DNA of 64,000 bases from positions 1 to 64,000 of the forward strand of contig MWCO01000006.1 in NCBI GenBank assembly GCA_002070115.1, in the 5' to 3' direction. The notes beneath the pieces were generated by a model that saw nothing but the letters and a program-made list of their open reading frames with translations, searched no databases and was not told the origin of the DNA. Below, piece after piece: positions 1 to 64,000 of this stretch. Each line of letters begins with the position of its first letter. Positions within the stretch are counted from its first letter, which is position 1. The stretch comes from Deltaproteobacteria bacterium ADurb.Bin207. GTDB taxonomy: Bacteria > Myxococcota_A > Polyangia > Polyangiales > Polyangiaceae. Position numbers and translations under genes: made by a program.

Positions 1-544
1 GCGGCGATTTCATGTCCGCGCTCTCCCGCCATGGTCGACACCCAGAGGACCAGAATAATCACAAGAAAAAACAATAGATTACAACGAATTGACGCAGAAT
101 TTTTCTCCGGTTGTGGCATCAGGCAAGCTCGACATCACGCATGCCGTCGCGTCGTGACAATTGTCAAGCCAAGGGAAAACGGTGAAACGGCAGATGGTGC
201 GTAACACGAGGCAGAGAACACGGACACATATCGTGCCTAACCACCAAGCAATTCGCGAGACAAAGTACGACAAGGCAAGTGAGAAGCCACGGAAGCGGTT
301 CTTGGGTGCCGGTGTCGTCGTTCGGTTGACTGGTCTTGGGTGTGCGGCTATGGGAGCGGGTGGAGCGATGGGCTCCGTGTTGGTTCCGAATCCACAAAAA
401 GCCTTGTTTTCGTGCAAGCGCGGGACCACGTCACGTTCTTGATGAGAACCTCTTTCCTGTGACGGATTCATCGCGAATTCAATCTGAGGGTGAGAGGCTC
501 AACCGGTTCGTGCGCATCCTCTGACCATCGCTTAGGAGAGACAC
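1..544. other. Left flank, no convincing complete gene
   Basis: Open frames on both strands here have atypical composition and no recognisable motif. At the extreme left, the minus strand from about position 74 reads a short hydrophobic stretch (FFLVIILVLWV, then a small/polar tail) running off the window edge. It could be the signal peptide of a gene that continues to the left, with a TTG or GTG start, but no clear ribosome-binding site is seen. The right part should hold the pta promoter. A good Shine-Dalgarno (AGGAGAG, 534-540) sits just upstream of the pta ATG. Confidence 0.5.
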
Positions 545-2677
545 ATGGCAAGCAGCATTCTCGTTACGGCAACCCAGCGCGGCAGTGGCAAGAGCACTCT
601 TGCACTGGGATTGGTTCATCTGCTCGAGTCGACACTTTCTCGCGTTGGCTACTTCAAACCGATTGGGCAGCGGGGAATGGATGGGACGGATCCTGACGTA
701 CGTTTGATGAAAGATGCGTTGGGGCTCGAGTTTTCGCTCGAGGAGATGGTGCCTGTGACGATGGATCAGGTGCAGGAAGCGTTGAGCAACGGCACCTACG
801 ATCATTTGTTGGATACGATTTTGGAGGCGTACGAGAAGATCGCTTCGAAGTGCGATTTCGTGGTTTGCGAGGGGACGGACTACTTTGGCGCGATGTCCGC
901 GTTCGAATTCGACATCAACGCGGATATCTCGAAAAACCTTGGATCCCCTGTTCTTCTCGTGGCCAACGGTGACAATTGCGTGGGTCTTACCGATGATTGT
1001 GAGTGCGGTCCGTGCGATCAGATGATCCAAAACATCACGATGGTGAAGGAGAGTTTCGACGCCAAGGGATGTGAGATGTTCGGAGCGGTCATCAATCGCG
1101 CGGATCCGAAGTACGTCAAGACCATTCATGATGCCGCGGAGCCGTCGCTCAGGAAGATGGGGCTCAAGCTATTGGGCACGGTTCCTCGCACGGACATGCT
1201 GAGCAAGCTGCGAATCGAGGAGGTTGCGGCTGCCCTCAATGCCGAAGTCATAGCTGGTCAAGACCGGCTCAACGTAATCGTGCAAGAGGTCGCGGTTGCC
1301 GCCATGAGTGTAGAGAACGTTCTCGAGCGGATTCCGCGGGGAACCCTGGTGGTGGTGCCGGGCGATCGTGATGATGTGCTTCTGGGTCTGGCGGGGGCGT
1401 TTGCCTCTCCCGCGATTCCGGCACCCGCGGGGATCATCATGACCGGCGGGCTCGAACCGGGCAAAAACGTCAAACACGTGGTGCTCGACCTGACGGGTGG
1501 GCACATGCCACTGCTCAAAGTGCAGACCGGCACCTACGAAACCGCCATCTTGGTCAATCAGGTCAAGCCGAGCTTGCAAGCTCACCAAAAAATGCGCGTC
1601 GAACTCGTCAAAACCCTCGTCGAATCCAATATCGATGTGGAGCCTTTGATCGCACGAGCCTCCGTGCAACCTCGATCCCGTCGGGTGACACCCAAGCAAT
1701 TCATCCACCGCATGATGGATATTGCTCGTCGAGACAAAAAACACATCGTCCTGCCGGAAGGACACGAACCTCGTATCTTACGTGCAGCGCAAGTTCTGCT
1801 CGAGCGAGGCATCGTCAATCTCACGATCCTTGGCAACGAAGATGAGATTCAACGTGAGATTTCTCGCCAGGGGCTCAAGTTCAACGGCGATCTGCAAATC
1901 ATCAATCCAGCCACATCTGAACTGCGTGAACGATTCGCCAAGCGGTACATCGAATTGCGCTCGCCAAAGAAAACACCAACGTGGGAGCTTTCTTACGACC
2001 TCATGAACGATACGACGTACTTCAGTACGATGATGGTTCAGGAAGGGCTCGCGGATGGCATGGTATCGGGTTCCATCACGACGACCGCGGCCACCCTTCG
2101 TCCGGCACTCGAGTTCGTCAAAACCAAAGAAGGCTACTCCATCGCTTCGAGCGTGTTTTTCATGTGTTTACCCGAACAAGTGCTCGTGTATGGCGATTGC
2201 GCCGTGAATCCGAATCCGACCGCGCAGCAGCTTGCGGACATCGCCATCGCCAGCGCCGAGACAGCACAATCTTTCGATATCGAACCGTATGTGGCCATGC
2301 TTTCGTATTCCACGGGTTCGTCGGGCAGCGGTTCGGATGTGGACAAAGTGCGTGAAGCCACGGCGATCGTCAAAGAGCGCAATCCGGACTTGCTCGTGGA
2401 AGGACCCATCCAATACGACGCCGCGATTGATCCGACGGTCGCAAAGGCGAAGCTTCCGGGGAGCCGCGTCGCGGGAGCTGCCACCGTGTTCATTTTCCCG
2501 GATCTGAACTCCGGAAACAATACGTACAAAGCCGTACAGCGGGCAGCGAAAGCCATTGCCATAGGCCCGGTCATGCAAGGGCTCCGCAAACCCGTCAACG
2601 ACCTGAGCCGCGGCTGCTCCATCCCCGACATCATCAACACGGTTGCCATCACGGCCATTCAGGCTCAGAGGAGCTAA
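545..2677 (+). CDS. pta: Phosphate acetyltransferase, long form (BioD-like + DRTGG + PTA_PTB)
   Basis: Interconverts acetyl-CoA and acetyl phosphate in the cytoplasm. It is the first step of acetate overflow and substrate-level ATP formation with AckA. The 710-residue length is that of the long three-part Pta. Residues 1 to about 210 form a BioD-like P-loop region with GSGKST at 13-18, about 215-330 correspond to the DRTGG regulatory domain, and the catalytic PTA_PTB domain runs from about 382 (KKHIVLPEGHEPRILRAA) to the end, including SYSTGSSGSG near 585. The ATG at 545 is preceded by a strong AGGAGAG. The stop lies 6 bp before ackA, so the two genes form an operon. Confidence 0.97.
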   Translation: MASSILVTATQRGSGKSTLALGLVHLLESTLSRVGYFKPIGQRGMDGTDPDVRLMKDALGLEFSLEEMVPVTMDQVQEALSNGTYDHLLDTILEAYEKIASKCDFVVCEGTDYFGAMSAFEFDINADISKNLGSPVLLVANGDNCVGLTDDCECGPCDQMIQNITMVKESFDAKGCEMFGAVINRADPKYVKTIHDAAEPSLRKMGLKLLGTVPRTDMLSKLRIEEVAAALNAEVIAGQDRLNVIVQEVAVAAMSVENVLERIPRGTLVVVPGDRDDVLLGLAGAFASPAIPAPAGIIMTGGLEPGKNVKHVVLDLTGGHMPLLKVQTGTYETAILVNQVKPSLQAHQKMRVELVKTLVESNIDVEPLIARASVQPRSRRVTPKQFIHRMMDIARRDKKHIVLPEGHEPRILRAAQVLLERGIVNLTILGNEDEIQREISRQGLKFNGDLQIINPATSELRERFAKRYIELRSPKKTPTWELSYDLMNDTTYFSTMMVQEGLADGMVSGSITTTAATLRPALEFVKTKEGYSIASSVFFMCLPEQVLVYGDCAVNPNPTAQQLADIAIASAETAQSFDIEPYVAMLSYSTGSSGSGSDVDKVREATAIVKERNPDLLVEGPIQYDAAIDPTVAKAKLPGSRVAGAATVFIFPDLNSGNNTYKAVQRAAKAIAIGPVMQGLRKPVNDLSRGCSIPDIINTVAITAIQAQRS

Positions 2678-2683
2678 CCCACC

Positions 2684-3889
2684 ATGTCGCTCAAGGTTCT
2701 CGTTCTCAACTCTGGAAGCTCATCGATTAAATTCGAGCTTTTTGAAATGCCCTCCGAAAAACGACAGGCTCGGGGGTTGCTCGAAAAAATCGGTGAAGAA
2801 CAGAGCAAGCTCACCTACACCATCGGCGATAGCAAATACACCATCGACCAAAAAGTGGCGGACCACGGTCAAGGTTTGCGGCTCATCATCGATGCTCTTA
2901 CCGATCAGTCCAAGGGCGGCCTCAAGGATATCTCCGAAATCGGCGCCGTGGGCCATCGCGTGGTGCATGGGGGAGAAGCTTTTTCCGAAACCGTAATCAT
3001 CGATGACAAGGTGCAAAAGGCCGTGGAGGAGCATATTCAGCTCGCCCCATTGCACAATCCTCCCAACCTGCTCGGTATCAAAGTCGCCCGGGAACTGTTG
3101 CCGAACGTGCCGCAGGTCGCTGTATTCGATACGGCCTATCACCAGACCATGCCGGCCTACGCTTTCACCTACCCCATCCCTTATGAGCTGTACGAACAAC
3201 TTCGCGTTCGACGATACGGCTTTCACGGAACGTCGCATCGCTATGTGGCTGCCCGGGCCGCGAAAATTCTCGGACGTAAACTAGAGGAAACGAATCTCAT
3301 CACCGCGCATCTCGGAAACGGCGCGAGCATGACGGCCATCCAAAACGGCAAATCCATCGATACCACCATGGGGCTTACCCCCCTGGAAGGGCTCATCATG
3401 GGCACCCGATGCGGCGATATCGACCCCGCCATCATCGCTTTTCTCGCCCGTGTCAAAGACATGCCCGTCGCACAAATCGACAACCTGCTCAACAAAAAGA
3501 GCGGCATGCTCGGTGTCTCGGGTCTGTCCAACGACATGCGCTCGGTCGAACAAGCAGCCAACGAAGGCAATACGCGAGCGGCCCTCGCCCTCGAAATGTA
3601 CTGCTACCGCATCAAAAAATATGTTGGCGCCTACACGGCTGCCATCGGCAATGTCCACGCGCTTGTCTTCACCGCCGGCGTTGGCGAAAACAGCGATGTC
3701 GTGCGCGAACGCGTGTGTTCCAACCTCCAAAACATCGGTTACAAAATCGACGTGGAAAAAAATCGCGGTGTTCGCGGAAAAGAACTCGACATCGCCACGG
3801 CCGATTCCCCCATTCGTATCCTCATCATCCCCACGAATGAAGAGTTGATGATCGCTCAGGATACGTACGCCCTTACCGCGAAAAAATAA
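2684..3889 (+). CDS. ackA: Acetate kinase
   Basis: Transfers phosphate between acetyl phosphate and ADP to give acetate and ATP. The 401 residues match the family length. Visible signatures are LVLNSGSSSIKFELFE at the N terminus (ASKHA phosphate-binding motif), YGFHGTSHRYVA, the block TAHLGNGASMTAI, and VFTAGVGENSDVVRERVC near the C terminus. It follows pta by 6 bp with an AGGAG inside the end of pta, the classical pta-ackA operon. Acetyl phosphate, the shared intermediate, is also a chemical lysine-acetylating agent, of interest because a deacetylase-fold gene lies 1.3 kb downstream. Confidence 0.98.
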   Translation: MSLKVLVLNSGSSSIKFELFEMPSEKRQARGLLEKIGEEQSKLTYTIGDSKYTIDQKVADHGQGLRLIIDALTDQSKGGLKDISEIGAVGHRVVHGGEAFSETVIIDDKVQKAVEEHIQLAPLHNPPNLLGIKVARELLPNVPQVAVFDTAYHQTMPAYAFTYPIPYELYEQLRVRRYGFHGTSHRYVAARAAKILGRKLEETNLITAHLGNGASMTAIQNGKSIDTTMGLTPLEGLIMGTRCGDIDPAIIAFLARVKDMPVAQIDNLLNKKSGMLGVSGLSNDMRSVEQAANEGNTRAALALEMYCYRIKKYVGAYTAAIGNVHALVFTAGVGENSDVVRERVCSNLQNIGYKIDVEKNRGVRGKELDIATADSPIRILIIPTNEELMIAQDTYALTAKK

Positions 3890-4036
3890 TCCCCGTTTTC
3901 CGAATACCATCCCCCAAGTTCCACCCTATCGATGGGTGATGGCACGCCGTCGAACCATTCCCATTCGGCCATGGCCCTCCGACGAGACACCAACGTCCTT
4001 CTCGGATTCCATTCGGATTCAGGTAGATAAGGACGC

Positions 4037-4978
4037 TCAATTCGGAAGAACGAAGGAGGGATCGCAGGCGAAACGAATGCAGCTCGGTGAGTTCGTGCGC
4101 CATGCGGAAACGCTGTAGCCATCTTCACAGCGGGGAGGCTGAAGCGACGGGCAACCGAGGGTGCTCATGCAAACTTCCGGCAACAAGCAAAGGTTTACGT
4201 CGCGCGTGTAGGCCCAATCGGCGTCGGGTTCCGAACAAGCGGCAAGCTTATAGGCCGGACAGGGACCCACCGCATCGGCGATGTCGAGATAGACTTGGCT
4301 GGCATCGAGAAGGTATTCATAGCCGCCTGGGTATTTGTCGCCTTTTACGAATAACGCCGCAACGACCGCCTTATGGTGTTGGATGCGGTCGACCAGCCAA
4401 TCTTGATCCACGTGGGGACGCGCGGCCAAGGCTACCTGATAACCGCTAAATGCGTATTGTTGATTGGTGTTGAGCCGATGCGCGATCTCGTTAGGACACG
4501 GTGCGGTGAAGCATTGAATCGGCACATCGCGTGTTTCGGCTTGGAAATACACGTCCCCGGGCAGCGGTTTGACGCCGGGAAGACCTCGAAACGCCTGGTA
4601 CACCAACAATTTCCGCGTTCCGTGCTTGGCTTCTTTTTTTCCCAATCTGCCGCGAAGGATGAGTTCATCCGCGGGCGCGTCGGTCACCTTGCCGATGAGT
4701 TGTTCGTCGAATCCCGATGAACCGAAATCGAATCCGGAGACATATTGCTCACCAGACGATCGGTTGACGTCTTTGACCCAATATCCGCCGCATGAGGGCG
4801 CCGCACATTTTCGGTTGTCCTTACGCACGGTAACGAATGTCACGGCGTTGGTGGACAGATCCGCTTCCGTAGCATCGACCTGCTCGGAGGATAACTCGTC
4901 CGCAACGGTGTCCAGCGCGCAGCCGACAAGGCAAGAACCAAGGGATAAGTACATGAAAATACTTAGATATTTATTCAC
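4037..4978 (-). CDS. Cys-rich secreted lipoprotein, function unknown
   Basis: A 313-residue predicted lipoprotein. The N terminus is a signal peptide with lipobox LVGC (Cys20), followed by an acidic Ser/Thr/Asp linker. The mature part opens with FVTVRKDNRKCAAPSCGGYW, a pattern I associate from memory with lipoproteins recurring in myxobacteria (a DUF6748-like group, not checked). The last 80 residues hold many Cys (CPAYKLAAC, CMSTLGCPS, CIRFACD), suggesting disulfides in an exported protein. It converges on ackA and diverges from the deacetylase gene. No catalytic motif is seen. Confidence 0.75.
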   Translation of the reverse strand: MNKYLSIFMYLSLGSCLVGCALDTVADELSSEQVDATEADLSTNAVTFVTVRKDNRKCAAPSCGGYWVKDVNRSSGEQYVSGFDFGSSGFDEQLIGKVTDAPADELILRGRLGKKEAKHGTRKLLVYQAFRGLPGVKPLPGDVYFQAETRDVPIQCFTAPCPNEIAHRLNTNQQYAFSGYQVALAARPHVDQDWLVDRIQHHKAVVAALFVKGDKYPGGYEYLLDASQVYLDIADAVGPCPAYKLAACSEPDADWAYTRDVNLCLLPEVCMSTLGCPSLQPPRCEDGYSVSAWRTNSPSCIRFACDPSFVLPN

Positions 4979-5207
4979 GCTTTCTTCTCCGGATCAAAAC
5001 ACCTGGTGTGTGCATGTAGTATCGTTCTGCACCGATGTCTACCCGATTTCATCCAAGTAACTATTTCGTGTTTTCGTGGCAAAAGATCGGCACCCGTGGC
5101 GATTCGGGGAGTTGAATGGCTTTTTTTGACGGGGGACTTGGGCGACCATGGGGGTTGGAAAAGCCGTTGGGTGATATCGTCGCTTCTCCCTTTATCGACA
5201 ATACCTT

Positions 5208-6968
5208 ATGAAACAGCTTCGTTTTCGGAACTTACTCCGGCGTCACGTGGTGGGACGCCACACGGAGGTATGGCATCATCGTTCATTTCGTCTTCCCTTG
5301 AGTGCCGTGGGAGGGTTGACGGGATTCGAGCCGCGTCGAGCGGATCTGGTGCTTTGGTTTTTGGCCGACGCGTGGGCGATCGAGGAAGGAATGCTCGAGC
5401 GACCCAATCGGGTTCGTTATCGGGATTTGGCGCGTGTTCATACGCAGGAGTACTTGGAATCGTTGAGTCAGCCCCGAACGTTGGCACGAATATTTGCCGC
5501 GGATGAAACGGAGTTGCAGGTTGATGAGGTTCTGAAAACGATTCGATTCGCGTGTGGTGCGACGGTACAAGCGGCGCGAAGTCGACTTGTCCATGGTGGA
5601 ATTGCCCTGAATTTATTTGGGGGATTTCACCATGCGGCGCCGGATTCTGCGGGTGGTTTTTGTGCGGTCAACGATATTGCGGTGGCCACTGCAGTTCTTC
5701 GAAACGAAGGATTCCGTGGTCGGATCGTGGTCATCGATGTAGACGCGCATCCACCGGATGGTCTGGCAGCGTGTTTTCGTGGAGATTCTTCCGTTTGGGT
5801 GGGGTCCATTTCGGGAGAAAGTTGGGGTCCGCTCGAGGGGGTGGACGAAACGGTATTGCCTCGCGGCTCGGAGGATCGAACGTATTTATGTGCGTTGGAT
5901 CGTATGCTCAGCCGCATGCCCCGTGCTGACTTCGCATTCGTGATCGCGGGGGGAGACGTGGTCGCGGGAGACCGATTGGGTAAGCTCGCACTAACTCTCG
6001 AAGGAGCGCGTCGAAGGGATCGAATGGTGCTCGAAGCGCTTGGCCGGGTTCCATCGGTATGGACGGCCGGAGGGGGATATGGTCGGGAATCGTGGAAAGT
6101 GCTTGCGGGCACGGGGTTGATGCTGACTTGTCGGTCATCGACCGCCATTCCACCCAGCTATGACCCGATGCGCGCTCGTTATGGATGGGTCTCCACCAAG
6201 TTGAGTCGTGAACGACTCGAAGGCGCAGAGGAGTTGTCGGCCAAAGACCTGGAGGAAGCCTTGGGGCTTCGCCCTCCCGAACAACCTCGTTTGCTCGGTT
6301 TGTATACCGCGGAAGGGATTGAATACGCCCTGTCTCACTTCGGCATCATTCCTCATATACGACGCCTCGGTTTCGAACAGGTGCATGCGGCAATCGACGT
6401 GGTGGATATGGGAGACCGGGTTCGTGTGATGGGCAATGCCTTGGGAAAGCAGCACGTATTGGTCGAGTGCATGTTGGAGCGTCGACGTGTTGTCGAGCGG
6501 GATGTGCTGTATGTGCATTGGCTAGCGCTGTGCAATCCTCGGGCGCGGTTCAGTGAGAAGCGTCCGCAACTTCCTGGTCAAGAGGTTCCTGGACTGGGTC
6601 TTGCTCGCGAGATTGGATGGGCCTTGGCGCGCATTGCACGCCGTTTGGGCCTGGAAGGGGTAGCGTATCGGCCCGCGTGGTATCACACGGCCTATAGTGG
6701 GAGATACCACTTCGTTTTCGCGGATTCGAGGCGGCAGGGAAGGTTCGAAGCGATGCAGCGCGATCTTCGGGATATTCCGTTGATCGAGGTGACTCGCGCC
6801 GCGGCCGAAGGGCGATTGCGAAACCATGGTGAACGTTGCACGTGGGAAGCGGAGGAGATGGTGTTTTGGCTATTCGATAGTCCTTTGGATGAAAAGATCG
6901 TGGCCGAAGAACGAGCCAACGCACGGTTCACGATCGTGGCGTCCGAATGTGATAAACACGTCCCATGA
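5208..6968 (+). CDS. Arginase/HDAC-fold deacetylase with extra C-terminal domain
   Basis: Residues 1 to about 320 are a zinc-dependent deacetylase of the HDAC/AcuC/acetylpolyamine amidohydrolase superfamily. The catalytic set is complete: the HH pair (141-142) in GGFHHAAPDSAGGFCAVND, the metal-binding Asp179-x-His181 in VIDVDAHPPDG, a further Asp in IAGGDVVAGDRLG, and the GGGYG tyrosine. Deacetylation of protein lysines or small acetylated amines is inferred from the family; the substrate is not evident. Residues about 340-586 form a second domain I cannot name. It carries WHTAYSGRYHFVFADSRRQG-type sequence and no known catalytic motif. The length of 586 is much above the 340-380 of a bare deacetylase. 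Its stop overlaps the start of the cysteine synthase-CysRS gene (ATGA at 6965-6968), so the two are translationally coupled. Confidence 0.88.
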   Translation: MKQLRFRNLLRRHVVGRHTEVWHHRSFRLPLSAVGGLTGFEPRRADLVLWFLADAWAIEEGMLERPNRVRYRDLARVHTQEYLESLSQPRTLARIFAADETELQVDEVLKTIRFACGATVQAARSRLVHGGIALNLFGGFHHAAPDSAGGFCAVNDIAVATAVLRNEGFRGRIVVIDVDAHPPDGLAACFRGDSSVWVGSISGESWGPLEGVDETVLPRGSEDRTYLCALDRMLSRMPRADFAFVIAGGDVVAGDRLGKLALTLEGARRRDRMVLEALGRVPSVWTAGGGYGRESWKVLAGTGLMLTCRSSTAIPPSYDPMRARYGWVSTKLSRERLEGAEELSAKDLEEALGLRPPEQPRLLGLYTAEGIEYALSHFGIIPHIRRLGFEQVHAAIDVVDMGDRVRVMGNALGKQHVLVECMLERRRVVERDVLYVHWLALCNPRARFSEKRPQLPGQEVPGLGLAREIGWALARIARRLGLEGVAYRPAWYHTAYSGRYHFVFADSRRQGRFEAMQRDLRDIPLIEVTRAAAEGRLRNHGERCTWEAEEMVFWLFDSPLDEKIVAEERANARFTIVASECDKHVP

Positions 6969-9331
6969 CTGACGACACCACGCAACCACGGATGATTCCG
7001 CCTCGGGAAGGCGTTCTTGCGCGCATTGGCAATACCCCCTTGCTTCGTCTTCGCAGGATCAATCCCAACCCGAACGTCGAGATCTGGGTGAAGCTCGAAG
7101 GCAACAACCCGGGGGGTTCCATCAAAGACCGCACAGCGCTGTGGATGATCGAACAGGCGGAAAAGACTGGTGAATTGCATCCGGGCAAAACGATTATCGA
7201 GGCTACCTCCGGCAACACCGGTATCGGACTGGCGATGGTTGCCGCGGTGAAGGGCTATCGTCTGGTGCTTGCCATGAGCGAGGGCGCCTCGGTCGAACGA
7301 AGAAAAATCCTGGCCGCTTACGGCGCGGAGTTGCTGCTCACGCCCGCGGAAAAAAGCACGGATGGTGCGATCGAAGTGGCCTATGAGTTGGCAGCCCAAG
7401 AGCCGGATCGATACTTTCTCGCGGATCAATTCAACAATCCAGCCAACCCCCTCGCTCATTATGAAAGTACGGCACCGGAAATCTGGGAGCAAACAGGCGG
7501 GAGGATCACCCATTTTGTCGCGGCGGTCGGAACGACCGGAACCCTGATGGGTTGCTCACGTCGATTCCGACAGCTCAATCCGAAAATCCGCATCATTGGC
7601 GTCGAGCCCTATCTCGGCCACAAGATCCAGGGCCTGAAAAACCTAAAAGAGTCTTATGTTCCGGGCATTTACAACGCCGGGGCCCTCGATGAAAAAATCA
7701 ATGTCGACGATGATGCCGCATACGAAATGGCTCGTCGTCTCGCCCGTGAGGAAGGTTTGCTCGTAGGCATGAGCGCTGGTGCGGACGTTCACGTTGCCGT
7801 CGAACTTGCCAAACAGATGGAGTCGGGCGTCATCGTTACCATTTTATGTGATGGGGGAGAGCGATACCTCAGCACCACGCTTTTCCAAGTTGCCCAACCG
7901 GATGTCGTTCCTGCTCGCCTGTCGTTTCTCAACACGCTCAGTGGGCGTTACGAGCCTTTCGTTCCTCTGTCTTCCTCCGACGATGTGACGATGTATTCCT
8001 GTGGTCCCACCGTTCACCGACGACCTCATCTCGGGTTGCTTCGTCGCATGCTGGTCGATGATCTCGTGCGTCGTACGCTCGAACATGCTGGGTATCGCGT
8101 GCAGCATGTCGTGAGTGTGACGGATGTGGATGACAATACCGTGCAAGAGTCGGAGCGAACGGGAGAGCCGATGGCAGAGCTTTGCCGTCGCCATGAGCAG
8201 GGTTTTTTTGAGGATTTGGATGCGCTCAAGATATCGAGGGCGGATCAATACGTGCGGGCATCGGAGTCGGTCGATGCGATGATAGCGTTGACGCGCGAGT
8301 TGATGGACGCGGGGGTGGCGTATGAGAAGCTTCGCTCGGTGTATTTCAACATTGGTCGTGTGCCGTCGTATGGGGAGTTGTCGGGCAAAGATTTGGGCAA
8401 GATTCGGATGGGGGCGACGGTGGATTTGGAGCGGTACGACAAGAACGATCCACGGGATTTTACGCTGTTTCGTCGTTCGACCCTGGGAGAGCTTCGCAAG
8501 GGAGTGAGCTACAAGACCGAGTGGGGCAACGTACGTCCGAGCTGGCATGTCCAATGTTCAGCAATGGCGCGCGCGACACTCGGAGATCGATTCGATATCC
8601 ACATGGCGTCGGTCGAACTCGTTTTTCCTCATAATGAAAACGAGATCGCGCAGATCCGAGCGCTCACGGGCAAGCCTCAAGCGCAATTTTGGCTTCATAG
8701 CGAGTTGGTGCTCGTCAACGGTAAGAAGATGACACACGAGGAGGGTTGTGTGACGCTTCAAGACCTGATCGATCGAGGGTACTCGGCGCGAGAAATCCGG
8801 TTCTTCTTGCTTCGTCACCATTATCGGCAACCGGTATGGCTGACCGATGAACGTTTGGAGGAGGCGCGCGCGAGTTTGCGTCGTATCGATGAGTTCGTGA
8901 GCAACTTACAGGAGGTACGCACCGAAGGAGAGCATGTGGAAGAGGTGGCTGGTTGGGTCGTTGGGATGAAGGAGACATTTCGGGCGTCGCTGTACGATGA
9001 TGTCAATCTGCCCGCAGCGATTGCGGGGATTTTCCGTTTGATTCGTCAGGTCAATCACGTGATGGGTCAGGGCAAGCTTTGCGAAGCATGTGCGAAGTTG
9101 GTGCTGGAGGGCCTCACGGAAGTAGATCGCGTACTGTCGATTCTGCCTGCCTTGGAGCCTCAACAAGCGATTCCGCAGGAGATTGCATCGTTGCTCAAAG
9201 AGCGCGATGAGGCTCGAAGCAGGAAGGATTTTGCAAGAGCAGACGAGATTCGCGCGTTGTTGCAGGAGCGCGGCTGGGTGGTGGAGGATCGTGCCACAGG
9301 GTTGCGGGTTCGTCGTAAAGAAGACCGCTAA
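6965..9331 (+). CDS. Fused cysteine synthase and cysteinyl-tRNA synthetase
   Basis: One continuous 788-residue frame joins two enzymes. Residues 1 to about 310 are an O-acetylserine sulfhydrylase/CBS-type PLP enzyme: PLP Lys54 in NPGGSIKDR, the phosphate/sulfhydryl loop EATSGNTGIGLAM, and VGTTGTLMGCSR. Residues about 338-788 are class I cysteinyl-tRNA synthetase. Zinc ligands appear kept: Cys346 in SCGPTV, Cys in WHVQCSAM, His and Glu in FPHNENEIAQ. The C terminus has the usual ARADEIRALLQERGW helix. The HIGH motif is HLGL (355-358) and KMSKS is replaced by KMTHE (588-592), losing the second Lys. The protein could make cysteine and charge it on tRNA, or the synthetase half could do something else. 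It is coupled by ATGA to the deacetylase upstream. Confidence 0.93.
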   Translation: MTDDTTQPRMIPPREGVLARIGNTPLLRLRRINPNPNVEIWVKLEGNNPGGSIKDRTALWMIEQAEKTGELHPGKTIIEATSGNTGIGLAMVAAVKGYRLVLAMSEGASVERRKILAAYGAELLLTPAEKSTDGAIEVAYELAAQEPDRYFLADQFNNPANPLAHYESTAPEIWEQTGGRITHFVAAVGTTGTLMGCSRRFRQLNPKIRIIGVEPYLGHKIQGLKNLKESYVPGIYNAGALDEKINVDDDAAYEMARRLAREEGLLVGMSAGADVHVAVELAKQMESGVIVTILCDGGERYLSTTLFQVAQPDVVPARLSFLNTLSGRYEPFVPLSSSDDVTMYSCGPTVHRRPHLGLLRRMLVDDLVRRTLEHAGYRVQHVVSVTDVDDNTVQESERTGEPMAELCRRHEQGFFEDLDALKISRADQYVRASESVDAMIALTRELMDAGVAYEKLRSVYFNIGRVPSYGELSGKDLGKIRMGATVDLERYDKNDPRDFTLFRRSTLGELRKGVSYKTEWGNVRPSWHVQCSAMARATLGDRFDIHMASVELVFPHNENEIAQIRALTGKPQAQFWLHSELVLVNGKKMTHEEGCVTLQDLIDRGYSAREIRFFLLRHHYRQPVWLTDERLEEARASLRRIDEFVSNLQEVRTEGEHVEEVAGWVVGMKETFRASLYDDVNLPAAIAGIFRLIRQVNHVMGQGKLCEACAKLVLEGLTEVDRVLSILPALEPQQAIPQEIASLLKERDEARSRKDFARADEIRALLQERGWVVEDRATGLRVRRKEDR

Positions 9332-9425
9332 GACCTTGGCCGCCAGGACTCATCGTTGCGTGAGTGAGGGCGTCATGGGGCAAGCGAGTCGACTCGAGGG
9401 TGGACAGGTTTTAGGCTGAGGTTCG

Positions 9426-11540
9426 ATGGATTTACGCACACGCACCATCATGTTGTGTGCGGCTTTTGCGACCGCGATCACCGTATCGATCATGCTTCGG
9501 TCGCGAAAGAACCGCACGCATTACTTGCTGTCGGCTTTCGCTGGGACAGTAGCGCTGTGGTACTTGGCCCAAGCGTTGTTCGGATATTTTCAAGCCGATA
9601 TTTGGTACCGTTTCACAGCGGTGCTCGCGGTGTTGTTACCGCAATTTGCTCTTCATCTATTCGAAGCGATCGTACCGCGTCCAGCCAACGAACACTCCAA
9701 GTTATTGCGCGTTGGGATGGTGCTTGGCATTCCGATGTTGCTGCTGGCGATCAGTGACTATCAAACCCACGCCGCAGTTCGAACCACGATATTCCTATAC
9801 GTATTCGGATTGGTGGCTTCAGGGCTGGCGGGGCTTGCGATGCAGGGCAGGAAAGCGCCATCCCGAGCGGTACGCGAGCGTGTACGGCTTCTCGTTCTGG
9901 TGGGAACGTTCGCGTTGTTTTTTAGCATTGGAGACTTCGTGTGGTTCATCGGCGCGGCCATTCCACCCGTAGGCGCCGTGCTTTCCGTCGTATTTCTTTT
10001 TGCCTTGGCGGAGTCGATGCAACGCGAACGTCTCATCGACCTATATGAAATGGTTGGACGCCTCGTGGTATCCACAGCCCTGGCGTTCTGTCTCGCCGGA
10101 ATCTTCTATGTGTTTGTGACGTACGTCGGCTTCGACACGATGTACTTGAACGCGGTTCTCGCAGCCATCGCCATCCTCGTTTTGTTCGAACCACTTCGAA
10201 ACAAAGTGGAAGAAAAGATCCACGTCGTGTTTTTTCGTCAGCGACACGAATTGGAACGGGTGCTGCGCGATGCGGAGATGCGCCTGATTCACATCCTCGA
10301 ACTCGAAGAAATGGCAAGCGTCGTCATCCACGCACTCGAGGAAAGCCGTCGAGCTACTTCGGCGGCCTTGTACTTGCTCGATCCGGATGGGCGGGAATTG
10401 TCCTTGCTGCATCGTTTTGGGCTTGGCGCGGAAGAACGTATCGAGGTAGCTACCGCGCGTCCGTTGCTCGAAAGGCTAAGACAAGCGGACTCCGTGGTTA
10501 TCGATGACTACGCGCTATCATCGTGGAGCCTTGGTTTTCACGGGGACAATTTGACAGGGCGCGATGCTCTTCTGACGGCCGCGCGACTGGTGGGACCCAT
10601 CGCCAACAGCGGTGTGATCCTTGGGATTCGGCCAGGATCCGGCGATGTGATCGGTCTATTGGTCGTTCGAGACGAACGTGTTCGCGATGCTTTTAGCCGC
10701 GACGAGATCGTATTGCTCGAAAGGTTGGCGTCGATGATCGGAGTCGTGGTGGAGAACACGCGAGCGTATGCACGCATGAAGGAACGCGATCGACTGGCGG
10801 TGTTGGGACAAATGGCGGCGGGGCTTGCGCATGAGATAAAAAATCCACTCGGTTCCATCAAAGGGGCGGCACAACTTCTCATCGACTCGGTCGAGGACCA
10901 AGAGGGTCCTGTCCATTCGCAAGACTTCCTCGATATCATCATCGAAGAAGTGGATCGATTGGACCGGGTCGTCGGCTCGGTTCTCGACTATGCCCGACCT
11001 CGCAAAGGCAATCCGGCACCGGTGGATGTGAACGCGGTTGTCAAACGGACGGTGCAGATCTTGAGCCCTTCGAGCCATGAGCGAACCCGTCTCGAGGTTG
11101 ATGTTGCTCCGGATTTGCTGCCGGTTCGGATCGATGCAGAGCAGCTACGCCAGGTGATCATCAATTTGGTTCAGAATGCCATGCAGGCGATGGGCGAACG
11201 AGGCGGCGTTGCCACCATATCGACACGAATGCGGGAAGGGGAACCTGGAAGCCTGGGTTGGGTGGAGATCGTGATCAAGGATACGGGGCCAGGGATTTCG
11301 TCGGAGATGTTGAACAGCCTGTTCGTTCCCTTTTTCTCTACCAAAGCGCATGGCACTGGGTTGGGTCTCGCCATTTCGCAAAGGATTGCGCAGGAGGCAG
11401 GGGGGGTCATCGAAGCCGCATCGCAACAAGGCGTGGGAAGTGCCTTCAAGGTGGTGTTGCCTGCCTGTTCGCAGGAAAGTGTCCCTTGCGCTTCTCTTCG
11501 AAAGGAGCCCTCCGAAGCCGCGGGGGGTATCACCGGCTAG
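9426..11540 (+). CDS. Membrane sensor histidine kinase with GAF domain
   Basis: A 704-residue inner-membrane kinase. About residues 5-250 form a chain of hydrophobic segments (roughly eight helices), followed by a GAF-like sensory region at about 285-450. Then comes a HisKA dimerisation domain with the phospho-acceptor His469 in AAGLAHEIKNPLGSIKGAA, and a HATPase domain with N box INLVQNAMQAM, G1 IKDTGPGISSEM and G2 GTGLGLAISQRIA. The H-box type resembles NtrB/PrsK-like kinases. No cognate response regulator lies next to it, so its output is unknown. It starts 94 bp after the CysK-CysRS gene. Confidence 0.95.
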   Translation: MDLRTRTIMLCAAFATAITVSIMLRSRKNRTHYLLSAFAGTVALWYLAQALFGYFQADIWYRFTAVLAVLLPQFALHLFEAIVPRPANEHSKLLRVGMVLGIPMLLLAISDYQTHAAVRTTIFLYVFGLVASGLAGLAMQGRKAPSRAVRERVRLLVLVGTFALFFSIGDFVWFIGAAIPPVGAVLSVVFLFALAESMQRERLIDLYEMVGRLVVSTALAFCLAGIFYVFVTYVGFDTMYLNAVLAAIAILVLFEPLRNKVEEKIHVVFFRQRHELERVLRDAEMRLIHILELEEMASVVIHALEESRRATSAALYLLDPDGRELSLLHRFGLGAEERIEVATARPLLERLRQADSVVIDDYALSSWSLGFHGDNLTGRDALLTAARLVGPIANSGVILGIRPGSGDVIGLLVVRDERVRDAFSRDEIVLLERLASMIGVVVENTRAYARMKERDRLAVLGQMAAGLAHEIKNPLGSIKGAAQLLIDSVEDQEGPVHSQDFLDIIIEEVDRLDRVVGSVLDYARPRKGNPAPVDVNAVVKRTVQILSPSSHERTRLEVDVAPDLLPVRIDAEQLRQVIINLVQNAMQAMGERGGVATISTRMREGEPGSLGWVEIVIKDTGPGISSEMLNSLFVPFFSTKAHGTGLGLAISQRIAQEAGGVIEAASQQGVGSAFKVVLPACSQESVPCASLRKEPSEAAGGITG

Positions 11541-11777
11541 TGACTCTACCGTGAGTGTCGCTGTTCCCGGGCAGGGATTGGGGGAGGGCAGTTTCGTAGG
11601 ACGAGTTTTCAGCCGGATTGTGCGGGAAGCAGGGGCTCGATCGAGCTTCAAGGGAAAGGAATTCGCGATCTTTGAACAACCCGGTGTATGGTGTGGCCTA
11701 TGCAGGCTTGACCGTTATCCAACGCGGGAACTAAAGTTTCCCTCAACACGAGACCCCTGACTTCGGTCAGCACGATC
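11541..11777. other. Intergenic region before the FHA gene
   Basis: This 237-bp gap holds no convincing gene. A possible sigma70-type promoter for the FHA gene is TTGACC (11708-11713), an 18-bp spacer and TAAAGT (11732-11737), about 40 bp before the ATG. Only the sequence resemblance supports it. Confidence 0.3.
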
Positions 11778-12749
11778 ATGCAGAATCCAGTCTCCAAAGG
11801 GCCACCCCCGCCTCCCGGATCCTCTCAGAACCGTCCTCTGGCGCTGCGGTTCATTTCGGGCAAGTACCAGGGTGGCGAGTTTCTGCTGGTTCCCGGCAAG
11901 GAGATACATATCGGGAGATCCAATGACCTCGATATGGTGCTCGCCGAGGACATGGTTTCCCGCAAGCACGCGCGTATTGCGTTTCAAGGGGACGATATCT
12001 TCATCGAGGATCTTGCTTCCACGAACGGTACATTCGTCAACGGTGAGAAAATCAAGCGCTCGAAGCTTCGCGAAGGAGACCGAGTCCTCATTGGTACATC
12101 CATCCTCAAGGTCGTCATCTCCGAATCCGTCCGTCGTACGTCCGAAGAGCAGGCGCGGCGAGACATGGAAATCGTGGCAGCCCATCGTCGCACGAGCCAG
12201 GTGCGAAGCATGTCCGGTTCCATCGAAGAGATCCCTCTTCCTGATCTTCTTCAGCTTCTTGGTACATCCAAAAAAAGCGGGGTGCTCGTCATTCGAACCG
12301 AAGAGGATGTCATTGGTCGCATCTACATGCGCAAGGGTCTGGTGTATTTCGCCAGCATCAATGACATGGATGAAATCCATCCTTTCAAGAGTGTGTTTCG
12401 CATGCTCTCTTGGACGAATGGCTTATTCGATTTGGAGCCCCCTGATGAGCGAACCTTCGCGAATCCCCTCGACATGCCGGTGCAAGGCGTGTTGATGGAG
12501 GGGATGCGGCAGATGGATGAACTCAACCAGATCAAGGAACGTCTTCCGCGTCTCACGAGCCGTTTGCACATGGCGATGCCACTGCAGCCGGCATTACGCG
12601 ATCTCAAGCCGCAAGAACTCGATATTCTGCAGCTCGTTCATAACTTCGGTTACTTCGAGCAGGTCCTGAATCAAAGCCCTTCGTCGGATCTGGATACTGC
12701 CCAGGCCATACTCAAACTCATCGACAACGGCTATCTTCGAGTCGACTGA
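11778..12749 (+). CDS. FHA domain plus DUF4388 (PatA-N-like) signalling protein
   Basis: A 323-residue cytoplasmic protein. Residues about 25-115 form an FHA phosphothreonine-binding domain: IHIGRSNDLDMVL, SRKHARI, and the STNGTFVNG loop, with the Arg, Ser, His and Asn positions that read phosphopeptides. From about 150 there is a DUF4388 domain (SGSIEEIPLPDLLQLLGTS, then GRIYMRKGLVYFASIND). The last 80 residues are helical. Such combinations are common adaptors in myxobacterial Ser/Thr kinase and gliding signalling, so a regulatory adaptor role is inferred from the domain pair. No kinase gene is adjacent. Confidence 0.92.
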   Translation: MQNPVSKGPPPPPGSSQNRPLALRFISGKYQGGEFLLVPGKEIHIGRSNDLDMVLAEDMVSRKHARIAFQGDDIFIEDLASTNGTFVNGEKIKRSKLREGDRVLIGTSILKVVISESVRRTSEEQARRDMEIVAAHRRTSQVRSMSGSIEEIPLPDLLQLLGTSKKSGVLVIRTEEDVIGRIYMRKGLVYFASINDMDEIHPFKSVFRMLSWTNGLFDLEPPDERTFANPLDMPVQGVLMEGMRQMDELNQIKERLPRLTSRLHMAMPLQPALRDLKPQELDILQLVHNFGYFEQVLNQSPSSDLDTAQAILKLIDNGYLRVD

Positions 12750-12802
12750 GCCGCCCGAAACTTCTCCGTTCGCCAACCACTCTGATACCGTTTCCGATCA
12801 CG

Positions 12803-13006
12803 ATGTTGCGAAAGGCTGCCGCTGCGGGTCTGAAGCTGTTGATACTGGCGCTTGCCGTCTATGCATTCTTTTTTCTGCCGCTTGGAAGGCGAACACCCTA
12901 CCAGCACCTTAACGCCATTTTTTCATCGCAACCCGCGCGAGAAGCCGCCGAGGACCTCACCGTCGCGGGCCAGCAAATCAAAAACAAAGTACGAGAGATG
13001 AAATGA
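12803..13006 (+). CDS. Small single-pass membrane protein
   Basis: Predicted 67 residues: one N-terminal hydrophobic helix (LKLLILALAVYAFFFLPLG) and a short charged tail ending in VAGQQIKNKVREMK. It lies 53 bp after the FHA gene on the same strand, so cotranscription is likely. I recognise no family. Support comes from the coherent TM-plus-amphipathic design and the lack of a competing gene. Confidence 0.55.
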   Translation: MLRKAAAAGLKLLILALAVYAFFFLPLGRRTPYQHLNAIFSSQPAREAAEDLTVAGQQIKNKVREMK

Positions 13007-13092
13007 TGATGGCTTCGAGGGATGCATCGGCCATGTCGGACAACAGGGGAATTCCAACGCCAGCCTGCCAAATTTCTTTTTATTTCGCAGGC

Positions 13093-13263
13093 TTATAGCA
13101 ACCCAAAAAGCAAAGGCACGGCGTATCGGAACATGGCCGCAAACATCAGCGGAAAGCCGATGACCAGCACGACCGTGAACACGATCATCCAGAAAGCCTC
13201 GAGCCAAGAGGTTTGGCGAGTCTCGTAGGAATACCAATCCTTGTAGTGGCGCTTGGTGGCCAT
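13093..13263 (-). CDS. Small membrane protein
   Basis: About 56 residues starting MATKRHYKDWYSYETRQTSW, then one long hydrophobic segment (FWMIVFTVVLVIGFPLMFAAMF) to the end. The start at 13263 is chosen because the aromatic/charged N-terminal segment resembles a cytoplasmic anchor. An upstream in-frame start at 13302 is possible. It lies between the converging FHA/small-protein pair and the helicase gene. Function unknown. Confidence 0.5.
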   Translation of the reverse strand: MATKRHYKDWYSYETRQTSWLEAFWMIVFTVVLVIGFPLMFAAMFRYAVPLLFGLL

Positions 13264-13324
13264 GGCGAGGTCCCTTATGCGCCGGGTGGCGCCAGCGATC
13301 AAGTCCGTTCGATCCGTACGAGAA

Positions 13325-15553
13325 TCAAAGGGCTGTATCCGTCAACCAATGGGGAAGTACGGTGGACTCAGGACCAGTTGCCACCAACCAAAGCTGATGA
13401 GCCGCGCGGGTGGCAGCCACGTGCAACAAGTGCCGTGACTCGATATCATCGGGAAATGTCGAGGCATTCACGTCCACCAAAATGACGTAGTCATATTCCA
13501 GCCCTTTGACTTCCCGAATTTCGGTGACATCCACCCCAGGGCGAAAACGAAAATCCTGCTCTTTGACCCGATGCAGGTTGGGCACTTCCGCACGCCTCAA
13601 CCCATCATAATACACATCGGCCTGGTCCGAATACCGGGCCAAGACAGCCACCGTCGCCCGAGGCTCCCGAAGCGCGAGCGCGCGTAAGGCTTCTCCAAGT
13701 TGCGCAACCGCTACACCAGGTCCCGGCGTGATGAACATCTCGACCGGAGCACCCGTGCGCGGTGCCACGGAAGGAAGAGCATCCGCCATCGGACCGAGTA
13801 CGTCTTTCGCAAGCTCGAGTATCTCCCGGGTAGAACGATAGGCAATCTTGAGCGGCTCGATCGCAATCGCCTCGATGCCCAGATCGCGAAACATCCCTTC
13901 CCACCCTCGGAAATGGTTATCCATGACGAGACGTTGGGATGTATCGCCGGCGAGCGTGATACTTCGACGTTCCGTGGTCACATCGATGAGCACCGCCAAT
14001 TCCGCGGCGGCAAAGTCTTGGGCTTCATCGACGAACAAATGCTCGACCTGAATTGGTTCTTTTCCTTTTCGCAGGGGGCCTCGCAAGATTTGATAGGCAC
14101 GAAGCAGCAAAGCATCGTCTTCGAGGTCGAGGGTTAGATGGTCCTCCGTGGTGGGAAGCCCATCGATGCCCACATCCATTCGAAGGTCATCCTCTTCATC
14201 AGGAGGGGCAGCAGGCTCTGCGCGAGGCTCTCCAGGCCGCAGCTCAGCCACGAGCGGGCAGCGATCGGAACACCAACGAACCGCTTGCTGAATTTCGGCA
14301 TCCTCGAGAGCCGGAGCATCGGACAGCAACATGGCTTGCCGTACCGCATCGAGATCCGTGAGCAATTCGGCCCACAAAGTGACTGGTGCATGGGGGTCCG
14401 AACGCAGTTTGGGGTCTTCTTGAGCAAGTTGTGATCGACGCTCGATCGCGCGAAGGATTCCGGGGTGTTTTTTTAGTTTCGAGACGGACAAGGGCGTGTC
14501 TTCCGTCACTTCTACATCCGACATCCAAGGGAAGTGGATGCGGCGCATGCGTTGCGCCCACGTGGGAAAAGTATGGACTTGCACATCGCGAACGCCGAGG
14601 GCGGGCAGGACCTCGGACGTGTAGGAGACGAGCCCTTTGCTGGTGGTAATTACCATCATGCGCTCGCCTGCGAACTTTTTTGGACCTTGATAATTCAGAA
14701 AGGCGAGACGGTGCAATCCGATGGTGGTTTTCCCACTTCCAGCGCCCCCTTGAATCACAACGATGCCGGAATCCGTACGAGAGATGAGGTCGAATTGGCG
14801 AGGGTCGAGCAGGGCTGAGATCTCGGGCAAGTGCCGATCGATACGCTGTTGTCCATCGGGCCCGACACCGAGCTTTCCGCGTGACTTGGCTTCTGCCGGA
14901 CGTGTCGCCTTTCCCTGTCCCCCCGACAAGTCCGCGGCTCGCGGGGGTATCAACCGAAAATCGTCGCCTTGTTGGCGCACATACGTTCCTTGCGGTGTCG
15001 CGATTCGAACCAAAGAGCCCTTATGTATCGTTACAGTCCTGCGAATCAGAAGCTCACCTTCCACTTCTCGATCGCCGAATCGTTCCTCATACACATCACC
15101 TTCCGCATAACGATAATAAATTTGGCTCACGGGCGCGTGACGCCAATCGACGATCCGAATATTGGAAGCAGCATCGATGTAGGTGGTTCGTCCGATGAGC
15201 ACTTCGCGATCGCGCGTACCACTTCTGTCCTGCTCTCGCATGGCAAGGTGCGCGAAGTAGGGGTTGCCCGGGTCGACGAGATTGACGCGCAATTCATTAC
15301 GTTGCGCGCTGATGCCCGCAAGCCGCTCCATCTGGGCGAGTAACGCAGGCACGTCTTCGAGCCTTGCCTCGGATACCTGATCACGAAGCGATATGAGTTC
15401 AGCGTCGTAGGTTTGAAGAGCCGGGATTGCGGCTCGACGCTCCTCGAGATGGTGGAGAACACGCCGTAGCAGGGTCAATTCTTCTTTCGGAACAGCCTGC
15501 GTAGCTTCAGGATCCCCAAGATGGGAGGCAAAAAGGGTCACGTCAGAAGTCAT
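13325..15553 (-). CDS. HelD/UvrD-like superfamily 1 ATPase
   Basis: A 742-residue superfamily 1 helicase-like ATPase. Walker A GGAGSGKTTIGLHRL is near residue 273, Walker B FVDEAQDF near 505, and the late motifs GLEYDYVILVDV and LLHVAATRA at the C terminus. The N terminus is a helical arm (LRRVLHHLEERRAAIPALQTYDAEL), and a long segment separates the Walker motifs. This layout resembles HelD/HelR, which release stalled RNA polymerase from DNA, more than replicative UvrD. Activity on RNA polymerase is inferred from that resemblance. The gene is monocistronic and converges on the small ORFs to its left. Confidence 0.88.
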   Translation of the reverse strand: MTSDVTLFASHLGDPEATQAVPKEELTLLRRVLHHLEERRAAIPALQTYDAELISLRDQVSEARLEDVPALLAQMERLAGISAQRNELRVNLVDPGNPYFAHLAMREQDRSGTRDREVLIGRTTYIDAASNIRIVDWRHAPVSQIYYRYAEGDVYEERFGDREVEGELLIRRTVTIHKGSLVRIATPQGTYVRQQGDDFRLIPPRAADLSGGQGKATRPAEAKSRGKLGVGPDGQQRIDRHLPEISALLDPRQFDLISRTDSGIVVIQGGAGSGKTTIGLHRLAFLNYQGPKKFAGERMMVITTSKGLVSYTSEVLPALGVRDVQVHTFPTWAQRMRRIHFPWMSDVEVTEDTPLSVSKLKKHPGILRAIERRSQLAQEDPKLRSDPHAPVTLWAELLTDLDAVRQAMLLSDAPALEDAEIQQAVRWCSDRCPLVAELRPGEPRAEPAAPPDEEDDLRMDVGIDGLPTTEDHLTLDLEDDALLLRAYQILRGPLRKGKEPIQVEHLFVDEAQDFAAAELAVLIDVTTERRSITLAGDTSQRLVMDNHFRGWEGMFRDLGIEAIAIEPLKIAYRSTREILELAKDVLGPMADALPSVAPRTGAPVEMFITPGPGVAVAQLGEALRALALREPRATVAVLARYSDQADVYYDGLRRAEVPNLHRVKEQDFRFRPGVDVTEIREVKGLEYDYVILVDVNASTFPDDIESRHLLHVAATRAAHQLWLVATGPESTVLPHWLTDTAL

Positions 15554-15719
15554 GCGGTCTCATCAACATTCAGAAATCGGAAAAGAAGATGACTATACCT
15601 ATCCGCGACTTTCATGCAATTGGTTCCTCATAGCGGATTGACAGGTGCAAATGCCATGACTCCTTCCGTCGGGCTACGACCTCTGGCATGCTTGCATCTG
15701 TCAACAAGGAAGTGCAGCC

Positions 15720-16721
15720 ATGCTCAGAAACGTAATGATCGGTTTGTCGTTTGCTCTTGCTTTGTCTGCTTGTGAAACAACGGAAGAAAACCCCACGCCG
15801 CAAGAGGCTGGTGCTTCCGATTCTCATTCTGACTTCGATGCAGGTTCAGACGCCGTAGGGGAGGATTCTGCCGACGCCGCGACGGATACGGTGTCTGCCG
15901 ATGTCGAAAACGAGGCCGGGCTTGTCGTACCAGAGGGCTATGTGTTGGTGTCACCAGCCGTATTCATCATGGGAAGCCCCGAACAAGAACCAGGTCGAGC
16001 GGATACGGAGACTGCCCATGAGGTCACCCTCACACGTTCGTTCGTGATGAAGAAAACAGAAGTAACGCAAGGCGAATGGCAATCGCTCATGGGTTACCAA
16101 CCATCGTATTTTGAAGGCTGTGAATCATGCCCGGTGGAGAATGTGAACTGGTGGGAAGCGCTGGCGTATTGCAACGCGTTGTCGGAAAAAGAAGGATTGG
16201 CACCGTGTTACGCGTTGGAAGGATGCTCGGAGCCGGGTCCCGATTTCTTGTGTGACAAGGTCACGACGACAGGAGGGGGTTTGCTACAGTGCGAGGGGTA
16301 TCGTCTGCCTACGGAAGCAGAATGGGAGTTTGCTGCACGAGCGGGAACGACAACGCCTTTGCCACAGGGTTCAATCGAGAAAGACCCGAGCAGTTGCGAA
16401 GTCGATGACGTCTTGAGCGATTACGGTTGGTATTGCGGTAACTCCTCAGACGAACCTCACCCTGTGGGAGAGAAATCGCCGAATGCCTGGAACCTCTCCG
16501 ATATGGCCGGAAATGTCATGGAATGGGTTTGGGATTGCCTCGTTCCGTACGGACCGGAAAAGGTGAACGATCCGATCGTCAACGAGGGCTCTGGCATGCG
16601 AGTTCTTCGGGGTGGCTCATGGTCACAAGCCATTGGACAATGCCGTTCGGCGGCCAGAGCGGGGCTCGATCCCGCCGAACGGGATGGTGATACAGGACTA
16701 CGCCCCGTTCGTTCCTTCTAG
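15720..16721 (+). CDS. FGE-like (SUMF1-domain) lipoprotein
   Basis: A 333-residue lipoprotein with lipobox LSAC (Cys18), an Asp/Ala/Ser-rich linker to about residue 65, and then a formylglycine-generating-enzyme-type domain: GYVLVSPAVFIMGSP, KKTEVTQGEW, VENVNWWEALAYCN, YRLPTEAEWEFAARAG, WNLSDMAGNVMEWVWD, RVLRGGSWSQAIGQCRSA. In true FGE two Cys bracket the copper site near the last motif. Here GGSW is followed by SQAIGQC, so one of the pair is missing and sulfatase activation is unlikely. Binding or structural use of the C-type-lectin-like fold at the cell surface is more probable (inference). Confidence 0.88.
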   Translation: MLRNVMIGLSFALALSACETTEENPTPQEAGASDSHSDFDAGSDAVGEDSADAATDTVSADVENEAGLVVPEGYVLVSPAVFIMGSPEQEPGRADTETAHEVTLTRSFVMKKTEVTQGEWQSLMGYQPSYFEGCESCPVENVNWWEALAYCNALSEKEGLAPCYALEGCSEPGPDFLCDKVTTTGGGLLQCEGYRLPTEAEWEFAARAGTTTPLPQGSIEKDPSSCEVDDVLSDYGWYCGNSSDEPHPVGEKSPNAWNLSDMAGNVMEWVWDCLVPYGPEKVNDPIVNEGSGMRVLRGGSWSQAIGQCRSAARAGLDPAERDGDTGLRPVRSF

Positions 16722-17157
16722 AACCCACCTGTGCCCGCTGCAAAGCCTGCAAAAAGCCTCCCCCAAAAATACTTGCACCCAGAGGGAAACCTGCTGGTCC
16801 GTGACACGCGTAACCTACTGATTTTTCATCGATAATTCACTTGTCGAGCACCGCTTCCCACGAGTCGGCCGTGGCCGCTCGAACGAGCCATTCGTCTAGC
16901 AAACGAACATCCGAGCATGAGCTGATGCGCTGCTAAACAGCTTTCGATGAAGAAAAGCCATGTGTGTGCAAAACCGCCCCGAGCGATTCGACCCGGCCTT
17001 GGAATAGCCCTTCGGCTCGGCCGTGGCACGAAACAGCGACGCACGGGGGAGATAGGGAGATGAGAAACCACACGCAGTTCGCTATTTCTTCAATTTACTG
17101 TATTTATCACGAATATCTTTTTCGTTGACCCTGGCAGGTCTGTTAGTCACTCGGGTC

Positions 17158-17186
17158 TTGACGAAGGGGCATTCGGGCCATATATG
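17158..17186 (+). promoter_or_regulatory. Predicted sigma70 promoter of the MerR-ISC operon
   Basis: TTGACG at 17158-17163 and TATATG at 17181-17186 with a 17-bp spacer, ending 32 bp before the regulator's ATG (17219). AAGGG just before the ATG can serve as Shine-Dalgarno. MerR-activated promoters usually have a 19-20 bp spacer, so a 17-bp spacer fits repression or simple autoregulation rather than classical DNA-twist activation. Confidence 0.45.
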
Positions 17187-17189
17187 CCC
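17167..17189. promoter_or_regulatory. Candidate operator, inverted repeat
   Basis: GGGCAT at 17167-17172 is mirrored by ATGCCC at 17184-17189 with 11 bp between. The dyad overlaps the spacer and -10 element of the predicted promoter, the usual site for a MerR-family dimer. Autoregulation by the adjacent MerR protein is inferred. Confidence 0.35.
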
Positions 17190-17218
17190 AACAACGCTCA
17201 CGCATACGTAAGGGTTCG

Positions 17219-17830
17219 ATGAACCAGAAATCGGGACAACACGACACGGAAGACAAAAAAGCCCAAAATCGGCGTCTTTCCGTGATCGACGAACCTGCGC
17301 GGGCGCAATCTAGTCGCGATCGTGAGACAGGGGAACCGACTTTGTTGCGTGTGGGAGACTTGGCCCAAGAGACAGGGAAAACGGTTCGAGCCATTCATCT
17401 ATATGAGGAAATGGGACTTCTTCGTCCCCGAAGTCGCTCCAAGGGTCGGTATCGATTGTTTGGTCCCGATGCGGTGATTCGGACGCGATGGATTTCGAAG
17501 TTGCAAGAGCTTGGGATGTCGCTCAGTGACATTCGCGCGGTGATTCAAGAATGGGAAAACCTATCAGCGCCCGGAGCGATGATCCGGATGCGGGAGGTTT
17601 ATCGCAAACAGCTTGCGGATACGCGATCCCAGCTCGAGCGGCTGCGTGTTCTCGAAAGGGAACTTGCCTCGAGTCTTGCTTATTTGGAGTCGTGCGATGC
17701 GTGTGAACCGGATCGATTGATCACGGAGTGTCAACAGTGCGCTTTGCATGACGATGACATCGAGCCACCGGACTTGGTGGCGGGTTTATCTGCTCACGTA
17801 TCGCCGTGCCCCGGCGCGGAGAGGGAATGA
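17219..17830 (+). CDS. MerR-family regulator with C-terminal Cys cluster, heads ISC operon
   Basis: A 203-residue DNA-binding regulator. A charged N-terminal extension (1-40) precedes a MerR winged helix-turn-helix (LLRVGDLAQETGKTVRAIHL, YEEMGLLRPRSRSKGRYRLF, then KLQELGMSLSDIRAVIQEW) and a long dimerisation helix (about 120-155). The C terminus holds Cys159-x2-Cys162-x8-Cys171-x2-Cys174 and Cys197. The spacing differs from SoxR (Cx2CxCx5C) but could bind a metal or Fe-S cluster. The gene ends 3 bp before iscS, the position of the Fe-S sensor IscR in proteobacteria, so it probably regulates Fe-S biogenesis in response to cluster or metal status (inference). Confidence 0.9.
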   Translation: MNQKSGQHDTEDKKAQNRRLSVIDEPARAQSSRDRETGEPTLLRVGDLAQETGKTVRAIHLYEEMGLLRPRSRSKGRYRLFGPDAVIRTRWISKLQELGMSLSDIRAVIQEWENLSAPGAMIRMREVYRKQLADTRSQLERLRVLERELASSLAYLESCDACEPDRLITECQQCALHDDDIEPPDLVAGLSAHVSPCPGAERE

Positions 17831-17833
17831 TCC

Positions 17834-19057
17834 ATGGCGGTCAACCTACCGATTTATATGGACTATAGCGCGACCACACCAGTGGATCCGCGCGTACTCG
17901 AAGAGATGATGCCGTATTTCAGTGAGAAGTACGGAAACGCGGCAAGCCGTAGCCATGCCTATGGGTGGACCGCGGAAGCGGCGGTAGAGGCGGCTCGGGA
18001 AAAAATCTCGGCATTTCTTGGAGGATCGAGCGGCAAAGAAGTGGTGTTCACCTCGGGTGCGACGGAAGCGGACAACCTCGCGCTCAAGGGAGTGGCCGAT
18101 TATTACGCTTCCAAAGGCAATCACATCATTACGACCACCATCGAACACAAAGCGATCCTCGACACGGCAAAGCGTTTGCGAAAACAAGGATTCGAAATCA
18201 CCTACATACCGGTCGATCGACAAGGGCTCGTGGACCCGGATGAAATTCGAAAAGCCATCACGGACAAAACCATTTTGGTGTCCGTGATGCTCGCGAACAA
18301 CGAAGTAGGCACCATTCAACCGCTCGAACAGATCGGCGCCATTACACGTGAAAAAGGCGTGCTGCTGCACACCGATGCGGTGCAAGGGCTGGGCAAAATC
18401 CCCTTCGATGTCACTCGAACGCATGCCGACTTGGTTTCGATTTCCGCACACAAAATGTACGGGCCAAAAGGTATCGGCGCCCTGTGGGTGCGTCGCTCCA
18501 AACCACGGGTGCGCCTGGTGGCGCAGATGGACGGTGGCGGGCATGAGTTCGGCATGCGATCGGGAACGCTCAACGTTCCCGGTATCGTGGGCTTTGCCAA
18601 AGCGGTGGAAATCTGTGAACAGGAGATGGCGCAGGAGTCCGAGCGCACAAAAACGTTACGAGACAAGCTTCGGCATGGGATCCAAGACCATCTCGAAGAG
18701 GTCAATCTCAACGGCTCGATCGAGCATCGGTTGCCCGGCAATCTCAACCTCAGCTTCGCTTTCGTGGAAGGCGAAGCCATGATGATGGCCATCAAAGATG
18801 TGGCCGTTTCCAGTGGCTCGGCTTGTACGAGCGCCAGTCTGGAACCCAGCTATGTCCTGAAAGCCATGGGTGTGGGGGACGAACTCGCACATTCATCCAT
18901 CCGATTTGGAATCGGCCGCTTCACCACGGAAGAAGAAGTCGATTATGTGGCCAAGCTCGTGGTGGAAAAAGTTCGAAAACTCCGGGAGATGTCCCCGCTT
19001 TACGAAATGTACAAGGAAGGAATCGACCTCAAGTCGGTTCAATGGGCAGCTCATTGA
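17834..19057 (+). CDS. iscS: Cysteine desulfurase IscS
   Basis: A PLP enzyme that takes sulfur from cysteine as a persulfide and passes it to IscU. Length 407 matches IscS. PLP-binding Lys207 lies in [17 protein letters not shown] and the catalytic Cys331 in [19 protein letters not shown], the group I mobile loop. The N-terminal [20 protein letters not shown] is typical. It follows the MerR gene by 3 bp and precedes iscU by 90 bp. Confidence 0.98.
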
Positions 19058-19147
19058 TTAACCGAGCCGTGTTGCCCATCACGAAGAATCGTTGCTGATG
19101 CGGATCCAATCCGCCAATGAAGCATCAAAAGAAAAAGAGGATCCCTC

Positions 19148-19654
19148 ATGGCGTATAGCAACAAGGTCATCGATCATTACGAGAATCCTCGCAATGTTGG
19201 GTCGATGGACAAAAACGATGACAACGTCGGCACGGGCCTCGTGGGAGCGCCAGCCTGTGGTGACGTCATGCGCCTACAAATACGCGTAGACGACGATGGC
19301 AAGATATCGGATGCGAAGTTCAAGACCTTCGGCTGTGGCTCTGCCATTGCCTCCTCTTCGCTCGCCACCGAATGGCTCAAAGGTCGCACCCTCGAGGAAG
19401 CAACCAAAATCAAAAACCGCGATATCGCGGAAGAACTGAATCTTCCACCGGTGAAAATTCATTGCTCCGTACTCGCCGAAGATGCCATCAAAAGCGCCAT
19501 CGAGGATTTTCGTCGGAAGCAAAAAGCCAAACGTGCCCTCCAAACCCAAACGCAAGACGATCCGGAACCCGCGCAGGAAGCACAAGAAACGCCTAATGCG
19601 CCATCGGAGGGAAAGCGCTCACTTCCCATCGTGTCATCGCAACCCGAACGGTGA
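19148..19654 (+). CDS. iscU: Fe-S scaffold protein IscU with C-terminal extension
   Basis: Assembly platform for [2Fe-2S] clusters. The ligands are present: Cys37 and Asp39 in GAPACGDVMRL, Cys63 in FGCGSAIASSS, and Cys106 in IHCSVLAEDA. The 168 residues exceed the usual ~128. The added tail (from about 126) is a polar Gln/Glu/Pro/Ser segment with no visible domain. LPPVKIHCS is the region that HscA recognises (LPPVK). The SD AGAGGA lies upstream of the ATG. The stop overlaps a GTG start for iscA. Confidence 0.97.
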   Translation: MAYSNKVIDHYENPRNVGSMDKNDDNVGTGLVGAPACGDVMRLQIRVDDDGKISDAKFKTFGCGSAIASSSLATEWLKGRTLEEATKIKNRDIAEELNLPPVKIHCSVLAEDAIKSAIEDFRRKQKAKRALQTQTQDDPEPAQEAQETPNAPSEGKRSLPIVSSQPER

Positions 19655-20094
19655 GCCATCCACGGTCATTCCCCGCATCCAGGACAATCATCATGACGGA
19701 CAATGTCGAGGCCAAAACATCGGAACAAGCGAGTTCGGCAGAACAATCGGAAGGAAAAAAAGTGCCGATCACGCTTACGCCCGCGGCACTGGAAGCGGCC
19801 CGCGCGGCGTTGGCCAAGCGGGGCACGCCTGGGGCCGCCATTCGGCTCGGCATTCGAGGCGGGGGGTGCAGCGGATTCAATTATGTCATCGAGTATGAAG
19901 ATGACGAACCCCGCAGCCGGGATCGAGTATTCGAAACGGAGGGAGTACGTATCGTCGTCGATAAAAAAAGCCTGATTTATCTGATGGGCACCGTATTGGA
20001 CTTCGAAAAAACGTTGATGAAGCAAGGATTCAAATTTCGAAATCCCAATGAAGCCTCCTCTTGTAGTTGCGGTACCTCTTTCACCGTGAAGTAG
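19651..20094 (+). CDS. iscA: IscA-type Fe-S carrier
   Basis: A-type carrier of Fe-S clusters. The three conserved Cys are seen in RGGGCSGFNYV and in SSCSCGTSF at the C terminus. The body (ITLTPAALEAARAALAKRG to FKFRNPNEASS) matches the ~107-residue IscA/ErpA core. A GTG start at 19651 overlaps the iscU stop (GTGA). The alternative ATG at 19693 gives 133 residues and skips a poorly conserved leader, and either is possible. Its place between iscU and hscB supports the isc role. Confidence 0.95.
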   Translation: MSHPRSFPASRTIIMTDNVEAKTSEQASSAEQSEGKKVPITLTPAALEAARAALAKRGTPGAAIRLGIRGGGCSGFNYVIEYEDDEPRSRDRVFETEGVRIVVDKKSLIYLMGTVLDFEKTLMKQGFKFRNPNEASSCSCGTSFTVK

Positions 20095-20120
20095 ACTCCC
20101 CGCACCGGGAGTTGCCTTTG

Positions 20121-20627
20121 ATGAATCCATTCAAAATCCTCGAACTCGAACCTCGTTTTGACCTCGATCTCGATGCCGCCGAACATCGACATCGGGAATT
20201 GTCTCGCGCCCTTCATCCAGATCGCTTCGTGGGACGTCCCGCTTCCGAACGAAGACTCGCCCTGTCGCGCGCCATCGAGGTCAACGAAGCCTGGCGCACG
20301 CTTCGCGATCCCGTCCGACGCGCCGAAGCATTGTTGAACCTTCATGGCATCGATAGCGGAGAAACATCGTCGGCCAAGGCGGACCCCGAACTACTCATGG
20401 AAATGATGGAGCAGCGGGAAGCCCTTGCGGAAACCCGTGCTTCCAAAGACCTTCCGCGATTGCGAGATCTATCCGCAACCATGCGAGACAGACAAGCGCG
20501 CGTACTAGATGCGCTAACCAAGGCATTTTCCCACGACCCGCAAACCGCCCTTCCGGTCCTTGCAGAACTTCGTTATGTGCGCCGCTTCCTCGAGGAAGCC
20601 AGCGCCTTGGAGGATGAGTTGCTGTGA
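20121..20627 (+). CDS. hscB: HscB co-chaperone (J-domain)
   Basis: A 168-residue J-protein that brings IscU to HscA and stimulates its ATPase. The N-terminal J domain begins [16 protein letters not shown] and carries the HPD motif in [10 protein letters not shown]. The C-terminal half is a helical bundle of the HscB-C type ([17 protein letters not shown]). The ATG at 20121 is preferred because upstream codons in frame are not family-like. The stop overlaps the hscA GTG start. Confidence 0.95.
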
Positions 20628-22549
20628 GTCTCATCGATATCTTCGACCCAAAAGCGGCTCCCAAACCCATTGGCATCGACCTTGGCACCACCAATTCCAT
20701 CGTCGCCTATGTCGTCGATGGTCAACCTCGTTGTGTCGCCGATTGTGATGGAGACCCTCGGCTGCCCTCTGTCGTCCATTACGGCGAGCATGGACAAATC
20801 ATCGTAGGCAAAGAAGCCATAATGCTCGCGCCCACCCACCCTCGAGACACGATCGCCAGTGTGAAGCGATTCGTGGGGCGCGGCGCCGATGATGCCGAAA
20901 CCAAGTTGCTCGGTACCTACCGATTCGTGGCATCTGAAGACGAAACCGACGCCAAGGTCATCAAGATGCGTGTGCGGGACCGGATCGTGAATCCGGTGGA
21001 AGTATCCGCGGAAATCCTGAAACAGCTCAAAAAAAACGCGGAGGGCGTGCTGCGTAACGTAGGCGGCGCCGTCATCACCGTACCGGCTTACTTCGATGAT
21101 GCGCAGCGACAGGCCACGAAAGACGCCGGCCGACTCGCTGGCCTCGAAGTGCTGCGTCTGCTCAACGAGCCTACCGCCGCCGCGCTCGCTTACGGCCTCG
21201 ACGGCAACAAAAACGGTACGTTCGCTGTCTATGATCTGGGTGGGGGTACGTTCGACATCACCATTTTGCGACTCGATGATGGCGTGTTCCAGGTCCGCTC
21301 GACTGGCGGAAATAGCGCGCTGGGCGGCGATGACATGGATCGCGCCATGGCATCGGTATTGCTTTCGGAAATGGGATTCGACGATCCCAGCGAGCGTACA
21401 CCCGAGATCGTTCGTCTCGCCATGGATGCAGCAAGACAAACCAAACATGCACTGACCGATCAGGATGTCGTGGATGTCGAATTGCCCGCCAAAGGCGGAG
21501 CCACCGTATGCAAACGATTCACGCGTGAGGCGTTTGACGCCTTGATCATGCCGATCGTAGAGCAAACGGGACCGGCCTGCCGTCGGGCATTGCGCGATGC
21601 GGAACTCACACCAGAGGCGCTAGATGGGGTCATTTTGGTCGGAGGTTCGACACGAATTCCAGCGGTGCGATCGTTTGTCCAGCAGATGTTTGGCAAAGAG
21701 CCGTTGGGAAATATCGATCCGGATCAAGTGGTGGCTCTTGGGGCCGCGGTGCAGGCGGACTTGCTTGCGGGGGAAGGCAACGCCGATGACGTCCTGTTGC
21801 TCGACGTTCTTCCGCTATCGCTTGGTATCGAGACGATGGGTGGCGTGGCCGAGAAAATTCTACCGAGGAACACCACGATCCCCGCGGGAGCAAAGCAGAC
21901 CTTCACCACCTATGCGGACAATCAGACGGGATTCGAGATCCATGTGGTGCAAGGAGAGCGGGAGCTTGCGAGTGACTGCCGGTCGTTGGCGCGCTTCACG
22001 CTGCGAGGCATCCCGCCCATGCCGGCTGGCCTAGCACGGCTCGAAGTGACGTTCCATGTCGATGCTGATGGACTGCTTCATGTGTCTGCGCGGGAGATCA
22101 AAACCGGTATCGAACAGCAGGTGGAAGTCAAACCGAGTTATGGTTTGGATGAGGATCAGATCGAGGATATGTTGCTCGATGCTCTCGACCACGGAGAAGA
22201 AGATCTGGCAGCGCGCAGACTCGCGGAGCAAAGGGTGGAAGCTCAGCGCATCCTCATGGCCACGCGGCAGGGTCTCGACGCCGACGGAGACTTGCTCAAT
22301 GTGGTGGAGCATGCGCACGTGTTGACTGCCATCGATGCGCTCGAGGCATCGTTGAAAGCAGATAAAGTGGCGCCCATCGAAAGTGCCGTGGCTCACCTGG
22401 ATATGCTGACGAAAGCGTGGGCGGGACGACGGATGGATCGGGCCATCGCCAAGGCGATTGGAGGAAAAGGCGTGGAGGACGTGGCGCGTTCGGTCGAAAA
22501 CGCGGGTGGCATCGAGGCCCACTTGGGCCAACAGACCGAGAAGGGATAG
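20624..22549 (+). CDS. hscA: Hsp70-type chaperone HscA
   Basis: A specialised Hsp70 that, with HscB, drives cluster release from IscU. The 641 residues show the nucleotide-binding domain ([48 protein letters not shown]) and the substrate domain ([16 protein letters not shown], then a C-terminal helical lid). GTG start at 20624 overlaps the hscB stop (GTGA). Length and context separate it from DnaK. Confidence 0.97.
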
Positions 22550-22554
22550 ATGCA

Positions 22555-22881
22555 ATGGCGATCGTTCGCTACCCAAAGGAGAATCTGGAAGTCGAGGTCC
22601 CCGTGGGATTCACGATCTTGCAGGCTTCGAAAAAATGCAATGCTCCGGAAGGATACGCGTGCGGAGGCGTGTGCGCGTGCTCCACCTGCCACGTCTACGT
22701 TCTCTCCGGAGCAGAACTGCTCAGTGAAATGGAGGATGAAGAGGACGACATCCTCGACAAGGCCTTCGATGTACGAGAAAATTCGCGACTCGGATGCCAA
22801 GCTAAAATCCTCGAAGAGGGAATCATCGAGGTGGAGATTTCGGAAGAGAGCCGCAAGGCATGGGAGGACGAGCATACATGA
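22555..22881 (+). CDS. fdx: ISC-type [2Fe-2S] ferredoxin
   Basis: A 108-residue adrenodoxin-like ferredoxin supplying electrons for cluster assembly. Cluster ligands are in CNAPEGYACGGVCACSTCHV (the Cx5Cx2C set, with an extra Cys) and LGCQAK. The EMEDEEDDILDKA acidic helix is typical of the ISC ferredoxin. The start at 22555, 5 bp after hscA, gives the standard N terminus MAIVRYPKENLEVEV. The stop overlaps the iscX start (ATGA). Confidence 0.96.
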   Translation: MAIVRYPKENLEVEVPVGFTILQASKKCNAPEGYACGGVCACSTCHVYVLSGAELLSEMEDEEDDILDKAFDVRENSRLGCQAKILEEGIIEVEISEESRKAWEDEHT

Positions 22882-23075
22882 AGTGGTCGGATGCACGAGA
22901 GATCGCACAAGCCTTGTTCGACGCGCACCCGGATGTGAAACCGCTCGAAATTCGGTTCACGGACTTGCATCGATGGGTGTGTGAACTCGACGACTTCGAG
23001 GATGATCCCGATAAATCCACGGAAAGTCACCTGGAAGCCATTCAAATGGCCTGGCTCGACGAATGGGAAGACTAA
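22878..23075 (+). CDS. iscX: IscX (YfhJ-like) frataxin-site regulator
   Basis: A 65-residue acidic protein: MKWSDAREIAQALFDAHPDV, then TDLHRWVCELDDFEDDP and ALQMAWLDEWED-like end (AIQMAWLDEWED). IscX binds IscS and iron and modulates assembly rate. Its length, acidity and final position in the operon match. A perfect hairpin follows 28 bp after the stop. Confidence 0.95.
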   Translation: MKWSDAREIAQALFDAHPDVKPLEIRFTDLHRWVCELDDFEDDPDKSTESHLEAIQMAWLDEWED

Positions 23076-23103
23076 ACGACGGCGCGTGATCGACCTCTTC
23101 GTT

Positions 23104-23121
23104 CTATCCGTATTCGGATAG
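23104..23121 (+). terminator. Hairpin after the ISC operon
   Basis: CTATCCG (23104-23110) and CGGATAG (23115-23121) pair perfectly around a TATT loop, 28 bp after the iscX stop. No strong T-run follows (only TGTGGATTCTTTC), so it may be a weak or factor-assisted terminator or an mRNA 3'-end stabiliser. Confidence 0.35.
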
Positions 23122-23355
23122 TGTGGATTCTTTCATGGATCGGGGATCGATTCCGAAAGACGTTGGGAAACATAAACCACATCCCTGGTGAGAACTTGGT
23201 CACCCGCTCGATCGACCACCCAGGACCCGATACATCACCACGGTGGCCATGCCCGCGGATTCCACCCAGCATCCTCTGACCGTAAGTTTTCCAAAAAGAC
23301 GCCGGCAGTCAACGTCGTGGCGTGACAACCCTTGTCCGTTGTAGTGTCTCCCACA

Positions 23356-24861
23356 ATGCGCCCTTACCGCTTGCGACGTATGCTTGCCGAGTTGCCGTAT
23401 TGGCTCGTGGCCCTTGGCGCATCCGCTCCCGCCTGGATCGTCAAGTATCCCCCGATCCAAGATCTTCCGTACCATGTAGCTACCATTCGCGTGCTGCACA
23501 GCTTCCGGGATCCGTATTTTGGTTTTAGTCAACACTTCGAGCTTCACCTCGGTAACACCCACTATCTTCTATATTATTTGCTGGGCAGCGCGCTTGCCTA
23601 CGTGATCGGAGTCGCGTTCGCGAACGTGGTGTTGATGAGCACCTACTTCGCGGGCACTGTGCTTGCCCTTCGTTCGCTGCTGCTGGCGATGGGGCGGGAT
23701 GCAAGAATCAGCTTTTTTGTCGTCCCGTTGTTGACCAACGTCTTGTTCATCTACGGCCTGATGCCGTTTCTTCTTGGATTGCCGCTGATGTTTTGGGGCT
23801 TGTCGGTGGCGCTGCGCCATACGCGCAAACCTTGTTGGACGACAGGATTGCTATTGGCCGGTATCTCGGTAGCGTGTTTCTTCACCCATATCATCCCCTT
23901 CGGGCTGCTGGGGATCGGAATCGCGGCTGTTTTTCCTTGGTTTTCACCCACGCGATGGCTTCGGACTCTGGCTCCCGCACTACCCGCCTTGGCGCTTGTC
24001 ACGTGGTGGACCACAGCCACGGATGCGGGTCGAACCACGAAGGGCTTGCTCACGCAGGAAGCGGGAGTCCGCAAACTCGATGCCGCGCTATCGGAGATAC
24101 CCGCATGGTTCACCAACGTATTTCGCGATGATAGCGATGAGCGCTGGCTCATTATTTATGGTCTTTTGGTGATCGCAACCCTTGCCGTCGGGCTTGGGCA
24201 AAAGGAAAAATTGTTGCCGGGATCACGGCGTTACGCCTTGGTGCCGATCGCTTGCGTGGTTTTTTACTTCACGACGCCGGTGGGGCACGACTTCATCTGG
24301 CCGCTCGCGCAACGGTTTGCCATTCTGGTGGCCATCACCGCGATCCCGCTTCTTGCCTTTCCACGGGGATGGCGCGGCCACGTGCTCACCTTCGCTGCCC
24401 TCGTGGTCGCCGCGGGTTCGACGTTCGACACGGCTCGCCACTTCGTGCAGTTTCAACTCGAGGAAGTTGGCGATTTCGATGATGCCAAGGCGGTCATCGC
24501 AAACAACAGCAAGGTATGCACTCTCGTTTTCGACAAGGGATCGCAAATCACCCATCATCAACCGTTCATTCACTTCGGCTCCTGGGTGCAGGCGGAAAAG
24601 GGAGGCGTGGTGATGTTCACCTTCGCGGGCTATCCCCATTGGCCTTTCGATTTTCTACCGGGTCAAGCTCCCCCACCTGGAGGACCGGCCCGAAGACGAT
24701 GGGAGTGGACGCCCGAGCGCGTTCGAATGGAAGAAATATGGCCTTATTACGATTATGTCTTGGTGCGGGGGAGCGGATTTACCCCCGCCTCTACTCGTTT
24801 CGAAAAAGCCTATGACGGCGCACGATGGACGGTATGGAAGCGAGTGGGGCAAGGGACTTGA
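23356..24861 (+). CDS. Polytopic membrane protein, function unknown
   Basis: About 501 residues with roughly ten to eleven hydrophobic helices over residues 10-365 and a 110-residue C-terminal soluble part. The first extracytoplasmic loop carries YPPIQDLPYHVATIRVLHSF with an Asp, and the C-terminal region has HFGSWVQAEKGGVVMF. The layout recalls GT-C-type glycosyltransferases, but no diagnostic DD/DE motif is certain. ATG 23356 is chosen over an upstream TTG (23332). The gene overlaps or abuts the GluQ-like gene that follows. The 280-bp gap before it holds only the ISC hairpin. Confidence 0.7.
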   Translation: MRPYRLRRMLAELPYWLVALGASAPAWIVKYPPIQDLPYHVATIRVLHSFRDPYFGFSQHFELHLGNTHYLLYYLLGSALAYVIGVAFANVVLMSTYFAGTVLALRSLLLAMGRDARISFFVVPLLTNVLFIYGLMPFLLGLPLMFWGLSVALRHTRKPCWTTGLLLAGISVACFFTHIIPFGLLGIGIAAVFPWFSPTRWLRTLAPALPALALVTWWTTATDAGRTTKGLLTQEAGVRKLDAALSEIPAWFTNVFRDDSDERWLIIYGLLVIATLAVGLGQKEKLLPGSRRYALVPIACVVFYFTTPVGHDFIWPLAQRFAILVAITAIPLLAFPRGWRGHVLTFAALVVAAGSTFDTARHFVQFQLEEVGDFDDAKAVIANNSKVCTLVFDKGSQITHHQPFIHFGSWVQAEKGGVVMFTFAGYPHWPFDFLPGQAPPPGGPARRRWEWTPERVRMEEIWPYYDYVLVRGSGFTPASTRFEKAYDGARWTVWKRVGQGT

Positions 24862-25799
24862 ACGTGCGGTATCGCGGACGATTCGCGCCCTCCCCTACCG
24901 GCGACCTTCACCTGGGAGGAGCCTCGACCGCGCTATGCGCGTGGTTGGCGGCAAGATCCGTGGGAGGCTCAATCGTCCTGCGAATCGAGGATATCGACAC
25001 ACCGCGTGTACGGCCCGACAGCGAAAAACACATTCTCGAGGATTTGCGTTGGCTGGGGCTCGATTGGGATGAGGAACCAGAAGGGATACTTCACCAAAGT
25101 CAGCGAACGAGGGCGTATGAATCCGCTCTCCAACAACTCGAAAATGGTGGATTTACCTATCCCTGCGACTGTTCGCGCAAGGAGATCTCGCTGGCCAGCG
25201 CACCGTCCGGGAACGAAAAAACACCAATATATCCGGGCAGTTGCCGTCAACTCACGCAGTCCAGAAGCTTCCGACGCCCCCCGGCCACACGATTGCGCAT
25301 ACCACCCAATACCTTCATCGAATTCGAGGATGCCGTTTTCGGAAAACAGAGTTCTCAATTAAGCCAAGACGTCGGTGATTTTGTGTTGCGTCGGGGCGAT
25401 GGGGTATTTGCCTATCAGCTTGCCGTCGTGGTCGATGATCTCGCGCAGGGAATCACGCATGTGGTGCGCGGCGCGGACCTTCTTTCCTCAACTGCTCGTC
25501 AGATTTTCTTGATGCGCTGTTTGGGAACCGAACCGCCATCGTACGCGCATGCGCCGCTATGGGTCGGTCCAAACGGAGAAAAACTCGCCAAACGCGCGTC
25601 TGGAATTCCTGTTCGGGACCATCGTAACGCGGGCGTCGATCCTCGAAAGCTCATCGCGCGACTTGCGCAGGCGTTGGGTCTGGCAGACCAGAATGAGCCA
25701 TGGCTCACCCCCCATGAATTGATACCGCGCTTTTCTTGGGGAAAAATCACCAAAGGCCCAATCGAAATCGATCCGTCACGTGATAGTCTCCCCTTGTAG
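24825..25799 (+). CDS. gluQ: Glutamyl-Q tRNA(Asp) synthetase-like protein
   Basis: Resembles the catalytic core of glutamyl-tRNA synthetase without an anticodon domain, as in GluQ-RS, which attaches glutamate to the queuosine base of tRNA(Asp). Seen: RFAPSPTGDLHLGGASTALC (HIGH-like HLGG), RIEDIDTPRV, a YPCDCSRKEI segment resembling the zinc site of the family, YQLAVVVDDLAQGITHVVRG and EKLAKRASG (KMSKS-like KLAKR). Length 324 is slightly longer than the usual ~300. Starts at 24825, 24834 or a TTG at 24858 (overlapping the upstream stop) are all possible. Confidence 0.92.
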   Translation: MDGMEASGARDLNVRYRGRFAPSPTGDLHLGGASTALCAWLAARSVGGSIVLRIEDIDTPRVRPDSEKHILEDLRWLGLDWDEEPEGILHQSQRTRAYESALQQLENGGFTYPCDCSRKEISLASAPSGNEKTPIYPGSCRQLTQSRSFRRPPATRLRIPPNTFIEFEDAVFGKQSSQLSQDVGDFVLRRGDGVFAYQLAVVVDDLAQGITHVVRGADLLSSTARQIFLMRCLGTEPPSYAHAPLWVGPNGEKLAKRASGIPVRDHRNAGVDPRKLIARLAQALGLADQNEPWLTPHELIPRFSWGKITKGPIEIDPSRDSLPL

Positions 25800-25840
25800 A
25801 CTGTCTGGTGGAAGCCACCCTCTTCTTTCCGGAGTCGAAG

Positions 25841-26884
25841 ATGTCCACCTATGACATGAGCATCGTCCTCGATCGAAGCCCACCCGTGTATTCGCCAGGG
25901 GAGAGGATATCCGGGACGATTGTCGTCGTGGCCAATGAATCCTGCCGATGCGATGACTTGGCCGTCGATTTGTACTGGAAAACAAGTGGAAGGGGAAATA
26001 GCGATACCGAAGTCGTCGAACAGGAAACACTGGGGGCGTTCGAATGGCAGGAGGGTGAATCCTATCGGTACGCTTTTTCCTTTTCGGCGCCTCCGGGGCC
26101 CGTCAGCTATCAGGGAACGATCATCCACGTGGAGTGGTTCGTGGAAACCCGCGTGGACATGCCCTGGCGGAAACTCAGTGCAAACGCGTGTGAAACCATC
26201 ACGCTACAGCCTTCGACGGTCGAACGTGACACATCGGCCACCCAGCGCAAACAACCCTATCCATCGGCGTTCCCTGCTCTATCCGGCAATCCTCCCAGGG
26301 ATTTCTCAAAACCGAAAATACCTGTCGTGACGATCATCACCGGATTGATGCTGCTTGTGACGAACATATTCCTTGTGATCACCCGAGCGCACATTGGGCT
26401 CTTCCTTCTGCTGAACGCGCTTTTCCTCTCCGTCATGTCCACACTCAGTTGAAAAGAGCTGCGCAATCGATTCGCAAAACAGAGGTTGGGGAATCTGTCC
26501 ATCACGATCGATCCTTCCACCGCGACCCGGAGAGATACGTTGCGGGTTTGTGTCCATTTCACGCCCAAATCGAACGGACGACTTCGCTCCGCGAAGGCCA
26601 TTTTGCATGGTGAGGAAATCGCCTGGACGATGAGGGACACAGACGACAGCACTCGACACCAACACGATCTCGATAAAATCGAAGGGCAGATGTGCGAAGC
26701 CTTGCCCTTTTATCAAAACCAACCGCAGGAGCTATCCTGCGAGTTGCCCGTGCCAAACCATGCGGCTCCTTCCTTCGATTCGTCCAACAACTGCGTGCAG
26801 TGGAATCTCGAGATTCACCTACTCATCGAGAACTCGCCGGATCTGAAGGAAACCATTCCGATCACCCTACTGCCAAGCGCGTAA
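25841..26884 (+). pseudogene. Arrestin-like membrane protein, copy 1, split by TGA at a conserved Trp
   Basis: First of three tandem paralogues. The frame is interrupted at 26450-26452 by TGA and continues in the same frame to TAA at 26882-26884. If the TGA were sense, the product would be 347 residues, matching copy 2 (348). Aligned with copies 2 and 3, the TGA falls exactly on a Trp (TGG) that both others keep (KYDWDDLKN and KFAWNDLRN versus LS-stop-KELRN). Upstream part: arrestin-N-like beta-sandwich (VYSPGERISGTIVV, GPVSYQGTIIHVEWFVE) and a two-helix hairpin. Downstream part: second beta-sandwich (LSITIDPSTATRRDTLRV). A 203-residue anchored N-terminal domain may still be made; re-initiation at TTG 26486 is possible. 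Confidence 0.8.
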
Positions 26885-26950
26885 CCTGTTGATAATAAAC
26901 ACGTAATATCCAACCCTTCGCATCGGGAAAGCGAACACGGAAAGTGGCGT

Positions 26951-27067
26951 ATGCGCTCATGGATCCGTAGCGTCATCGGCATAAAACGGCACGCCCGTAT
27001 GTGGTAGATTGGAAAAGGGCATTGCTGTAAGCCTTGTTGGGTCCAACCGCTTGCTTCAGAAAACAAA
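26951..27067 (+). repeat. Leader repeat A upstream of arrestin-like copy 2
   Basis: Clearly alignable with 28181-28308 upstream of copy 3. Shared blocks include ATGCGCTCATGGATCC, GCGTCATCGGCA, GTGGTAGATTGGAA and CAGAAAACAAAATG at the gene start. So the duplication unit comprised the gene and its leader/promoter region. No good Shine-Dalgarno is visible before either ATG. Confidence 0.8.
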
Positions 27068-28114
27068 ATGTCTTCCTGTGACATAAGCATCCGCTTCGAC
27101 CGAAACCCACCCGCGTGTTCGCCGGGAGAAACGATCTCGGGAACGATTGACGTCGTCGCAAACGCATCCTGCCGATGCGATGCCTTGACCGCCCACTTGT
27201 CTTGGAAAACAAGCGGAAAAGGGGATACCGATTCAGAAAAAGTCGATGTCGTGCCCCTGGGGACGTTCGAATGGAAACGCGGTGAATCTTATCAATATCC
27301 TTTTTCGTTTCTTGCCCCTACCGGACCCGTCAGCTATCAGGGGCTGATCGTCCACGTGAATTGGTTCGTAGAGGCTCGCGCCGATGTGCCCTGGGCCATC
27401 GATCCACGCGCGAGCGAAACCCTCCTGCTGGTGCCTCTGCCAGCCGAACGCAAGGCATCGACAGCCTATCGCGAACAACCCCATCTATCCGCGAAGCATC
27501 ATAAACTCGGCAATCGTCCCAGATCCCAGTCGAAATGGGAAAACCGTGTCCTGATAATCATTCTCGGATTGGCCCTCTTGATATTGGCAATACTGCAACT
27601 AGCCGACAGCTCACCCAACCCCGGCATCATTATCGCGCTGTTCCTCCTATCCTTTCTATTCGGTGTCTCGGTCAAATACGATTGGGACGACTTGAAAAAT
27701 CTGGTGGCAAGACAGAGGGTGGGAAAGCTGTCCGTCACGATTGATCCTCCTACCGCAACACGGGGAGAGATATTGCGAATACAAGCTGCGTTTACTCCGA
27801 ACTCGAACGGCAAGCTTCGCTATGCCAAGGCCACCTTGTACGGCGAGGAAATCGCCTGGCGCGGGAGCGGAAAAAGCCGTACTCGCTATCACCAGGATCT
27901 CGACAGGGTCGAGGCGCAGATGTGCGGATCATCGGCGTTTTTTCAAAACCAACCCCTGGAACTGTCCTGCGACTTGCGAGTGCCGGAGTACGCAGCCTCT
28001 TCGTTCCGTTCCTTCAACAATCATGTGCAGTGGAGTGTCTTGCTTCACCTGGACATCGAAAACTGGCCGGATCTGAAAGAGACCATCCCCATCGATTTGT
28101 TGCCAAGCCTGTAA
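27068..28114 (+). CDS. Arrestin-like membrane protein, copy 2 (intact)
   Basis: A 348-residue protein. Residues about 1-120 form a beta-sandwich with arrestin-N hallmarks: CSPGETISGTIDVVANASC, a GKGDTDSE loop, GESYQYPFSFLAPTGPVSYQ, then HVNWFVEARADVPWAID. A basic linker (AKHHKLGNRPRSQSKWEN) leads to two hydrophobic helices at about 158-203 (LIIILGLALLILAILQL; IIIALFLLSFLFGV). Residues about 215-348 form a second sandwich of similar design (LSVTIDPPTATRGEILRIQA, VQWSVLLHLDIENWPDLKET). Both sandwiches probably face the cytoplasm, linked by a membrane hairpin. Function unknown; arrestin folds bind and sort membrane partners. Confidence 0.8.
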   Translation: MSSCDISIRFDRNPPACSPGETISGTIDVVANASCRCDALTAHLSWKTSGKGDTDSEKVDVVPLGTFEWKRGESYQYPFSFLAPTGPVSYQGLIVHVNWFVEARADVPWAIDPRASETLLLVPLPAERKASTAYREQPHLSAKHHKLGNRPRSQSKWENRVLIIILGLALLILAILQLADSSPNPGIIIALFLLSFLFGVSVKYDWDDLKNLVARQRVGKLSVTIDPPTATRGEILRIQAAFTPNSNGKLRYAKATLYGEEIAWRGSGKSRTRYHQDLDRVEAQMCGSSAFFQNQPLELSCDLRVPEYAASSFRSFNNHVQWSVLLHLDIENWPDLKETIPIDLLPSL

Positions 28115-28180
28115 CATATTGATTATAAACGAATTATATCCAGTACCTCGCTTCGATGATCCCAACGCGGCCACTGGCTC

Positions 28181-28308
28181 ATGCGCTCATGGATCCACGG
28201 CGTCATCGGCACGAACGGGCGCACTTGTGTGTGGTAGATTGGAACAGGCCTGGAACGGGCCATTGTCGAAAGCCTTGTCGAGTCCAACCACCCGCTCCAG
28301 AAAACAAA
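28181..28308 (+). repeat. Leader repeat B upstream of arrestin-like copy 3
   Basis: Counterpart of 26951-27067, ending in the same CAGAAAACAAA before ATG. It differs mainly by small insertions, showing that the leader was duplicated with the gene. Confidence 0.8.
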
Positions 28309-29346
28309 ATGGCTTCCTGTAACATAAGCATCCGCTTCGACCGAAACCCACCCGTGTATTCGCCAGGAGACACGATCTCGGGAACGATTGACGTCGTCGC
28401 AAACGCATCCTGCCACTGCGATGCCTTGGTCCCCCACTTGTGTTGGAAAACAGGCGGAAAAGGGGATACCGATTCAGAAAAATACGTTCATGAATCCCTG
28501 GGGACGTTCGATTGGAACCCCGGTGAATCCTATCAATATCCTTTTTCGTTCGTTGCGCCTGCAGGACCCGTCAGCTATCAGGGATCGATCGTCCACGTGA
28601 ATTGGTTCGTGGAGGCTCGCGCCGATGTGCCCTGGGCCATCGATCCACGCGCGAGCGAACCCCTCATGCTGCTGCCTCTGGCGGCCGAACGCAAGGCATC
28701 GGCAGCCTATCGCGAACAACCCCATCTATCCGCAAAGCATCATAAACTCGGCAATGGTCCCAGATCCCAGTCGAAATGGGAAAACCGTGTCCTGACGCTC
28801 ATCCTCGGATCGATCTTCTTGGTATTGGCAATAGCGCAACAAACCATCCACGGATCCTCCGTCCCTTTCCTGATCCCGATGGTCTTCGTCGCCGGTGTCA
28901 TGCTCAAATTCGCCTGGAACGACTTGAGAAATCTGGTGGCAAGACGGATGGTGGGAGCGCTATCTGTCACGATCGATCCTCCCACCGCGACTCGGGGAGA
29001 GACGTTGCGAATACAAGCCGCGTTCACTCCAAACTCGAACGGAAGGCTTCGCTATGCCAAAGCCACCTTGTACGGTGAGGAAATCGCCTGGCGCGGGAGC
29101 GGAAAAAGCCGTACTCGCTATCACCAGGATCTCGACAAGATCGATGCGGAGCTGTGTGGATCATTGGCATTTTTTCAAAACCAACCCCTGGAACTGTCCT
29201 GCGACTTGCAAGTGCCGGAGCACGCGGCCCCTTCGTTCCGATCGGTCAACAATCGTGTGCAGTGGAGTGTCTTGCTTCATCTGGACATCAAGGGTTGGCC
29301 CGACATGAAGGAAACCATCCCCATCGACTTGCACCCAAGCTCGTAA
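28309..29346 (+). CDS. Arrestin-like membrane protein, copy 3 (intact)
   Basis: A 345-residue paralogue of copy 2 with the same plan: arrestin-like sandwich, basic linker, two membrane helices, second sandwich. The N-terminal domain, linker and C-terminal domain share long identical runs with copy 2 (for example VHVNWFVEARADVPWAIDPR and FTPNSNG), whereas the membrane hairpin (LGSIFLVLAIAQQ ... FLIPMVFVAGVMLKFAW) is clearly different. The start at ATG 28309 matches copy 2; an in-frame ATG at 28156 lies in the leader and is rejected. The conserved Trp after the second helix is TGG. Confidence 0.8.
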   Translation: MASCNISIRFDRNPPVYSPGDTISGTIDVVANASCHCDALVPHLCWKTGGKGDTDSEKYVHESLGTFDWNPGESYQYPFSFVAPAGPVSYQGSIVHVNWFVEARADVPWAIDPRASEPLMLLPLAAERKASAAYREQPHLSAKHHKLGNGPRSQSKWENRVLTLILGSIFLVLAIAQQTIHGSSVPFLIPMVFVAGVMLKFAWNDLRNLVARRMVGALSVTIDPPTATRGETLRIQAAFTPNSNGRLRYAKATLYGEEIAWRGSGKSRTRYHQDLDKIDAELCGSLAFFQNQPLELSCDLQVPEHAAPSFRSVNNRVQWSVLLHLDIKGWPDMKETIPIDLHPSS

Positions 29347-29561
29347 GCTATTGATAATCAATATTTAAATACTGGTACCACGCTATCATGAACAAGGGAT
29401 AGACTCGTATCCAATCGTCCTCATCAAAGGTGCAATCGGCACTGGATGGGAGCGCAACATGGCATCTTTGCCGTGAAAATGCCTGCCTCTACGTGGTAGA
29501 AGCAAAGGCACCGTGGTGGAGTAACCCTGTCGGGGCCGTGTTATCACCGCTTGGTCTCCCC

Positions 29562-29620
29562 CTTGAAAGAAACCATCCCCCTCACCTCGCCCAAAAGACT
29601 CGTAACCTATCGATTATACG
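29562..29620 (+). pseudogene. 3' remnant of a fourth arrestin-like copy
   Basis: In one frame this reads LKETIPLTSPKRL, then GTAACCTATCGATTATA. It aligns with the last codons and trailing sequence of all three copies (LKETIPI, stop, then GTAAC-TATTGAT-ATA). Upstream, TACGTGGTAGAAGCAAAG around 29490 resembles the GTGGTAGATTGGAA block of the leader repeats. So leader and 3' end appear brought together by deletion of the gene body. The remaining gap sequence (29347-29632) shows nothing else. Confidence 0.6.
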
Positions 29621-29632
29621 CGCTTTTATGAG

Positions 29633-31285
29633 TCAAGGATGCGTATAAACCAACGTTCCCCCACGAAGCTGCAACCGACCGTGCCACCCTTCTGGCACCT
29701 CCGGATCCGTCCAGCCGAACAACCATGCCGCATCATAAGGCGATAAATTGATGCACCCATGCGATCGCGGCGTCCCAAAACCGTCGTGCCAATACGCCCC
29801 GTGAAGCGCATATCCCTCATGGAAAAACTGCACGAAAGGCACATCCTGAAGGTCATACACATCCCCAGGCTCATCGTTGCTCATGGTCGCCGATACGTGT
29901 TTGGTGTGAATCAAAAACGCGCCAAGCACGGTCGAATGCGTTTCTTTCGGATCGCCAAGACCATCGGCTCCCGTGGAAACCATCGTCGCAAACACCGGAC
30001 GTGTTCCCTCATACGCCACGAGCGTCTGACGAAGAATGGATACATCGATCCATTTTCGGCCAGCTTTGGCCCATGAGGGGACTTCCTGGAGGGCCGGAAC
30101 GATCACCATACGGGGCCCTTCCCGCAAAAACGTTCCCTCTTTCGTCTCGAGATACACGTTTTCCCCCGCGCGAACACGCCGCCCCGTCAGAGAAAAGCCT
30201 TCCCGAAAACGAACCTCCCCCGCGTCTTGCACCGCCCGCGTCTCGAGATCGATCCGATACTGCCGAACGCCGTGCGCATGCACGAAGGCGAGGGGCAAGC
30301 CTTGATCCTCGACGAGATGGGTTCCCACCATCGTCGAGCGGACAACAGCTTTGGTGCGGTCGAGGGGAATCAGATCGAGGTCCGTCGTGACGCCAAACAC
30401 CCGGTCTGTCCAGGAAAAGACTTGTAACAAACCAAAGCCGGTGCGCGGCACGGGACGTCCGGTGTGCAGGATGCCTTGCGGACGCGGTTTGGCGTGAGGA
30501 GAGGGCAAGGATCGTTGATAAAGCAGGGAACCGGGAACATCTCCGAGCAAGCTTTCCCATGCGGAAAGGTCCTTGCCTCGTTGGCGGTGTTTGGCGAGAT
30601 CCGGTTCTACCTCTTGTTGTTCGGCTTCCGTGGGCAAACGAACGTAGCGTGGGGGAGGTGGATAATCCGCCATGACCACGGGATAGGGCATTGCCAATCC
30701 GCGGTTCGGAGGGTGTCCCGCGGCCTCGGCCATCGGGTGGTGCTTCTCTAATGTGGCGGATTTTCCAACACATACGAAGCCTTGGGGCTCGATTGGATAC
30801 CACCCTTGTTGGCAATGCTTGAAGCCAGCGGGATGCTCGTGACGACGAACGGACATGCCCGCACGGAGGTATCCGATGCGGCGCGATCCCCACTTGGGCT
30901 CCGCAAAAATCCAGGTTTCCTTTCGCAGGGCCACGAGTTCGAAGGCTTGCTGTGGGGGGGGAATCGGTTCTTCGGCCAATTCGCGTTCGTTTTCGGTCTC
31001 GTCGATGGGTTCGACTTCGATTTCACCCGTGGCCGCCTCGAGATCCGAAGGGGAAGGTTCTTCGACGGATGGTTCTTGGCCTTCGGACAGAGGCTCCGCC
31101 GACAACGGCGTGTCGAATACGACAAGGGGCTCCTCTATCGTGGCTGGTGCTTCTGCAACCGCGATGGGTTCCGCGGGCCCTGCCGCAGCCGTATCTTGTT
31201 GCCAACCAGCGGGGGGACAACTCAGGCCAATAGCGGCAAAAACCGACGCTGTCATCGTGAGTAAGCGACCGGGAACACGAGGCAT
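29633..31285 (-). CDS. L,D-transpeptidase (YkuD) exported protein
   Basis: A 550-residue exported peptidoglycan enzyme. N-terminal signal with a possible lipobox GLSC near residue 23, then a long Glu/Pro/Ala-rich linker (to about 110), an SH3-like segment (ALRKETWIFAEPKWGSRRIG), a middle domain, and a C-terminal YkuD catalytic domain with HGAYWHDGFG and the nucleophile motif RSHGCINLSPYDA. It would form L,D cross-links or attach proteins to peptidoglycan. The domain preceding the catalytic part (residues about 240-420) is not named here. Same strand as the hypothetical gene at 31383. Confidence 0.93.
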   Translation of the reverse strand: MPRVPGRLLTMTASVFAAIGLSCPPAGWQQDTAAAGPAEPIAVAEAPATIEEPLVVFDTPLSAEPLSEGQEPSVEEPSPSDLEAATGEIEVEPIDETENERELAEEPIPPPQQAFELVALRKETWIFAEPKWGSRRIGYLRAGMSVRRHEHPAGFKHCQQGWYPIEPQGFVCVGKSATLEKHHPMAEAAGHPPNRGLAMPYPVVMADYPPPPRYVRLPTEAEQQEVEPDLAKHRQRGKDLSAWESLLGDVPGSLLYQRSLPSPHAKPRPQGILHTGRPVPRTGFGLLQVFSWTDRVFGVTTDLDLIPLDRTKAVVRSTMVGTHLVEDQGLPLAFVHAHGVRQYRIDLETRAVQDAGEVRFREGFSLTGRRVRAGENVYLETKEGTFLREGPRMVIVPALQEVPSWAKAGRKWIDVSILRQTLVAYEGTRPVFATMVSTGADGLGDPKETHSTVLGAFLIHTKHVSATMSNDEPGDVYDLQDVPFVQFFHEGYALHGAYWHDGFGTPRSHGCINLSPYDAAWLFGWTDPEVPEGWHGRLQLRGGTLVYTHP

Positions 31286-31382
31286 GATACTCGTTCGGCG
31301 CTACCTGATTCACGGTCCAAGGGCCAAGTCTTGGAGCAATTCGGCGCTGTTCGCCTCTACGGCAACGACGATCGGATTGGAT

Positions 31383-32015
31383 TCACTCCACGAAATCTTC
31401 CTCCGCCAACAAAAAATCCAGTTTCGCCGTACGCGGATAGTCGCGCAGGCTGGCTTCCACACGCGCCGCGCCCGCAAGACTCATGATCGTCTGCTCCATT
31501 TCGCGATCCAATGGACTTGCCGGCGAATAACCGTCGGAGGGCGAACCCACGACAAATAGCGATGGCGGGTGTGCCACGAGGACCAGACGCACACGTGTGC
31601 CTTCCGCTCGTACCCAACTCACCACCACATCGAGCAATTCCAACGCCGCTTGCACGTTCGTTCGTACCCAAACGGCCATCGGCATTTTTCCCATGAACAC
31701 CTCGGGATGCGTGCAGCGTACGAGCCATAGCAGCGAACGCCCATCGACCACTTGCACCCGACCGTCGCTTCCTGCCTCGAGGGCTTGCAACGCACGCAGC
31801 AATTCGATCACCAGATCGATCCGATCACGAACTTCCTCTCGTACCAATTCTGCCTCGTGACCGGCCGTCACAAGGTCATCGAGAGCCACACGAATCCCGG
31901 ACACCAACACCTGAAGTCCGTGAAGATAATTGCCGTTTCCATCGCCGTTGCCCATCCCACCTTCATGCAACCACAACACGGCATCCAATGCCAGCCGCCG
32001 ATGAATTGGCAGCAA
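31383..32015 (-). CDS. Unassigned protein, possibly degenerate histidine-kinase-like
   Basis: About 210 residues from a TTG start (ATG 31955 is a shorter alternative). The first half is a helical pair (LQVLVSGIRVALDDLVTAGH, RDRIDLVIELLRALQAL) and the second an alpha/beta region (VQAALELLDVVVSWV, RVRLVLVAHPPSLFVVG). This order, two helices followed by an N-box-like helix and beta strands, recalls DHp plus degenerate ATPase proteins such as ChpT, but no ATP-binding G boxes are seen. The assignment is weak. It diverges from the 32087 gene with a 71-bp gap. Confidence 0.6.
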   Translation of the reverse strand: MLPIHRRLALDAVLWLHEGGMGNGDGNGNYLHGLQVLVSGIRVALDDLVTAGHEAELVREEVRDRIDLVIELLRALQALEAGSDGRVQVVDGRSLLWLVRCTHPEVFMGKMPMAVWVRTNVQAALELLDVVVSWVRAEGTRVRLVLVAHPPSLFVVGSPSDGYSPASPLDREMEQTIMSLAGAARVEASLRDYPRTAKLDFLLAEEDFVE

Positions 32016-32086
32016 GGCAACGGGTTCGGAGGCTTAGGCAATTCCCGCGGTATCCACCGGCAAAAAGCTGTATTACACTACCGGCC

Positions 32087-33532
32087 ATGCTCGATCGTGT
32101 CGCGATGCATCAAAGCCGCCTGCGACTCCCCGGACTCGGTACCGATGGCAAGGGCGTTGCCTTGGGATCCCGTGGACTCGTTTTGCTCGCTTCCCTCGAG
32201 CGGCTTGTCGCCTTCCTATCGCTTTACACCTCTTGCCAATCCCTCGCGGACGTGCTGGCCACGTTGCGCATCGAGGTCGTGAAATCGAAAATGGGCACGC
32301 GAGAGGTTGTGCTTTCGTTTGCGGCAGAGGGCAGCGAAAGGATGGATCGCATCGCCGAAATGGCTCGGGTCGCCCTCGGCTATACCTTCACCGGGTCGAG
32401 CCGTCATTTTGTGCAATACCGCGATATTCAAGCACCTTTTGGCTATGACGTTCCCGAAGTCATGGCTGCCGACGGCGATTATGTCTTGTATCACAACTCG
32501 TTTTCGCAAGTGTATCATCGAGAACGGGACCTTGACTTGCGGGGATTGTTGTTACGCTTGCACCTCGTGCAAGACCCAGCGTTCGGACGCGACCCGGGGC
32601 CGTGCTTGCTGGTGGCCGAAGAAGGGATGGGTCCCGCCATCGTACAATACCTCATCCGTTCTCGTGTCGAAGCTCGCGTGGGAATTGCCCAGTGGCCACC
32701 CTTGTCGGCTTTGGATGACGCACCGGTTCAGCGCTACCTATTCGAGGTGCCAGCCCTTCCCCCACGGATGTTGCCGCTGTTTCAACAGACTCCCGGTGTA
32801 ACGGCGTTGCGCGTCGTTTCGCCCGGCATCGCCATTCAACTCGGGTATCGCCATCCCATCACCTTGCAATCCTGCCCTGTATTTCCCCCTCAAGGCTTGG
32901 TGTTATTTTTCGGCGACCAACACGAGCCCTTGGTGCTCGACACCATGCCCACCCTCGGCTCCGTCTCTGCTTTCGCGCGAGTGGAGTTCCATGGGGGAAC
33001 CGGAATGCAAGCGCTCTCCGGACAACAACTCAATGTGCCCACCACCAAGGTCCCCATTCGACTGCTCCCCAGCATCGAACCCTGGAGCCAGGTTCAAGCA
33101 ACGTTCATCCCCACGGCCGACTATCCTACCTTTCGGCATATGCTCTATAGGCTCGATACACTCACTCTAAAAACAGCATCGATCGCTTTTACACCGCACG
33201 GCGCTTTTCTACTCAACCCAAAGGGGATCGACACCACACCCATCGGTTATTTCCTTCGTGAATTGCGTCCACGGGTTTTCCTCGCGGCAGGCTATGACAT
33301 CGTGCCCGCCATCGATTCCGACGTGCTCTTTCAAGCCCTCGGCGCCCCTTCGAACCACCACGTGTTTTTGCTTCCCCAGGTCCCGGCCATCGGTGTGCCC
33401 AACCAGGCCTTCGTGCCGCTGCCAAAAGCCATGATCGAAGGGCAGTCTTGGGCTCCCGTGAATACCCTTCCCATCGAACCGGCCCTGACTATGCCGATTC
33501 CCCAAGTCGTATTCGATAATCCCCCACGCTAG
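32087..33532 (+). CDS. Unassigned 481-residue protein
   Basis: No recognised enzyme motif. No signal peptide or TM segment, so cytoplasmic. The segment near residues 370-460 (TPIGYFLRELRPRVFLAAGY, then SDVLFQALG, VPNQAFVPLPKAM) resembles, from memory, small domains described in MoxR/FtsH-vWA 'ternary' systems (bpX/fvmX type), but this is not tested and no MoxR, FtsH or vWA gene is adjacent. ATG 32087 is chosen because the frame upstream overlaps the divergent gene. The following gene starts 9 bp after the stop. Confidence 0.75.
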   Translation: MLDRVAMHQSRLRLPGLGTDGKGVALGSRGLVLLASLERLVAFLSLYTSCQSLADVLATLRIEVVKSKMGTREVVLSFAAEGSERMDRIAEMARVALGYTFTGSSRHFVQYRDIQAPFGYDVPEVMAADGDYVLYHNSFSQVYHRERDLDLRGLLLRLHLVQDPAFGRDPGPCLLVAEEGMGPAIVQYLIRSRVEARVGIAQWPPLSALDDAPVQRYLFEVPALPPRMLPLFQQTPGVTALRVVSPGIAIQLGYRHPITLQSCPVFPPQGLVLFFGDQHEPLVLDTMPTLGSVSAFARVEFHGGTGMQALSGQQLNVPTTKVPIRLLPSIEPWSQVQATFIPTADYPTFRHMLYRLDTLTLKTASIAFTPHGAFLLNPKGIDTTPIGYFLRELRPRVFLAAGYDIVPAIDSDVLFQALGAPSNHHVFLLPQVPAIGVPNQAFVPLPKAMIEGQSWAPVNTLPIEPALTMPIPQVVFDNPPR

Positions 33533-33541
33533 GCGCCAATC

Positions 33542-34417
33542 ATGGGTACGAATATCACTCCTCATGCGTGGCTCGAACGGATCGCCAAACCCCTGATCCT
33601 GGGCGGACCCCTCTATCCTTTCGACCCAATCGGACCCTCCCATGCACCATCCCTCGCTCAGCAAATTGCCTCCGTCGCTTCCCCCACGGATATATCGTCG
33701 ATGACCGTAGCGCGCGTTAGACACGCACGACACCTTTATCCCGTCGACACCTTACCCGATATCTCCGTGGAAGAATGGCTGATGACCATCGCCATCCACG
33801 ATGTTCTTCGTGCTACGGACCCGCACCTACAATCGGTGTTTTCCCCCGGACGCGCGGTAAATATTCTCGATGGTGCGCTGGCGATCCTTGCCCAAGTGCC
33901 AGCCCCAAAACACACCCTCGAAGCCCTTGCCCGACATGCCACCTTCGCAAGCGTGTTCGCGATGCAACGCCAGGATATCGCCGTATCCTGGTGGTGCGGC
34001 TCACGCCTGTATGCAGGCCGAAAACCACCGGATCGCCTGCTCGCCTGGCCGGAAGTCCGTCGGGTTCGAAGCGAAATCTTGCAGCAGAACCTGCAATCGA
34101 TGATGACCGGAAGCGAAACATTGAAAGCCCACCATGCCGATGCCTGGCAAGCCCTGCTCGTACGCACTCCCCTCACGGACTTGATGAACGTAACCCGGCC
34201 CTTGCCCCCGTTTCGATGGACTCCCACCACTGTCGCCATGCTCTCCGGACCCGGAAGGGATATTGCCATGCGTGCGCTTCGCTGGCAAAGCGATCCCCAA
34301 ACCTATAGTACATGCTATGCCTCGTTCGTCCGTTTGGGTGATTCCGCGCCTGCCATCGTCAAAACGGCACTCGAAGAACTTTTCGCCTGGAACAATCCCG
34401 CTAATCAGCGCACTTGA
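33542..34417 (+). CDS. Unassigned 291-residue protein
   Basis: Mostly helical, soluble, with no recognised motif. Blocks include SVEEWLMTIAIHDVLRATDP and QDIAVSWWCGSRLYAGRKPP. It lies 9 bp after the 481-residue gene on the same strand, so the two are probably translated from one mRNA and may work together. The 233 bp downstream (34418-34650) hold no gene, only an AT-rich stretch near 34580-34610. Confidence 0.75.
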   Translation: MGTNITPHAWLERIAKPLILGGPLYPFDPIGPSHAPSLAQQIASVASPTDISSMTVARVRHARHLYPVDTLPDISVEEWLMTIAIHDVLRATDPHLQSVFSPGRAVNILDGALAILAQVPAPKHTLEALARHATFASVFAMQRQDIAVSWWCGSRLYAGRKPPDRLLAWPEVRRVRSEILQQNLQSMMTGSETLKAHHADAWQALLVRTPLTDLMNVTRPLPPFRWTPTTVAMLSGPGRDIAMRALRWQSDPQTYSTCYASFVRLGDSAPAIVKTALEELFAWNNPANQRT

Positions 34418-34650
34418 TCCGGTCGATTACAGTAAAATCCAGCAATAGGGTACCGCGCTCAGCATCCCCACCAAGATAACCTGAGCTTGTGCCTCGCCAG
34501 ACAACCACAAGTCGTCATGGCCACCCTCAACAAAAACAACTCGTGCATCGAGGGTCCATCGACCCTCTGATATTGTGTAACTATTGAATATTTATAATTT
34601 TTTTAGAGTTGGAGTTCACTCAGAGCTGACCCCTTTGGATGCGAGAAGCG

Positions 34651-36741
34651 CTACTTCGAATCGACTTCCAAAGGCTCAGAAGGCTCGGCAGAAACAGAGG
34701 TATCGCTGTCTTGCGTGTCTTGGGGAGGCACCAAAGGCATATCTTCCGAGACGGATTCCGATGGTTCAGGCGTCGAAAGCTCCGGATCCTTAGCTTGCGG
34801 CGCTGGCTTGGGTTGTGCGGCTACCTTGGATGCGGGGACATAAACCACAAGCTTTTCCCCTTCTTGGAGCGGCGTGCTTCGGGAGCGCTGGTTGATTCGC
34901 TCCAACATGCCCAGACTCAACCCCGTACGGGCAGCGATCGAGCGCCATGTCTCCCCCGATTGGACCACCGTAACCATGCGAACACGGCCTTTTTGCGCCT
35001 CATGATAATCGAAAAAAGCATCGCTCCCCACCACGAACACCTGGACGTCGTCGTCGGATAGCAACCGGACTCGAGACAGCGTTTGCGTTGCCGGAAGCAG
35101 AGTCAGAAGCAGCATCCCAGGATGCAGTCGCGCCCTGACATCCAAGCCGTTCCAACGAATGAGATCGTCGACTCTCACAGATAACGCATTGGCGACACCC
35201 TGAAGGGTATCTCCGGCCACAGCTTGATAAAACCTGCGTTGGTATCCCGCGGGGGGTTGTAGATCCACGGGAACGGCCACGGCGATTTTTTCCGTGGTGG
35301 GACTGGCCCTTCGGCGGGGAGGAACCATCAACAAAAGGCCGGGACGGATGGGTTCATCACTGGTCAGGGCGTTGTGCCGACTGAGTTCCTGCGTGGTCGT
35401 TCCGTGGGCGGCGGCAATATCCGCGAGGCTTTCCCCGTGACGGACGGTATAGGGCACGAGTTCGGGTTCGGCCACGCGGGTTTGGACCAGGTTGGCTTCG
35501 ACCTTCGCTCCGTGGCCTTTGGGAACACGCACGGTCCATACGCCAGCCGCGGCACGCGTGGGCGCTCGGGGAGGAATCCTCGAAGCGAGCAATTGCGGAT
35601 TGAGCTGTCCAATATCGGAAACGTCGACTTCCGCGGCCTTGGCTACCGATTCGAGGGAGACGCCGGGAACGACATCCACTTCATCGAATTCGGCTGGAGG
35701 ATCGCGGGTAAGGTTGGCGAGACCGAAGACCTCGGGGTTTTTGCCCACGACCGCAAGAGCCAGGATTTTGGGAACATAAAGGGCAGTCTCCCAGGGGACG
35801 CCCGCCTCGAAACGAGATAACTCCCAGAAATCATTGGTATTATACTTGCGCAGGGCGGCCAGCATTCCGCCATAACCCATGTTGTAGGAGCCGAGAGCAA
35901 GTTCCCACGTGCCGAAACGTCGATATAGGTCCTGCAAATACATCGCGGCCGCATGGGTCGAGCGTACGGGATCCAGCCGTTCGTCTACCCAGCGGTCAAT
36001 GACAAGTCCGTAAAGCCTTCCTGATTCTGGCATGAATTGCCAGAGGCCGGCGGCGCCGACGGGGGAGTAGATCGTGGGGTTGAGTCCGCTTTCCACGACC
36101 GCGACCCACATGAGATCTTCAGGCAATCCGTGGTGTCGGAGCACCGAACGGAGCATGGGCTCGAATCGTCCGCTTTTTCGATAAAAGATGGCTGCGACAG
36201 CTCTTCCCCGAGAATCATTCTTATAAAAATCAAGGTATTGCACGACCCGGGAGGTGAACTTCACAGGCACATCGGGCATACGCAGGGAGGATAAGTAATC
36301 GGGCTGGGGGCTGGTGTTTTGGGCTCGTGGAGCGACGGAAGACGGGGGCAATCCTGTAGAAAACACCAGCGTATTGCTGGCATCGGGGAGCAATTCGGGG
36401 GGACAGCCGTCGGAGGGAACGAGCAGGTCATCGGTGCCAAAAAGCTCCCTTTCGGCTTGCCGGAGGGCTTGGAGTTCCGGAGGTTCGGGGGATGGCGGGG
36501 GTTCGGCTCCGGGACCAGCGGTAGCTCGACGCACGGCGGGAGCTGGAGGTTGTTGGGGTTTATTGGAGCGGTTTTTTTTGGGGGCCGCGGATCGGGCTGG
36601 GGCTTTGGGCTGTTTTTTCGCCCACGCCGCATCCCCCGGATCCAGCGGCCCCATCGGTTGGGCAGCTTCCCGCGCGCCCGCCGCCGAAGGACAAAGCGCC
36701 AGCAGGAGAAAAACAATGCTGGTGGATCGAGTGAGTCCCAT
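34651..36741 (-). CDS. MltD-like lytic transglycosylase with LysM repeats
   Basis: A 696-residue exported murein hydrolase. Signal peptide MGLTRSTSIVFLLLALCPSAAGA, a Pro/Ala/Lys-rich linker, then a GH23 transglycosylase domain (about 190-330) with the catalytic Glu217 in VVESGLNPTIYSPVGAAG and the WQFMPESGRLYGL and GSYNMGYGG motifs. Three clear LysM repeats follow (VRHGESLADIAAAHGTTTQE, VAGDTLQGVANALSVRVDDL, VQSGETWRSIAARTGLSLGM) plus a weaker LysM-like segment near 360 (VVPGVSLESVAKAAEVDVSD). The tail is rich in Ser/Glu/Pro. It cleaves glycan strands, with LysM holding the substrate. Divergent from valS. Confidence 0.93.
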   Translation of the reverse strand: MGLTRSTSIVFLLLALCPSAAGAREAAQPMGPLDPGDAAWAKKQPKAPARSAAPKKNRSNKPQQPPAPAVRRATAGPGAEPPPSPEPPELQALRQAERELFGTDDLLVPSDGCPPELLPDASNTLVFSTGLPPSSVAPRAQNTSPQPDYLSSLRMPDVPVKFTSRVVQYLDFYKNDSRGRAVAAIFYRKSGRFEPMLRSVLRHHGLPEDLMWVAVVESGLNPTIYSPVGAAGLWQFMPESGRLYGLVIDRWVDERLDPVRSTHAAAMYLQDLYRRFGTWELALGSYNMGYGGMLAALRKYNTNDFWELSRFEAGVPWETALYVPKILALAVVGKNPEVFGLANLTRDPPAEFDEVDVVPGVSLESVAKAAEVDVSDIGQLNPQLLASRIPPRAPTRAAAGVWTVRVPKGHGAKVEANLVQTRVAEPELVPYTVRHGESLADIAAAHGTTTQELSRHNALTSDEPIRPGLLLMVPPRRRASPTTEKIAVAVPVDLQPPAGYQRRFYQAVAGDTLQGVANALSVRVDDLIRWNGLDVRARLHPGMLLLTLLPATQTLSRVRLLSDDDVQVFVVGSDAFFDYHEAQKGRVRMVTVVQSGETWRSIAARTGLSLGMLERINQRSRSTPLQEGEKLVVYVPASKVAAQPKPAPQAKDPELSTPEPSESVSEDMPLVPPQDTQDSDTSVSAEPSEPLEVDSK

Positions 36742-36891
36742 GAATCAAGAAACGGTCATGTCACGTACCCACGATTCCGTCAAATTGCTCGTGATCAGGG
36801 TCAACAACCCCTCGACGCCCCTCTTTACGTGGTTGCCAGTTTGATCTACGGGGCTCCTGCCCCACCCCGGGCCGACGGAAGGTTCAGTCCC

Positions 36892-39570
36892 ATGAATCAA
36901 AACAAGATGTTTCGAACCATCGATGCCGCCTCTTTGCCCAAGCATTTCGACGCTGCCGAGGCCGAAAAACGCTGGGATGCGACCTGGGAGAAAAACGACG
37001 TCCATCGTTATGACCCCGATCGGCCTCGCCACGAAACGTTTGCCGTCGATACGCCACCACCCACCGTTTCCGGCTCTTTGCACATCGGGCATGTCTTTTC
37101 TTATACGCATACGGACGTCATCGTTCGGTATCAGCGCATGCGTGGCCGCAATATTTTTTATCCCATGGGCTGGGACGACAACGGTCTTCCCACCGAGCGG
37201 CGCGTTCAAAACTACTTCAACGTCCGTTGTGATCCCCATGTGCCTTACGAACCCGGCTTGACACTGACCGAAGCCACGGGAAAAGCGGCCAAAGACAAGC
37301 CACGTATCATTTCACGCCCGAATTTCATCGAGCTTTGTCTGCAACTCACCGCGGAAGACGAAAAGGCTTTCACGAATCTATGGCGCCGGATTGGCCTTTC
37401 GGTGGATTGGAAGGAGCAATACGCCACCATCGACGATCATTGTCGAACCTTGGCGCAGCTTAGTTTTTTGGATCTTTTCGAAAAGCAGCACATTTACAAC
37501 CATGAAGCGCCCACGATGTGGGATGTCGACTTTCAAACCGCGGTCGCGCAGGCCGAGGTGGAAGATAGGCCCACGGCGGGGGCTTTCCATGACATCGTGT
37601 TCGGGGTGGAGGGTTCGGACGATTCTCTGATGATTTCCACCACCCGTCCGGAATTGCTCGCGGCTTGCGTGGGGGTTACCGCCCATCCGGACGATGCACG
37701 CTACCGGCATCTTTTCGGTAAGCGCGCGATTACACCGGTTTTTCACGTGCCTGTGCCGATTTTCCCAAGCGAACTCGCGGATCCTCAAAAAGGAACCGGC
37801 ATTCTCATGGTTTGCACCTTCGGTGATGCCACCGACGTGCTTTGGTGGCGCGAACAGAAACTGGCGTTGCGGCAAATCGTAGGGCGTGATGGACGCCTCA
37901 TGCCCGTGCAATTTGGCGTGCAGGGCTGGGAGAGCCTTCACTCCGACAAGGCCAACGAAGCGTACGCGCAGCTCTCGGGCAAAAGCGTCAAGCAGGCCAA
38001 AGCCATCATGGTCGAGCTTCTTCGCATGCCCCAATGCAGTGCTCATGGCCCGGAGTGCCCGTTACGGGGCGAGCCCAAACCGTTGCAGCATGCGGTCAAG
38101 TTTTTCGAAAAAGGCGACCGGCCGCTGGAGTTCGTGACCACACGACAATGGTTCGTTCGCTTGATGGATCAAAAAGAAGCGCTGCTTGCCAAAGGAGACG
38201 AGGTCCAGTGGCATCCGGAGTTCATGCGCAGCCGCTATCGCAATTGGACGGAAAACTTGCAGCTCGACTGGTGCATCAGTCGTCAGCGCTATTTCGGTGT
38301 TCCTTTCCCGGTCTGGTATCCCCTCGATGAACAGGGTCAGCCGGATTATTCCAAACCCATTGTCGCACCCCGTGAGCGTTTGCCCGTCGATCCGATGTCC
38401 GATACACCCCCTGGACATGATCCCTCCCAACGGGACCAACCCGGCGGATTTACAGGGGAATCCGACGTTTTCGACACATGGTTCACCAGCTCGCTCACGC
38501 CACAGATCGGAACGCATTGGCAGCTCGCCCCCGCGCGGCACGAGAAGCTTTTTCCGATGGATATCCGACCGCAAAGCCATGAGATCATTCGAACGTGGGC
38601 CTTTTATTCGATCGCAAAAGCCTTGCTTCACGAAAACAAAGTGCCCTGGAACCATGTGGTCATCTCCGGATGGATCCTCGATCCGGACCGAAAAAAAATG
38701 TCCAAAAGCAAGGGCAACGTCGTGACGCCCATGCATCTTCTGGATGAGTACACGGCCGATGGCGTGCGATATTGGGCAGCGAATGCCAAGCTCGGCTCGG
38801 ATACGGCATTCGATGAAAAGGTGCTGAAAGTCGGTCGAAGACTGGTCACCAAGCTATTCAACGCGGGCAAGTTCGTGCTTGGGCAAAGCGCCTCCGTGCA
38901 TCCGATCCAATGCGAGTTGGATCGCGCTTTCGTGCATACGTTGCGACAGATGTGTTCGAAGGCGACGGAATCATTCGATGCTTTCGAATATGCCCACGCG
39001 TTGATGGCCACGGAATCGTTCTTCTGGACGCACTTCACGGATGCACATATCGAGTTGGTCAAGGCGCGGGCACGAGGTGAATGCTCGTGCGACGGAGTTG
39101 ACGATGAGGCTGCCCGAGGCTCGGCGGTCGCATCCTTGCGTCTTGGATTGAGCGTGCTGCTTCGCATGTTTGCCCCGGTGGTTCCCTTCATTACCGAAGA
39201 GGTATGGTCGTGGGTTTTCGCGGAAGAAACCGGGCACCCGAGCATTCATCGGGCACCGTGGCCGACCGAAGCGGAATTCGCCTCGATTGCACCACCCGAA
39301 GATGCTTCCTCGTTCGACGTCGCAGTGGCTTGCTGGACCGCGATCAACAAACGAAAGAGCGAAGCAGGCGTTTCGGTCGCCCGCCCGGCGGAAATCCTGG
39401 TGCTCGCAGCGCATCCCCACACCGTCACCGTGCTCGAACGCGTCGTGCAAGACGTCATGGCTGCCGCGCATTGCAAGAATTTTCGGATTGAAAAAGACGA
39501 ATCCCTCGCGGAAGGTATGTTTGACGTGCTGCAAGCGGTCTTCGAAGAGAAAAAAACCGATCCGAGCTGA
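36892..39570 (+). CDS. valS: Valyl-tRNA synthetase
   Basis: An 892-residue class I synthetase. The HIGH motif is in PPPTVSGSLHIGHVFSYTH and KMSKS in DRKKMSKSKGNVVTP. The editing-domain motif STTRPELLAACVG and the WDDNGLPTERRV block are typical of ValRS. The real start is ATG 36892 (MNQNKMFRTIDAASLPKHFD). The frame is open for 191 further codons upstream, but that stretch lies opposite mltD and has the Gly/Arg-rich look of an antisense frame. An SD-like GGAAGG precedes the ATG. The 150-bp gap to mltD should hold both divergent promoters. Confidence 0.97.
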   Translation: MNQNKMFRTIDAASLPKHFDAAEAEKRWDATWEKNDVHRYDPDRPRHETFAVDTPPPTVSGSLHIGHVFSYTHTDVIVRYQRMRGRNIFYPMGWDDNGLPTERRVQNYFNVRCDPHVPYEPGLTLTEATGKAAKDKPRIISRPNFIELCLQLTAEDEKAFTNLWRRIGLSVDWKEQYATIDDHCRTLAQLSFLDLFEKQHIYNHEAPTMWDVDFQTAVAQAEVEDRPTAGAFHDIVFGVEGSDDSLMISTTRPELLAACVGVTAHPDDARYRHLFGKRAITPVFHVPVPIFPSELADPQKGTGILMVCTFGDATDVLWWREQKLALRQIVGRDGRLMPVQFGVQGWESLHSDKANEAYAQLSGKSVKQAKAIMVELLRMPQCSAHGPECPLRGEPKPLQHAVKFFEKGDRPLEFVTTRQWFVRLMDQKEALLAKGDEVQWHPEFMRSRYRNWTENLQLDWCISRQRYFGVPFPVWYPLDEQGQPDYSKPIVAPRERLPVDPMSDTPPGHDPSQRDQPGGFTGESDVFDTWFTSSLTPQIGTHWQLAPARHEKLFPMDIRPQSHEIIRTWAFYSIAKALLHENKVPWNHVVISGWILDPDRKKMSKSKGNVVTPMHLLDEYTADGVRYWAANAKLGSDTAFDEKVLKVGRRLVTKLFNAGKFVLGQSASVHPIQCELDRAFVHTLRQMCSKATESFDAFEYAHALMATESFFWTHFTDAHIELVKARARGECSCDGVDDEAARGSAVASLRLGLSVLLRMFAPVVPFITEEVWSWVFAEETGHPSIHRAPWPTEAEFASIAPPEDASSFDVAVACWTAINKRKSEAGVSVARPAEILVLAAHPHTVTVLERVVQDVMAAAHCKNFRIEKDESLAEGMFDVLQAVFEEKKTDPS

Positions 39571-39648
39571 ACGAAAGCACTCGTACTTTTCCCCCCGACA
39601 GCCACAGCGATACCATCCACACCGCCGATAGCGCAGCATTCATTGCCC

Positions 39649-40266
39649 ATGTCCTTTCCCAAACCTTTTTACCGCTGGCGTCCGCATCCTTGGCACGGTC
39701 TTACGTTAGGACCCCAACCACCGATCACGGTCCACGCTTTTATCGAAATCACCCCCTTTGACACGGTCAAATTCGAGGTCGACAAGGAAACCGGCTATCT
39801 GCGTGTCGACCGTCCTCAGCGCAGCTCTTCCCAACCCCCCGCGCTTTATGGATTCATTCCGCGGACGCTCTGCGCTCAACGCGTGCAAGCCCTGTCGCCC
39901 AACTCGAAACGCGGAGATGGAGACCCCTTGGATATCTGCGTATTGAGCGAAAGGCCCATCTCCCGAGGCGAAATCCTCGTCAATGCACGGGTCATCGGCG
40001 CGTTACAAATGATCGATGGTGAGGAAGCCGACGACAAAATCATCGCCGTGCTCGAAAAAGACAACGTCTGGGGCATGGCGCAAGACATCCGCGACGTCCC
40101 CCAAGTGCTGGTCGAACGACTTCGACACTACTTTCTCACCTACAAACTCATTCCCGGAGAAACCTCCAACGTGGTCGAGATCGAACGGGTGCTCGGAGCC
40201 AAGGAAGCCCACGCGATCATCGATGCCGCACATCAGGATTACGACGAAATGTACGGCAGCGGTTGA
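39649..40266 (+). CDS. ppa: Inorganic pyrophosphatase (family I)
   Basis: Hydrolyses pyrophosphate from biosynthetic reactions such as tRNA charging. About 205 residues. Metal-binding signature [13 protein letters not shown] and [12 protein letters not shown] are clear, as is the C-terminal [13 protein letters not shown]. The ATG at 39649 is chosen (39643 also in frame). It follows valS by 78 bp on the same strand. Downstream (40267-40368) is an AT-rich stretch between convergent genes, containing a run near 40320-40360 that may act as a terminator region for both. Confidence 0.95.
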
Positions 40267-40368
40267 ACCTGTTCGGCCGCTTCACCCCTCACCCCCATGC
40301 CCTACACCTTCCCGGATCGGCTGTAACTATTTATTTTTACGAATTATTTTAAATATTCGGCAACCCCG

Positions 40369-41289
40369 TCACTCCACGTCCTTGCAGCATCGAAAACCGA
40401 TTTCATAAAACCGAAACGTGTCGCCGTGCGTCGTGACCGATTGCTGACAGGTGCGCGACTCCGCCCAATATCGCCCTTTCAAATTGCCGTGATATCCCGT
40501 CGTGCCCCCACTGCGTCGACGTGTCCACTCTTCCACATTGCCCGCAAGGTCATAGGTGCCCTCTCCAGCCGTACAGCCCTGTTTGGAACCACTCGGTTCG
40601 GCCTGGTATAGCCAAGCCACGTGGTCTGCCGCCGCCTTTGCCCCTGCCCCCTTGCTCCTTACCGCTTCCAACAACGCCTCCAGGCTTTCGATTGCATCGG
40701 TCGCGATCGACCAGGGCCATCCGTTGAGAAGCTGCTGCTCATACGCCCGCCACGCCTTGTCATCCGTACACTCCCCAGACACATGACTATCCCCATACGG
40801 ATAGGAATGACCCTGGGGCCCCCCGCAAGCTCGCGTCCATTCATCGTCGAAACACAAACGTTTCCCGCGCGTTTCACACCACGATTCGGCTTCCAGAAAA
40901 TGGAACATCACAAGCGGCGATGCTCCTTGCCGATTCGGCGCTTCGAAGCGATCGATGCAGGTCTGTTCGACCAACACCATATCCTCCGGGCATGGCCCCG
41001 CGTCGAAGGCATCCTCCGACGCTTCTTCCTGCGCATCATCCGGTTGTTCGTCCGGGACATCGCCATGCACGTCTTCGTGCGCTTCGACCTTCCCATCGTC
41101 CGGTTGCCCGTCCCCCATCTCACCGCTATCCGCGGCCTCCATCGCGGTGTCTACGACCTGATCGGCCAGGCCTTCGTCGCCACCATCGGCAGGCCCCCAC
41201 GACCAGCTCGACCCTTCGTCCTCGCCGCTACATCCAACCGCAAATAGGAGAATCCCAAGGAGCCAACGAGCGCGTTGCCGACGGCTCAT
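40369..41289 (-). CDS. FGE-like (SUMF1-domain) lipoprotein
   Basis: A 306-residue lipoprotein with lipobox AVGC (Cys20), a long Asp/Glu/Ala-rich linker (20-100), and a SUMF1-like domain: ASPLVMFHFLEAESWCETRG, GKRLCFDDEWTRACGG, TYDLAGNVEEWTRRRSGG and YEIGFRCCKD. The sulfatase-activating copper Cys arrangement is not obvious. Its ATG overlaps the upstream lipoprotein stop (ATGA at 41286-41289), so it is the third gene of a translationally coupled operon. A surface-exposed adhesion or binding role is inferred. Confidence 0.85.
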   Translation of the reverse strand: MSRRQRARWLLGILLFAVGCSGEDEGSSWSWGPADGGDEGLADQVVDTAMEAADSGEMGDGQPDDGKVEAHEDVHGDVPDEQPDDAQEEASEDAFDAGPCPEDMVLVEQTCIDRFEAPNRQGASPLVMFHFLEAESWCETRGKRLCFDDEWTRACGGPQGHSYPYGDSHVSGECTDDKAWRAYEQQLLNGWPWSIATDAIESLEALLEAVRSKGAGAKAAADHVAWLYQAEPSGSKQGCTAGEGTYDLAGNVEEWTRRRSGGTTGYHGNLKGRYWAESRTCQQSVTTHGDTFRFYEIGFRCCKDVE

Positions 41290-41672
41290 GGCGTCACCCT
41301 CAGCGGTGGATCCACGACAACGGCAATGGTTCGATCATCTTGGGCCTCGACCAAAACGGTAACGGAAGCAACGCCTTCCGATGCCCCACAAAGCACGAAC
41401 GTGTTGCGCTCCGTCGTCGGCCACACCTGGACGATCTGCGGGTTGGTCGACCGCATGGCGGTCGTAAACTCGCCATTTTCCGGGTCTTCAGACCTGTGAA
41501 GGCGAAGTCGGACACCCACCGCAACCCCTTGGGGAAGCGTCACCGACGACGCGGTAACGGAAACCTCACCCGGCGCGTCCGTGCTTCGCTCGAGGTCGAA
41601 CCCCTCATCGGAGCTGCAGCCTCCCAGCAAGCTGATGCACCACAATGGCACAAGCCAAACCAGGCGGCTCAT
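41286..41672 (-). CDS. Small lipoprotein with Ig-like fold
   Basis: About 128 residues. Signal peptide and lipobox LGGC (MSRLVWLVPLWCISLLGGCS), then a mature part with regular beta-strand character (EVSVTASSVTLPQGVAVGVR, VASVTVLVEAQDDRTIAVVV) like a bacterial Ig-like domain. The start at 41672 overlaps the upstream stop by ATGA; a longer frame to 42017 is rejected because it lies opposite that gene and lacks signal-peptide character. Confidence 0.75.
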   Translation of the reverse strand: MSRLVWLVPLWCISLLGGCSSDEGFDLERSTDAPGEVSVTASSVTLPQGVAVGVRLRLHRSEDPENGEFTTAMRSTNPQIVQVWPTTERNTFVLCGASEGVASVTVLVEAQDDRTIAVVVDPPLRVTP

Positions 41673-42331
41673 GGCGCCTCCACGGTGAGCGTGACTTCCC
41701 CAACCACACCCCCTGTTTTGACTCGCAAGATGGCCGTACCGGGCTGTTTTCCGGACAATTGAACCGAACGGCCCGCGCTTTCGACGATCTCCACCGTGGT
41801 TCCTTCCACCTCCCAGGTGTACGAAAGGCTGCCCGCCAACACAGCGCCATCCGCGCCTAACGGTGCGACTTTCCACACTTTTTTTCCACCCACCACGAGG
41901 GGTTCCGGGGAAGAATCCAGTTCGAGACGTTGCACGCTTGCCAAGGTCAAATGGACGAAGTCCGCCACCGTGCCTTCTTGGGTTCGCGCGAGCAACGCCA
42001 CCACCCCCGGCATCCACGCGACAAAGCTTGCCTCGTCTTTGGATAACATCGCGGGCGACGCGGAGAAAATGGTCATTGTCGAAGGCCCGCCGGTGGGCGA
42101 TGTAGGCACAGGGCCGTCATAAACGACCTGAATACTCGCACCCACGGCAATGGGAAACGCGGCATCGAGACTCGTGGCACCCGACGCACAAACCGCATCG
42201 TCGTCGGCACATACGATCCGCAAATCCCCCTTGCCCAATTCTCCCGTACCAAGGGGAGCCTGATCCGAAGGACAAGCGTTGAGCAGCCATCCAAAGCTGC
42301 ACGCTATCCCCAGACGCAACGTCATTTTCAT
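41669..42331 (-). CDS. Lipoprotein with Ig-like (Big-type) domain
   Basis: About 220 residues from ATG 42331 (MKMTLRLGIACSFGWLLNAC), lipobox LNAC. The mature protein is beta-rich with an Ig-like C terminus (SLSYTWEVEGTTVEIVESAG, RSVQLSGKQPGTAILRVKTG). First gene of a three-lipoprotein operon with two ATGA overlaps, implying fixed stoichiometry and probably one surface complex. A longer start at 42370 is less likely because it moves the hydrophobic core inward. Confidence 0.8.
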   Translation of the reverse strand: MKMTLRLGIACSFGWLLNACPSDQAPLGTGELGKGDLRIVCADDDAVCASGATSLDAAFPIAVGASIQVVYDGPVPTSPTGGPSTMTIFSASPAMLSKDEASFVAWMPGVVALLARTQEGTVADFVHLTLASVQRLELDSSPEPLVVGGKKVWKVAPLGADGAVLAGSLSYTWEVEGTTVEIVESAGRSVQLSGKQPGTAILRVKTGGVVGEVTLTVEAP

Positions 42332-42427
42332 GGAGATGGTGTAGCAGAATCGAGGTGTTCGAGTCGGCATCGATTGTCAGCAAACGGTAGACTTGTTGCC
42401 AGAACCAACGGCTCCTATGGTCAAGCT

Positions 42428-42658
42428 ATGTGTCTGGCGGTTCCCATGCAAGTTCTTCGCGTCTCCGATGACCGAGCCATCGCGATGGTCGATGGCGTGG
42501 AGCGAGAAATCGGCACGGCGCTGGTTCCCGACGTGCAGCCTGGTGAGTATGTGATCGTCCACGCGGGCTTTGCCATCCAGAAACTCAGCGCCCAGGAGGC
42601 TCAAGAAACACTATCGATGCTCCAGCTCCTTTCGGAAGAACCGCTGGAACCCAGATGA
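42428..42658 (+). CDS. hypC: Hydrogenase maturation chaperone HypC
   Basis: A 76-residue HypC/HupF protein. MCLAVPMQVL at the N terminus with the invariant Cys2 is diagnostic; GVEREIGTALVPDVQPGEYVIVHAGFAIQKL follows the family. HypC with HypD carries the Fe(CN)2CO fragment to [NiFe]-hydrogenase precursors. The ATG at 42428 is required by the Cys2 rule; a longer TTG frame (42374) is rejected. The stop overlaps the hypD ATG. Confidence 0.95.
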   Translation: MCLAVPMQVLRVSDDRAIAMVDGVEREIGTALVPDVQPGEYVIVHAGFAIQKLSAQEAQETLSMLQLLSEEPLEPR

Positions 42659-43767
42659 AAAATATCCCCTTCATCTCCGCTTTTCGCGATCCCGCCCCCG
42701 TGCGAGGTCTGGTCGCGCGCATTCATGAACAAGCCAAACCACTGGCCAAGGCAACGTTCATGGAAGTGTGCGGAACCCACACCATGTCGCTGTATCGTCA
42801 TGGAATCCGGTCGCTGCTGCCAAAGCATGTGAAAATGCTGTCCGGACCGGGATGCCCGGTTTGTGTCACACCTCACGCGTACCTGGATCGCGCCATTGCG
42901 TTATCACGACAACCCGGATTCGTGATCACAACCTTTGGGGACATGATGCGCGTGCCCGGATCCACTTCATCGCTGCAACGGGAGCGAGCAAAAGGAGCCG
43001 ACATCCGCGTCGTGTACTCCACCCTGGATGCCGTCGACATGGCAGAACGCGAGCCGAACCGATCGTTCGTCTTTCTCGGAGTAGGGTTCGAAACGACTTC
43101 CCCCACGATCGCCGCGGCGGTGGTTTCAGCGCAACATCGCGGAATTAAAAACTTTTTCATTGCATCGGCAGCCAAGCGGGTAGCTCCCGCCCTGGACGTC
43201 ATCGTTCAAGATGAACGATTGCAACTCGATGGTTTGCTCTGTCCCGGTCATGTGAGCGCCATCTTGGGCACGAGCGTGTATGAGCCGTTGGCAAACGATC
43301 ATGGGGTGCCATGCGTGATTGCCGGATTCGAAGCCCTGGACGTGCTTCAGGGCATCTCGATGCTGCTCGAGCAAGTGGTGGATAGACAAGCCAAGGTGCA
43401 AAATGCGTATCGTCGAGCGGTAGAACCACAAGGCAATCGGGTGGCCTTGGCGCTTCTCGATCGCGTATTCGAGCCCGTGGATTCGACATGGCGGGGCCTT
43501 GGGTCCTTGCCAGCATCGGGACTTCGCCTCCGCTCGGCATTTCGAGACTTCGACGCGGATCGTTTCGAGGTAGAGGTGGAACCCACGCGAGAGCCACGCG
43601 GTTGCGCCTGTGGCGACATCCTGCGAGGTATTCTCACCCCCTTCGAATGCAAGCTTTTCGGCACCGTGTGTACGCCCGATTCGCCGCAAGGGGCGTGCAT
43701 GGTATCTTCGGAAGGCACGTGCGCGGCTGCTTTCCGATACGGGCAAACCCCTGCTCCAACAAGCTAA
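42655..43767 (+). CDS. hypD: Hydrogenase maturation protein HypD
   Basis: A 370-residue Fe-S protein forming the core of the Fe(CN)2CO assembly complex. Signatures: MEVCGTHTMSLYRHGIRSLL, LSGPGCPVCVTPHAYLD, STTS-like LGVGFETTSPTIAAAV, LCPGHVSAI and RGCACGDILRGILTPFECK (Cys for the [4Fe-4S] cluster). It is coupled to hypC by ATGA. Genes hypA, B, E, F and the hydrogenase subunits are not in this window. Confidence 0.96.
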   Translation: MKNIPFISAFRDPAPVRGLVARIHEQAKPLAKATFMEVCGTHTMSLYRHGIRSLLPKHVKMLSGPGCPVCVTPHAYLDRAIALSRQPGFVITTFGDMMRVPGSTSSLQRERAKGADIRVVYSTLDAVDMAEREPNRSFVFLGVGFETTSPTIAAAVVSAQHRGIKNFFIASAAKRVAPALDVIVQDERLQLDGLLCPGHVSAILGTSVYEPLANDHGVPCVIAGFEALDVLQGISMLLEQVVDRQAKVQNAYRRAVEPQGNRVALALLDRVFEPVDSTWRGLGSLPASGLRLRSAFRDFDADRFEVEVEPTREPRGCACGDILRGILTPFECKLFGTVCTPDSPQGACMVSSEGTCAAAFRYGQTPAPTS

Positions 43768-43892
43768 ACCCCTGCCATTGCACTGTTTCGAAAAACAACC
43801 ACGTTCCGGCGCGGCAAAGGTTTGGCGCAAGTCCCACTCCGTGGGAAACTGGGCACAAGCCTTCGGCAAACCTCGGTCCGGGAGCGGGCGAT

Positions 43893-45287
43893 ATGCTTGT
43901 AACATCACGATTATTCAACATTTTAATAATGTTCGTCAGCGGCATGGCCGTGGGACTCCTCGCTCCTGGAGCAAGAGCAAACGAATCCTGGTCCCTCGTG
44001 CATAGCGAGGTCAACCGGGGCAACGCCGTGATGAGCCTATCAGCGATCGACGGAAACACGGCCTGGGCGGTGGGAATCTCCAAGCAAGGCAGTAGCCAAA
44101 CTCCCGCGGGATGGAGGACCATCAACGGAACCGATTGGGGATATATGTCTTTGCCATCGGGGACGGGGGGCGCGATGCAGTACACGATCCCCACGCAGGT
44201 GGCGTTCCTCGACGCGAACACCGGGTGGATGTCCGGGATGCGCGTGGCGCCGATGACCGGACAAGAAAACCTGATCTGGCGTACGACGTCGGCCGGGATG
44301 GGTTGGGACGAGTTGTACCAGGCGCCGGAGGAAATCCTTCATCTACAAGTCACGCATGATTGGGCGATGTTCGCGGTGGGCGGTTCCACGGTCGTGCGCA
44401 CGCAAGACGGCGCAACATTCGTGGAATCCAAACCGACTTTGCCTTCGGGGATGGGGCTTGTGGGAATTCAGATGTTCAACAAGGATTGTGGCTATGCGGT
44501 GGCGGCCCCCACCGAGGAAAAATCGTTGGGATACGCTGTGTTATGGACTTCCGACGGGGCAGAGACATGGTCGACGCGTTCGCAGGGCCACGACCTACGT
44601 TTCCGTCGCGTATATTTCATTTCCCCCACGCAAGGCTGGGCTGTGGGAACTCGCGGAAATGAGGGCGTTCTTGCGAAGACTACCGATGGCGCCAAAACGT
44701 GGACGTTTGCCAAAGCCCCCGCACATCCTCCGTTTTTCAATCAGGAGCCAGCGGTGACGCGATGCGAGGACGTGCGGTTTTTCGACGATCAACGCGGAGT
44801 CGCCCTGTGCCTGTGCTGTACGGGCAACTGCGAGCCGGAGGAAGGCCAGAGTCCGTCGTACCTCACATCCTTGTTACGAACCTACGACGGCGGACAAACC
44901 TGGTCGATGGATATGGATTACGAAGCGAAGATGGCGGTGCCGCCGTTTCCGGAAATGTCCAAAGCATCGGGAATGCTCACCATGTCATTTCCCGATCCGA
45001 ATCATGGATTCATGGCGGGACAGAACAACATCATCTTGCGCTATGAAGCAAGCCAGCCAGAAGCTGAAGCGTGGCCCGCGGCCTCTTGTGAATCATCGAG
45101 TGGCACCGGAGGAACCGGAACCGGCGGCGTTTCCCAAGGCTCCGATACACCCTCCGAAGACAAGCAAAACGAAAAAGACGAGGGAGGCTGCGGCTGTCGC
45201 GTCGCTCCCAGCTCTCGCTCACCCCTTACCGCCCTACTATTCGGAATCGCGCTGCTTTGTCGCCGTCGACGCACCAACCTGTCGTGA
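43893..45287 (+). CDS. Exported beta-propeller-like protein with MYXO-CTERM tail
   Basis: About 464 residues. Signal peptide (MLVTSRLFNILIMFVSGMAV ... ARA), then repeats with the BNR/Ycf48-like pattern around NTGWMSGMRV, TTSAGMGWDEL, TSDGAETWS, TQGWAVGTRGN, TTDGAKTWTF and TYDGGQTWSM, suggesting a propeller of photosynthesis-system-assembly type in a non-photosynthetic context. The C terminus has a Gly/Thr/Ser linker, GGCGCRV, a hydrophobic helix (LTALLFGIALL) and CRRRRTNLS, the MYXO-CTERM sorting pattern for surface anchoring. Start 43893 is chosen because the upstream frame overlaps hypD. Confidence 0.88.
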   Translation: MLVTSRLFNILIMFVSGMAVGLLAPGARANESWSLVHSEVNRGNAVMSLSAIDGNTAWAVGISKQGSSQTPAGWRTINGTDWGYMSLPSGTGGAMQYTIPTQVAFLDANTGWMSGMRVAPMTGQENLIWRTTSAGMGWDELYQAPEEILHLQVTHDWAMFAVGGSTVVRTQDGATFVESKPTLPSGMGLVGIQMFNKDCGYAVAAPTEEKSLGYAVLWTSDGAETWSTRSQGHDLRFRRVYFISPTQGWAVGTRGNEGVLAKTTDGAKTWTFAKAPAHPPFFNQEPAVTRCEDVRFFDDQRGVALCLCCTGNCEPEEGQSPSYLTSLLRTYDGGQTWSMDMDYEAKMAVPPFPEMSKASGMLTMSFPDPNHGFMAGQNNIILRYEASQPEAEAWPAASCESSSGTGGTGTGGVSQGSDTPSEDKQNEKDEGGCGCRVAPSSRSPLTALLFGIALLCRRRRTNLS

Positions 45288-45289
45288 AT

Positions 45290-46777
45290 ATGAAACGACT
45301 GCTGGATACCGCACGTCGTCGCCCGAGGGACGTCGCTATCGTCGGTCTGTCTTGCCTGCTCATCCTGTTGTTGTGTTGCACGATGATCGTGCGCATCACC
45401 TATCCATTTGATCTCGAATGGATGGAGGGGGCGATGGTGGACCATGTGCATCAAGTGCTCGAAGGAAAACGCCTTTACGGCCCTCCCTCCCTTCGATTCG
45501 TGCCCTTCATCTATCCGCCCGTCTTCACCTGGCTCGCCTCGTCGATCGCCCTTGTCCTAGGACCGGGGTATCTCGCGTTGCGTCTCGTGTCGGTAGCGGC
45601 CACCGCAGCCACGATGGCCTGTATCTATTGTTTCGTTCGTCGTGAAGGAGCGGGTTGGGTCGAGTCTTTGATGGCGACGGGGTTGTATGCGGGCTGCTAT
45701 CCGCTATCCGGATACTATTACGACGTGGGACGGGTCGATGCCTCGAGCGTTTGCTTCATGCTTTGGGCAGCGTTCGCGGTGCGGTTCGGACGAAGTGTCG
45801 GGTCCGCGATGGGCGCGGCAGCTTTGTTGATTGTCGCGTACCATACGAAACAAACATCGATCTTGTTGGCGCTTCCCCTGGGCGCGTATCTCTGGTGGGT
45901 GGAGCGTCGACGCGCCTTTTGGTTCTGGGGCGCATGGATCGCCTTGGGCCTGGGCACGAGCGTGGCGTTGGACACGGTTCATCAAGGATGGTTTGGCTAC
46001 TACACCCATCGCGTGGTGGGCGGTCATGCGATCGCCTGGGATCAGCTCCTTGCCGTGTTGCGCGGGGAGATTGTGATCCCGTTTGCCCTGGCGCTTGGAG
46101 TGGCTTGCTTTCCCTACCTTTCGCGATCAGCGATCGGAAGGAAGCACGCACGGTTGTATTACGCGTTGCTCACCATCGGTTTGCTGGTCATCGCGGGTTT
46201 GGGGCGAATTCATACGGGCGGATGGATCAACGTGTTGATGCCCATTCACGCGGGAGTGGCCGTGGTGACCGGATGGGGATTGTTCGCCGCACGGGAGCAT
46301 AACGAATCTAACCCATTGATTTTACGTTTTATTTATCTGCTTCTGGGCGTGCAACTCATCATGATGATCTGGGATCCGAGGCCCGCGATCCCCACCCAGG
46401 CGGATCGACAAGCGGGTCATGCCTGGCTGAATCACGTGCGTTCGATACACGGCGATGTGTGGACGACCCATCGCGGTCACTTGACCTTTCTAGCCGGCAA
46501 AAAGCGTCATGCGCACATGATGGCCATCCAAGACGTGATGCGTTCCACGGCGGACTTTCGTGGTGCCAAGTCACGGTTGGCCATGGAAGTGAACGAAGCC
46601 CTCGCATCCGATCAATTTGCTCGGATGCTGATGGACAACGACGACTTTTGGTTTATGCCCAGCGTGCAACAACACATGGTTCGGGACGGTGATCATTGGT
46701 TTTCGCAGCCTGATGTATTTTGGCCTCGAGCGGGTGCGAGGCTGCGCCCGGAGATCGGCTACGTTCCAAAACGCTAA
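45290..46777 (+). CDS. GT-C-type glycosyltransferase-like membrane protein
   Basis: About 495 residues with some eleven hydrophobic helices (to about 390) and a soluble C-terminal part. The first extracytoplasmic loop has FDLEWMEGAMVDHVHQVLEG, the acidic D-x-E type signature of GT-C enzymes such as PMT/ArnT; further loops carry YYYDVGRVDASS. Transfer of a sugar from a lipid donor on the outer face of the inner membrane is inferred. The ATG at 45290 begins 2 bp after the MYXO-CTERM gene. An in-frame start 33 bp upstream overlaps that gene. Confidence 0.75.
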   Translation: MKRLLDTARRRPRDVAIVGLSCLLILLLCCTMIVRITYPFDLEWMEGAMVDHVHQVLEGKRLYGPPSLRFVPFIYPPVFTWLASSIALVLGPGYLALRLVSVAATAATMACIYCFVRREGAGWVESLMATGLYAGCYPLSGYYYDVGRVDASSVCFMLWAAFAVRFGRSVGSAMGAAALLIVAYHTKQTSILLALPLGAYLWWVERRRAFWFWGAWIALGLGTSVALDTVHQGWFGYYTHRVVGGHAIAWDQLLAVLRGEIVIPFALALGVACFPYLSRSAIGRKHARLYYALLTIGLLVIAGLGRIHTGGWINVLMPIHAGVAVVTGWGLFAAREHNESNPLILRFIYLLLGVQLIMMIWDPRPAIPTQADRQAGHAWLNHVRSIHGDVWTTHRGHLTFLAGKKRHAHMMAIQDVMRSTADFRGAKSRLAMEVNEALASDQFARMLMDNDDFWFMPSVQQHMVRDGDHWFSQPDVFWPRAGARLRPEIGYVPKR

Positions 46778-46854
46778 TCGTCGGTGGAACACGAATCCAC
46801 AAAACCCACGATAACCCCCAAGGATTGAGAGGAGTCGGCCTACCCCCACGAAGG

Positions 46855-47130
46855 CTATTGTTGGGGTGTTCGGTTCGAAGGAGTTGCTTGTACGGTATCG
46901 GACGGTTTGTCGAGCCGAGCGCAAGCGCGGTGATTTCTTACACGCTCGAAAAGCCCTGCGCCAAGCAACGCGGGCGTTGCCACCAGGCAGATCGGGCAAA
47001 CGGTTCCGAAGACCGCATAGCTTGCCAGGGCGAAAGCGCCCAAGCCCACGCCCCACTTGAGCTTGCGATTGGCATCGTCGACGGAAGGGCTGATTATGTC
47101 GATGGGGCGGTGAGGATCGTCACCGATCAT
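46855..47130 (-). CDS. Small membrane protein with CPIC motif
   Basis: Predicted 91 residues with one hydrophobic region (WGVGLGAFALASYAVFGTVC, then PICLVATPALLGAGLFE) containing CPIC, and a polar tail. It lies 42 bp downstream of the lipoprotein gene at 47173-47772 on the same strand. The TM plus CxxC arrangement is coherent, and an opposite frame over the same DNA looks random. Function unknown. Confidence 0.5.
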   Translation of the reverse strand: MIGDDPHRPIDIISPSVDDANRKLKWGVGLGAFALASYAVFGTVCPICLVATPALLGAGLFERVRNHRACARLDKPSDTVQATPSNRTPQQ

Positions 47131-47172
47131 GGTGTTGGCAGTATGGATCCGAATCGCGGCAGCGCAAGCAGT

Positions 47173-47772
47173 TCACAGATAGCGATAGGGTTTGCTCACC
47201 ATGACCCAATGACCGTTCACGAATACCAAACCATCGAAAGCGTTGCCGTGTTTGTCGCCGGGCTTGACGAACTTGAAGCGGTAGAAGGTGAGCCCGGGCT
47301 TGAGTTTGTCCGCGATTTTCTTGTAGCCGCTCGGAAACTCGCTGGCATCCCCTGAGCCATCGCGAAGCTGCTCGGTCGTTGCTTTCCACATCTGCAATTC
47401 CGTCTGTCCTTCCCGCGCTTCCACCACAGGCTCTTCTTTCCACTTCTCATCGTAGGCAGCACGAGCGTTGGCGACGACATCGGAGGTGAAGATCGCGTCG
47501 AAGTCGGCGGCGTCGGGACGCAAAGAACTGGTCATGGTCTTGCGGTCGGCGTCGGATTTCAAAAATCCTTCGAGCAACGCTTTGGCGCCTTCTTCGGTCC
47601 CTGGAAACGGCAAGCGTGAGGTCGCGGTGGCCAAAGCCGTGGACGCGGGGGCGGTTTCTGTGCTGGCACTGGCGGAAGCCACGGTGGGGGAAGGAGGCGA
47701 AGAGGAACTTTTGTCACAGCCAACGAGGCAAGTTCCTGCAATCAGAACGGCGAGGCAATGGTTGATACGCAT
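47173..47772 (-). CDS. Lipoprotein, function unknown
   Basis: About 199 residues from ATG 47772: signal MRINHCLAVLIAGTCLVGC with lipobox LVGC, then a Ser/Pro/Ala-rich linker, and a domain with GAKALLEGFLKSDADRKTM and FYRFKFVKPGDKHGNAFDGL that reads like a DUF4878/SnoaL-type small alpha+beta fold; I am unsure. Upstream in-frame start (47802) is rejected as it moves the hydrophobic core inward. Confidence 0.75.
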   Translation of the reverse strand: MRINHCLAVLIAGTCLVGCDKSSSSPPSPTVASASASTETAPASTALATATSRLPFPGTEEGAKALLEGFLKSDADRKTMTSSLRPDAADFDAIFTSDVVANARAAYDEKWKEEPVVEAREGQTELQMWKATTEQLRDGSGDASEFPSGYKKIADKLKPGLTFYRFKFVKPGDKHGNAFDGLVFVNGHWVMVSKPYRYL

Positions 47773-47983
47773 CGAAACCCTCCTGGGATTGAGCGATACC
47801 ACGTTGGCACGACGAACGGATCGTGGTCAACCCATGGCGAGAAACATCGGGGAGGAACGCAGAAGGTCAGGACGGTTGGGTGATGAGGAGGAAACGAACA
47901 GAAGCTATCCAGATACGGACAATTTGTACCAACACAACTAGTTGAATTTCAACACAAATATCGCAGACCACAGCGGAAACAGA

Positions 47984-49276
47984 TCATGAGGAAGACGGTT
48001 TTCGAAGCTCCTGCAGCACGGTTTGGGCGTGCTCGACCGTGATGAGGCGGTCCTCGGAAATTCGGTTGGCCACCTGCTGCACTTCGTCATCGATGGCTCC
48101 TGCTTGCAGGGCGACGGATCGAGCGTGCAACGACATATGCCCTCGCTGAATCCCTTCGGTGGCGAGAGCCCGCAACGCCGCCAGGTTGGAAGCAAGTCCC
48201 GCGCAAGCGGCTACCTGGGCGAGTTGGCCCGCCGTTGATATATCCATGATTTTCAGGGCGAGACGCGCGGCGGGATGGACTCGCAAGGTGCCGCCGACGA
48301 TCCCGAGGCTCAAGGGCATCTCGAGGCTGCCTTCGAGCATGGTTCCCTCGTCGGTCTGGGTCTTTCGCCACACCGCCAGCGGGGCGTAATGGCCGGATCG
48401 GGCGGCATAGGCGTGCGCGCCAGCTTCGACGGCCCGCCAATCATTGCCCGTGGCGATCACGACCGGGTCGATCCCGTTCATGATTCCCTTGTTATGCGTG
48501 GCGGCGCGATAAGGATCCAACTCCGCGAAACGTGAGGCGTTGACGATGCCATCCACCGTCTGCTGCTCCTGTCCCGAAACGGCTACCGCGGCGGCCGGAA
48601 TTCGACAACGAGCCCGAACGAGCCGACGATCGCAAAGGTTGGATAAAATGCGCAAACCAAGACGTCCCTCGGTCAATCGGGCAATCTCGGGGCCCAATGC
48701 CTCCGCGATGGTGTTCACCGTATTGGCCCCCATCGCATCGAGGCAATCCGTATACACGTGAACGACGATCATATCCGCGGCTAATACGCGGACTTCGAGA
48801 TCCGTGGGTCCACCGCCCAGAGCCACGAGCGGTTCGACGGACTTGGCGGCGTGTTCGAGCAGCATTCGTTTGGCAGCCAGCACGCGTTCGACGGCGATGG
48901 GGATATTGGGAACGTCATAGGTTTGGATTTGGCAGGCCATGATCGAAGGATCGACCGTGGCGGAAAAGCCTCCCCCTTCACGCACGATACGGGCGGCATT
49001 GCTGGCCGCGGCGATCACGCTGGGTTCTTCCACGACCATGGGAACGATATAGGGGGTCCCATTGATCAAAAAATTGAGTGCGAGCCCGAAGGGGAGGGCG
49101 TAGGTGCCCACGACATTTTCGACGATTTTGTCGGCGGTTTCGGGGTCGATGCCGCCGCCATGCAGGGCGCGTGTGATTTCATCGATGGGGATGCTGGTAT
49201 TTTCGCTGAGGATGCGATGCCGTTCGGTCAGGGAGTGTTTGTGAAAACCGGGGATTCGCGCTTCGTGGACGGGCAT
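47984..49276 (-). CDS. mvaA: HMG-CoA reductase, class II
   Basis: A 430-residue reductase. The catalytic set fits class II: Glu in VVEEPSVIAAASNAAR, Lys in THNKGIMNGID, Asp in DCLDAMGANTVNT, and His in GHMSLHARSVAL near the C terminus. It reduces HMG-CoA to mevalonate, or runs in reverse. Class II enzymes serve isoprenoid synthesis in some bacteria, including myxobacteria, and mevalonate catabolism in others; no neighbouring mevalonate genes are seen. The 600 bp upstream (49277-49877) look non-coding. Confidence 0.93.
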   Translation of the reverse strand: MPVHEARIPGFHKHSLTERHRILSENTSIPIDEITRALHGGGIDPETADKIVENVVGTYALPFGLALNFLINGTPYIVPMVVEEPSVIAAASNAARIVREGGGFSATVDPSIMACQIQTYDVPNIPIAVERVLAAKRMLLEHAAKSVEPLVALGGGPTDLEVRVLAADMIVVHVYTDCLDAMGANTVNTIAEALGPEIARLTEGRLGLRILSNLCDRRLVRARCRIPAAAVAVSGQEQQTVDGIVNASRFAELDPYRAATHNKGIMNGIDPVVIATGNDWRAVEAGAHAYAARSGHYAPLAVWRKTQTDEGTMLEGSLEMPLSLGIVGGTLRVHPAARLALKIMDISTAGQLAQVAACAGLASNLAALRALATEGIQRGHMSLHARSVALQAGAIDDEVQQVANRISEDRLITVEHAQTVLQELRKPSSS

Positions 49277-49877
49277 GGGTGGGAATCTAACTCCAAATCA
49301 AGGGAGGGCCGAGAGGGAAGCGCCCGAGACTGCATAGGACCAGCGAAATAGCTCGAGAATCAACGGAAGAGGAGCTTTGGGGATGGGAAGAGCAACGAAT
49401 CAAACCCATGAGCTGATCGAGTAAACCGGATCGCGTCCACCCATGCGTCGATTTCGATAATATACGTATATGTTGTTCCACCAAGGGATCACAGTTGATA
49501 ATCTCATGTTAACTATGGGAATATAAACAGGAATTGTCATTTTCTGCTATCTAGAATCCGATCCTTACTATCCGTATCAGTATATTTATATGTTTACGGA
49601 TCATCGTAGGACGCCTACGAATGGAGTTCCGCACGCCGCAGCTTCCTGCCATCCCTTGGAAGCTGCAAAGCTTGAAACAATGGGCAAGCGAAGAGCCATT
49701 CCATTCCTATGTGGAGGTTCAAAGCCCATCGACCCTTCCGTCCCCCTTCGAAAGATCAAGCGGCCACCGATGGGATTGGCCCTCCCAAACAACCAGGGCT
49801 AGACTCCATGAGCATCCCATTGCAACGAATCGGGCAACGTTGGCGGCGTGAGCGCCGCTCTACCATGGAGGGGAAAG
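49277..49877. other. Long intergenic region, AT-rich centre
   Basis: No convincing gene. The centre (about 49450-49600) is strikingly AT-rich (runs such as ATAATATACGTATATG and ATATTTATATG) compared with the coding DNA around it. It could hold divergent promoters for mvaA (minus) and the small zinc-finger gene (plus). No tRNA or repeat was recognised. Confidence 0.5.
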
Positions 49878-50090
49878 ATGAGCTTTTGGGCAAGTCTGTT
49901 CGGAAAGAAAGTGCATTGTCACGGTTGCGGAGTCGTTTTACCCAGCCACGTCAAAGCCAAGGATGGCGAAACGTATTGCAGCGATGTCTGCCGGGATAAT
50001 TATCGTCGGCTATCCACCATGCCCCCCACCCCACCCACGCAAGACGCACCGGGCCAGGAGGCTTCTCCAAGCGATTCGCTCGTTCGCTGA
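49878..50090 (+). CDS. Small zinc-ribbon-like protein
   Basis: Predicted 70 residues: MSFWASLFGKKVHCHGCG, then YCSDVCRDNY. The pattern C-x2-C ... C-x3-C is a treble-clef zinc finger of TRASH/MYM or preprotein type. The tail is Pro/Ser-rich. The ATG at 49878 is chosen over 49848 because the sequence upstream is not conserved-looking. Function unknown. Convergent with cheB, which ends 4 bp away. Confidence 0.55.
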   Translation: MSFWASLFGKKVHCHGCGVVLPSHVKAKDGETYCSDVCRDNYRRLSTMPPTPPTQDAPGQEASPSDSLVR

Positions 50091-50093
50091 GCT

Positions 50094-51179
50094 TCACGTC
50101 CCTCGAATCGCCTGACGAACAAAAGCCGCAATGCGATCGAGCGGCACTTCATACTGCGCGGCTCCAGCCTGCATCGCCGCTCGCGGCATTCCATACACCA
50201 CGCTCGTTGCTTCATCCTGCGCGGCCGTCGTCGCACCACTGTCCGCCATCGCACGCAAACCCTTGGCACCATCACGCCCCATACCCGTGAGCACCATCCC
50301 TATCGCACGAGGACCGACATTGCGCGCAACCGATTCGAACAACACATCCACCGCGGGAATGCATCCCCAAACGGGTCGGCCGGCCACGAGCCGAACACGA
50401 AGGTCTCGCGTCACTTCGAGATGCACATCCGCGGGCGCAAGATACAAGGTCCGTGAGCGCAATTCTTCCCCCGCCGATGCCACGCGCACGCCGATCGCAC
50501 TCGCACCATCGAGCCGCTGCGCAAGAATCGGAATGAAGGGAGCCGACATGTGAATGACCATCACGATCGGTACAGGTAAGTCCCCGCTGATCTGAGGAAC
50601 GAATTGCTCCAATGTCGAAGGTCCACCCGTGGAAATACCCATCGCCACGAGACTAACTTCCGAAGGTTTCACACGATCCCACGGCTGCGCACGCACGGTA
50701 GACGTTCCGCCTGGCATCGCGGTATCCGACCGCGTCACCGAGCGATCCGCCAGCGAAGTCAACGATGCGGGTTTTGCCAACGCCGCGGCTCGTACCTTCG
50801 ACTTCAACTCCGCCCCCACTCGTTCCATGTCGAGCCCAATTTCGCCCGATGGTTTCTGAACGCAATCCACCGCACCGTTTTGCAGCGCCTGCAGGGTTCC
50901 CGCGGCCACACTCGATGCGGTGGCAAACGCGCTCACGATCACAATCGGGATCCCAAACCGCTTGACGATTTGCCTTGTCGCCTCGATGCCATCCATGCCC
51001 GGCATGTGAACGTCCATCGTGATGACATCCGGCCGCAATCGCTCCGCTTCTTCAATCGCTCGATCACCTCGAAGCGCACGACCCACCACCTCGATCTGCG
51101 GATCGCTCGACAAAACCCGTGTCATGACCTGCACGGTGAGCAATGAATCGTCGACCACGAGAACACGAATCGATGCCAC
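50094..51179 (-). CDS. cheB: Protein-glutamate methylesterase CheB
   Basis: A 361-residue chemotaxis regulator. N-terminal receiver: RVLVVDDSLLTVQVMTRVLS, phospho-acceptor Asp in VITMDVHMPGMDGIEA, Lys in CVQKPSGEIGLD. C-terminal methylesterase: catalytic Ser in GISTGGPSTLEQF, His in MVIHMSAPFIPI, Asp in LTGMGRDGAKGLRAM. It demethylates chemoreceptors and is activated by CheA. It starts 12 bp after the cyclase gene, so the two share an operon. Confidence 0.95.
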   Translation of the reverse strand: MASIRVLVVDDSLLTVQVMTRVLSSDPQIEVVGRALRGDRAIEEAERLRPDVITMDVHMPGMDGIEATRQIVKRFGIPIVIVSAFATASSVAAGTLQALQNGAVDCVQKPSGEIGLDMERVGAELKSKVRAAALAKPASLTSLADRSVTRSDTAMPGGTSTVRAQPWDRVKPSEVSLVAMGISTGGPSTLEQFVPQISGDLPVPIVMVIHMSAPFIPILAQRLDGASAIGVRVASAGEELRSRTLYLAPADVHLEVTRDLRVRLVAGRPVWGCIPAVDVLFESVARNVGPRAIGMVLTGMGRDGAKGLRAMADSGATTAAQDEATSVVYGMPRAAMQAGAAQYEVPLDRIAAFVRQAIRGT

Positions 51180-51191
51180 GCCCCGTTCCTC

Positions 51192-53042
51192 CTACGGCCG
51201 AATACCCAGCACGTCATACACTTGCACGGGTTGATCGATGCCTTTTAGCTGAATCAACGACTCACGGGGTTCGACGATCACCCGGTCTCGCACGAGTTGA
51301 TACGTGTTTTCCGCGATGCATATTCCATCGACGCGAGCATTCGATTCGAGACGCTGCGCGCGGTTGACTTCATCACCAATCGTAGTGAAGTCACGGCGAC
51401 TTTTCGCACCGATGGATCCGATGACCACCTGACCATGGTTGATCCCGATACGCATGTGGAGCTGTTGATCCCCCGGTTGCGTGCGATTGTACTCGCGAAG
51501 CGCTTGCTGCATGTCCAATGCCGCACGAATGGCGCGCAACGGGCTCGGATCACGCACTTCCTCCTCCGGATCGCGAAAACGCGCCATGATGGCGTCGCCA
51601 ATGAACTTATCCACATCCCCCTGGTTGCGCTGAATCGCCGGAATCATCGCATCGAAATACCCATTGAGTAGCTCGACCACCGTCTCCGCGCTCAACCGCG
51701 TACACATCGTGGAAAAGCCTTTGAGATCGGAAAACAGCAACGTCATCGATTCGGACTTCGCCACGCTCCGCTTGCCAAGGCGTATCTCTCGCACGGTTTG
51801 CGCCATGGCATCATCGGCCACAAGCTCGCGAATCCTTGCTTTTTCGGCTTTTAGACGCTGTTCCGCCAACACCCGCTCCACCAATGCCACCACTTTATCC
51901 GGCTCGAAAGGCTTCCCGATATAGCCCACCGCTCCCGCCGTCTTCATCAAACTCTTGTAGCGCTTGTCATCCCTCGCGCTCATCACGATCAGCGGAATCC
52001 CTTTCGTTTGCGGACGGTTACGCAACTCCATGCCCAATTCGAAACCATTCATCCGAGGCATCTCGAAGTCCGAAATGATCATCGAGGGCATCGCCACCAT
52101 CGCCTCGAGCTTGTCCAACGCCTCGAGGCCATCCATCGCCGTCTCTACCTCGAACCCTTGCTTGACAAGCCCACCACGCACGAGATTACGCACGATGCGA
52201 GAATCATCCACCACGAGAATGAGTTCTCTGCCCCCTTGCTCGATCGAAGCAAGCATCTCTGCCACCCGCCCCAACAGCTCATCCTCATTGATGGGTTTGA
52301 TCAAATAATCATCCGTGCCCGATTCGAACGCGCGCATGACGTCGCGCCCGCCAGATAGGCTCGAACAGATGATGAACGGCGTTTGCGCCCACTGGGGATA
52401 CTCTTTCACGCGACGACACAACTCGTAGCCGTCGACCCGCGGCATCTCCACATCGCTGATCACCAGGTCCGGCGCGAAAGAAGCAATTTTCTGCCACGCA
52501 TCTTCCCCATCTTCCGCCAAGAGCACCTCGTACCCCACTTCGGTGAGCACCCGTTCGTACAAACGGCGAATGATCCGGTCATCATCGACAGCGAGGATTT
52601 TATATTTTTCAGGCTTTTCGGGCGGGGCGGTGGTTTGCGGTCTCGCCGCTCGATCGGGCGGCTCGATTGTTTTTTGTGTTTCTTGCTCAGCCACCGGCGG
52701 CATTCGGCCCTGAACCGGTGATGGCGCAACCCGTGGCACGATGGACTCCAAGAGTCCCGCAAGATCATCGACCCGAAAAGGAGACACGAGATAACGCATG
52801 CCTGCCATGCTGTGCTGCCCGCGTTCCGAAGCTCTTCCATACGCAATGACCTTGGTGGAGGGAGACAACCCGGGACTGAGGCGAAACAGGTCTTCGACAG
52901 GCAAAACCAGCACGCGCACTCGTGGATCAACTCGTTCGCAGGAGCTTGCTTCCACGCTCTCGAACGGCAGCCCGGCTTTCTGCGCCGCGCGAGCCGCCAC
53001 GCGCACCAGCACGTCTCTGCGATACACGAACAGCACGGTCAT
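51192..53042 (-). CDS. Three-receiver adenylate/guanylate cyclase
   Basis: A 616-residue cytoplasmic protein. Residues 1-100 look like a degenerate receiver without the acidic triad. Two complete receivers follow: KILAVDDDRIIRRLYERVL with Asp in LVISDVEMPRVDGYEL, and LILVVDDSRIVRNLVRGG with Asp in MIISDFEMPRMNGFEL. A class III cyclase domain (about 430-600) has metal-binding Asp residues in LLFSDLKGFSTM and FIGDAIMARF, the base-contacting Lys in DKFIGD, and the TTIGDEVNRAQRLES block with the transition-state Asn/Arg. The Lys/Asp set favours ATP and so cAMP, but this is not proven. It precedes cheB by 12 bp. Confidence 0.9.
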   Translation of the reverse strand: MTVLFVYRRDVLVRVAARAAQKAGLPFESVEASSCERVDPRVRVLVLPVEDLFRLSPGLSPSTKVIAYGRASERGQHSMAGMRYLVSPFRVDDLAGLLESIVPRVAPSPVQGRMPPVAEQETQKTIEPPDRAARPQTTAPPEKPEKYKILAVDDDRIIRRLYERVLTEVGYEVLLAEDGEDAWQKIASFAPDLVISDVEMPRVDGYELCRRVKEYPQWAQTPFIICSSLSGGRDVMRAFESGTDDYLIKPINEDELLGRVAEMLASIEQGGRELILVVDDSRIVRNLVRGGLVKQGFEVETAMDGLEALDKLEAMVAMPSMIISDFEMPRMNGFELGMELRNRPQTKGIPLIVMSARDDKRYKSLMKTAGAVGYIGKPFEPDKVVALVERVLAEQRLKAEKARIRELVADDAMAQTVREIRLGKRSVAKSESMTLLFSDLKGFSTMCTRLSAETVVELLNGYFDAMIPAIQRNQGDVDKFIGDAIMARFRDPEEEVRDPSPLRAIRAALDMQQALREYNRTQPGDQQLHMRIGINHGQVVIGSIGAKSRRDFTTIGDEVNRAQRLESNARVDGICIAENTYQLVRDRVIVEPRESLIQLKGIDQPVQVYDVLGIRP

Positions 53043-53157
53043 GTCAGAACCGTATCACAACCCAATGAATCAGCGGGATGCCACAAACAAGCCTCGGACG
53101 CCGTTCGATATCACGCCATCGTGGGAGAAGGCATGGTCCGCGGGCCTCGATCTCCCT

Positions 53158-54531
53158 TCACTCTTTGATTCGAGGCGGCTCGTACTTCGCGTCGGGATCG
53201 AGGTCGTAGGCGTAGTTACTATCCCAGGTTGTCTCGAAAAATCGGGCCACGTCTTGGGCAAAACTCGCTCCTTCCACCACGATCCCCACGTTCCGACTCT
53301 TATAAAAATAATCCCCTGACCAATTCGAGGTCCCTACCCAGGAGTTGAGCCCATCGACCACCATCGCTTTGGCGTGAATGACCCGCGCATGAGGGATGAA
53401 CCCCGAGGAATGAGGGGGAATCGTAACGAATCGCACATCGATATTGGGCACGCGCTGCAAGGCCTGCAGCGGTTCGAGGGACTTGGCGCGCTTGGACCAA
53501 TCCGCCACCATCATCCGGATATGGACACCCCGCGCCGCCGCGGAACGTAACGCATCGTCGAGTTCCGTAAACGAGGATCGATCGTAGTTGACCGTGGCAT
53601 AATCCAACAATTGCACCGTGATCGTCTTGCGGGCTTCCCCGATCAGTTGCAGAAGACGAGGCAAGTCCCAGAGCGCCTCGTCGATCAAAAACCCCTTTGG
53701 ACTCAGCGCCGCGCAAACCCGCACCGGCTTTCCCCCATACTCGATGTCCGACGCACAAGCGTCGAAGGGTTTGGACTCGGACCGAGGCTCCCCCGCTGCC
53801 ATACGCCAGTCGTCCTCAAACGTGGCTCGCAACGCATCCACCACGGGCCGCACACGAATCACCACACCCAATTCGAGGATATGCTCCAAGGAGCGGTAAT
53901 CGAAGTTCTGACTTCCGAGATAGGCAAGCTCATCATCCACGACAAAATACTTGGCGTGCTGAACGCCGCCCATGATGGCTCCCAGGTCATAACGACGCAC
54001 CTCGATCTTGGGATGTGCTTCGAGACGCTCGGGAACCTCGTGGTTATCGCCGAGCAGCTTGGTATCCACAATCATGCGCACGCGAACACCGCGATCCGCC
54101 GCGCGCAACAGCGCAGCAATCACCCGTTCCAAGGCACTATTCGGCGCGCTCTTCGCATAAAACTCGGAAATATCGATGCGCTCTCGCGCGCTGTCGATGA
54201 GGTCCACCCACGCGACGGCGGCATCCCGAATCAACGGATCATCCAGACTCGTCTCCGAAGGCCACGACTCGACCAACTCCAGGGAAGGCGCTTTCGGCAA
54301 GGAAGCAGGAGCGACAGGCGCGGCAGGAGCAGCCGATGGCGGTTGAGGCCGGACCGAAGGCGCCGAGCACGCGCCAAGCATCGATACCAAAGCGGCTGCA
54401 CGCCAGCACCAAGCTCTTACCTTCTGCCATCGCCACGTAGGCCGTGATGTCTTGCCTGACCGTATACGGATAGTGTGAGAACCGTCCAGCATGCGCGATT
54501 CCTTTCTTCGGCTCGACACAACCGCCGCCAT
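53158..54531 (-). CDS. Phospholipase D-family lipoprotein
   Basis: A 457-residue protein with a probable lipobox LGAC (about residue 55, after a long N-region; an ATG at 54492 would shorten it). Two HKD motifs are present: QHAKYFVVDDELAYLGSQNF and IHAKAMVVDGLNSWVGTSNW, which together form one PLD active site. The substrate is unknown; cardiolipin synthase, nuclease and secreted PLD use the same fold. Exported and membrane-anchored location is inferred from the signal. Same strand, 115 bp upstream of the cyclase gene. Confidence 0.85.
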   Translation of the reverse strand: MAAVVSSRRKESRMLDGSHTIRIRSGKTSRPTWRWQKVRAWCWRAAALVSMLGACSAPSVRPQPPSAAPAAPVAPASLPKAPSLELVESWPSETSLDDPLIRDAAVAWVDLIDSARERIDISEFYAKSAPNSALERVIAALLRAADRGVRVRMIVDTKLLGDNHEVPERLEAHPKIEVRRYDLGAIMGGVQHAKYFVVDDELAYLGSQNFDYRSLEHILELGVVIRVRPVVDALRATFEDDWRMAAGEPRSESKPFDACASDIEYGGKPVRVCAALSPKGFLIDEALWDLPRLLQLIGEARKTITVQLLDYATVNYDRSSFTELDDALRSAAARGVHIRMMVADWSKRAKSLEPLQALQRVPNIDVRFVTIPPHSSGFIPHARVIHAKAMVVDGLNSWVGTSNWSGDYFYKSRNVGIVVEGASFAQDVARFFETTWDSNYAYDLDPDAKYEPPRIKE

Positions 54532-54733
54532 GCGAATCGATAGGCCTACTCCTGCCGAAATCGCAAATCCGAGGCAAGCGCCAATCGATCTCTGCTCCTG
54601 TCATCAAGAGATACCCCACCCCTCGCCGCCGCCGTCCATGTATCCTGACCCTTGGTCTTTTTTCACTTCCGGGAAGCATTCCCGGCAAGACGAATGCTCC
54701 CCATCGAAAGAATAACCTTCACCAAAAGATCCA

Positions 54734-56347
54734 ATGAACGCCTTCCCCTTCGATTGGCACACACAATACCCTTCACGACGTTCGCCCGTGTTTGCCCGCA
54801 ATATCGTGGCCACTTCCCAACCCCTGGCCGCGCAAGCGGGGCTTCGCATGCTCGCTTCGGGAGGCAATGCCGTCGACGCCGCCATCGCCGCTGCCGCCGC
54901 CCTTACCATCGTCGAGCCAGTCTCGTGCGGATTGGGAGGAGATGCTTTCGCCATGGTGTGGGACGGTCATCGCCTGCATGGCTTGAACGCCTCGGGCACC
55001 GCTCCTGCTTCATGGTCCCTGACGTACTTCACACGCCGATACGGTAGTGTATTTCCCCAACGTGGCGCGGATACGGTCACCATTCCCGGCGCGGTGGCGG
55101 GATGGGCCGCTTTGCACAACCGCTTCGGACGCCTGTCGCTGAGCGACTGCCTCGAACCAGCCATCGAACTGGCTTGTCAGGGTTTCGGGGTCACACCCAT
55201 CGTGCAAACGAAATGGGCCGCGCAAGTCGATGCGTTGCAATCACAACCCGGATTCGCAAGCACCTTCATGCCTCACGGACGCGCCCCCTTCGTAGGGGAA
55301 CGTTTCGTTTTGGCGCAGGCAGCCCAAACGCTGCGAAGAATCGGACAAAGCGCGGGACGAGATGCTTACGAGGGACAAACAGCCGAGAAAATCGTCGGTT
55401 TTCTCCGCGAACACGGCGGCAGGATGACCCTCGCCGACCTTCGCGAATTCCAGCCCATCTGGGTCGAACCCATCTCACGCGAATACCACGGTTTTGCGCT
55501 GCACGAGCTGCCTCCCAACGGTCAAGGTATCGCCGCATTGATCACCCTGGGCCTCCTCGATCACTTCGACTTCCCCTCGTTGGCGCCTGACACCGTCACC
55601 TTTTTCCACCTGCCCATCGAAGCCATGAAGGCAGCTTTTTCTCAAGTATATCGCCATGTTACCGATGATCGGCACATGATCATCGAACCGGTGGCGCTGC
55701 TCGATGACGCCCGACTCGCCCAGCTTGCTTCCCGAATCCGACTCGATGCCGCCACCGACTTCGACCAAGGTCTTCCCCCTGCTGGCGATACCGTTTATCT
55801 CGCCACTGCCGATGCCAGCGGAATGATGGTTTCGTTCATTCAATCCAATTACATGGGCTTCGGTTCCGGTTTGGTCGTGCCGGATATCGGCGTTTCATTA
55901 CAAAATCGTGGATGCGGTTTTTGTCTCGAACCCAATCACCCCAATGTGGTGGCCCCTCGCAAACGCCCCTTCCACACCATCATCCCCGCATTTCTCACCC
56001 GAAACGGCGCGCCGCAAATGTGCTTCGGCGTCATGGGCGGCAATATGCAACCTCAAGGTCATGTGCAAACCCTGCTTCGCATGATCGACCATCATCAAAA
56101 TCCGCAAACCGCTTGCGATGCACCACGATGGAAGGTGCAGCGCGGCCTTCAAATCAGCCTCGAACCGTCCATCCCCATGCCCGTCAGACAAGGACTTGCC
56201 GATCTCGGACATCAGATCGTTCACGAAACCGACAGCTACATGGACTTCGGAAGCGGCCAATTCATCTGGCGCCTGTCCGACGATCTCGCGGACGGTTACA
56301 TGGCCGCAAGCGACCACCGTCGTGACGGTTGTGCGGTCGGGTTTTGA
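54734..56347 (+). CDS. Gamma-glutamyltransferase-family enzyme
   Basis: A 537-residue autoprocessing enzyme of the Ntn/gamma-glutamyltranspeptidase superfamily. The N-terminal half has AGLRMLASGGNAVDAAIAAA and VEPVSCGLGGDAFAMVW. The nucleophile Thr353 follows the processing site in PPAGDTVYLATADASG, and the beta subunit has YMGFGSGLVVPDIGV and MGGNMQPQGHVQTLLRM. The sequence is nearer the YwrD/HpxW (oxamate amidohydrolase) type than E. coli Ggt. No signal peptide is evident, so a cytoplasmic role is more likely. Confidence 0.92.
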   Translation: MNAFPFDWHTQYPSRRSPVFARNIVATSQPLAAQAGLRMLASGGNAVDAAIAAAAALTIVEPVSCGLGGDAFAMVWDGHRLHGLNASGTAPASWSLTYFTRRYGSVFPQRGADTVTIPGAVAGWAALHNRFGRLSLSDCLEPAIELACQGFGVTPIVQTKWAAQVDALQSQPGFASTFMPHGRAPFVGERFVLAQAAQTLRRIGQSAGRDAYEGQTAEKIVGFLREHGGRMTLADLREFQPIWVEPISREYHGFALHELPPNGQGIAALITLGLLDHFDFPSLAPDTVTFFHLPIEAMKAAFSQVYRHVTDDRHMIIEPVALLDDARLAQLASRIRLDAATDFDQGLPPAGDTVYLATADASGMMVSFIQSNYMGFGSGLVVPDIGVSLQNRGCGFCLEPNHPNVVAPRKRPFHTIIPAFLTRNGAPQMCFGVMGGNMQPQGHVQTLLRMIDHHQNPQTACDAPRWKVQRGLQISLEPSIPMPVRQGLADLGHQIVHETDSYMDFGSGQFIWRLSDDLADGYMAASDHRRDGCAVGF

Positions 56348-56372
56348 AACATATTCAACTATACCAATACGG

Positions 56373-59240
56373 TTAGTGAATCATTTCTTCCACGAGCTGC
56401 AGCAACTCCGATCGTTCGAACGGTTTGGTCACGTATCGATCCACTCCGGCTTCAAACCCCGCCCTTCGATCCACTTCCAGATCCTTGCTCGTCACCATCA
56501 AAATCGGTGTGCGATGAAACGCGGGCAACGCTCGAAGCCGTCGCGTAAGCTCATATCCATCCATGCGCGGCATCACCACATCCGTGCTGACGAGATGGTA
56601 TTGCCGCTGTTGCGCCATCATCAGCCCTTCCATTCCATCTCCCGCCTCGTACACCTCAAGCCCCGCCTGCTCGAAGACACGACGCAACGCAAGACGCGTC
56701 ATCGCGTCGTCATCCACAAGCAGCGCACAACGTTTCGACGATGAGGGCACGCTTGCGGAGGGCGCGACGACCCGTACCCCCGGCTTTCCGACAGAGTCGA
56801 TGATTTCCGCGGGATCGACGATGAGAACACATCGATCTCCAAGCAATGTCGACCCAGCCACGAAAGGCACTTGCTTGAGCAACGTCCCCAACCCTTTCAC
56901 AACGACCTCTCGCTGCCCGCGCATTCTATCGAGAGCAAGGCCCATGCGCTTGTCTCCCAGGCGCACAACCGTCACATAACAACTATCCGGACGCTTCGAG
57001 GCGGGTCGCCCCATGCCCAACATCTCGTCGAGACGCACCAACGGCACGGTTTCTCCCAACAGAGTGAAAATTTCCGCATCTCCCATCGCTTCGATATCCG
57101 ACTCGCTCAGATGGACCACACGCTCCACGGCGGACATCGGAATCGCCAAGGTATCCGTGTCGAGTTCACCAAGCACCACGGTCGTGATGGCAAGCGTCAG
57201 AGGTAACGACAACTCGATCCGACTGCCTTTGCCCATGACCGAACTGACATCGACACTGCCCTTGATGGCGCGAATCTTATCCATCACCTCATCGAGACCC
57301 ACCCCACGCCCTTTCAGATCGTCGGCTCGCTCCGCAGTGGTGAAACCCGGACGAAATATGAGCCCGAGCACCTCACGCTCCGTCATCCCCTCGAGCGCTT
57401 CTTTCGTCGCAATCCCCTTGGCCAAAGCCACTTTCCCCAAAACCGCCGGATCCATGCCACGCCCATCATCCGTCGTTTCGATCACAAACCGGCTTCCTTG
57501 TTGCTGCGCACGAATGCGAATCGTCCCTTCCGCCACCTTTCCGGCTGCTTCACGCTCCGCAACCGATTCAATCCCGTGCGCCACGGCGTTGCGCACGATA
57601 TGCACGAGAGGGACCTCGAGCATGTTGGCCATCATTTTGTCGATCTCGGCATCGGCACCAATCACTTCGAGCCTCGCTCGCTTCGGACTCGCTCCCGCAG
57701 CGCGGTTCTCCTTCTGCAACGCATCGAAAACCACACGGCTCAGACGACCAAGCACCGTATTCACCGGCACCATCCGCATCTCCATGACCTGGTCGCGCAA
57801 ATCCGATGAGATCATGTCCGTCTCACCCATGGCGCTGCCAAGCTGATCGGCAGCTTGCTCCATCTCCAGTTCGAGCGCGGCTAACCCTTCCTGCAAGTGA
57901 ACGGCGTCTTCCCGCGTAAGCCATACCCCTTCTTCCGATGAACCATGGGCACGACCCAACACGTTTTGAAGCGTTCTCACATGGAACATCAGTTCCGCAT
58001 ACAACTCCGCCGTATCGTTCAAACGAATCTTGTTGATGAACAAATCCCCCACTCGATTGAGAGCCCGATCCACCTTCTCGAAATCCACGCGCAAATACTG
58101 GGCTTTCGAAAGCGACGACGAAGAAGCTCGAGTTTCCTTGGGCGCGGAATCCGTAACCGGATGGGAAGTGGCCGACGTATCGAACCCTACCGAAGGCGCT
58201 GGCCCCTTCGCTTCCAACACCATCGGCGAAACCTCCGGAGAAGAAGCATTCGACGATAGGGTCGTCGGCACAATTACCGGCGATGACCGTCCCACCGATC
58301 GATCATCGGATTGGCTTTTCGATTCCCAAGTCCCTTGGATGACACCATCCATTCTCTCGGTCTCTTTACCAATCGGATGAACGATGCAACGCGTTTGACG
58401 AAGCTGCTCCAGCATCGATGCCAACGAGTCGATGACCGAAAGCAATACCTCCACACTCGAAGCCGATAGCACCAGCTTGCTTTCTCGAACCAAGGCAAGA
58501 ACGTCTTCCAGCTTATGAGCCACCTTCTCGATCGGTCGAACACTCATCTGGCCGCTTTGCCCTTTGATGGAGTGCGAGGAACGAAACAGGTCGTTGATCA
58601 GATCGGGCTGCGAGCCACCGGAAGCGAGCTGCACGAGCCCTTGCTGGAGATGATCGATATGCGCCGCGACTTCCTCCACGTAGTCGCTCTCCATATCCGG
58701 ATAGGGAGGATCCCACGGGCCCCAGGACTCGGACTCCGCTTCCGATCGATCTATATTATTGATCTTATTGATATTTTTATGATTCTGAAGGTCTGAGGCC
58801 GCTGTTTCGGAAAGCTCGGCAGACGCCGGCATGAGGCAAGACGTCATGGATGTGATCTTGTTCGCGCATGACCGCAGCGCGTCCACATTCAGCCCATCCC
58901 CCGCCTCGAGTGATAAAAACGCCTCTTCGAGCACGCCAACGGCCTGCACGAAAAAACCTCCCGCCGTCCCAAAAGGATCGAAATCGCCCTGCGCCAGCCC
59001 CGACACCACCGGAACCATCGCCATGGCAACATCCGCGAGGGATTCGAGACTCTCCGCCCGCGCGGAAATCCCAAGCCGCTCCACCTCGACCGCCAACGAC
59101 ACGAGATGAGCAGGATCCGGCCCCATCGGCTCCTGCATCCCCGCCGAAACATCCAAAAGCAACGTCAACGTTGCCCAATGCTCATCGAGCCATCGCTTCA
59201 CAGCCGTGGAGTCCGCCTCATGCATGACAGCCAATACCAT
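56373..59240 (-). CDS. CheA-type hybrid histidine kinase
   Basis: A 955-residue chemotaxis-type kinase. Residues 1-130 look like a degenerate Hpt-like helical bundle. An Asn/Lys/Ile-rich linker follows (AT-rich in DNA at 58747-58790), then an Hpt domain with the phospho-acceptor in RSSHSIKGQSGQM. The P3/HATPase core has IVRNAVAHGIESV, TTDDGRGMDPAVL and GFTTAERADDLKGRGVGLDE. A CheW-like domain leads to a C-terminal receiver (ALLVDDDAMTRLALRRV, STDVVMPRMDGYELT). The receiver makes it a CheA-REC hybrid. No CheW or receptor gene is adjacent. Confidence 0.93.
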   Translation of the reverse strand: MVLAVMHEADSTAVKRWLDEHWATLTLLLDVSAGMQEPMGPDPAHLVSLAVEVERLGISARAESLESLADVAMAMVPVVSGLAQGDFDPFGTAGGFFVQAVGVLEEAFLSLEAGDGLNVDALRSCANKITSMTSCLMPASAELSETAASDLQNHKNINKINNIDRSEAESESWGPWDPPYPDMESDYVEEVAAHIDHLQQGLVQLASGGSQPDLINDLFRSSHSIKGQSGQMSVRPIEKVAHKLEDVLALVRESKLVLSASSVEVLLSVIDSLASMLEQLRQTRCIVHPIGKETERMDGVIQGTWESKSQSDDRSVGRSSPVIVPTTLSSNASSPEVSPMVLEAKGPAPSVGFDTSATSHPVTDSAPKETRASSSSLSKAQYLRVDFEKVDRALNRVGDLFINKIRLNDTAELYAELMFHVRTLQNVLGRAHGSSEEGVWLTREDAVHLQEGLAALELEMEQAADQLGSAMGETDMISSDLRDQVMEMRMVPVNTVLGRLSRVVFDALQKENRAAGASPKRARLEVIGADAEIDKMMANMLEVPLVHIVRNAVAHGIESVAEREAAGKVAEGTIRIRAQQQGSRFVIETTDDGRGMDPAVLGKVALAKGIATKEALEGMTEREVLGLIFRPGFTTAERADDLKGRGVGLDEVMDKIRAIKGSVDVSSVMGKGSRIELSLPLTLAITTVVLGELDTDTLAIPMSAVERVVHLSESDIEAMGDAEIFTLLGETVPLVRLDEMLGMGRPASKRPDSCYVTVVRLGDKRMGLALDRMRGQREVVVKGLGTLLKQVPFVAGSTLLGDRCVLIVDPAEIIDSVGKPGVRVVAPSASVPSSSKRCALLVDDDAMTRLALRRVFEQAGLEVYEAGDGMEGLMMAQQRQYHLVSTDVVMPRMDGYELTRRLRALPAFHRTPILMVTSKDLEVDRRAGFEAGVDRYVTKPFERSELLQLVEEMIH

Positions 59241-59308
59241 CGTCGTTCAGCCAAAGGCCAAGAACAAGACGAACCTCGTACCCATTCGGAATCACAACCA
59301 AAAACGTA

Positions 59309-61240
59309 TCACTTCACCACGTCCGTGATCTTGTTGAGATTCAATCCCGCCGGATAGGCATACGACGTATAGCTACCTAACCCATACGCGATCATCCCGA
59401 AGGCCGACTCACCCGTGATGGTATGCGTTCCGCCATCGACAGCCACGATGCCCACTTCTCGTCCCCCCATGGCCTCCCAGGTGGCAGTGACAGCAGAACC
59501 GTCGAGCGACAGAGCCATGCCTGGCGGACGAATGATGAGCAAGTAGTTTTGCCCGTTCTTTTCTTGGCTGTACGAGGATGGTGTGACGAAGATGTAGTCT
59601 TTGCGGTATTGCTCGAAGGGAACCAGCACGGTCATGGCGGGGTCCCCTCGTTGCGCTTCGGGGTCCGGGAACGATTGTCCGAGCAAGAATTGCCCAACCA
59701 TGATCGCGTTGGTCCCGGAGACGCTGAACGGCCCGGACGCCATGAACTCCACCCAGCGGTTGGCATCGAGAACGATTTTGTCGATCCCACCTTGCGGAGG
59801 ACTGACGGTCACCTCGGTGCCGTCAAAAGCCGCTACCACACGCACGAGATTTTGACCGGAGATCGCACCATCGGTCATCGGGCGGCTGACATATTGTTTG
59901 CCCCAGGTTTGGATGGGCGGAACCTGGACCTCCAGGTGGTCACAGGCCTGACTCATGTACGGAACATAGGCACATACGTGTCCACCGAAAACCTGCACAG
60001 GACGATCCGCTACGACCCGACTGCCTGTCATATCGTGTTCGTGCTCGAAACAGGTGTCTTGGTAGTCGCAGATATTCGCGAAACAGTCTTCTTCTCGCGA
60101 ATAGCCGGGGCGGCCTTGCGCGCAATTCGCTGGCGGTGCCGCGGCCACATGGACCACCTCCCCACGCTGCACCGAAAACTCAATCCATCCAGCCGGACCC
60201 GTCGGACCAAAACGGTTGCTCTGTTCCCCCGCAGTATGCGACGACACTTGAATGCGTACGTTCGTCACTCCTGGGGAAACACCCACAACAGCCAAATAAT
60301 CTGCGAATTTTGAGGAACTGGGCGGGGTGGGAACCATTCCTGTCGCGCCCCGAGTCAAGCTGAGAGGCACATACGTCAAGTTGATATAATCACCCGTCAA
60401 CACATGGGAAGGCAGCAGCAAGGTGGCGTCATTCGTATAGGAAAACGTTCCCCCGGCGCTGTATTCGAAAGGATTGAACTGCGCCACCGTCACCGGTTGA
60501 TCCGACCGCAAACGATACGCGCCGTCCATCACCGCAATGCTCTTCCACGCATCCCCCGGAATTCCAAAAGACTGTCCGTCGATCCAAGGAAGCGGTATCT
60601 CCACCAACCCACCGGCGGAAACATCCCCTTCCCATGCCGTGGCGCTACCCCGCGTCACAATCACATGAGCCTTGGAAGTATTCGGATTACCTACAACCAC
60701 CCGATAATCGAATACATCGTACGAAAGCTCCGAGGTATTGGCCAAGGGCGTCGGCCAGTATTCGCACCCAACATACGAATCCGTTCGCTCCGCTTGCGCA
60801 CACGCGTCATCGCAAAATCCCGATGTACCGCATGTCGTCCCCCAATCCGCACAATCCCTGCCCGGTATCCAACCGGATCCGTCGGCAGCGCAAACCATCG
60901 ACACCGTGCCATCGCAAGAGCGCGTCCCCGACTCACAAGCCACACATCCCACCCCAGCCTTACAGGCCTGGGGACATTGCGTTTCTTGCTCATGGGTAAG
61001 TCCGTCCTGCCCACATAAATAATAGGTTTTACCGGAACAAGACCATGCCCCCGGGGTGCAATACAAAGACGACTCTCCTCCACCAGAGCCTCCAGCCCAA
61101 GGCGTTGTCCCTCCAGCTCCCGAAGAGCCAGCGGCGGCTTGATTCCCGCCCCCAGGGCCATCCCCGCCACCCGCGGAGCAAGCTACGCCCAAACCAACAC
61201 AAAGGATCCCAATCGTCGACGAACCAATTTTGATCACCAT
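59309..61240 (-). CDS. IgGFc-binding-like lipoprotein
   Basis: About 643 residues. Signal and lipobox in MVIKIGSSTIGILCVGLGVACS, a Gly-rich linker, then Cys-rich modules (CTPGAWSCSGKTYYLCGQDG, GTRSCDGTVSMVC). The large C-terminal part resembles the IgGFc-binding N-terminal family: VVGNPNTSKAHVIVTRG, SDQPVTVAQFNPFEYSAGG, VQVFGGHVCAYVP, and KDYIFVTPSSYSQEKNGQNY. Such proteins are abundant outer-surface lipoproteins in Myxococcota; binding role unknown. It precedes cheA by 68 bp on the same strand. Confidence 0.85.
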   Translation of the reverse strand: MVIKIGSSTIGILCVGLGVACSAGGGDGPGGGNQAAAGSSGAGGTTPWAGGSGGGESSLYCTPGAWSCSGKTYYLCGQDGLTHEQETQCPQACKAGVGCVACESGTRSCDGTVSMVCAADGSGWIPGRDCADWGTTCGTSGFCDDACAQAERTDSYVGCEYWPTPLANTSELSYDVFDYRVVVGNPNTSKAHVIVTRGSATAWEGDVSAGGLVEIPLPWIDGQSFGIPGDAWKSIAVMDGAYRLRSDQPVTVAQFNPFEYSAGGTFSYTNDATLLLPSHVLTGDYINLTYVPLSLTRGATGMVPTPPSSSKFADYLAVVGVSPGVTNVRIQVSSHTAGEQSNRFGPTGPAGWIEFSVQRGEVVHVAAAPPANCAQGRPGYSREEDCFANICDYQDTCFEHEHDMTGSRVVADRPVQVFGGHVCAYVPYMSQACDHLEVQVPPIQTWGKQYVSRPMTDGAISGQNLVRVVAAFDGTEVTVSPPQGGIDKIVLDANRWVEFMASGPFSVSGTNAIMVGQFLLGQSFPDPEAQRGDPAMTVLVPFEQYRKDYIFVTPSSYSQEKNGQNYLLIIRPPGMALSLDGSAVTATWEAMGGREVGIVAVDGGTHTITGESAFGMIAYGLGSYTSYAYPAGLNLNKITDVVK

Positions 61241-61352
61241 CTGTTCACGCTTTCGGCAACGGATTTCAAGCAGGCGAAACACACCGCACTCGCGTTGAAC
61301 ATACCACAAAGGTTGCACCAAAGCTCAAGTCGGCTTACCAACAACCAAAGCC

Positions 61353-62285
61353 ATGCTGCAGCGGATCAGTACGATTGCGTTGAACACCTATCGCGAAGCG
61401 GCACGCGCGAGAATCCTGTACGGCCTCGTCGGTATCGCCCTGGCAACCGCCATGTACGCCGTCGTCGTGGGAGCCTACACCCTTCGCTCCGCACCGCGTG
61501 TCGTCTCCGACCTCGGTGGCGCTTCCATCTCTCTGTATTCCATCATCGTCGCTATCGTTCTTGCGGCAACATCCCTCCATCGCGAACTCGAATACAAAAC
61601 CATCTTTCCCATCCTCGCCCGCCCGGTGCGACGTTCCGAATACATCGTGGGAAAAACCCTGGGCAACTTGCTTACCCTCGCCGTATTCGTCGCCATCGAT
61701 GGCTTCGTCGTGCTGCTCACCCTCGCCGCCATGAGCGGAAGATCCGTACCACTGATCGTTGGCATCGGACTCGGTTCCATCGCTGTGCTGGCCTTTCTGG
61801 TGTTCAAACTCAGGTCCCTTGGTACGTTCCTGCCCATTCCATGGGCGTTTACCATGCTCGTCATCGCATCGTGGCTCGCCTCCCCCTACCCCGACGAGCG
61901 ACGCGTCGTGCTCGGTATGTGTTTGCTCACCCTTTTCGAAGCGTCGATCGTGACGAGCATCGCCACCGTTTTCGCTTCGTTTTCATCTCCGTTTTTGACC
62001 GCCGTGCTAACCCTTGGCGTCTTCGTCGTCGGTCGACAGGCCGATTCTCTTGCGCAACTTCCCGTCAAGGTATTCGGTCAGGCCATTCATGACGTTGGCG
62101 TATTTCTATCGAAAATCGTCCCAAATTTGCACGTATACGTACCTGCCAGGCCCTTGCTGACGGGAGAAGCGGTCGATAGTCACCTTGGTCCGTACTTCGC
62201 GATGTCCGGACTGCAAAGCCTTGGCTGGACCGTCGGGCTTCTCACCTTTTCGATTCTCATCTTCCAGAAACGTGATTTTCTGTGA
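61353..62285 (+). CDS. ABC-2-type transporter permease
   Basis: A 310-residue membrane protein with about six hydrophobic helices. N terminus LQRISTIALNTYREAARARI and the block RELEYKTIFPILARPVRRSEYIVGKTLGNL are typical of ABC-2/NosY permeases. No ATPase lies in the window, so its partner is elsewhere. The stop overlaps the following gene (GTGA at 62282-62285). Divergent from the IgGFc-like lipoprotein. Confidence 0.88.
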   Translation: MLQRISTIALNTYREAARARILYGLVGIALATAMYAVVVGAYTLRSAPRVVSDLGGASISLYSIIVAIVLAATSLHRELEYKTIFPILARPVRRSEYIVGKTLGNLLTLAVFVAIDGFVVLLTLAAMSGRSVPLIVGIGLGSIAVLAFLVFKLRSLGTFLPIPWAFTMLVIASWLASPYPDERRVVLGMCLLTLFEASIVTSIATVFASFSSPFLTAVLTLGVFVVGRQADSLAQLPVKVFGQAIHDVGVFLSKIVPNLHVYVPARPLLTGEAVDSHLGPYFAMSGLQSLGWTVGLLTFSILIFQKRDFL

Positions 62286-62938
62286 CTACGATTCGACGCG
62301 CGGCCCCTCATATCCTCGTGGCGCTAAGCCTCGCCATCGGCGCCGCAGGGTGGATGACCGCGCGCATGCTGCGACAGGGTGAACTCGAACTGCGTACCGC
62401 ACAAGCCCTCGCCGCAACCGGAGAGCTGGAACAAGCCACCATTCACGCAAGAAAAGCCGCTTCCTACTTCGTTCCGAACGCTCCCCACGTCCCCGCCGCC
62501 TATGCCCAACTCATCTCCATCGCGCAACTCGCCGAAGGAAGAGGCGATACCCAAACCGCTCTTTTTGCCTGGAATGCCGTTCGAACCGCCGCCTACTCCA
62601 GTCGCTGGATTTCTGTCCCCCACCAGCAAGAAGTCGCCATCGCGGATGCCTCCATCGCAAGACTGACTTCTCGACAACCCGTCCCCTACGGAGCCAACCA
62701 GGACCCGGATGCACGCCAAAAAAAAATGCTCGACTTGCTCAGCCGTCAAAATTACCCGCGTATGCCCTGGGTATTTGCGTTGCTCGGCGGATTTGTCGCC
62801 GTATCCGTCGGTCTGCTGCACATCGGATGGCATGGACTCAACCACCCCAAGGCCAACACCTTGCCAAGACTCCGTGTCGGTATCGCCCTCACCGCTTTCG
62901 GTCTCGTTGCCTGGGCCCTCGCCCTGTGGAACGCCTAA
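62282..62938 (+). CDS. Membrane protein with a tetratricopeptide-like middle
   Basis: About 218 residues: an N-terminal helix (ILVALSLAIGAAGWMTARML), a 130-residue soluble helical part (TAQALAATGELEQATIHARK, AQLAEGRGDTQTALFAWNAV) with helix-pair spacing like TPR, and two C-terminal helices (WVFALLGGFVAVSVGLLHIG; VGIALTAFGLVAWALALW). It is coupled to the permease gene (GTGA) and may be an accessory of that transporter. No family name assigned. Confidence 0.75.
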   Translation: MTTIRRAAPHILVALSLAIGAAGWMTARMLRQGELELRTAQALAATGELEQATIHARKAASYFVPNAPHVPAAYAQLISIAQLAEGRGDTQTALFAWNAVRTAAYSSRWISVPHQQEVAIADASIARLTSRQPVPYGANQDPDARQKKMLDLLSRQNYPRMPWVFALLGGFVAVSVGLLHIGWHGLNHPKANTLPRLRVGIALTAFGLVAWALALWNA

Positions 62939-62942
62939 ACTG

Positions 62943-63836
62943 TCAAAATATCCCCACCACCGACCAACCCAACCCCGTCGGCAGGCCCATCGGCATCCAA
63001 TACATCCCAGCGCAATCCATGGAAACGTCTTGCGGAACCGGAATCAACCACGCCGACGCCGTTCCCACCACCACTCCCCCAACCATCGCCCCGACCTCCA
63101 CCTCGGAAGGACGGTAGGAGTTCACGTTGTCCAGGTATAATCGTGGCAAACTCGCGCCCACAGCAGCGCCTACGACAGACCCGACGATCACATCCGAGAA
63201 ATAATGCTTCCCTGCTCGGACACGCAGGTTTGCTGTCGCACTCGCCATCGTGAGTTCTGCCCCCCATAACGTGGCACGGGAGACTTCATCATGGCTCTGA
63301 ACACCAAAAAGAAAGGAGCCCGCCACCGCCGCGGTAAAAACCATCGCTGAATGCCCCGAAAAAAACGATAGATGGGAGTCCTTGTCGTCGCTGTCCCTCC
63401 CGCGCAGCTCGGAGGAGTACACATAGGGTCTTGGACGCTGAACCAGATACTTCGCCGCTGACTGCAACAATAGGGTCACGGATAACGATTCGGCGTAAAT
63501 CATGCCTCGATGCGCCGCGGATTCGTTCATTCCATCGCCAACGACAGCCATCACTGGCGCCGCCACCGTCAACGCGGCAAGCATGTCGCTTCGCGCGGAA
63601 GCCCCCGCCGAATGACGCCCCCGAACCGATTCATCCCACGGTATTAATTCATGTTTCCACCGGGTCGTCGTATCCACCTCGAGGGTTGAGAAAGCCAACG
63701 AGCCCGCCACAAAAACGCCAGTCAAGGCAGCCTCTCGCCCGTAATGGACACGCCAGGGGGAATCGTCGGCCAGCGCTTGCCCCGGGATGACCCACCCCAA
63801 CGCAACCCAAACGACTCCTTTTCGCCAAATTCCCAT
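62943..63836 (-). CDS. PAP2-family phosphatase
   Basis: About 297 residues with a signal peptide (IWRKGVVWVALGWVIPGQALA). The three PAP2 motifs are seen: KYLVQRPRP, SFFSGHSAM and NLRVRAGKHYFSDVIVG, with the catalytic His residues. Acts on lipid phosphates (for example undecaprenyl pyrophosphate or phosphatidate) on the outer side of the membrane. ATG 63836 is preferred to the in-frame TTG 63839. It overlaps the stop of the upstream gene (TGATG), implying coupling. Confidence 0.9.
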   Translation of the reverse strand: MGIWRKGVVWVALGWVIPGQALADDSPWRVHYGREAALTGVFVAGSLAFSTLEVDTTTRWKHELIPWDESVRGRHSAGASARSDMLAALTVAAPVMAVVGDGMNESAAHRGMIYAESLSVTLLLQSAAKYLVQRPRPYVYSSELRGRDSDDKDSHLSFFSGHSAMVFTAAVAGSFLFGVQSHDEVSRATLWGAELTMASATANLRVRAGKHYFSDVIVGSVVGAAVGASLPRLYLDNVNSYRPSEVEVGAMVGGVVVGTASAWLIPVPQDVSMDCAGMYWMPMGLPTGLGWSVVGIF

Positions 63837-64000
63837 CAAGGTCGCCTTGCCCGTATCCAGGCGTGAAACGAGCCAAGAGCAAACGCACTCCCGGTCTGCG
63901 GATCGATGATCTGCACGTCTTCGAAGCCAATGGTTTCAAGGAATTCACGCCATTGCCGCACGGTATATAGCCTCATCGACGTGTGTTTTACGATGCGCTG
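63836..64000 (-). CDS. C-terminal fragment of a methyltransferase-like protein
   Basis: A partial gene cut by the window end. The visible 54 residues are HTSMRLYTVRQWREFLETIG, then FEDVQIIDPQTG and SFHAWIRARRP. This resembles the end of a class I SAM-dependent methyltransferase, where RLYT-REFLE-GF-V is a usual C-terminal pattern. The stop TGA overlaps the start of the PAP2 gene. The enzyme type cannot be fixed without the missing part. Confidence 0.55.
   Translation of the reverse strand, partial: QRIVKHTSMRLYTVRQWREFLETIGFEDVQIIDPQTGSAFALGSFHAWIRARRP

Follow-up and report, generated by a model that had tools for sequence, protein, structure and literature searches.

A fused cysteine synthase and cysteinyl-tRNA synthetase paralogue in Myxococcota, the synthetase half of which has probably left translation

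Paralogues of aminoacyl-tRNA synthetases have been described in several settings that resemble the gene analysed here. PMC9437257 describes HisZ as a non-adenylating paralogue of HisRS, a subunit that regulates HisG. The same source describes CysRS* of Desulfobacterales, an additional CysRS found alongside the normal enzyme; CysRS* has no anticodon domain and is functionally linked to SelC*/SelB*. MshC is likewise a paralogue of CysRS with a conserved cysteine pocket; PMC9736012 shows H55 of its HIGH motif contacting the sulfonamide of a cysteinyl-sulfonamide ligand, and the first of the KMSKS lysines as the one in contact with the ligand. In the present study, we analysed a gene in which CysM is joined to a full-length CysRS-like half. 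This is a new domain architecture, and a literature search of titles and abstract openings found no description of a CysM-CysRS-like fusion.

The window is a stretch of 64,000 nucleotides, positions 1-64,000 of the forward strand of contig MWCO01000006.1 from Deltaproteobacteria bacterium ADurb.Bin207, whose own genome is designated G000. The fusion gene lies at 6965-9331 on the + strand, as do all features given below, and encodes 788 aa from an ATG start without an internal stop. The sequence-only reading of one open frame carrying a cysteine synthase and a CysRS-like domain was confirmed by the ORF, Pfam and NCBIfam, with Pfam placing PALP at residues 20-296 (1.1e-77) and tRNA-synt_1e at residues 337-635 (4.7e-80). 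The CysM-type cysteine synthase half occupies 6965-7885 (residues 1-307) and is followed by a linker at 7886-7918 (residues ~308-318, judged from the domain ends). The CysRS-like half, referred to here as CysRS', consists of a catalytic domain at 7919-8869 (PF01406, 272.8 bits), a DALR_2 domain at 8978-9124 (residues 672-720) and the CysRS anticodon-binding domain, CysS_C, at 9167-9313 (residues 735-783). A structure prediction from four sequences gave a mean pLDDT of 50.8 and a pTM of 0.44, too low to be informative.

Carriers were recognised by having CysM and CysRS' paired, a criterion that overlooks any CysRS' lacking a CysM partner. With this in mind, 26 genomes of the window's phylum carry the pair, fused in 19 and as adjacent genes in 7, so that a synthetase paralogue is coupled to the biosynthetic enzyme, as in the HisZ case, in all 26. 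The distance from the CysM C-terminal motif to the CysRS CGP motif is 36-43 residues in the 19 fused carriers. Contig ends truncate two of the fused genes, that of G207 on the 5' side and that of G407 on the 3' side; the 17 complete ones, the window's own among them, are 48-72% identical to the window's protein. A frameshift or missed stop near codons 310-338, raised earlier as a way in which the fusion could prove false, was not found, and the recurrence of the fused frame in 19 carriers rules out a frameshift, chimaera or assembly error. A search of a plasmid collection returned 844 matching records, of which one, from Acetoanaerobium, covers more than 80% of the query; in that record the match is split over two ORFs and KMSKS is canonical.

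The CysM half is apparently an intact cysteine synthase, judging by its family score and motifs. It scores 399.6 bits against NCBIfam cysM TIGR01138 (cut-off 394.2), and its best solved relative is cysteine synthase B, 2bhs (9e-93). The PLP lysine, K54 in GGSIKDR (7124-7126), had been recognized from the sequence and is K in 25/25 readable family rows, G207 being cut. Together with TSGNTG and GTTGT, it is common to this half and the E. coli-type CysM (cysteine synthase B). In contrast to the latter, CysM is fused here and belongs to a separate clade, marked by a characteristic loop of the GHKIQGLK[NS]LKEAYVPGI type. The CysM halves cluster (26/26) with a local support of 0.88 under a midpoint root.

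The CysRS' half shares with bacterial CysRS (CysS) all domains, including the anticodon-binding domain, as well as the zinc/cysteine pocket, and it exceeds the cut-off of NCBIfam cysS TIGR00435 marginally (342.1 versus 340 bits). The zinc ligands had looked intact in the sequence-only reading, and the equivalents of all four E. coli ligands are present: C346 for C28 (8000-8002; 26/26 rows), C531 for C209 (8555-8557; 26/26), H556 for H234 (8630-8632; 25/25 readable rows) and E560 for E238 (8642-8644; E in 22/25 readable rows, T in 3/25). In our own alignment, C28, T31, T68, C209 and H234 align with MshC residues that bind zinc and the amino group of cysteine (PMC9736012). The cysteine/zinc pocket positions hold the E. 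coli residue in 223/231 readable cells across the family and in 80/81 within the window's subclade. The HIGH and KMSKS positions, taken together, hold it in 125/203 cells across the family and in 35/72 within that subclade, whereas the canonical CysRSs of the same genomes retain it in 207/207 pocket cells and 179/184 HIGH/KMSKS cells.

The replacement of HIGH by HLGL (H355-L-G-L358; 8027-8038) and of KMSKS by KMTHE (K588-M-T-H-E592; 8726-8740) was confirmed in the family alignment. Unlike bacterial CysRS, CysRS' lacks the second histidine of HIGH in 26/26 rows and the second lysine of KMSKS in 25/25 readable rows, and it stands as a paralogue beside a normal CysRS. Loss of the histidine is family-wide, but the KMTHE-type loop is restricted to one subclade of nine genomes, where the pattern K-[MVA]-[TS]-[YH]-x-[ED] replaces KMSKS in 9/9 rows; outside it, 13/16 readable rows have KMSRS. 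The loop had been called degraded. That it is altered holds, but the term is only partly apt: the first H of HIGH is kept in 23/26 rows, the first K of KMSKS in 24/25 readable rows, and the recurring subclade pattern looks more like a change of function than like decay. The kept H and K also mean that ATP binding may survive. At eleven positions, including H40, a single new residue occupies 22 or more of the 26 family rows, and a different one occupies 19 or more of the 23 canonical rows; H40 aligns, in our alignment, with H55 of the MshC HIGH motif, a contact residue in PMC9736012. Persulfide synthesis, an activity reportedly carried out by KMSK lysines, was considered as a role for CysRS' and set aside because the second lysine is missing.

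Phylogenetic analysis placed 25 CysRS' rows in one clade (support 100/100), apart from the canonical CysRSs of the same genomes and from four MshC-like rows, actinomycete sequences assigned to MshC solely from their length and motif. Aligning the synthetase half with CysRS and MshC, as had been suggested, thus sets it apart from both, and the earlier idea of repurposing fits a separate clade with conserved residues of its own. All seven split pairs fall in a single clade. The fused gene of G500 adjoins it in the CysRS' tree (94/57), but in the CysM tree it is placed outside all the rest; G500 and G404 are long branches, and the placement of G500 would fit either one fission or two fusions. The gene is sporadic (17/317 genomes of the class), and this, along with the altered motifs, is what a dying gene or an assembly artefact would predict. 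However, such an origin is scarcely credible given the 19 fused genes with the identities stated above, the conserved pocket and a dN/dS of 0.08-0.28, which is low in every pair compared (six for the CysRS' half and four for the CysM half).

Taken together, these analyses suggest that the CysRS paralogue has probably left translation. The kept cysteine pocket and the changed ATP-using motifs indicate that CysRS' may sense or handle cysteine and not serve protein synthesis. A slow or specialised tRNA-charging CysRS, acting under stress or channelling the CysM product to tRNA-Cys, is one competitor; the TIGR00435 score just over the cut-off would suit it, as would an anticodon-binding domain that aligns in 25/26 family rows, the remaining row, G407, being cut by its contig end. 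Nevertheless, we regard charging as quite unlikely, as the signature motifs are altered in every row and nearly all carriers encode another CysRS. The search for a stand-alone cysS proposed in the sequence-only reading located a normal CysRS at G000:C11:71806-73317 in the window's genome (97% complete), which also encodes CysK (TIGR01139, 455.1 bits versus a cut-off of 351). Another CysRS is present in 24/26 carriers; the two exceptions come from incomplete genomes (65% and 68%). Fused homologues with an intact KMSKS and no stand-alone cysS, which that reading had named as evidence against it, were not found; KMSKS occurs in no row of the CysRS' alignment. A dedicated second tRNA-Cys was rejected, the window's genome having one tRNA-Cys among 45 tRNAs. 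With a normal CysRS and a single tRNA-Cys in that genome, the channelling to tRNA proposed in the sequence-only reading gained no support. The window contains no tRNA genes, and no riboswitch or T-box in it matched Rfam at gathering thresholds. In the 18/26 carrier loci scanned, the single tRNA gene was a tRNA-Pro, and neither tRNA-Cys nor tRNA-Sec was found. This, and the retained anticodon domain, distinguishes CysRS' from CysRS* of Desulfobacterales as described in PMC9437257.

CysRS' could alternatively act like MshC, activating cysteine with ATP and joining it to a small amine to give, with CysM, a cysteinyl conjugate or thiol cofactor. MshC itself provides the precedent (PMC9437257, PMC9736012), and the kept pocket, the first K of KMSKS, the prevalence of KMSRS outside the nine-genome subclade and the HyuA- and SsnA-type amidohydrolase genes directly upstream in 3/26 carriers all agree with a ligase. 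We nonetheless consider a ligase unlikely, though less so than tRNA charging. The four MshC-like rows retain HIGH, with its second histidine, and KMSKS, whereas that histidine is replaced throughout the family and KMSKS is lost in the window's subclade. The fusion scores 195.2 bits against TIGR03447, below the cut-off of 485.1, and falls in a separate clade. Furthermore, MshC measures ~411-413 aa (411 model positions; solved chain of 413 aa), which is too short for the CysS_C domain present in CysRS'.

Based upon these observations, our tentative preference is that CysRS' arose by neofunctionalisation of a CysRS copy, binds cysteine and acts in cis with CysM, most probably as a cysteine sensor or regulator, although we hold this reading with less than even confidence. 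CysRS' would bind the cysteine (or a close analogue) produced by the CysM half, and this binding would regulate CysM by feedback or activation instead of leading to tRNA charging. The conserved pocket, altered HIGH and KMSKS, low dN/dS, co-inheritance with CysM and separate normal CysRS would all support a sensor. Against it, the anticodon-binding domain is kept and would be dispensable for a pure small-molecule sensor, the first H and first K are kept, the KMSRS found outside the subclade is a conservative change, and the sporadic distribution is odd for a core regulator. The proposed regulation would follow the logic of HisZ and HisG as outlined in PMC9437257, in which the paralogue of a synthetase is coupled to the pathway that makes the corresponding amino acid; HisZ is described there as a subunit, whereas CysRS' is mostly fused to CysM.

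Immediately upstream of the fusion, an ORF with a histone-deacetylase-family domain (5208-6968) overlaps the start of the fusion by 4 bp and is probably co-transcribed with it; no relative of this ORF adjoins the gene in any other carrier locus included in the comparison. In G219, G221 and G222, the order is HyuA-type gene, SsnA-type gene, then fusion, the NCBIfam names being taken from G219 and G222 only. G218 is compatible with the same order: its SsnA is truncated close to the 3' end by one contig end, and a second contig end falls 173 bp upstream of the fusion. Among the 40 largest clusters, conserved neighbours beyond HyuA-SsnA were limited to those shared by 2-3 genomes or to ORFs overlapping the gene itself; in about eight carrier loci the sequence stops no more than a few kb away.

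In the known pathway, as given in PMC12507026, a PALP lyase acts after SsnA and HyuA. The CysM half might replace the PLP lyase YgeX in a reductive purine/hydantoin pathway, with albizziin or 2,3-diaminopropionate as its substrate; sulfide might also take part, the product then being cysteine, and CysRS' would handle the product. The shared gene order would favour this, as would the enrichment of SsnA homologues in carriers (17/26 versus 1/14 non-carriers). Across the class, SsnA occurs in 12/17 carriers and 36/300 others (Fisher p 1.4e-7), but these genomes are not independent and the query, built from the SsnA of nine carriers, favours carriers. Nine carriers are without an SsnA match, five of them more than 90% complete (G109, G267, G341, G368 and G472). 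In the window's genome, SsnA lies apart from the fusion; the SsnA cluster of G186 holds its own PALP gene, the G219 SsnA reaches 426 bits (cut-off 444), and the CysM half has ordinary CysM motifs. We consequently judge a role in this pathway improbable. A broader proposal, which we find possible but doubtful, is that CysRS' is a built-in cysteine sensor derived from a class I synthetase paralogue, an independent reinvention of HisZ-HisG in one polypeptide, and that part of the family belongs to a purine- or hydantoin-linked HyuA-SsnA pathway from which a C3 skeleton could feed CysM.

In conclusion, the enzyme that makes cysteine is here joined to what was once a synthetase for its product. HisRS is a class II and CysRS a class I synthetase, so HisZ and CysRS' are not homologous. 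If CysRS' senses cysteine, both classes of synthetase would have supplied paralogues that serve as amino-acid sensors; a ligase would instead suggest that Myxococcota make a cysteinyl metabolite not yet described. The loops of the family range from KMSRS to the KMTYEE type, and they offer a natural series for learning which of the signature residues are dispensable in a synthetase that retains its pocket.

The CysM-CysRS' fusion (6965-9331, + strand) is an unbroken single frame of 788 codons. Its N-terminal half is a cysteine synthase of the CysM type (TIGR01138, 399.6 bits against a cut-off of 394.2). The C-terminal half, CysRS', resembles CysRS along its entire length and has catalytic, DALR and anticodon-binding domains. 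By sequence, the nearest solved relative of the CysM half is cysteine synthase B 2bhs (9e-93) and that of the CysRS' half is CysRS 8qhp (1.1e-82), ahead of the MshC chain 8hfm (5.4e-41). We identified 26 distinct genomes that carry the pair, 19 of them fused (two cut by contig ends) and seven with adjacent genes, which rules out an assembly artefact as the source of the fusion. The fused gene proposed in the sequence-only reading is thus confirmed. The fusion start shares 4 bp with the end of a 586-aa ORF (5208-6968) whose first half holds a domain of the histone-deacetylase/acetoin-utilisation family and which has no NCBIfam match at 1e-10; this overlap suggests that the two are co-transcribed in this genome.

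A strict full-protein search (E 1e-120 or 1e-100) of overlapping genome sets gave matches in 7/183 genomes of the order, 17/317 of the class, 11/377 of a phylum sample and 9/52 of a second class of the phylum. When 39 relatives were searched less strictly, four fusions were found. A peptide-pattern scan of an 84,980-species collection, which reaches close relatives only and does not measure absence in other phyla, returned 75 loci; three (L005, L006 and L007) are, judging from equal coordinates, the carriers G218, G219 and G206, and the other 72 match the cysteine-synthase half only. These three are recorded under Myxococcota, Deltaproteobacteria and Proteobacteria; from the first of these names and from kinship labels, we infer that all carriers belong to the phylum Myxococcota. 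Among the papers listed by our literature searches, none describes the fusion in its title or abstract.

A separate CysRS is encoded on another contig (C11) of the same genome, scoring 414 bits vs 273 for the fusion, along with CysK and one tRNA-Cys among 45 tRNAs. Second CysRS genes are present in 24 of the 26 carriers (that of G207 being a contig-end fragment); the exceptions, G222 and G506, are 65% and 68% complete. CysRS' is therefore a paralogue beside a normal CysRS. The genome's weak third PF01406 match, covering the KMSKS region alone, is a large class I synthetase-type ORF (36319-39570) with HIGH and KMSKS present, which we take to be of the ValRS type. In a 59-row tree (25 CysRS', 23 canonical CysRS of carriers and 11 actinomycete sequences, four MshC-like; G407, whose gene is cut, was excluded, and G500 and G404 form long branches), the CysRS' rows form one clade with 100/100 support. 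In a midpoint-rooted FastTree tree, the CysM halves likewise group together, separate from 21 stand-alone relatives (local support 0.88). One CysRS' subclade mixes members of different families and classes, suggesting that the gene has been transferred between lineages. The CysRS' gene tree is at odds with family and class labels, with G218 and G219 placed among rows of family f1, and G265 and G267 with those of f40. Further CysRS-like paralogues, with HVGQ or HVGN and KIRKA or KMAKS, were seen in Herbidospora, Streptosporangium and Nonomuraea genomes (L185, L186, L187) that also have CysRS and MshC-like genes.

In G219, G221 and G222, genes for a HyuA-like (dihydropyrimidinase-type) protein and an SsnA-like amidohydrolase, family names that derive from G219 and G222, lie directly upstream of the fusion in identical order (L006 923-3664; L167 10410-13388; L169 3738-6616), nearly abutting in G219 and with gaps within about 90 bases elsewhere. 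SsnA and HyuA of E. coli act in a reductive urate pathway whose final enzyme is a PALP-family lyase (PMC12507026). SsnA homologues are present in 17/26 carriers vs 1/14 hand-picked non-carriers and, within the class, in 12/17 carriers vs 36/300 non-carriers (Fisher p 1.4e-7). Against a link, the query for the class-wide count was built from carriers' SsnA, the genomes are related, and nine carriers, five of them >90% complete, gave no SsnA match. The SsnA gene of the window's genome also lies away from the fusion, adjoining an allantoinase/HyuA-like gene (L211 9009-11827, contig C7). A search of 14 carriers turned up a PreA-type gene in nine, and none in the window's genome. We regard a tie between the fusion and this pathway as a lead only. 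Four genes in a row in G186 (L213 7450-14103) may be a reductive urate cluster: a threonine-synthase-like PALP gene, SsnA, a PreA/YgfK-like fused reductase and an ornithine-carbamoyltransferase-family gene scoring below both the OTC and YgeW cut-offs.

E. coli CysRS served as the reference for comparing positions. W205, H224 and E238 belong to the CysRS pocket. Roles for C28, C209, H234, T31 and T68 were taken, through our own alignment, from an account of MshC (PMC9736012). The E. coli residue is retained in 223/231 readable pocket cells of the CysRS' family (80/81 in the window's subclade) vs 125/203 at HIGH and KMSKS positions (35/72 in the subclade); canonical CysRS retain 207/207 and 179/184, respectively. 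The second His of HIGH is replaced in all 26 CysRS' rows (L in 22, V in two, F in two) and the second Lys of KMSKS in all 25 readable ones (R in 15, Y in eight, H and W in one each). The motif degradation noted earlier thus stands for these residues, but the first His (23/26) and first Lys (24/25) are mostly retained. Their retention means that the CysRS' half may still bind ATP, which counts against our reading of it as a cysteine-binding regulator. KMTHE, the window's version of the loop, falls in a subclade of nine rows (support 100/100), of which 9/9 share K-[MVA]-[TS]-[YH]-x-[ED]; outside it, 13 of 16 readable rows have KMSRS, the others being KMSRA (G207), KMSWS (G221) and PVSRR (G500). 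At eleven positions, including H40, at least 22/26 CysRS' rows share one new residue and at least 19/23 canonical rows have a different one.

That the cysteine pocket is retained while the ATP motifs have changed, and that CysRS' is strictly coupled to the enzyme making the ligand, would be explained most simply if the CysRS' half binds cysteine and regulates CysM. HisZ, a non-adenylating HisRS paralogue, regulates HisG (PMC9437257); we propose a similar action of a synthetase paralogue on its partner biosynthetic enzyme. With its anticodon domain and first Lys and His retained, CysRS' could instead be a slow CysRS or an MshC-like ligase, and both are real rivals to cysteine-dependent regulation of CysM. 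Channelling of cysteine from the CysM half, also suggested earlier, has no positive evidence.

Values of dN/dS were 0.08-0.28 (six pairs for the CysRS' half, four for the CysM half), at dS of 0.34-3.3 that makes those of distant pairs rough. Together with the retained pocket, altered motifs and residues of its own, they make CysRS' look like a new constrained family rather than a decaying gene. Repurposing of the synthetase half, one of the readings first proposed, is likely given its separate 100/100 clade, altered motifs and the normal CysRS elsewhere in the genome. The domain architecture of CysM-CysRS' is new, and we regard the protein as a neofunctionalised paralogue of known enzymes.

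Follow-up and report, generated by a model that had tools for sequence, protein, structure and literature searches.

Tandem arrestin-clan proteins with a predicted membrane hairpin in a Polyangiaceae genome and their NTPase-linked relatives

What fold do the proteins of a three-gene tandem array in a myxobacterial genome adopt, how might they sit in the cell, and is it the array itself or the surroundings of its relatives that is most telling? The array lies in a window of 64,000 nucleotides (the whole stretch of DNA analysed here, from contig MWCO01000006.1 of Deltaproteobacteria bacterium ADurb.Bin207, family Polyangiaceae), and an earlier note on this DNA described it as membrane-linked, arrestin-like proteins of a plan that its author could match to no system. 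Arrestins and VPS26 play central parts in eukaryotic receptor control and membrane traffic; their prokaryotic relatives have, to our knowledge, been little studied, the best known being Spo0M. In the freely searchable literature, a scope outside which subscription journals and preprints fall, we found no description of such a module, in line with the note, no experiment on any member of the family, nor any paper joining DUF3592 and arrestin, any use of 'bacterial arrestin' or similar phrases, or anything relevant on arrestin together with Myxococcota or Planctomycetes.

Layout of the array

Three paralogues lie head to tail on the same strand (+, like all features given below), at positions 25841-26884 (copy 1), 27068-28114 (copy 2) and 28309-29346 (copy 3) of the window. 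The array is flanked by gluQ, 41 bp past which copy 1 starts, and by an L,D-transpeptidase gene. The units are spaced by 1227-1241 bp and share 65-88% DNA identity across hundreds of bases, far above chance, and a search of the own genome joined the paralogues with E-values of 2e-184 and 2e-111, confirming the three paralogues that had been proposed. The same search returned no further copies elsewhere in the genome. Copy 2 (348 aa) is intact and comprises an ArrN lobe (residues 1-122), a linker, a hairpin (~157-204) and an ArrC lobe (~219-348). Copy 3 (345 aa) is likewise intact and 78% identical to copy 2. Copy 1, ~54% identical, has the same succession of ArrN lobe, hairpin and ArrC lobe, interrupted by a single in-frame TGA (26450-26452) at a codon that is TGG (W) in copies 2 and 3. 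Since TGA is the commonest stop among the long ORFs of the window (17 of 33), recoding was dismissed and the codon is taken as nonsense; copy 1 is thus probably a pseudogene or a split gene.

The spacer/leader of unit 2 (26885-27067, holding the 3' tail of copy 1 and the leader of copy 2) and that of unit 3 (28115-28308) have sequence in common. Downstream of copy 3 lies a gutted fourth unit of ~260 bp, from which the coding part in between has been deleted. Its leader-like portion (29347-29563) aligns locally to leader 2 with a score of 42 (500 shuffles: mean 19.5, maximum 36) and to leader 3 with a score of 33, slightly below the best shuffle (34), and its gene 3' end (29564-29605) is 79% identical at 32.8 bits, against 26.5 for the best of 200 shuffles. 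The upstream side of copy 1 carries no such long leader, so the idea that the whole cassette was copied holds for the second and third units and for the remnant, and fails there. As an RNA element the leader gave no Rfam match, and the counts of promoters and terminators in the spacer/leader showed no excess over shuffles. Synteny with gluQ was not seen as conserved in the relatives; in another family (G041), one soluble-type arrestin gene adjoins gluQ.

Fold and predicted topology

An AF2 model built from a 61-sequence alignment (pLDDT 88.9, pTM 0.81) predicts two arrestin-type beta-sandwich lobes connected through a hydrophobic hairpin of two helices. A model from the single sequence was poor (pLDDT 43.7), and we took its Foldseek search as a hint only. 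Comparison of the model with arrestin and Spo0M folds, which the note had called for, indicates arrestin/VPS26/Spo0M-like structure over both lobes; the non-arrestin fold that the note named as refuting its view did not emerge from the prediction. The top whole-chain match was the retromer subunit VPS26 (5f0m_B; Z 17.9 over 250 aligned residues, VIA-align), although the lobes of VPS26 are oriented differently, giving an overall rmsd of 7.5 A. VPS26, which also serves in retriever, has no transmembrane segment and acts within the VPS35/VPS29 complex. Arrestins matched the model at Z ~14, and Spo0M matched the N lobe at Z 15.3 (PDB 5cl2, from Bacillus subtilis; 2.2 A over 121 residues). Consistently, the family profile searched against solved structures found TXNIP as the best sequence match (5.5e-12), with ARRDC3 (1.9e-10), VPS26C (3e-7) and Spo0M (5e-7) behind it.

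All three window copies pass the Pfam Arrestin_N cut-off (PF00339, 24.9 bits) at 33.9, 39.0 and 33.8 bits, the last being the match in the N half of copy 1 and 39 bits that of copy 3. Arrestin_C (PF02752) reached 22.3 and, in copy 3, 26.9 bits, slightly below its cut-off of 27.7. Across the aligned family, 43 of 61 members matched Arrestin_N and 26 of 61 Arrestin_C at E<=0.01. Pfam Spo0M (PF07070) stayed under its cut-off of 23 in the window copies (14.2 and 15.8 bits), and DUF3592 (PF12158) gave no match in them at E<=10. The two beta-sandwich domains with arrestin-N signatures claimed earlier are thereby supported, and the intact copies are predicted, with good support, to be arrestin-clan proteins with two arrestin lobes. 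Beta-sandwiches are easily confused and the single-sequence model is weak, which might favour some other immunoglobulin-like fold in exported surface proteins. Yet Pfam, the profile-to-PDB matches and the confident model agree on arrestin, and the absence of a signal peptide together with the charge pattern places the lobes inside, making that alternative highly improbable.

Both alpha-arrestins (TXNIP, ARRDC3) and beta/visual arrestins have their two lobes in the order seen here. Unlike them, the window protein has no C-terminal regulatory tail: its sequence stops just after the ArrC lobe, and the C-terminal PPxY motif through which alpha-arrestins bind NEDD4-type ligases is absent. Copies 1 and 3 do have a PPVY, at residues 14-17 inside the N lobe; copy 2 lacks it. 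A second difference is the hydrophobic two-helix hairpin of ~45 residues at the hinge between the lobes. Spo0M is, like the window proteins, a bacterial arrestin-clan member; it is soluble, and it is not known to have a membrane hairpin or an NTPase partner.

The hairpin is predicted at 27536-27679 in copy 2 (AF2 helices 157-180 and 185-204, with hydropathy and charge) and at 28777-28914 in copy 3 (hydropathy and charge). Its two helices reach Kyte-Doolittle values of 1.9-3.1 over 19 residues, and the flanking charges follow a positive-inside pattern, with mean K+R counts over 31 homologues of 1.8 in the N flank, 0.6 in the loop and 3.1 in the C flank (5, 0 and 4 in copy 2). No signal peptide or hydrophobic N terminus was found in the sequence. 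From the charge bias and the missing signal peptide, both lobes probably face the cytosol. The membrane hairpin of the earlier note was thus upheld at the level of prediction, the helices with good support and their insertion as a prediction in its own right. Anchoring in the membrane is not strictly conserved, since some relatives, e.g. G006, G411 and G206, show a weak or single hairpin.

Relatives and a recurring P-loop NTPase

The homologue survey proposed earlier was carried out, and it found the family to be mostly single-copy or paired. Tandem pairs occur at five other loci in four other genomes, and in each of the four pairs that comprise two full copies the partners are monophyletic. 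The window array is one local expansion within a broader family. A contig scan of genomes with the single protein as query returned nothing. No relatives were found on plasmids or phages, and a mobile origin was dismissed on that ground.

What recurs widely around the modules, protein kinases apart, is only a small P-loop NTPase gene; the kinases, near modules at 10 loci, are abundant in these bacteria in general. In other Myxococcota classes the NTPase gene adjoins the gene for the fused protein at 11 of 28 loci, mostly overlapping it, by 1-122 nt with start codons chosen by us. At the other 17 of these fused loci outside Polyangiales no NTPase is nearby (some lie on short contigs), and the fused genes of Polyangiaceae are all without one, so dependence on the NTPase is not universal. 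In Planctomycetota and in some Polyangiaceae each lobe instead has its own gene, within an operon that also holds a related NTPase. Such split lobes stand beside the NTPase at 5 loci in Polyangiaceae and, among loci found from the NTPase alone, at 6 of 8 in Planctomycetota, and in one more Polyangiales genome it stands beside lobes fused in reverse order. The NTPase subfamily matches AAA_22, AAA_16 and nSTAND, all weakly.

The planctomycete operon encodes an NTPase, an ArrN protein and a membrane protein of DUF3592 type (PF12158) with the same ArrC lobe and preceding hairpin as the window protein, the difference being that the lobes sit on separate polypeptides. At L129 there are, in addition, a DUF3592 domain and more TM helices ahead of the hairpin, and the ArrN gene falls below the Pfam arrestin cut-off and is unnamed in NCBIfam.

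The window copies align full-length to module members in profile alignments, and in the tree they group with the NTPase-linked L169/L170, on a deep branch of unchecked support in a FastTree phylogeny whose short divergent sequences make deep branches unreliable. No NTPase gene adjoins the window array, and searches of its genome detected neither subtype (E<=1e-3 / 1e-4). That genome is 97% complete, so loss of the NTPase is not proven. The array itself is not the essence of the family, whose most telling feature, the adjacent P-loop NTPase, lies outside this genome.

A candidate adaptor and its alternatives

We consider the chances about even that the window encodes a membrane-tethered cytosolic arrestin-clan adaptor, ancestrally coupled to the NTPase and duplicated here without it. 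Each intact copy would be an integral inner-membrane protein, its two cytosolic lobes tied to the membrane by the hairpin at the inter-lobe hinge. With the bilayer holding the hinge, the lobes may act as a clamp on a partner in the cytosol or the membrane. In the ancestral module, a small cytosolic P-loop NTPase from the same operon would control the clamp or receive clients from it. The present genome would have lost this NTPase or never acquired it; unequal crossing-over may then have amplified the adaptor gene to a three-copy array. Today one copy is interrupted and a fourth has been deleted. Somewhat more tentatively, and just short of an even chance, we propose that Myxococcota and Planctomycetota share a so far undescribed arrestin module integral to the membrane, in which a hinge-anchored two-lobe clamp, fused or split, would be run by a dedicated small P-loop NTPase. 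If so, bacteria would have their own counterpart of arrestin/retromer-style adaptors, with the window as an amplified, NTPase-free offshoot. A hinge-anchored, NTPase-linked protein of this clan would offer a testable bacterial arrestin system in groups of unusually complex cell biology, and would bear on the origin of eukaryotic adaptor proteins.

An unlikely but serious competitor is a stand-alone, Spo0M-like membrane scaffold that positions cytoskeletal, division or signalling proteins, with the NTPase as an independent partner that only some lineages have. The close N-lobe fold of Spo0M speaks for it, as do the interactions of Spo0M with cytoskeletal and division proteins reported in PMC5325327, and the NTPase is missing at many loci and from the own genome. 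Against this, gene overlap and repeated NTPase linkage in two phyla, in split and fused forms alike, point to a coupled ancestral function, and the window copies fall short of the Pfam Spo0M cut-off.

Quite improbable, in our view, is diversifying recognition in conflict or among kin, by which amplified paralogues would vary hairpins or lobes with changing partners. It would fit the recurrent tandem duplications and the hairpin, which between copies 2 and 3 diverges faster than any other segment (dN 0.61, dS 0.21; p 0.02, uncorrected), beside a nearly identical linker; but a high dN in membrane helices could also stem from relaxed constraint or from misalignment near a 3-codon gap. PADLOC gave no match for the arrestin proteins and weak, P-loop-level matches only for the NTPases, and the lack of plasmid or phage relatives tells against it too. 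Improbable as well is a family in decay that no longer has a function, the outcome of duplication followed by drift. The nonsense codon of copy 1 and the gutted fourth unit are what decay would leave, but copies 2 and 3 are intact and purifying selection acts on their C lobes, where dN/dS is 0.27 (p 4e-6), with 27 changes per 326 nonsynonymous sites and 27 per 100 synonymous ones.

Tandem array and its duplication

Three paralogous genes lie head to tail on one strand (copy 1, 25841-26884; copy 2, 27068-28114; copy 3, 28309-29346), between gluQ (24825-25799), ahead of copy 1, and a minus-strand L,D-transpeptidase gene (29633-31285). The array has a period of 1.23 kb and an in-register DNA identity of 65-88%, which bears out the three paralogues plus remnant of the earlier note. 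Copies 2 and 3 share 78% protein identity, with copy 1 at about 54%, and a search of their own 6.55-Mb genome, of which the window is contig 6, found no copies beyond these three. The reading frame of copy 1 is interrupted by a TGA at 26450-26452, where copies 2 and 3 have TGG; since TGA is the commonest stop among the window's long ORFs, we read it as a nonsense codon.

The stretch 29347-29563, just past copy 3, aligns locally to the spacer ahead of copy 2 (leader 2, 26885-27067) with a score of 42, against a mean of 19.5 and a maximum of 36 over 500 shuffles. Its match to the spacer ahead of copy 3 (leader 3, 28115-28308) is weaker, scoring 33 against a shuffle maximum of 34. Directly after this stretch comes the 3' end of an arrestin-like gene (29564-29605), which argues that a fourth unit was once present and had its middle deleted. 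The proposal that duplicated leaders mark the copying of a whole cassette holds for units 2 and 3, which share the leader, and for the remnant, but no leader of this kind precedes copy 1.

Four other genomes carry side-by-side pairs, at five loci in all (L150, L151, L153, L155 and L156). Four of these pairs consist of two full copies, and each of the four is monophyletic in the tree, as is the window's trio (support 0.98-1.0); duplication therefore looks recurrent and independent within the sampled genomes. Between copies 2 and 3, dN/dS is 0.27 in the C lobe (p 4e-6), indicating that at least this lobe is maintained as protein, and 0.85 in the N lobe. The hairpins (27536-27679 and 28777-28914) give dN 0.61 > dS 0.21 (p 0.02, uncorrected); their DNA is only ~49% identical over one 25-codon window, with other windows at 80-97%. 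This fast change may reflect relaxed constraint or misalignment around a 3-codon gap.

Predicted arrestin fold and membrane hairpin

Pfam Arrestin_N scores above cut-off in all three copies and Arrestin_C marginally below; across the 61-sequence family alignment (E<=0.01) they are found in 43 and 26 sequences, respectively. From sequence alone, the family profile matched the solved structures of TXNIP (5.5e-12), ARRDC3 (1.9e-10), VPS26C (3e-7) and Spo0M (5e-7). An AF2 model of copy 2 built from the same alignment (pLDDT 88.9, pTM 0.81) places first-lobe strands within residues 4-121, a poorly defined linker at 137-155, hairpin helices at 157-180 and 185-204, a juxtamembrane helix at 206-218 and second-lobe strands within 221-344. 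In VIA-align its top match was VPS26 (Z 17.9, 250 residues), followed by the Spo0M N lobe, which resembles that of copy 2 (Z 15.3, 2.2 A), and arrestins (Z about 14). The predicted fold is thus arrestin-like, as anticipated; the proteins belong to the arrestin clan, and the lobe fold and hairpin are confident predictions.

AF2 helices, hydropathy and charge pattern likewise favour the proposed two-helix membrane hairpin. Both helices exceed 1.9 Kyte-Doolittle over 19 residues in copies 1-3 alike. The short loop is almost devoid of lysine and arginine and both outer flanks are rich in them (N flank/loop/C flank: 5/0/4 in copy 2; mean 1.8/0.6/3.1 over 31 family proteins), and no hydrophobic N terminus was found; both lobes are therefore predicted to be cytosolic. 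Not all relatives share the hairpin: in some, only one helix or none is convincing.

Relatives and a linked P-loop NTPase

The homologue survey for copy number and neighbours yielded single-copy forms, the five tandem loci and a recurrent NTPase neighbour. Within Polyangiales, single-copy fused homologues (both lobes and hairpin on one polypeptide) occur in one genus with large genomes of 11-13 Mb (G014, G159-G161, G163) and in G006, G177 and G112. Five Polyangiaceae genomes split the lobes between a four-TM protein ending in the C-terminal lobe (ArrC) and a ~120-residue N-terminal lobe (ArrN) protein, adjoined by a gene for a P-loop NTPase of ~190 residues. Genome G102 has both lobes in one frame in reversed order, ArrC then ArrN, with the NTPase downstream. 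Neither this NTPase nor the second subtype described below was found in the window genome or other Polyangiaceae with fused genes.

The fused protein recurs in other Myxococcota classes, where 43 of 379 genomes gave profile matches at E<=1e-8, counting soluble and split types too. There a second NTPase subtype adjoins the fused gene at 11 of 28 fetched loci, usually overlapping it by 1-122 nt, depending on the start codons chosen; gaps of 92 nt (L156) and 799 nt (L165) also occur, and at L161 the arrestin gene comes first. Seeded only with the NTPase, a scan yielded eight loci in planctomycetes; six have the order TM-ArrC/ArrN/NTPase, and at the one tested (L129) DUF3592 also lies on the TM protein. 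The linkage is thus seen starting from either gene and, like the array, is read directly from sequence.

Spo0M has been placed in the arrestin clan with a suggested signalling role (Alvarez 2008, PMC2515105), and a 2017 study linked it to cell division (PMC5325327). The literature searched held no description of membrane-integral bacterial arrestins or of an NTPase partner, and an undescribed arrestin/NTPase module is plausible. From the mode of action of arrestins and VPS26 and the placement of the hairpin at the lobe hinge, we infer that the protein would serve as a membrane-tethered clamp or adaptor. In relatives, gene overlap and repeated linkage suggest that the NTPase would power or gate it. 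The earlier interpretation is supported overall and extended by the NTPase linkage and the split and fused relatives.

Two Ser/Thr protein kinase genes run into the NTPase (4-nt overlap) and arrestin genes at L157:4688-7380 (G310), suggesting a kinase-kinase-NTPase-arrestin operon. In Polyangiaceae split modules L041, L082 and L083, the genes directly after ArrC/ArrN/NTPase encode a protein resembling TerB and a small GTPase resembling MglA (identities backed by Pfam at L041). The fused module at L162 likewise has an MglA-like sequence nearby. Planctomycete NTPase loci L123 and L130 have no recognisable arrestin gene adjoining. Strong-scoring NTPase genes at L191 (G235:C50) and L192 (G368:C46), with no arrestin ORF within their short flanks, sit on contigs apart from the same genomes' arrestin genes. 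Many Polyangiales (L014-L030, e.g. L024, and L044) also encode a distinct arrestin-like protein of ~600 residues. It combines two arrestin lobes with a long C-terminal region whose last residues are often YR, and in most cases no TM segments are predicted.
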